From NCBI GenBank assembly GCA_946405485.1, contig CAMJHJ010000023.1, forward strand, positions 1 to 17,084: DNA of 17,084 bases, given 5' to 3'. Position numbers and translations under genes: made by a program. Under the pieces are notes generated by a model, which saw only the letters and a list, made by a program, of their open reading frames with translations, had not been told where the DNA came from and did no database searches. Source of the stretch: an uncultured Bacteroidales bacterium. GTDB taxonomy: Bacteria > Bacteroidota > Bacteroidia > Bacteroidales > UBA932. Below, piece by piece: positions 1 to 17,084 of this stretch (the stretch's first letter is position 1; each line of letters opens with the position of its first letter).

Positions 1-195
<195 letters not shown>

Positions 196-208
196 GCGCT
201 GATCCTGC

Positions 209-290
209 GACAAAGCGACTGTCCCTTCAAGGCAGCAGCAATTTTAACCCCTTCGGGGGAATGCTGCCTTGAAGGGACAGTCGTTTTGTC
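209..290 (+). repeat. Long palindromic element, copy A (UUCG-capped hairpin)
   Basis: Bases 209-237 pair with 262-290 over 29 bp; the only imperfection is a G.U pair (215 with 284). The 24-nt loop 238-261 contains a second small hairpin, CCCC-TTCG-GGGG at 248-259, a UUCG tetraloop with the favoured C-G closing pair. The arms contain CTGT (219-222), an 8-nt segment (223-230) and GGCAGCA (231-237), mirrored on the other side. The same blocks with a different 8-nt segment recur at 12035-12118. Copy A lies between the enolase stop and the convergent L,D-transpeptidase gene, with a TTTT run at 284-287 inside its right arm. It could act as a terminator for either gene, but its length, block structure and second copy inside a coding region suggest a dispersed element, not a simple terminator. 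Confidence 0.9.
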
Positions 291-350
291 TTTCGGACGC
301 TCAGAATGCATTCCAAAGTGCCCACAGTGGCTTTATCATCTGGCGCGGCT

Positions 351-1001
351 TCAGTGGATGACGACGCGGAGGCCGGGGTGGCACGTCTCGAGGATGCGGC
401 GCATGAACGCCTCATCGACCGCGATGCAACCGCCGGTCCAGGCTTTTGATCCCTTGCAATGGAAAAAGATAGCTGAACCGTCGGGGTAGCGGCATTCGGG
501 GTTGAAGTCCAGCGCCATTCCGTAATTGTATTGCGGCGCCGTGTGGAACATGTCTTCGCCGCGGCAAGGGTGATGTGTCGCGGCCGTGTCGATGATGCGG
601 TTGTACCAGGGGCCTTCTTCGTCGCAGGCGAAGATGCTTTCCGTGACGGGGAGCCAGGGGAGTGCGGTGCCCGGATCGGGAAGGATGCCAAAGGCCGTGA
701 GGATGCCGAAGTCGCCTTCCGGCGTCATGGCGTCGCCCTCGCGGGTTTTGCCGAGCCCGTTCTTTCCGATGAAAGCGTCTGTCTCTGAGACAAGTTTCCA
801 TTTCCTAACGCCCGCCTTGGCATAATACCGCACGGTGGCGTTGCTGCCTTCCGCAGATTGGACCAGCAGCAGCTCATGGACGGCATCATCGCCGGAATAT
901 TGCTTCAGGACCGAACTCCAAGGCTCGGATTCACGGGGCCCGCAAGCGGCCAAAAACAGTGCCGATGCGAGGAGGGTGAGGGACAGGTAAAGCTGTTTCA
1001 T
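351..1001 (-). CDS. L,D-transpeptidase (YkuD) family lipoprotein
   Basis: A 216-residue protein with a Sec signal ending in a lipobox (L17-A-A-C20), so probably an envelope lipoprotein. The C-terminal half has the YkuD catalytic signature: His181 in FFHCKG and the cysteine nucleophile Cys192 in WTGGCIAV, with the glycine pair just before it. The family makes 3-3 cross-links in peptidoglycan or attaches proteins to it; some members have other roles, so the substrate here is inferred. MTPEGDFGIL near the middle fits the family's 'P-x-G-x-(F/Y)' lead-in to the fold. Gene is convergent to enolase and divergent from the metH-like gene. The start at 999-1001 is supported by the signal peptide and by a -7 box TACATTTG at 1028-1021. 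Confidence 0.85.
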   Translation of the reverse strand: MKQLYLSLTLLASALFLAACGPRESEPWSSVLKQYSGDDAVHELLLVQSAEGSNATVRYYAKAGVRKWKLVSETDAFIGKNGLGKTREGDAMTPEGDFGILTAFGILPDPGTALPWLPVTESIFACDEEGPWYNRIIDTAATHHPCRGEDMFHTAPQYNYGMALDFNPECRYPDGSAIFFHCKGSKAWTGGCIAVDEAFMRRILETCHPGLRVVIH

Positions 1002-1020
1002 GTTTTCGAAGATATTAGTC

Positions 1021-1028
1021 CAAATGTA
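1021..1028 (-). promoter_or_regulatory. -7 box for the L,D-transpeptidase gene
   Basis: On the minus strand 1028-1021 reads TACATTTG, matching the Bacteroidetes -7 consensus TAnnTTTG, 19 nt before the ATG. No convincing -33 TTTG box is seen at the usual spacing. Confidence 0.6.
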
Positions 1029-1040
1029 AGGATTAATTCT

Positions 1041-1048
1041 TATATTCG
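1041..1048 (+). promoter_or_regulatory. -7 box for the metH-like gene
   Basis: TATATTCG matches TAnnTTyG and lies 29 nt before the ATG at 1078. It sits 12 bp from the oppositely oriented box at 1021-1028, so the two divergent genes share a compact promoter region of about 75 bp. Confidence 0.5.
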
Positions 1049-1077
1049 TGTCCGTGGTGCTTTAAAGAAAGAAGGTT

Positions 1078-2562
1078 ATGGCAGAGTTTTCCCGTTTTTG
1101 CATCGATGTTTTGCGTGAGCGCGTCCTCCGGCTGGATGGCGCGATGGGCACGCAGATCCAGTCTTTCGCCCTGTCGGAAATGGATTTCCGGAAGGGGCTT
1201 CCAACGGATCCGACGCGCGATGTGAAAGGCGACAACGAGTGCCTGAATCTTTCGCGTCCGGACGTGATCCGGGCCATCCACCAGTCTTATGTGGAGGCGG
1301 GGGCTGACATCATCGAAACCAACAGTTTCGGCGCCAATGCCATCGTCCAGCAAGATTACGGCCTTGCCGCCGTGGCCCCTCAGATGGCATTTGAGGCGGC
1401 CCGCCTGGCCCGTGAGGTAGCGGATGCCGCACCACGCAAGGTCTGGGTGGCCGGCAGCATGGGGCCGACCTCCAAGTCCCTTTCCCTGGTGTCGGATTTC
1501 CTTCGCCCGGAATGGCGTCCCTGCAGTTTCGATGAAATGGCCGCCGCATATGAGGCGCAGGCCCGCTCGCTGATCGAGGGCGGCGTGGACCTGATCCTGA
1601 TTGAGACTTGTTTCGATGCACTCAATGCCAAGGCGGCCCTGTACGCTGTCGAACAGGTGCGCCCTGCTTTCCCGGTCATCGTTTCCGTATCCGTCAGCAA
1701 CGGTTTCGGACGGACCCTGACCGGGCAGAGCCTGGAAGCATTCTATACCGCCGTTTCACGCCCGAACCTGGTGGCCTTCGGCCTTAATTGTTCGATGGGC
1801 GCGGAAGGGCTCATCCCGCTCATCCGGGACCTTGCCGGGTGGTGCCCCGTTCCGATCATCTGCTATCCCAACGCCGGCCTGCCCAATGCGCAGGGCGGCT
1901 ATGATGAGACGCCGGAAACGATGGCCGGCCATATGGCCGGACTGGACACTCTGGTCAATATCATGGGTGGGTGTTGCGGCACGACACCGGAGCATATCCG
2001 GGCCTTGCCCAGCTTGCGACCGCGACCGATACCTTCGCCTTACAATGACTTGAAAGTTAGTGGATTGGAGGCGTGGACCGTAAGCGATCCTTCCGATTGC
2101 GTTTCGCCCGACCTGACCGAGCTGATCACCCGTCAGGAATACGACGAAGCGCTGATGCTTGCCGGGGAAGAGGTCGCTTCCGGCGCCGCGCTTCTGGACA
2201 TCAAGCTGGATGCCCTTCCGGATCCGGCTCCGGAGATGGAACGTTTCGTCCGTCTGACGCAGGGAGACCCCTCAGTCTCCTGTGCCGCCCTGATGATTGA
2301 TTCCGATGATTGGGAGACGCTCCTGAACGGGCTCAAGAACGCCCAGGGCAAGTGCATCGCACGCGCCATTGGTCTGAAGGACGGAGAATCGGCTTTCCTC
2401 GAGAAAGCATCCGTCATCCGCAGCCTGGGGGCCGCGATGGTGGTGAAACTTGAAGGGGCTGATGATCAGGAAAAGGCGCTCCGCCTGCTGGAAGGGATCG
2501 GCTTCCCTCCGGCGGACATCATTTTTGAGCGGGACCGAACACTTTGTCTATCAATCCGGTAA
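1078..2562 (+). CDS. MetH-like homocysteine S-methyltransferase with degenerate, truncated pterin domain
   Basis: A 494-residue protein. Residues about 10-320 match the homocysteine-binding module of cobalamin-dependent methionine synthase: LDGAMGT near the N-terminus, DIIETNSFGAN, and the three zinc-binding cysteines Cys238 (GLNCS) and Cys299/Cys300 (GGCCGTTPEHI). Residues about 340-485 resemble the first part of the folate-binding (pterin) domain: EYDEAL, MIDSDDWE, GFPPADIIF. But the usual GERTN and NVNMDEG motifs are missing or replaced, and homology stops in mid-domain. No cobalamin-binding or reactivation domain follows; full MetH is about 900-1200 residues. The ORF ends 44 nt inside the convergent HD gene. 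It may use a methyl donor other than methyl-folate/B12, work with a separately encoded partner, or be decaying. The SAM-cycle gene luxS lies nearby. Confidence 0.8.
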   Translation: MAEFSRFCIDVLRERVLRLDGAMGTQIQSFALSEMDFRKGLPTDPTRDVKGDNECLNLSRPDVIRAIHQSYVEAGADIIETNSFGANAIVQQDYGLAAVAPQMAFEAARLAREVADAAPRKVWVAGSMGPTSKSLSLVSDFLRPEWRPCSFDEMAAAYEAQARSLIEGGVDLILIETCFDALNAKAALYAVEQVRPAFPVIVSVSVSNGFGRTLTGQSLEAFYTAVSRPNLVAFGLNCSMGAEGLIPLIRDLAGWCPVPIICYPNAGLPNAQGGYDETPETMAGHMAGLDTLVNIMGGCCGTTPEHIRALPSLRPRPIPSPYNDLKVSGLEAWTVSDPSDCVSPDLTELITRQEYDEALMLAGEEVASGAALLDIKLDALPDPAPEMERFVRLTQGDPSVSCAALMIDSDDWETLLNGLKNAQGKCIARAIGLKDGESAFLEKASVIRSLGAAMVVKLEGADDQEKALRLLEGIGFPPADIIFERDRTLCLSIR

Positions 2563-3109
2563 ATTCCTGGTAGGCATCCGTATCTTCCAATTCGGCCAGG
2601 GAAGACGCCAGGCCGTGGTAGTGCCATGCATGGTCGGCCTTGCCGCCCGGGGCATGGAAGATATGCCATAACGCATCTCCCTTGACGCGGTAATCGCGGG
2701 CGATGGCCCGCATGTTGGAAAGCTTGTCTCCCAGCGCGACCATTTTCGCTTCGCGGGAAGCGGCGGCGAGCCGGTCGATGGCGGCCTGCTTGCGCTCACG
2801 CCAGGTTTTCTCCCTGCCATCCTCCGCCAGCAAGATATCCGTCTCCGCCTCGACCAGGGAGGCAACCCGGGGGCCGAAACGCTTCCGGATTTGTTCCGGC
2901 GTCACGTCGGTATCCTCTACCGTGTCGTGCAGGGCTGCTGCAGCTAGAAGCTCCGGATCGGAGGTCATCGTCGCGACGATCGCCATCGCCTCCAGGACAT
3001 GGATCACATAGGGGAATCCTTTGCCGCGGCGCTCGGTGCCCGCATGCGCGTCTACGGCGAAGCGGATCGCCTCGTCGACCAGGGTCGTGTCAAGTGGATG
3101 ATTGGCCAT
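2519..3109 (-). CDS. Single-domain ppGpp hydrolase (RelA/SpoT-type HD, small alarmone hydrolase)
   Basis: A 196-residue protein with the HD fold of the RelA/SpoT/MESH1 hydrolases, which remove the 3'-pyrophosphate of (p)ppGpp with Mn2+. Visible metal and active-site residues are His37 (PYVIH), His61-Asp62 and Glu65-Asp66 in ALHDTVEDT, and Asp128 in ALGDKLSNM. There is no synthetase, TGS or ACT domain, and the length fits a stand-alone hydrolase. The frame stays open far upstream (to 3559), but that part is the shadow of luxS. ATG 3109-3107 is preferred because a -7 box TACATTTG lies 17 nt upstream and covers the next upstream ATG. A nucleotide other than ppGpp as substrate cannot be excluded. 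The 3' end overlaps the metH-like ORF by 44 bp, tail to tail. Confidence 0.85.
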   Translation of the reverse strand: MANHPLDTTLVDEAIRFAVDAHAGTERRGKGFPYVIHVLEAMAIVATMTSDPELLAAAALHDTVEDTDVTPEQIRKRFGPRVASLVEAETDILLAEDGREKTWRERKQAAIDRLAAASREAKMVALGDKLSNMRAIARDYRVKGDALWHIFHAPGGKADHAWHYHGLASSLAELEDTDAYQEFTGLIDKVFGPAQK

Positions 3110-3126
3110 TTCGTTCGTTTGGTTTT

Positions 3127-3134
3127 CAAATGTA
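3127..3134 (-). promoter_or_regulatory. -7 box for the ppGpp hydrolase gene
   Basis: The minus strand reads TACATTTG from 3134 to 3127, an exact TAnnTTTG match, 17 nt before the chosen ATG. It is identical to the L,D-transpeptidase box. Together with the luxS box at 3158-3165 it forms a divergent promoter pair. Confidence 0.6.
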
Positions 3135-3157
3135 AGCATTTTTTGTCGAAATCTTCC

Positions 3158-3165
3158 TACCTTCG
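3158..3165 (+). promoter_or_regulatory. -7 box for luxS, directly abutting the start codon
   Basis: TACCTTCG matches TAnnTTyG. Only four bases (3166-3169) separate it from the ATG at 3170, so transcription would begin at or within a few bases of the start codon. A TTTG at 3142-3145 is closer (12 bp) than the usual 19 bp spacing, so the -33 box is uncertain. Confidence 0.55.
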
Positions 3166-3169
3166 CAGT

Positions 3170-3652
3170 ATGAAGAAGATTCCCAGTTTCACCATCGACC
3201 ATCTCCGCCTGTTGCGCGGCATCTATGTTTCCCGTAAAGACCAGGTCGGGGGAGAGGTCGTCACGACCTTTGACATCCGGATGAAAGAGCCCAACCGCGA
3301 ACCCGCCTTGGGACAGGGTGCGATCCATACGATCGAGCATCTCGCAGCCACCTATCTGCGAAACGATCCGCAATGGGGTGACCGTATCGTTTATTGGGGG
3401 CCGATGGGCTGCCTGACCGGAAACTACCTGCTGATGCGCGGAGATTTGCAGCCGGAGGATATCCTGCCCTTGATGCGGGATACCTTCCGATTTGTAGCCG
3501 GCTATGAAGGTGAGGTACCCGGCGCTGCACCTTCGGACTGCGGCAACTGGCTCCTGCATGATCTGCCGATGGCCCGCTACGAGGCGGAAAAGTATTTGCG
3601 TGAGGTTTTGGAAGTGATCCGTCCGGAGAACTTGCGATATCCGGAGAAATAA
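3170..3652 (+). CDS. luxS: S-ribosylhomocysteine lyase LuxS
   Basis: A 160-residue protein of normal LuxS length. LuxS cleaves S-ribosylhomocysteine into homocysteine and DPD, the precursor of autoinducer-2, in the cytoplasmic activated-methyl cycle. The metal site is complete: His53 and His57 with catalytic Glu56 in HTIEHL, and Cys124 in SDCGNW. The catalytic Cys81 lies in GPMGC. Beside it, the usual GPMGCRTGFY reads GPMGCLTGNY, with Arg changed to Leu and Phe to Asn. The start at 3170 gives the expected N-terminus (MKKIPSFTIDH); the frame is open upstream but matches nothing. A short weak stem at 3660-3676 follows the stop. Homocysteine made here could be a substrate of the MetH-like protein two genes away. 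Confidence 0.96.
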   Translation: MKKIPSFTIDHLRLLRGIYVSRKDQVGGEVVTTFDIRMKEPNREPALGQGAIHTIEHLAATYLRNDPQWGDRIVYWGPMGCLTGNYLLMRGDLQPEDILPLMRDTFRFVAGYEGEVPGAAPSDCGNWLLHDLPMARYEAEKYLREVLEVIRPENLRYPEK

Positions 3653-3734
3653 GTGCTCGCAGGTGCTTTAAACCTGATTTTGAGACCCTTTCAGATTGTT
3701 AAATAAAATTTTTTCAAAAAATCTTTAAAAATAA

Positions 3735-3765
3735 TTTGCAGAACCAAAATATTGTACTACCTTTG
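3735..3765 (+). promoter_or_regulatory. Consensus Bacteroidetes promoter of a putative small RNA
   Basis: TTTG at 3735-3738, exactly 19 bp, then TACCTTTG at 3758-3765: a full match to the Bacteroidetes TTTG-N19-TAnnTTTG promoter and the best promoter in the window. It lies in an AT-rich tract after luxS. Transcription should start near 3771, where no coding region begins. Confidence 0.8.
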
Positions 3766-3770
3766 TGTCA

Positions 3771-3888
3771 GGGTTGAGCAAGAGATGCGTTCTGCACCCG
3801 TCAACCTCTTTGGTTATTAGTTTTAGTGTTATTAATTATGTGGTAAGTATGAGTGTTCGCCCGCGAGGGTCAACGCTCATTTTTTTTA
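3771..3888 (+). ncRNA. Putative small RNA of about 118 nt between luxS and the glycan operon
   Basis: The region is bounded by a consensus promoter (3735-3765) and a strong intrinsic terminator (3849-3887), with no plausible ORF between them. The 5' part can fold: GGTTGA (3772-3777) pairs with TCAACC (3801-3806), enclosing a small inner hairpin. The middle (about 3807-3847) is U/A-rich and probably unpaired. The 3' end is the terminator stem with a GCGA tetraloop. I do not recognise an Rfam family and give no function. It could instead be an attenuated leader of the kinase operon, but that operon has its own -7 box at 3933. Start and end are inferred to within a few bases. Confidence 0.6.
3849..3887 (+). 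terminator. Intrinsic terminator of the putative small RNA
   Basis: ATGAGTGTT (3849-3857) pairs with AACGCTCAT (3872-3880) with one G.U pair. After a C-C mismatch, four more pairs (3859-3862 with 3867-3870, one of them G.U) are capped by the GNRA tetraloop GCGA (3863-3866). Eight T residues follow (3880-3887). It is the clearest rho-independent terminator in the window. Confidence 0.85.
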
Positions 3889-3932
3889 TCCATAAAGCGC
3901 TGACGGGCTTGTCTTTTGTCCTAAAAAAACCG

Positions 3933-3940
3933 TAGATTTG
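3933..3940 (+). promoter_or_regulatory. -7 box for the glycan-degradation operon
   Basis: TAGATTTG matches TAnnTTTG, 31 nt before the kinase ATG at 3972 and 45 nt after the small-RNA terminator. No -33 box at ideal spacing; TTTG at 3915-3918 is 14 bp away. It is the only promoter-like signal before the five-gene operon. Confidence 0.55.
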
Positions 3941-3971
3941 TATAAATACGATATGGACAAAGTCTACAGCC

Positions 3972-5054
3972 ATGAATAAACTCATCCAACTCGCTTCCCA
4001 TTTCGCCGTCGAAGGCGTCATCGCCCGGGTCAAACCCCTCGGCGAAGGTTTTATCAATGACACTTATACCGTCACGCTGGAGGGACAGGATCAGCCGTCC
4101 TATATCCTTCAACGCAAGAATCACATCGTTTTCCCGGATGTGCCCGCGATGATGGACAACATCGACCGGGTCACGCGTTACATCAAGTCCAAGGTGCATG
4201 ATCCGCTCCGGCAGACGCTGACCATCATTCCCGCCAAGGATGGCAAGCTGTATTACAAGCAGCGGAATGGTAACTATTGGGCCATGACGCTTTTCATCCG
4301 TGACACGATGAGTTACACCAAGGCCGACAAGCCGGAGATCGCCTACCAGGGTGGTCTGGGACTGGGACAGTTCCATCGCCTGGTCGACGGTTTCAAGGAG
4401 CCCCTGGCCGAGGTGATCAAGGGTTTCCACAACATCCGCTGGCGTTTCACGCAGTGGGACGAGGCGATCGCGCGCGATGCCGCCGGCCGCGTCAAGGACC
4501 TGAAAGAAGAAATCGGCTGGATCGAGTCCCGCCGGGAGAAGATGCTTGCGTTCTGGGAGCTCTTCGAAAAGGGCGTCATCCCTTGCCGGGTCACGCACAA
4601 CGACACCAAGATCAGCAACTTCCTGTTCAATGCGGACGACCAGTCCCTGCTTTGCGCCATCGACCTTGATACGCTGATGTCTTCCACGCTTCTCAACGAC
4701 ACCGGCGATGCGCTGCGCTCCTACACCAATACGGGTGAGGAGGATGACAAGGACCTCTCCAAAGTCTCGATGAGCATGCGGATGTTCCAGGCCTACATGG
4801 AAGGCTATCTTTCCATGATGAAGGACAAACTGGCGGAATCAGAGGTCCGGTATCTGGCATTCAGCGGCCTGTACATCACCTACGAGCAGGTGCTGCGCTT
4901 CCTGATGGACTACATCGACGGTGATACCTATTACAAGACCAAATATCCTGAGCACAACCTGGTGCGTACCCATGCGCAGTACAAGCTCCTGACCAGCATG
5001 GAAGAGCAACTTCCCGAGATGGAAGCGGTCGTGCGTCGTCTCATGAAACTGTAA
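3972..5054 (+). CDS. NahK-like N-acetylhexosamine 1-kinase (APH fold)
   Basis: A 360-residue cytoplasmic protein of the aminoglycoside-phosphotransferase fold. The N-terminus (ASHFAVEGVI, then PLGEGFINDTY and YILQRKN) strongly resembles N-acetylhexosamine 1-kinase (NahK), which phosphorylates GlcNAc or GalNAc at C1 with ATP. The kinase catalytic loop is His209-Asn-Asp211-Thr-Lys-Ile-Ser-Asn216, with Asp211 as the likely base. The metal-binding motif is Asp231-Leu-Asp233. Close relatives are often annotated only as phosphotransferases. It opens an operon whose next gene, 14 nt downstream, encodes GH109 alpha-N-acetylgalactosaminidase; this makes GalNAc a reasonable guess for the substrate. No Shine-Dalgarno is visible. 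A short overlapping ORF (3953-3979) precedes the start. Confidence 0.75.
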   Translation: MNKLIQLASHFAVEGVIARVKPLGEGFINDTYTVTLEGQDQPSYILQRKNHIVFPDVPAMMDNIDRVTRYIKSKVHDPLRQTLTIIPAKDGKLYYKQRNGNYWAMTLFIRDTMSYTKADKPEIAYQGGLGLGQFHRLVDGFKEPLAEVIKGFHNIRWRFTQWDEAIARDAAGRVKDLKEEIGWIESRREKMLAFWELFEKGVIPCRVTHNDTKISNFLFNADDQSLLCAIDLDTLMSSTLLNDTGDALRSYTNTGEEDDKDLSKVSMSMRMFQAYMEGYLSMMKDKLAESEVRYLAFSGLYITYEQVLRFLMDYIDGDTYYKTKYPEHNLVRTHAQYKLLTSMEEQLPEMEAVVRRLMKL

Positions 5055-5068
5055 ATCTGAATCTAGAT

Positions 5069-6457
5069 ATGAAAAAATTGGCTTTCCTTCTGGCGGCGGC
5101 CACCCTTCTCCTTCTGTCCGCCTGCAAGCAAAATGAAGGTCCCATCCGGACCGATGTCCCTAAACGTCCCGCCGGCCAGACGGACATGCTGGCCTTCGCG
5201 GCGCCGCCCATCGATACGGTCCGCGTCGGTTTCGTCGGGCTGGGTATGCGTGGCGGCGGTGCCATCAACCGCTACCTCCATCTGCCGACGGCCAAGATTG
5301 TGGCGCTCTGCGATGTCCGCAAAGAGTATGTGGAAAAGGCGCAGAGCAAACTGGCGGCGGCCGGAGTCCCCGCTGCCGCTGAATACTTCGGTGACACCGA
5401 GGTATTCAAACAGCTTTGCGAGCGCGACGACATCGACCTGGTCTATATCTGCACCGACTGGGTGCATCATGTACCCGTAGCCCTTTATGCGATGGAGCAT
5501 GGCAAGCATGTGGCGATCGAAGTGCCGGCAGCGACTTCCCTGGAGGAAATCTGGGCTTTGATCAATACGTCCGAGCGCACGCGCAAGCATTGCATGCAGC
5601 TGGAGAACTGCTGCTACGACTTTTATGAGCTGGCCACGCTCAATATGGCCCAGCACGGTCTATTCGGCGAGATTTACCACGGAGAGGGCGCTTACATCCA
5701 TTGCCTGACCCCTTTCTGGAAGAGTTACTGGGATAACTGGCGGCTCGAATTCAACCGCACCCATAAGGGCGATGTGTATCCCACGCATGGCTTCGGCCCG
5801 GTCTGCCAGGTGTTCGACATTCACCGCGGCGACCAGTTGAAGACCCTGGTCTCCATGGAAACGGAGGCCCTGACCGGCCCCGGCCTGGTCAAGAAACTGA
5901 GCCCCGAGGTGGAGAATCCCGATGAGTTCGCCAATGCCGACCATACGATGACGATGATCCGTACCGCGAAGGGACGCACGATCCAGATCCAGCACGGCGT
6001 GATGACGCCGCGCCCGTACAACCGGATGTATCAGATCGTGGGAACGAAGGGCTTTGCCAGCAAATATCCGAGGCCCGGCTATTCGTTCGTACCGGAGCAG
6101 ATCAAGGATGTGGTCGACCTCCCTGCGGGTTACGATGGAGATCCTTACCTGGGTCCGGAGCAGTATGAGCAGCTGGTCCAGGCTTACACCCATCCGCTTG
6201 TCAAGGAAATCGGCGAAGTTGCCAAACAGGTCGGCGGCCATGGCGGCATGGACTTCATCATGGATTACCGTCTGATCTACTGCCTGAACCACGGTCTGCC
6301 GCTGGATATGGATGTCTACGACCTCGCCGAATGGTGCTGCGTCGGTCCGCTTTCCGCCATCTCGATCGAGCACGGCAGCGCGCCGGTCGAAGTCCCTGAC
6401 TTCACCCGCGGCGGCCAGGACAAGATCAAGGGGTTCCATCATGCATACGCCAACTAA
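5069..6457 (+). CDS. GH109 alpha-N-acetylgalactosaminidase lipoprotein (Gfo/Idh/MocA fold)
   Basis: A 462-residue protein with a Sec/SPII signal (lipobox L16-S-A-C19). Residues about 50-200 are a Rossmann domain with the NAD-binding glycine motif at 54-62 (GFVGLGMRG). The family motifs EVPAAT (Glu151 onward), NTSERTRKHCMQLENCCY and YPTHGFGP (Tyr237, His240) match GH109, whose members use tightly bound NAD+ to hydrolyse alpha-GalNAc, as on blood-group A antigens and mucin-type glycans. It is second in an operon, behind a NahK-like kinase and 18 nt before a GH78 gene. Many exported members of this fold use the Tat pathway; here there is no twin-arginine. A different exported oxidoreductase of the same fold is possible, but the motif match to GH109 is good. 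Confidence 0.85.
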   Translation: MKKLAFLLAAATLLLLSACKQNEGPIRTDVPKRPAGQTDMLAFAAPPIDTVRVGFVGLGMRGGGAINRYLHLPTAKIVALCDVRKEYVEKAQSKLAAAGVPAAAEYFGDTEVFKQLCERDDIDLVYICTDWVHHVPVALYAMEHGKHVAIEVPAATSLEEIWALINTSERTRKHCMQLENCCYDFYELATLNMAQHGLFGEIYHGEGAYIHCLTPFWKSYWDNWRLEFNRTHKGDVYPTHGFGPVCQVFDIHRGDQLKTLVSMETEALTGPGLVKKLSPEVENPDEFANADHTMTMIRTAKGRTIQIQHGVMTPRPYNRMYQIVGTKGFASKYPRPGYSFVPEQIKDVVDLPAGYDGDPYLGPEQYEQLVQAYTHPLVKEIGEVAKQVGGHGGMDFIMDYRLIYCLNHGLPLDMDVYDLAEWCCVGPLSAISIEHGSAPVEVPDFTRGGQDKIKGFHHAYAN

Positions 6458-6475
6458 TTTCCCGATTGATTACTT

Positions 6476-9100
6476 ATGAAGAATAGTTCTGTTTTATGGG
6501 CGGCTGTTGCAGCATTGTTGATATCCTGCAACGGGCCGGTTCCCACGCCTACGGTGGGCAAGCGCGCCGAGGCGCTGGATGCGTCCCTTTGGGAGGCCTC
6601 CGAATGGATTTCCGCAGCCGATGCGCCGGTTGTGACCGGCAAGGCCTCGGAAGTGTTCCGGGCTGCGGATGGCGCCAGTTTTTTCCAATCATCCGTCAAG
6701 AATGAGAAGGCGGTCACGTCGGCTAAATGGATGACAGCCGGCCTGGGCGTCTATCAACTGTATGTGAATGGTCTGCCGGTCGGGGAAGAATTCCTCAAGC
6801 CCGGTTTCACGCATTATGCCAAGACCAAACGCTCCTTCACCTATGACGTGACGGATGTTTACAGCAAGAAGGCCGGTGGAGAGAATGTCCTTTCGGTCCA
6901 GGTCACCCCGGGCTGGTGGGCGGACAAGATCGTTACGCCCGGTGGCCATGAGGGTATGATCGGGAAGAAATGCGCCTTCCGCGGCGTCTTGCAGCTTACT
7001 TATGCAGATGGTACGACAGCCTGTTTCGGCACGGATACGGAGCATTGGAAGGCCGGCATCGCCGGTCCTGTGACCCACGCCGGCATCTTCGACGGAGAGG
7101 AATATGATGCGCGTATCGAACCTGGGATGTTCTCCGTCGACCGCCTGTCCACACCTGAAGTGAACAGCGAATTCGCCGGAGAGATCCTGCCTTCCGAGGG
7201 CGCTGAAATCTATCTGCGCAAGGATTTGACCCTGAAGCCTGTCCTGGCCTATGTCTGGGAAGGCGTGACCGGAGCCAAGGAGTCGGAGAATAAGGAAGAA
7301 GTGGAATATGGAAAAGTCGTCATCGCGCGGGAGTATGCTGCCGGACAGGAGATCCTGTTGAAGCCGGGGGAGACCCTCGTCGTTGATTTCGGCCAGAATG
7401 CGGCGGCTGTCCCTTCCTTCGTCTTCCAGGCTGCGGACGGTACGGAGCTGACCTGCCTTCCCGGTGAACTTCTCAATGATGGCAACGGCGCCGAGTCCCG
7501 TGGCATGGACGGTCCCGAGGGCAGCGTCCATCGCCGCAACTTGCGCACCTATGAGAAGGGCATCCGGCTGAAGTACACTTTCGGCAAGGACCCGTTGGGC
7601 CGGAAGAATGCGTTTGTCGCTTATCATCCGAGCTGTACCTTCTTCGGCTATCGCTTCATCTCCGTCACGGCGACGGGCGAGGTCCGGTTCCGCAGCGTGG
7701 AATCCATCCCGGTGACATCCATCGCCAAGCAGCTTGAGACCGGTGTCTTAGAGACCGGCAATGAATTGATCAACAAACTGATATCCAATACGGTATGGGG
7801 TCAGCGCTCCAACTATCTCTCCGTGCCGACGGACTGCCCGCAGCGCGACGAGCGCCTGGGCTGGACCGCCGATACGCAGGTCTTCACCGAGACCGGCACC
7901 TTCTTTGCCAACACCGATTCCTTCTTCCACAAATGGATGCGCGACATGCGTGACACGCAGACCGAGGCCGGTGCATTCCCGGGCGTCGCTCCGCAGGCCC
8001 AGTATGGCGCTGAGCCGACTTCGATGATGCGTCTGGGATGGGCGGATGCCGGCATCATCTGCCCCTGGACGATCTGGAAACAGTTCGGCGATACGCAGAT
8101 CATTGAGGAGAACTGGGAGGCGATGGACCGCTTCATGAAGCATGTCAACGACACGAAGTACGACCACAAGACGCTGGCGGCCGAGAACGGCGACTATCAG
8201 TGGGCAGACTGGCTCAGCTACGAGCCTCTGGAGAGCTGCAGCCGCCGTGCCTTTGCGCCGGCCGACGCCAAGGGTTACTGGCCCCGCCTTCCCGAAGCCA
8301 TCGTGTATTGGAATTATCTGAGCGCATCCTACTGGGCCATCGATGCCCGGATGATGCGTGACATGGCTGCTGCCAGCGGCCGCGATGCTGCTCCTTATCA
8401 GGAGATGGCTGAGGCTGCGCGCGCCTACCTTCAGAAGAGTTTCCTGAATCCGGACGGCACCTTCAAGCTCGCGATTCTCAATACCATGCAGACTCCGGCT
8501 CTCTTCGCCCTGAAGAACGACCTGGTCGAAGGGGAGGCCCGCGAAGCGATGAAGGCGCGTCTGCGCCAGAATTTCGCCGACCATGACGGCTGCCTGCAGA
8601 CCGGTTTCCTCGGGACCTCCATCCTGATGGATGTCCTGACCCAGGAAGGGATGGCCGATATCGCCTGGGACCTGCTCTTCCAGCGCAAGAACCCCAGCTG
8701 GCTCTATTCCGTCGACAACGGCGCCACTACGATCTGGGAGCGTTGGAACAGCTATACCCTTGAGTCCGGCATGGGCCCGAGGGGCATGAACAGCTTCAAC
8801 CATTACGCCTATGGCAGCGTCTGCGCCTGGATCTGGAAGACGGTCGCCGGTATCGCCGCCGATCCGGCCCAGCCCGGCTTCAAACATATCGTGATGAAGC
8901 CTGTTCCGGACAAACGTCTGGGCTTCATCAACGCCGAATACAAATCCGCCGCCGGCCTGATCAAGAGCGCCTGGAAGTATGAGGGCGAGAAATGGATCTG
9001 GGACTTCACCGTGCCTGAAGGCGCGACGGCGTCTGTGACCCTGCCTGGCGAAACGGAGGTGAAAGAGTACGCCGCCGGCACGCATCACGTTGAGTTATAA
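6476..9100 (+). CDS. GH78 alpha-L-rhamnosidase lipoprotein
   Basis: An 874-residue protein with a lipoprotein signal (lipobox L15-I-S-C18). It shows the full GH78 architecture: N-terminal beta-sandwich domains (about 40-420, with VYQLYVNGLPVGEEFLKPG), an (alpha/alpha)6 barrel (about 425-770) and a C-terminal beta domain (about 775-870). The hallmark SVPTDCPQRDERLGW ends in the canonical Asp458-Glu459 pair, where Glu459 aligns with the general acid of characterised GH78 enzymes. Glu755 in TTIWERWNS is the candidate general base. SFNHYAYGSV is also conserved. It should remove terminal alpha-L-rhamnose from plant or microbial glycans, outside the cytoplasm. The gene is 18 nt after the GH109 gene and 6 nt before a second rhamnosidase. 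Confidence 0.92.
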   Translation: MKNSSVLWAAVAALLISCNGPVPTPTVGKRAEALDASLWEASEWISAADAPVVTGKASEVFRAADGASFFQSSVKNEKAVTSAKWMTAGLGVYQLYVNGLPVGEEFLKPGFTHYAKTKRSFTYDVTDVYSKKAGGENVLSVQVTPGWWADKIVTPGGHEGMIGKKCAFRGVLQLTYADGTTACFGTDTEHWKAGIAGPVTHAGIFDGEEYDARIEPGMFSVDRLSTPEVNSEFAGEILPSEGAEIYLRKDLTLKPVLAYVWEGVTGAKESENKEEVEYGKVVIAREYAAGQEILLKPGETLVVDFGQNAAAVPSFVFQAADGTELTCLPGELLNDGNGAESRGMDGPEGSVHRRNLRTYEKGIRLKYTFGKDPLGRKNAFVAYHPSCTFFGYRFISVTATGEVRFRSVESIPVTSIAKQLETGVLETGNELINKLISNTVWGQRSNYLSVPTDCPQRDERLGWTADTQVFTETGTFFANTDSFFHKWMRDMRDTQTEAGAFPGVAPQAQYGAEPTSMMRLGWADAGIICPWTIWKQFGDTQIIEENWEAMDRFMKHVNDTKYDHKTLAAENGDYQWADWLSYEPLESCSRRAFAPADAKGYWPRLPEAIVYWNYLSASYWAIDARMMRDMAAASGRDAAPYQEMAEAARAYLQKSFLNPDGTFKLAILNTMQTPALFALKNDLVEGEAREAMKARLRQNFADHDGCLQTGFLGTSILMDVLTQEGMADIAWDLLFQRKNPSWLYSVDNGATTIWERWNSYTLESGMGPRGMNSFNHYAYGSVCAWIWKTVAGIAADPAQPGFKHIVMKPVPDKRLGFINAEYKSAAGLIKSAWKYEGEKWIWDFTVPEGATASVTLPGETEVKEYAAGTHHVEL

Positions 9101-9106
9101 GCGACG

Positions 9107-10822
9107 ATGAAAAGATTCTGTTTATACGTTGTAGCGCTGCTCGCCAGCGCTACACCTGTTTTCGGGGCGACCCCTCCGTCCGGCCAGCGGGCGGAATCAG
9201 AGTTCGTGACCGAATACCTGACGCCGACGCGCATCGTATGCAGTTCGGGTGCTCTGAATGGAGCGGAAAACCTGCTGCAGCCTTACTGCGGTCAGGTCAG
9301 CACCTCCGAACCTGTCGTGACGGTCTTCGGTCAGAAAGGCTCGGTGCTTCTGGATTTCGGCAAAGAGATCCAGGGCGGGATCCAGATCGTCCGGGCCATT
9401 TCCAATAATCACAGGGCGGCGCGTTTCCGCATCTGCCTGGGTGAATCGGTCAGCGAGGCCCTGAGCAGCGTCGATACGCCCGGGAGCACGGCCACCAACG
9501 ACCACTCCGCCCGGGATGTCGAAGTCAGCGTGCCTTGGCTCGGCACGCTCGAATTCGGCAACAGTGGCTTCCGTTTCGCGCGCCTGGACCTGCTGGATGA
9601 GGATCAGGATGTGCCCATCCTGGCCGTCCGTGCCATTTCCCGCTACCGGGACATTCCCTATCTGGGCTCATTCCGCTGCAGCGATCCCGGTCTCGACCGG
9701 ATCTGGGAGACGGGCGCCTATACCGTCCACCTGAATATGCAGGAATACCTCTGGGACGGCATCAAGCGCGACCGGCTCGTCTGGATCGGGGACATGGATG
9801 TGGAGGTCATGACGGTCGGCACCGTCTTCGGCAATCACGAGGTGGTGCGCAAGAGCCTCGACTACGTCCGGGACCGGACGCCATCCGGCTCATGGATGAA
9901 CGGGACCTGTTCGTATTCGCTATGGTGGATCATCATGCAACACCATCTGTATCAATGGTATGGGGATATGGCATATCTGCGGGAGCAGCAGGATTACCTG
10001 TCTGCGCTCTTGCATCAGGTGATGGCGAATGTTGACGGTAACCGGGAGGCTTATCCCGGCTGGCGTTTCATCGACTGGCCTTCCAATGACAAGCCGGCGG
10101 TGATCCATGCCGGCCTGCAGGCGTTGACGGTGATGGCGCTTGACTCAGGTACGGAAATGGCTGGATGGCTGGGCGACAAGGCCCTGGCGCAGGAATGCGC
10201 CGAAAAGGCAGCCCGAATGAAGACATACATTCCCGACACGGAAGGCAGCAGCCAGGCGGCGGCGCTTCTTTCCTGCGCCGGCATGTTGGACGCTGAAGCC
10301 GCCGCCAAGATCATCCTGGACAACGGTCCGGCCTCGTGTACCTCTTTCATGGGCTACTTCCTGCTGGAGGCACTTGCCCGCGCCGGTCATTATGCGGAGG
10401 CCTTGCAGTTCGTCCGTTCTTATTGGGGGCGGATGATCGAGCTGGGCGCCACGACTTTCTGGGAGGATTTCAACTACAACGACGGCCTGAAAGCCGCTCC
10501 GATCGACGAGATTGTTCCAGAGGGTAAATTCGACATCCACGCCGACGGCGGAGCCTGGTGCTATGTCGGCCTGCGTCATAGCCTGTGCCACGGCTGGGCC
10601 TCCGGTCCCACGCCCTGGCTGAGCCGGCATGTCCTGGGAATCGAGCCGCTGGACGTCGGCTTCCGGAAGGTCCGGATTGAGCCGCACCTGGGGGATTTGG
10701 AATGGGCCGAAGGCTCTTTTCCCACACCTCATGGTGTCATTGAGGTCTGCCACCGTAAAGGTACTGACGGCAAGATTGTTACGAAAGTTAAATTGCCTCG
10801 CGGCGTGAGGCGTATCAATTAG
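9107..10822 (+). CDS. GH78-type alpha-L-rhamnosidase, compact divergent form
   Basis: A 571-residue protein with a classical Sec signal (hydrophobic stretch 5-18, likely cut after VFG or VFGA near residue 20-21) and no lipobox cysteine, unlike its neighbours. The middle and C-terminal parts match GH78: DGIKRDRLVWIGD aligns with the family's QRDERLGWTGD block, TTFWEDF aligns with the second catalytic region, and SLCHGWASGPTPWL with PLDVGFRKVRIEP form the C-terminal signature. Asp222 is present, but the neighbouring Glu of the canonical block is absent; a subset of the family reads KRDR here. The protein is about 300 residues shorter than the upstream rhamnosidase, mainly at the N-terminus. Substrate is probably an alpha-L-rhamnoside, but specificity may differ. 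Confidence 0.82.
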   Translation: MKRFCLYVVALLASATPVFGATPPSGQRAESEFVTEYLTPTRIVCSSGALNGAENLLQPYCGQVSTSEPVVTVFGQKGSVLLDFGKEIQGGIQIVRAISNNHRAARFRICLGESVSEALSSVDTPGSTATNDHSARDVEVSVPWLGTLEFGNSGFRFARLDLLDEDQDVPILAVRAISRYRDIPYLGSFRCSDPGLDRIWETGAYTVHLNMQEYLWDGIKRDRLVWIGDMDVEVMTVGTVFGNHEVVRKSLDYVRDRTPSGSWMNGTCSYSLWWIIMQHHLYQWYGDMAYLREQQDYLSALLHQVMANVDGNREAYPGWRFIDWPSNDKPAVIHAGLQALTVMALDSGTEMAGWLGDKALAQECAEKAARMKTYIPDTEGSSQAAALLSCAGMLDAEAAAKIILDNGPASCTSFMGYFLLEALARAGHYAEALQFVRSYWGRMIELGATTFWEDFNYNDGLKAAPIDEIVPEGKFDIHADGGAWCYVGLRHSLCHGWASGPTPWLSRHVLGIEPLDVGFRKVRIEPHLGDLEWAEGSFPTPHGVIEVCHRKGTDGKIVTKVKLPRGVRRIN

Positions 10823-10825
10823 GAT

Positions 10826-11923
10826 ATGAGCAAGAAGATTCTTTTTTGTCTGGCGATGATCAGCGTGCTCGCCACTTTCTCCTGTAAGAGAGAGGTTGTG
10901 CCTGGAGAGCGGTGGAGTGAGGAACGTGCCTGGGCTTGGTATAATGCCCAGCCATGGCCGGTCGGGTGCGTGTACATGCCCTCTTACGGCGGGACCTCTG
11001 TAGAGATATGGGGGAAGGATTATTTCCAGCCGGATGTGGTGGACCGGGAGTTGGGATTGGCAGAGGGTCTGGGATTCAATGCCATCCGCCTGTTCCTGTG
11101 CGATCTCGTGTGGCAGGACGATCCCGAGGGGTTCATGGAGCGGCTGGAGGAGACGGTAAGGCTGGCTGACAAGCATGGCCTGCGTATCCTGATGACGTTC
11201 TTTACCAACGGCGGCACGATTAAGAATCCGTATCTGGGAGCGCAGCCCCAGCCGGTGCCGGGTGTGCATAATTCGGTCTGGATGGCTTCTCCCGGACGGG
11301 ATGTCGTCAATGATCCGGCGCGTTGGCCGGTGATCGAGCGTTATCTCAAGGCGGTGATGACTCGTTATAAGGACGACCCGCGCATCCTGGCCTGGTGCCT
11401 GTATAACGAGCCGGAGAATACGAAGGGCTTCGAGACCCTGCCGTTCCTGGAAACGGTGTTCCGCTGGGCGCGGGAGGTGAATCCTTCGCAGCCTCTGACG
11501 GCGCCGATGTGGGCGATGCCGGATGCCCGTTCCTATAATAAGGAAATATCAGAATTCGTCTGCGCCAACAGCGACGTGATCTCTTTCCACAGCTACAATG
11601 ATTCCACGAAATGCCGTGCCTTTATCGAGTACGCCCTTCAGTTCGGGCGTCCGGTGATTTGCTCGGAGTGGATGGCGAGGTCGAGGGGATCGGATTATTT
11701 CTCCATCTTGCCGCTTTTCAAGAAGTACAGGATCGGCTGTTTCAGTTACGGTCTTGTGAATGGCAAGCAGCAGTGCCATTATCCTTGGAATCCGGTCGAG
11801 GATGGCAAGCCCGTCCCTTTCACGGAAGAGCCGGAAGTCTGGTTCCATGACCTCTTCCGCCCCGATGGCACGCCATACAGCGAGGAGGAGGTCCGTTTTA
11901 TCCGTGAGCAGCTGGCCGATTAG
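10826..11923 (+). CDS. Clan GH-A glycoside hydrolase lipoprotein (GH5-like)
   Basis: A 365-residue protein with a probable lipoprotein signal ending at Cys20 (TFSC; the -3 position is Thr, so the lipobox is loose). The rest is a (beta/alpha)8 barrel of clan GH-A type: GFNAIRLFL at an early strand, LYNEPE with the likely acid/base Glu195 after strand 4, and VICSEWMAR with the likely nucleophile Glu281 after strand 7. Such proteins are annotated variously as cellulase-family, xylanase or GH5-like glycosidases; the exact family and substrate cannot be read from motifs alone. It is last in the five-gene operon, 3 nt after the GH78-type gene. Its TAG stop overlaps the TAA stop of the convergent sugar kinase gene by 3 bp. 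Confidence 0.8.
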   Translation: MSKKILFCLAMISVLATFSCKREVVPGERWSEERAWAWYNAQPWPVGCVYMPSYGGTSVEIWGKDYFQPDVVDRELGLAEGLGFNAIRLFLCDLVWQDDPEGFMERLEETVRLADKHGLRILMTFFTNGGTIKNPYLGAQPQPVPGVHNSVWMASPGRDVVNDPARWPVIERYLKAVMTRYKDDPRILAWCLYNEPENTKGFETLPFLETVFRWAREVNPSQPLTAPMWAMPDARSYNKEISEFVCANSDVISFHSYNDSTKCRAFIEYALQFGRPVICSEWMARSRGSDYFSILPLFKKYRIGCFSYGLVNGKQQCHYPWNPVEDGKPVPFTEEPEVWFHDLFRPDGTPYSEEEVRFIREQLAD

Positions 11924-12924
11924 GGCTCGAAGTCGGGATCGACGTAGTTGTAGAGGCTGGCGACGACGTTGGCGCTGAATTGATGGGCGACTGGGACGAT
12001 GCGGTCCCAGTCGCTTTTTGTCAGCTGCAGGGCCGGCCCAGATGCCTGTGCGGTTTGGGCAGCAGAGACTCTAACCCCTTCGGGGGAATGCTGCCCAAAC
12101 CGCACAGGCACATGGGCCTTCGCAGGCGGACAGGCAGTCGATACTAAGGCGTAAACCGTGCCGGCGTTGAAGTTGTCGCCGGCACCGATCGTGGAGACGA
12201 CCGGGGTATCCTGGGGGACCGGGTAGATCCCATGGGCGCCGGGAGAAAAAACCTCCGTCTCGCGGGCGCCTTTCGTGCAGATGAAGTTCGGGCAGCGCGG
12301 GGCGATGTGCTCCGCATACACCTTCGCCGCATCAGTGGAGCCATACAGGGCCTCGATGTCTTCGGAGGAGCCCCGTACGATGTCGCTCAGGGCGATGTTT
12401 TCCTCGATCTGCGGCAGGGAATCCGCGGCGTTGTGGTTCTTCCTGAAATTGATGTCATAATAGACGACGGCGCCCGCTTCACGTGCCTGCCGGATCAGGG
12501 CGCGCGTCTGCTCCCGGGTCTCCGGATTGATGGCGAAGAAGGAGCCGAAAAGGACGATGTCGCCGGGTCCGAAGTTCAGCGCAGGCGCCTGGAAAGCCGG
12601 GAGGGTGCGGTCCCGGAAGAATTCATAATGGGCATTGCTTTTCTCGTCCAGCAGGGCCAGCGAAACGGTGCTCTGGCCGGGAGAACGAACCAGGGCCTCG
12701 TCAGAGAGACGGTTCTCTTTCATGAATGCGGTGACGATGTCCGCCACCGGATCGTCACCGGTCTGCGTGACCATGCGCAGCGCTATTTCCGGGCACTTGC
12801 GCCCGACAGTGCGGCCCAGGGAAATCATGGCGTTGAAAGTGGATCCGCCCGGGACGGCGGCCTGGGGCTGCCCGCCCCGGAAAACGATGTCGAGGACGGT
12901 CTCCCCGATGCCGGTGATGCTCAT
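11920..12924 (-). CDS. PfkB/ribokinase-family sugar kinase carrying an in-frame palindromic insertion
   Basis: A 334-residue cytoplasmic kinase of the PfkB family. Visible are the N-terminal ITGIGETVLDI strand, the GGSTFNAMISLGR substrate region, and the ATP/catalytic motif Gly247-Ala-Gly-Asp250-Asn-Phe-Asn, with Asp250 the catalytic base. The C-terminal W-x3-V and FSANVVASLYNYVD blocks are also in frame. The phosphorylated sugar is unknown; fructose or a related ketose is typical of relatives. Residues 269-297 do not belong to the fold: they are encoded by an 84-bp palindromic element and lengthen the segment between AGDNFNAG and the C-terminal helix from the usual 15 or so residues to about 44. 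The start lies 2 nt after the DUF1080-PHP stop, so the two are co-transcribed and probably coupled. Confidence 0.85.
   Translation of the reverse strand: MSITGIGETVLDIVFRGGQPQAAVPGGSTFNAMISLGRTVGRKCPEIALRMVTQTGDDPVADIVTAFMKENRLSDEALVRSPGQSTVSLALLDEKSNAHYEFFRDRTLPAFQAPALNFGPGDIVLFGSFFAINPETREQTRALIRQAREAGAVVYYDINFRKNHNAADSLPQIEENIALSDIVRGSSEDIEALYGSTDAAKVYAEHIAPRCPNFICTKGARETEVFSPGAHGIYPVPQDTPVVSTIGAGDNFNAGTVYALVSTACPPAKAHVPVRFGQHSPEGVRVSAAQTAQASGPALQLTKSDWDRIVPVAHQFSANVVASLYNYVDPDFEP
12035..12118 (+). repeat. Long palindromic element, copy B, inside the PfkB kinase gene
   Basis: Bases 12035-12064 pair with 12089-12118 over 30 positions with two adjacent mismatches. The 24-nt loop 12065-12088 ends in the same TAACCCC-TTCG-GGGGAA as copy A, with the UUCG-capped mini-hairpin at 12074-12085. 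CTGT (12046-12049), GGCAGCA (12058-12064) and their complements sit at the same distances as in copy A, but the 8-nt segment between them (12050-12057, GCGGTTTG) differs from copy A (CCCTTCAA) and is still perfectly paired. The element is 84 bp, exactly 28 codons, with no stop in the kinase frame. It is antisense to the kinase gene in the orientation used here. Confidence 0.9.
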
Positions 12925-12926
12925 GT

Positions 12927-14291
12927 TCAGTCGAAATGGTTATAAATGACAGTGGGACGTTCCGCCCGTATGCTCATGGACGGGAACCAGATGTCGTCCG
13001 CGGTCAGACCGCAGGCCTCGATGGCCTCCAGCGCATACTCCAGGCGTCCGAAATTGGAATCCACGTTGTTGGTGCCGAAGGTGAACTTGATGCCGCGCGC
13101 CTTGGCTTTGCGGATGATGTCGAAAGATGGGATCTTGTAGCGCGGGTTGATCTCCAGGGCGATGTGATACTTCTCCAGCACATCCAGGACTTTGTCCACG
13201 CGCTCGGGCGTCCAGAAGACGTCATATTGGGCCTGCATGACGCCGGGCAGGAAGGTCGGATTGGCATAGATGTCGGCGGGCTCGTTGGTGAGGATCAGCA
13301 CCGTCTGGTCGACGAGATGGTCCATGTACTGCTGCCGGCTGATGCCGTCGAAAAACACTTCCTCCGGTCGGTAGATCCGTGAGTTCCTGCCCTTGTGGTC
13401 GATGATCGTCATTGCGTCGGTGAAGAGATATTCGAAGATGCCCAGGGCGTCCTTGGAGAAGGTCTGGGTCCATTTCCGTCCCTCGCCCTGTACGCCGAAG
13501 AGGAAGGGCTCGCCGCTGATCTCGTCGTGATAGGCATAGACCTCCGCGTCGTCCGCGAGCATGCGTCCCACGCCGCCCTCACCGGCATTCGGCGCCACGC
13601 CGTAATTGATGCCATAGTTCATGGACATCGCGTGCGCCATCTCCTGCGTCAGGTCGCCCTTGAGGTGGACGTGGTAGTCGATGACCGGGAAGTCCCGCTG
13701 CTGCAGGCGGATGATCCCGTCCTGCTGCTCATTGACCGGCGCGAGAGTGTCGGCCGGATTCTTCGTGCCTTCGGGCAGGGTTGTGAGGGTCAGGTTCCGG
13801 AATTCGACGGTGCCGCTCACCCCCTGCAGTCCGATGCGTCCGGGCGCGATGCGCTCAGCCTCGTGTCCCGGCGCCCGCCAGGGGTCCTCCGGCTCCGTAT
13901 AACAGACGACATCCACGCCGTTGATGCGGACGCCGACATTCTTGCCACGCACGGCGACATTGACGTCGAACCATTCTCCGTCCTGCGCCAGGGAGCGGTA
14001 GAGATTGCGCACGTGCAGCAGGCTGCCGGTCTTGACGCTGCCGTCGATCGGGCCGTTGTGCAGGAGCACTTCGTAACCGGAAGCGTCCTCTTGCCGGCAG
14101 AACGAGATGAGCGCCCGGGCACCCTCCGAGCAGCGAGCCTGCCCGTTCAGCTCAAAGTCGCAGACACTCTGCCGTGAACTCCAGCTGTCGCCCTCGCCCA
14201 GACTGAGCGCGGAAGGGATGGACGGCCGGCAGCTTGCCGCCAAAAGCACGAGGACACTGAAGATGCAGGATAGAGGGAAGGATAGTCTCAT
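12927..14291 (-). CDS. Lipoprotein fusing a DUF1080 domain to a PHP-type metal hydrolase domain
   Basis: A 454-residue lipoprotein (Cys21 in LAASC). Residues about 45-170 resemble DUF1080 (3-keto-disaccharide hydrolase fold, LamG-like): YEVLLHNG, GEWFDVNVAVRG, then the closing GRIGLQGVSGTVEFRNLTL. Residues about 200-450 begin with Asp205-Tyr-His207-Val-His209, the metal-binding DxHxH opening of PHP or amidohydrolase barrels. Later HIALEINPRYKIPS and KFTFGTNNVDSNFGRL fit the PHP strand with a conserved Glu and the late Ser/Asn-Asp region. DUF1080 proteins act on 3-keto-glycosides; PHP domains are mostly phosphoesterases. The reaction of the combined enzyme is unknown. The gene lies 12 nt after a lipoprotein gene and 2 nt before the sugar kinase gene, in one operon. 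Confidence 0.7.
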   Translation of the reverse strand: MRLSFPLSCIFSVLVLLAASCRPSIPSALSLGEGDSWSSRQSVCDFELNGQARCSEGARALISFCRQEDASGYEVLLHNGPIDGSVKTGSLLHVRNLYRSLAQDGEWFDVNVAVRGKNVGVRINGVDVVCYTEPEDPWRAPGHEAERIAPGRIGLQGVSGTVEFRNLTLTTLPEGTKNPADTLAPVNEQQDGIIRLQQRDFPVIDYHVHLKGDLTQEMAHAMSMNYGINYGVAPNAGEGGVGRMLADDAEVYAYHDEISGEPFLFGVQGEGRKWTQTFSKDALGIFEYLFTDAMTIIDHKGRNSRIYRPEEVFFDGISRQQYMDHLVDQTVLILTNEPADIYANPTFLPGVMQAQYDVFWTPERVDKVLDVLEKYHIALEINPRYKIPSFDIIRKAKARGIKFTFGTNNVDSNFGRLEYALEAIEACGLTADDIWFPSMSIRAERPTVIYNHFD

Positions 14292-14303
14292 GGTGCGGGG
14301 CTC

Positions 14304-15002
14304 TTATTTGATCATGTCCTGAAGAAGGCCGGCGAGGTTCTCGCGGACATCGGATGCGTTGACGGGATTGGAATAGAAGAAGGTGTTGTTGAGGCCGAGA
14401 TCGGCGATCTCGCCCGTCTGGGAGTCGATGATAGCGTAATAAATCGTGTTGTTGTAGGGTTCCGTGCGCGGAATGTAGGTCGGATTGGACCTCTTCCTTC
14501 TGTCGGCAATCTGATCGGCGATTTTCTCGATCATACGGATGGTCGCGCGCTCCATCTCTTCCAGGCGGCGGCCTTCTGCGGACTGGATGTGACCATAGGA
14601 ATAGAAAATGATTCCGTAACGGTGCTTGCTCTGCTTGATCTTCTGGACCAGCGCGTCGGGAACACGGAGACGCCCGGCACGGGAGGTTCCCATGTCTGCG
14701 AAGGAATCGAGCCAGCGGCCGATGGCGGCGTCGCGGTCATCATAGTCCATCTGGATGGCGTGGGTGAAGGGGTAACGCTCGGATTCGATGACCTCCAAAA
14801 GGACCCTGGCGGCCTCATCTGACAGATCGGCGTCATACTTCGGGTTGTTGCGCTCATTGTAGTAGATGACGTGTGAGAAGGGCTCGAAGAGGGCGTATTC
14901 GTCAACGCCCTTGAGGTTGAAATTGCTGGAGTAGCGTGCCGGCCCGCAGGAGGAGACGATCGTCAGGACTGCGGCGAAAAGGAAGGGGAGTCTGTGTTTC
15001 AT
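14304..15002 (-). CDS. Lipoprotein of unknown function
   Basis: A 232-residue protein with a lipoprotein signal (V16-S-S-C19 after a short hydrophobic core), so probably anchored in the envelope facing the periplasm or surface. The mature part is mixed alpha/beta with no motif I recognise. Notable are an acidic stretch with a possible metal-binding look (MDYDDRDAAIGRW), an aromatic strand (HRYGIIFYSYGHIQS), a charged helix (about 150-170) and a tyrosine/asparagine-rich end (PYNNTIYYAIIDSQTGEI). The YAIIDSQTGEI strand could be a small beta-sheet element. It is the first gene of a three-gene minus-strand operon, ahead of the DUF1080-PHP fusion and the sugar kinase. A -7 box lies 31 nt upstream. 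Confidence 0.75.
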   Translation of the reverse strand: MKHRLPFLFAAVLTIVSSCGPARYSSNFNLKGVDEYALFEPFSHVIYYNERNNPKYDADLSDEAARVLLEVIESERYPFTHAIQMDYDDRDAAIGRWLDSFADMGTSRAGRLRVPDALVQKIKQSKHRYGIIFYSYGHIQSAEGRRLEEMERATIRMIEKIADQIADRRKRSNPTYIPRTEPYNNTIYYAIIDSQTGEIADLGLNNTFFYSNPVNASDVRENLAGLLQDMIK

Positions 15003-15033
15003 ATGATGGTTTATTTCGTTTTTTTCGTGTCTA

Positions 15034-15041
15034 CGAATTTA
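15034..15041 (-). promoter_or_regulatory. -7 box for the lipoprotein / DUF1080-PHP / kinase operon
   Basis: The minus strand reads TAAATTCG from 15041 to 15034, matching TAnnTTyG, 31 nt before the ATG. No separate promoter-like sequence is seen in the two short gaps inside the operon. Confidence 0.5.
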
Positions 15042-15084
15042 CAAAAAAATAGGACGATTTGCATCAAAGCAGCGGAACAGTTCG

Positions 15085-15092
15085 TATTTTTG
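15085..15092 (+). promoter_or_regulatory. -7 box for the rRNA methyltransferase gene, directly abutting the start codon
   Basis: TATTTTTG matches TAnnTTTG and ends five bases before the ATG at 15098, as in luxS. A TTTG at 15058-15061 lies 23 bp upstream, longer than the usual 19. Confidence 0.55.
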
Positions 15093-15097
15093 TGTCC

Positions 15098-16237
15098 ATG
15101 AAGCGTATGACCTGTCCTTCTTTTGAGCGTTGCGGCGCGTGCCGGTGGCTGGATTGCGACTATGCGGAGCAGCTGGCCCGCAAGCGCGATGCGGTCGCAC
15201 AGGCATTCCGGGCTGCGGGGCTGCGGGTGAATGTGCGGGAAGTGTACGGGATGGAGGAGCCTTTCCACTATCGCAACAAGGTGATCGCCGCCGTCTCGAT
15301 GCAGGGCTCGCGGGTCGTCTGCGGCCTGTATGAGGAATGGTCGCACCGGGTGGTCCCCGTCTCGGACTGCCTGTTGCAGGACCGGCGGCTGAATGCCGTG
15401 CTGGGGACGCTGACGGATTTGCTGAATAAGCTGAAGATCAAGCCTTTCGGCTACGGCGGCGTGCTTCGGCACATCTTGCTGCGCGTGGGGGTCCGGACGG
15501 GGCAGGTGATGGTCGTGCTGGTGACTTCGGAGGAACTGATGCACGGGCGCAAGGAGCTCCTTTCGCGCCTGCGGGCCGCGCATCCCGAGGTCGCGACCGT
15601 GGTGCAGAACATCCAGCCGCGGCAGACGAGCGTGGTGCTGGGGCCGCGGGAGAAAGTGCTCTATGGGCCGGGGTTCATTTATGATGAATTGCTGGGCCTG
15701 CGATATAAGATCAGTGCCCGTTCCTTCTATCAGGTCAATCCGGTGCAGACGGAGCGGCTGTATGGACTGGCCCTGTCGGAAGCTGCGCTCAGGCCGGGAG
15801 AGACCTTGCTGGACGCTTATTGCGGCATCGGGACGATCGGGCTCTCGGCGGCGGGCTCCGAGACCCGGGTGATCGGGGTGGAGATCAACGGGGACGCCGT
15901 GCGGGACGCCATCGGCAACGCCCGGGCGAACGGGATCCGGAATGCGCAGTTCTACTGCGACGACGTCGGCACCTTCATGCGGGACTTTGACACGCCCGTG
16001 AATGTCCTGATGCTCGACCCGCCCCGAGCGGGCTGTGACGAACCGTTCCTCCGTTCAGCCCTGCGGCTCAGCCCGGAACGTATCGTTTACGTCAGCTGCA
16101 ATCCCGAGACCCAGGCCCGCGACGTCGCTTTCCTCACGCGCGGCGGCCGCTACCGCATCGCTTCGGACGCTTGCCCGGTCGACATGTTTCCGCACACGGG
16201 ACACATTGAAAATGTGCTCGCGCTCAGAAGGGGCTGA
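15098..16237 (+). CDS. rlmD: 23S rRNA (uracil-5-)-methyltransferase, RlmD/TrmA family
   Basis: A 379-residue cytoplasmic enzyme that methylates C5 of a uracil in rRNA using S-adenosylmethionine. The N-terminus has the iron-sulfur cysteines Cys6, Cys12, Cys15 and, further on, Cys91 in VSDC, typical of RlmD/RlmCD. The SAM-binding region has LDAYCGIGTIGL and EINGDAVRDAIGNA. The catalytic half has LDPPRAGC and the nucleophile Cys334 in VSCNPETQARD. There is no N-terminal TRAM domain; the protein begins directly at the Fe-S motif. The frame opens upstream of 15098, but this ATG gives the family N-terminus and lies just behind a -7 box. The target uracil (U1939, U747 or a tRNA site) cannot be decided from the sequence. 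Confidence 0.92.
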   Translation: MKRMTCPSFERCGACRWLDCDYAEQLARKRDAVAQAFRAAGLRVNVREVYGMEEPFHYRNKVIAAVSMQGSRVVCGLYEEWSHRVVPVSDCLLQDRRLNAVLGTLTDLLNKLKIKPFGYGGVLRHILLRVGVRTGQVMVVLVTSEELMHGRKELLSRLRAAHPEVATVVQNIQPRQTSVVLGPREKVLYGPGFIYDELLGLRYKISARSFYQVNPVQTERLYGLALSEAALRPGETLLDAYCGIGTIGLSAAGSETRVIGVEINGDAVRDAIGNARANGIRNAQFYCDDVGTFMRDFDTPVNVLMLDPPRAGCDEPFLRSALRLSPERIVYVSCNPETQARDVAFLTRGGRYRIASDACPVDMFPHTGHIENVLALRRG

Positions 16238-16262
16238 TTGTCTTAATCCCTGCTGGATTCGC

Positions 16263-16745
16263 CTAATACACGTAACGCACGGCGTGCCAGACCGCGAAGA
16301 ACTCTTCGATGGTGAGGTAACCGTCCACCGTGAAGAGGACGTCGCTCTGGAAGCTGCTGGTGCCCTCGTAGACTTTGCCGTCCCGGATCGTGGCCAGGAT
16401 ATCACTGGTGAAAGTGGACGTGCCCTTGTAGATCTTGCCGTCGCGGATTGTGAAAAGGATGTCGCGCTGGAAGTCGCTGGTGCCTTTATAGACCTTTCCG
16501 TCCCGGACCGTGTAAAGGACATCGCTGGTAAAACTGGATGTGCCTTTGAAGATCTGGTGGGACCGGACGGTGGCGATGACGTCGCTGGTGAAGCCGGAGG
16601 TCTTTTTGTAGACCTTTCCGTCCCGCACCGTGCAGATCACGTCACTGGTGAAGGAACTCGTGCCTTTATACACCCGCACCTCTGCCGCCGCCCCTCTCAC
16701 GGCGAAGGGCAGCAGGAGAAGCAGGGCCGTGAATAGCGCCTTCAT
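16263..16745 (-). CDS. Secreted protein of six tandem 20-residue repeats
   Basis: A 160-residue protein with a Sec signal (hydrophobic core 4-16, likely cut near Ala21) and no lipobox. Residues 20-139 are six consecutive 20-residue units with no linker. The consensus unit is V/I-R-D-G-K-V/I-Y-K-G-T-S-x-F-T-S-D-V/I-L-x-T; the first unit is degenerate at its start and the third has SHQIF instead of DGKVY. Each unit looks like two short beta strands with a turn, so a closed beta repeat fold is likely. The last 21 residues (VDGYLTIEEFFAVWHAVRYVY) are a non-repeat cap. I do not recognise a characterised family. The gene is 25 nt downstream of the ABM monooxygenase gene, with no promoter seen in between. 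Confidence 0.8.
   Translation of the reverse strand: MKALFTALLLLLPFAVRGAAAEVRVYKGTSSFTSDVICTVRDGKVYKKTSGFTSDVIATVRSHQIFKGTSSFTSDVLYTVRDGKVYKGTSDFQRDILFTIRDGKIYKGTSTFTSDILATIRDGKVYEGTSSFQSDVLFTVDGYLTIEEFFAVWHAVRYVY
16329..16688 (-). repeat. Six 60-bp tandem repeats within the secreted repeat protein gene
   Basis: The six 20-codon units occupy 16688 to 16329 in exact 60-bp steps. They are related at DNA level (recurring accttgccgtcc-like and gtcgctggt-like blocks on the plus strand) but diverged, so unit gain or loss has not been very recent. Confidence 0.85.
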
Positions 16746-16770
16746 GGATTCTGAGAGAGAGGGATGTCGC

Positions 16771-17055
16771 CTAGGCGAACTGGAAGCTCTCGATCTTCAG
16801 TTTACCGTTCTGCTGGATGACGCCGACATATTCGGCGAACTCCGGCGTCGCGGAATGCTTGTCCAGGGCGGCCTGGTCGCGCCAGGTCTCGCAAATCATG
16901 AAGATATCTTTGCGCGTGGCGCTGCAAAAAACATCATAAGCCACGCAGCCTTCATGCTGCAAAGATTTGGCTGTCAGGGCTTTGGCGGCCTCCAGGGCGC
17001 ACTCGAACGTCTGCTCGCCGGCGGCGGCTTGGAAGAAACAGTTGATACGGATCAT
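16771..17055 (-). CDS. ABM-domain protein (putative quinol monooxygenase, YgiN-like)
   Basis: A 94-residue protein, the usual size of single-domain ABM (antibiotic biosynthesis monooxygenase) proteins, which are dimeric ferredoxin-like folds. Typical features are the N-terminal strand MIRINCFFQ, the helix ALEAAKALTAKSLQHEGCVAYDVF, and the FMICETWRDQAALDKHSATPEF block, in which E-x-W and the H-x-x-x-x-F spacing are the family hallmark. Relatives oxidise small quinols or act as heme or metabolite enzymes without bound cofactor; the substrate here is unknown. The start at 17053-17055 is supported by a -7 box TATATTTG at 17083-17076. It is probably co-transcribed with the downstream repeat-protein gene (25-nt gap). 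Confidence 0.85.
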   Translation of the reverse strand: MIRINCFFQAAAGEQTFECALEAAKALTAKSLQHEGCVAYDVFCSATRKDIFMICETWRDQAALDKHSATPEFAEYVGVIQQNGKLKIESFQFA

Positions 17056-17075
17056 AGTTGTCTGATATTTCTTTT

Positions 17076-17083
17076 CAAATATA
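17076..17083 (-). promoter_or_regulatory. -7 box for the ABM / repeat-protein pair
   Basis: The minus strand reads TATATTTG, an exact TAnnTTTG match, 20 nt before the ATG. The -33 region lies beyond the window end. Confidence 0.6.
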
Positions 17084-17084
17084 C

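What the first reader, a model, noticed from the sequence alone, without database searches (positions are those of the whole stretch)
12035..12118. Palindromic element inserted in frame inside a sugar kinase gene
Copy B is 84 bp (28 codons), stop-free in the kinase frame, and lies between the catalytic GAGDNFNAG motif and the conserved C-terminal W/FSANV block, where relatives have a short linker. The inserted peptide (about residues 269-297) resembles nothing in the PfkB fold. Protein-coding insertion of palindromes is established for Rickettsia palindromic elements; the same behaviour here would be a new case outside Rickettsiales. Because the whole stem is translated, the two arms encode unrelated peptides from complementary DNA.
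Basis: partly seen in the sequence, partly recalled or inferred. Interest (0 to 1): 0.85.

Follow-up and report, generated by a model that had tools for sequence, protein, structure and literature searches.

The report
Self-correcting DNA hairpin inside kinase gene
A short DNA palindrome sits in frame inside a bacterial sugar-kinase gene; it belongs to a family of repeats whose two arms change quickly yet stay complementary, which makes it a natural test case for how DNA replication keeps hairpins paired.

Summary
Window 12035-12118 is a palindrome in frame inside a PfkB kinase gene; more distant kinases have a short linker there. It is one of dozens of copies per genome of a family matched by no Rfam model and found in none of nine literature searches: a stem of about 29 bp whose sequence differs between copies, around a better conserved 22-28 nt loop. 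Three related Bacteroidales genomes are rich in it. At least 20 copies lie in Pfam-supported frames. At orthologous sites stems differ more by paired double changes than by one-sided ones (192 against 52 cells), and some loops are inverted between the same arms. Both are footprints of replication template switching. Mismatches are strand-biased (A.C 100, G.T 27), so one strand may fold in life. Kinase residues 269-296 are modelled as disordered. In-gene palindromes outside Rickettsiales are already published, so that novelty claim fails. What moves the element is unknown. No copy scores well beside a RAYT transposase gene, but hairpins flanking these genes have a similar plan. A new variant of a known kind.

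The parts
12035..12118 (+). Copy B: palindromic element inside the kinase gene (model match 12034-12119)
12035..12064 (+). Copy B, left arm
12089..12118 (+). Copy B, right arm
12075..12085 (+). Copy B, mini-hairpin CCCC-TTC-GGGG within the conserved loop
11920..12924 (-). PfkB-family carbohydrate kinase gene that carries copy B in frame (residues 269-297)
207..292 (+). Copy A: second member of the family, downstream of the YkuD-domain gene 351-1001(-)
   Evidence: a copy with opposite loop orientation sits at the matching site of G156

Best explanation
Copy B belongs to a family of short interspersed DNA palindromes of about 85 bp: a stem of about 29 bp of very variable sequence around a conserved loop of 22-28 nt. 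Copies lie between genes and, where the frame stays open, inside genes, where they become tolerated disordered linkers (presence in frame is shown; tolerance is inferred). Once in place the long hairpin is a hotspot for template switching in replication: one arm is recopied from the other, so changes end up in both arms, and the loop is sometimes inverted (inferred; both predicted footprints are seen). This explains how stems diverge yet stay paired inside genes where the hairpin has no obvious job. Copies are gained and lost often (shown at protein level). How new copies are made is unknown; a folded single-strand intermediate is my preferred guess, and a RAYT-type enzyme is possible.
For: Family and plan. 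On 26 copies 92.2% of cells pair against 58.8% in shuffles, and 286 cells have double changes against 81 (the alignment was chosen for paired copies). Ortholog sites: 22 pairs scored, 314 identical, 192 double, 52 one-sided, 14 other cells. Loop inversion with shared arms: DNA at L113/L146, 19 of 26 pairs identical; TruB P0124/P0132, core 254 of 259; PfkB P0007/P0010, core 241 of 258. In-frame in genes. Turnover: P0125/P0147, P0003/P0004. Known mechanism: PMC8604942 (abstract), PMC8794818 (abstract and one section).
Against: Only 6 of 22 ortholog pairs have stems clearly more alike than random copy pairs, so whole-element replacement can explain many of the others. In those 6 the tally is 27 double and 12 one-sided cells, and two of them (13-50, 24-84) have more one-sided than double changes. 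The strand bias of mismatches is not predicted by simple arm recopying. A single clear DNA-level inversion with shared arms; the others have diverged arms or are seen in protein only.
Confidence: 0.6

Rival explanations
1. Pairing is kept by selection on one folded strand (single-stranded DNA in transposition or replication, or an RNA), the complement of the strand drawn here; compensations arise one at a time.
For: Mismatches A.C 100, G.T 27 on the drawn strand, that is G.T-rich on its complement, whatever the direction of the host gene (16:6 and 11:1). Loop conserved; on the complement the mini-loop is G-N(1-2)-A in 87 of 93; that this suits stable DNA loops is recalled.
Against: Copies sit inside unrelated genes in both orientations. 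Loop inversion is not expected from selection on one strand. G.T is rare on the drawn strand, so an RNA of that strand is unlikely.
Confidence: 0.2
2. Origin and movement by RAYT (TnpA_REP) transposases: the element is a long, variable relative of the REP hairpins that flank RAYT genes.
For: Y1_Tnp proteins in G165 (5), G156 (1), G001 (1) (part of these below the curated cut-off). Hairpins beside several RAYT genes here are bounded by GCA...TGC with T-rich or A-rich loops, and one in G156 (L175) has loop GTTTTACCCCCTTTTAT between GGGAGC and GCTCCC, much like the element; likeness judged by eye. Bacteroidetes subclass 2.6 RAYTs have atypical hairpins (PMC6006769, passages). Copies in G165 often come in close pairs.
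Against: The family model gives only weak matches beside RAYT genes: L175 E 0.89, L176 (G059) E 0.008 and 0.011, none in the other 18 RAYT loci searched. The RAYT-side stems are mostly 9-15 bp and alike within a locus. No conserved end motif. G004 and G012 have Y1_Tnp genes but no family hit.
Confidence: 0.3
3. Repeated loss and re-insertion, or import by homologous recombination, at the same tolerant sites makes stems look hypervariable; each stem is static.
For: 16 of 22 ortholog pairs are not clearly more alike than random copies. P0003/P0004: 257 of 258 core residues identical but different inserts. Two close kinases without insert (P0012, P0016) have different borders, suggesting separate deletions.
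Against: TruB G001/G165 and L113/L146 keep part of the stem while changing other pairs on both sides. Within a genome I saw few near-copies that could be donors (one search list of similar pairs).
Confidence: 0.25

Closest known systems
Rickettsia palindromic elements (RPE)
   Same: Palindromes inserted in frame in unrelated genes (PMC10969869, passages seen)
   Different: RPEs are about 150 bp in ten families as described there; here about 85 bp, other phylum, stem sequence free. Sequence relation not tested.
REP / RAYT hairpins (GTAG and CGTC REPs; Bacteroidetes subclass 2.6 atypical hairpins)
   Same: Dispersed hairpins, some inside genes, often paired; RAYT genes present, and their flanking hairpins have a similar plan
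   Different: Tagged REPs have stems of 5-13 bp (GTAG) or 8-9 bp (CGTC) and a tag at the foot (PMC3733652, passages); here 29 bp and no end motif
Intragenic enterobacterial repeat units (RU-1, ERIC-like)
   Same: Short mobile repeats read through in genes (PMC2759123, abstract)
   Different: 103-168 bp units with conserved sequence; here the stem sequence is free
Template switching between inverted repeats (quasipalindromes)
   Same: Arm homogenisation and spacer inversion, also in coding DNA (PMC8604942, abstract; PMC8794818, abstract and section 7)
   Different: There scattered short repeats or RNA genes; here a dispersed family of one length with a conserved loop

Membership tests
Rickettsia palindromic element | in-frame insertion into unrelated coding genes | tested here: met
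   20 copies in 17 Pfam-supported ORFs
Rickettsia palindromic element | sequence homology to an RPE family | not tested
   no RPE sequence was compared
REP / RAYT | GTAG or CGTC type tag or other conserved motif at the hairpin foot | tested here: not met
   no enriched motif or column outside the stem in 91 copies (most frequent 6-mer 20 against shuffle maxima 10-16, a GC-rich word without fixed position)
REP / RAYT | element flanks a RAYT gene | tested here: inconclusive
   weak model matches beside two of 20 RAYT loci; similar-plan hairpins beside several
REP / RAYT | short stem (5-13 bp) | tested here: not met
   stem 28-32 bp in 60 of 94 parsed copies, median 28
MITE | target site duplication | tested here: inconclusive
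   sites too diverged to fix borders
Template-switching quasipalindrome | changes copied to both arms | tested here: met
   192 double against 52 one-sided cells in 22 ortholog pairs; 27 against 12 in the 6 with clearly related stems
Template-switching quasipalindrome | spacer inversion between the same arms | tested here: met
   DNA: one site with clearly shared arms; protein: TruB and PfkB

The most novel reading that the evidence does not exclude
A mobile element defined by shape and not by sequence: a RAYT-like or unknown machine recognises a conserved loop and a stem of measured length (about 29 bp) on one folded strand, so the stem sequence is free, and each copy is rebuilt as a near-perfect palindrome from one arm when it moves or replicates.
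Probability: 0.25. Interest if true: 0.88.

Novelty: new variant of a known kind. Interest (0 to 1): 0.7.

Why it matters
Compensatory changes in stems are usually read as proof of selection on RNA structure. Here dozens of copies, some inside genes and in either orientation, show heavy paired change together with loop inversions, which points to mutation mechanics. The family is a natural experiment on how far template switching alone can mimic structural selection, and a fast source of in-frame protein linkers and strain differences in uncultured Bacteroidales.

Tried and rejected
Target-derived arms: no 12-base word of an arm recurs in the rest of its own locus in 0 of 28 copies (shuffles give 0.45, so this is weak), and the short-linker kinases contain neither arm. 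Rfam: one match below its gathering score, mir-1000 on copy A, taken as a generic long hairpin. Core pattern: 0 viral contigs, two short chance-level plasmid matches, one genome contig. Survey: 19 of 400 genomes of the genus with model hits (at most 11 candidates scored per genome), high copy only in G001, G156, G165; 7 of 298 relatives at a stricter limit, largely the same genomes. Low-copy hits elsewhere include hairpins with a similar loop and a conserved stem. Outer end motif: none. MurB across genomes: the G156 row was on the wrong strand and is not used; G001 has a different insert there. Dropped rows: copy 32 was not parsed; copy 38 was parsed out of register, so pairs 38-74 and 1-38 were left out; stem tallies used 91 copies and 89. 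Pair 1-74 was matched on one flank only. Nine literature searches showed no description of this family; the library lacks most subscription papers.

Full report
Observation. The window holds two palindromes that share a core but not their outer arms: 209-290 and 12035-12118. The second folds far better than its shuffles (z -9.0) and lies in frame in a 334-residue PfkB kinase on the minus strand, between GAGDNFNAG and the FSANV block. In A1 (the window and 39 of 120 listed relatives) this segment is 40-77 residues in 18 of 40, 24-27 in 2 and 7-18 in 20. The AlphaFold model has mean pLDDT 87.1, with residues 269-296 below 50 between two helices. The insert is real and is modelled as a disordered linker.

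Family. An exact scan of genome contigs with the core gave one locus, in a goat abomasum Bacteroidales MAG. Its genome (G001) has 9 core matches at up to 3 mismatches, and G156 has 26 matches of a related core against 1 for the control pattern; not every match there is a hairpin. A covariance model from 26 copies gave 37 rows in G001, 52 in G156 and 44 in G165 at E 0.01; rows include palindromes matched on both strands. I worked with 95 copies: 33 of G165, 33 of G156 and 27 of G001 that lie in fetched stretches, and the two of the window. The stem ends sharply: 0.90 of copies pair at pair 27 and 0.20 at pair 31; 60 of 94 have a stem of 28-32 bp. No motif was found outside it. The loop is 22-28 nt; 93 of 94 have a C-run/G-run mini-hairpin and 86 of 93 end in AAT. 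Stems keep a weak common pattern: random copy pairs share 10.4 of 26 base pairs on average.

Copies in genes. I gave 30 ORFs that contain copies to Pfam, chosen for length, some as both strands of one place. Sixteen have domains: ROK, DUF4434 (two genomes), MFS, GH65, phosphoglucomutase, DnaX, FGE-sulfatase/BNR, polysaccharide synthesis, Mur ligase (three copies), MiaB-like, TruB (two genomes), GHMP kinase (two copies), amylase and MurB. With the window kinase that is 17 ORFs and 20 copies. By position several fall in linkers: before the DUF4434 domain, between FGE and BNR, after DnaX domain III. Near an N-terminus (ROK, GH65) the start codon is uncertain. Since the ORFs were selected, 20 of 95 is a lower bound and not a rate.

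Orthologous sites. Flank searches gave 61 comparisons with both flanks aligned: 42 occupied in the partner, 19 without a model hit. Stretches were chosen around copies and sites can count from both sides, so this is no occupancy rate. Some partners are empty; one keeps a shorter palindrome without the loop. TruB of G001 and G165 carries the element at the same place: of 30 pairs 18 are identical, 8 doubly changed, 4 one-sided. Over 22 ortholog pairs the tally is 314 identical, 192 double, 52 one-sided and 14 other cells; pairs share sequences, and unrelated copies would also differ by doubles. Only 6 of the 22 have stems clearly more alike than random copies (at 0.05): 113 identical, 27 double, 12 one-sided, 4 other. 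Among these, 13-50 and 24-84 have more one-sided than double changes. These facts keep the replacement rival alive.

Loop inversion. With flanks aligned, 9 of 24 copy pairings have the loop reversed. Three of these involve sites where G165 has two copies; the other six are five sites. Only L113/L146 (G165, G156) has clearly shared arms, 19 of 26 pairs. In protein data, TruB P0124 and P0132 agree in 254 of 259 core residues and share arm peptides, while the loop peptide changes from ILTPSGEC to FPRRGQSF, as expected if the loop is reverse-complemented. In A3 (G165, G001 and 37 of 120 listed TruB proteins) 19 are forward, 5 inverted and 15 without, by motif. PfkB P0007 and P0010 show the same, with 241 of 258 core residues alike. 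Arm homogenisation and spacer inversion are what template switching is reported to do in yeast genes (PMC8604942, abstract). For RNA genes the authors name compensatory change with loop inversion as the strongest possible support, and found it extremely rare (PMC8794818, section 7).

Turnover. TruB P0125 and P0147 differ in 2 of 259 core residues, one with and one without insert. Kinases P0003 and P0004 differ in 1 of 258 but have different inserts; recombination could explain that pair.

Strand bias. Among mismatches in the inner 26 pairs, A.C is 100 and G.T 27 on the drawn strand in 89 copies (106 and 30 in 91 copies). Forty-eight copies have more A.C and 13 more G.T, p about 8e-6 if copies were independent, which orthologs are not. 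In copies within Pfam-supported genes the bias is the same for either gene direction (16:6 in 11 copies, 11:1 in 7). This points to one folded strand, as ssDNA or RNA, or to strand-specific mismatch correction. On the complement the mini-loop is G-N(1-2)-A in 87 of 93; its fit to stable DNA loops is recalled.

RAYT. The three genomes hold Y1_Tnp proteins. The model found weak matches at 2 of 20 RAYT loci, L175 (G156) and L176 (G059). A closer look shows REP-like hairpins at many of these genes, with A- or T-rich loops bounded by GCA...TGC, and in L175 a loop GTTTTACCCCCTTTTAT between GGGAGC and GCTCCC, close to the element by eye. So kinship with RAYT hairpins is possible, although stem length, stem freedom and the missing end tag differ.

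Limits. Window genome not held. Insertion borders not fixed. Mobiliser unknown. The three genomes are MAGs.

Novelty. Palindromes inside genes are known in Rickettsia (PMC10969869, passages), in enterobacteria (PMC2759123, abstract) and for REPs in several species (PMC3733652, abstract and passages). A dispersed family with a stem of one length but free sequence, a conserved loop and loop inversion was not found in the nine searches named under Tried and rejected.

Noticed in passing
window 16263-16745 (-): 160-aa ORF made of tandem 60-bp (20-aa) repeats of the type DGKVYKGTSSFTSDVLYTV.
   Followed up: no
window 1078-2562 (+): Homocysteine S-methyltransferase ORF that stops inside the pterin-binding domain (profile 16-124 of 244): a shortened MetH-like protein or a frame break.
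   Followed up: no
L122 about 3080-3220; L189 1284-1320; L171 1895-1931: A second kind of palindrome, REP-like hairpins beside RAYT genes; one such motif also lies next to a copy of the element in G165.
   Followed up: partly
L070, L073, L077, L090, L102, L103 and others (G225, G177, G059): Low-copy hairpins with a similar loop but a conserved stem, several of them between ORFs that converge.
   Followed up: partly
L124, L130, L127 (G165); L136, L140 (G156): Five of 93 copies lie within 400 bases of a contig end, so assemblies may break at these palindromes.
   Followed up: partly
window 209-290 (-): Rfam mir-1000 match of 36.2 bits, below its gathering score of 50: most likely a generic long-hairpin match.
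   Followed up: no
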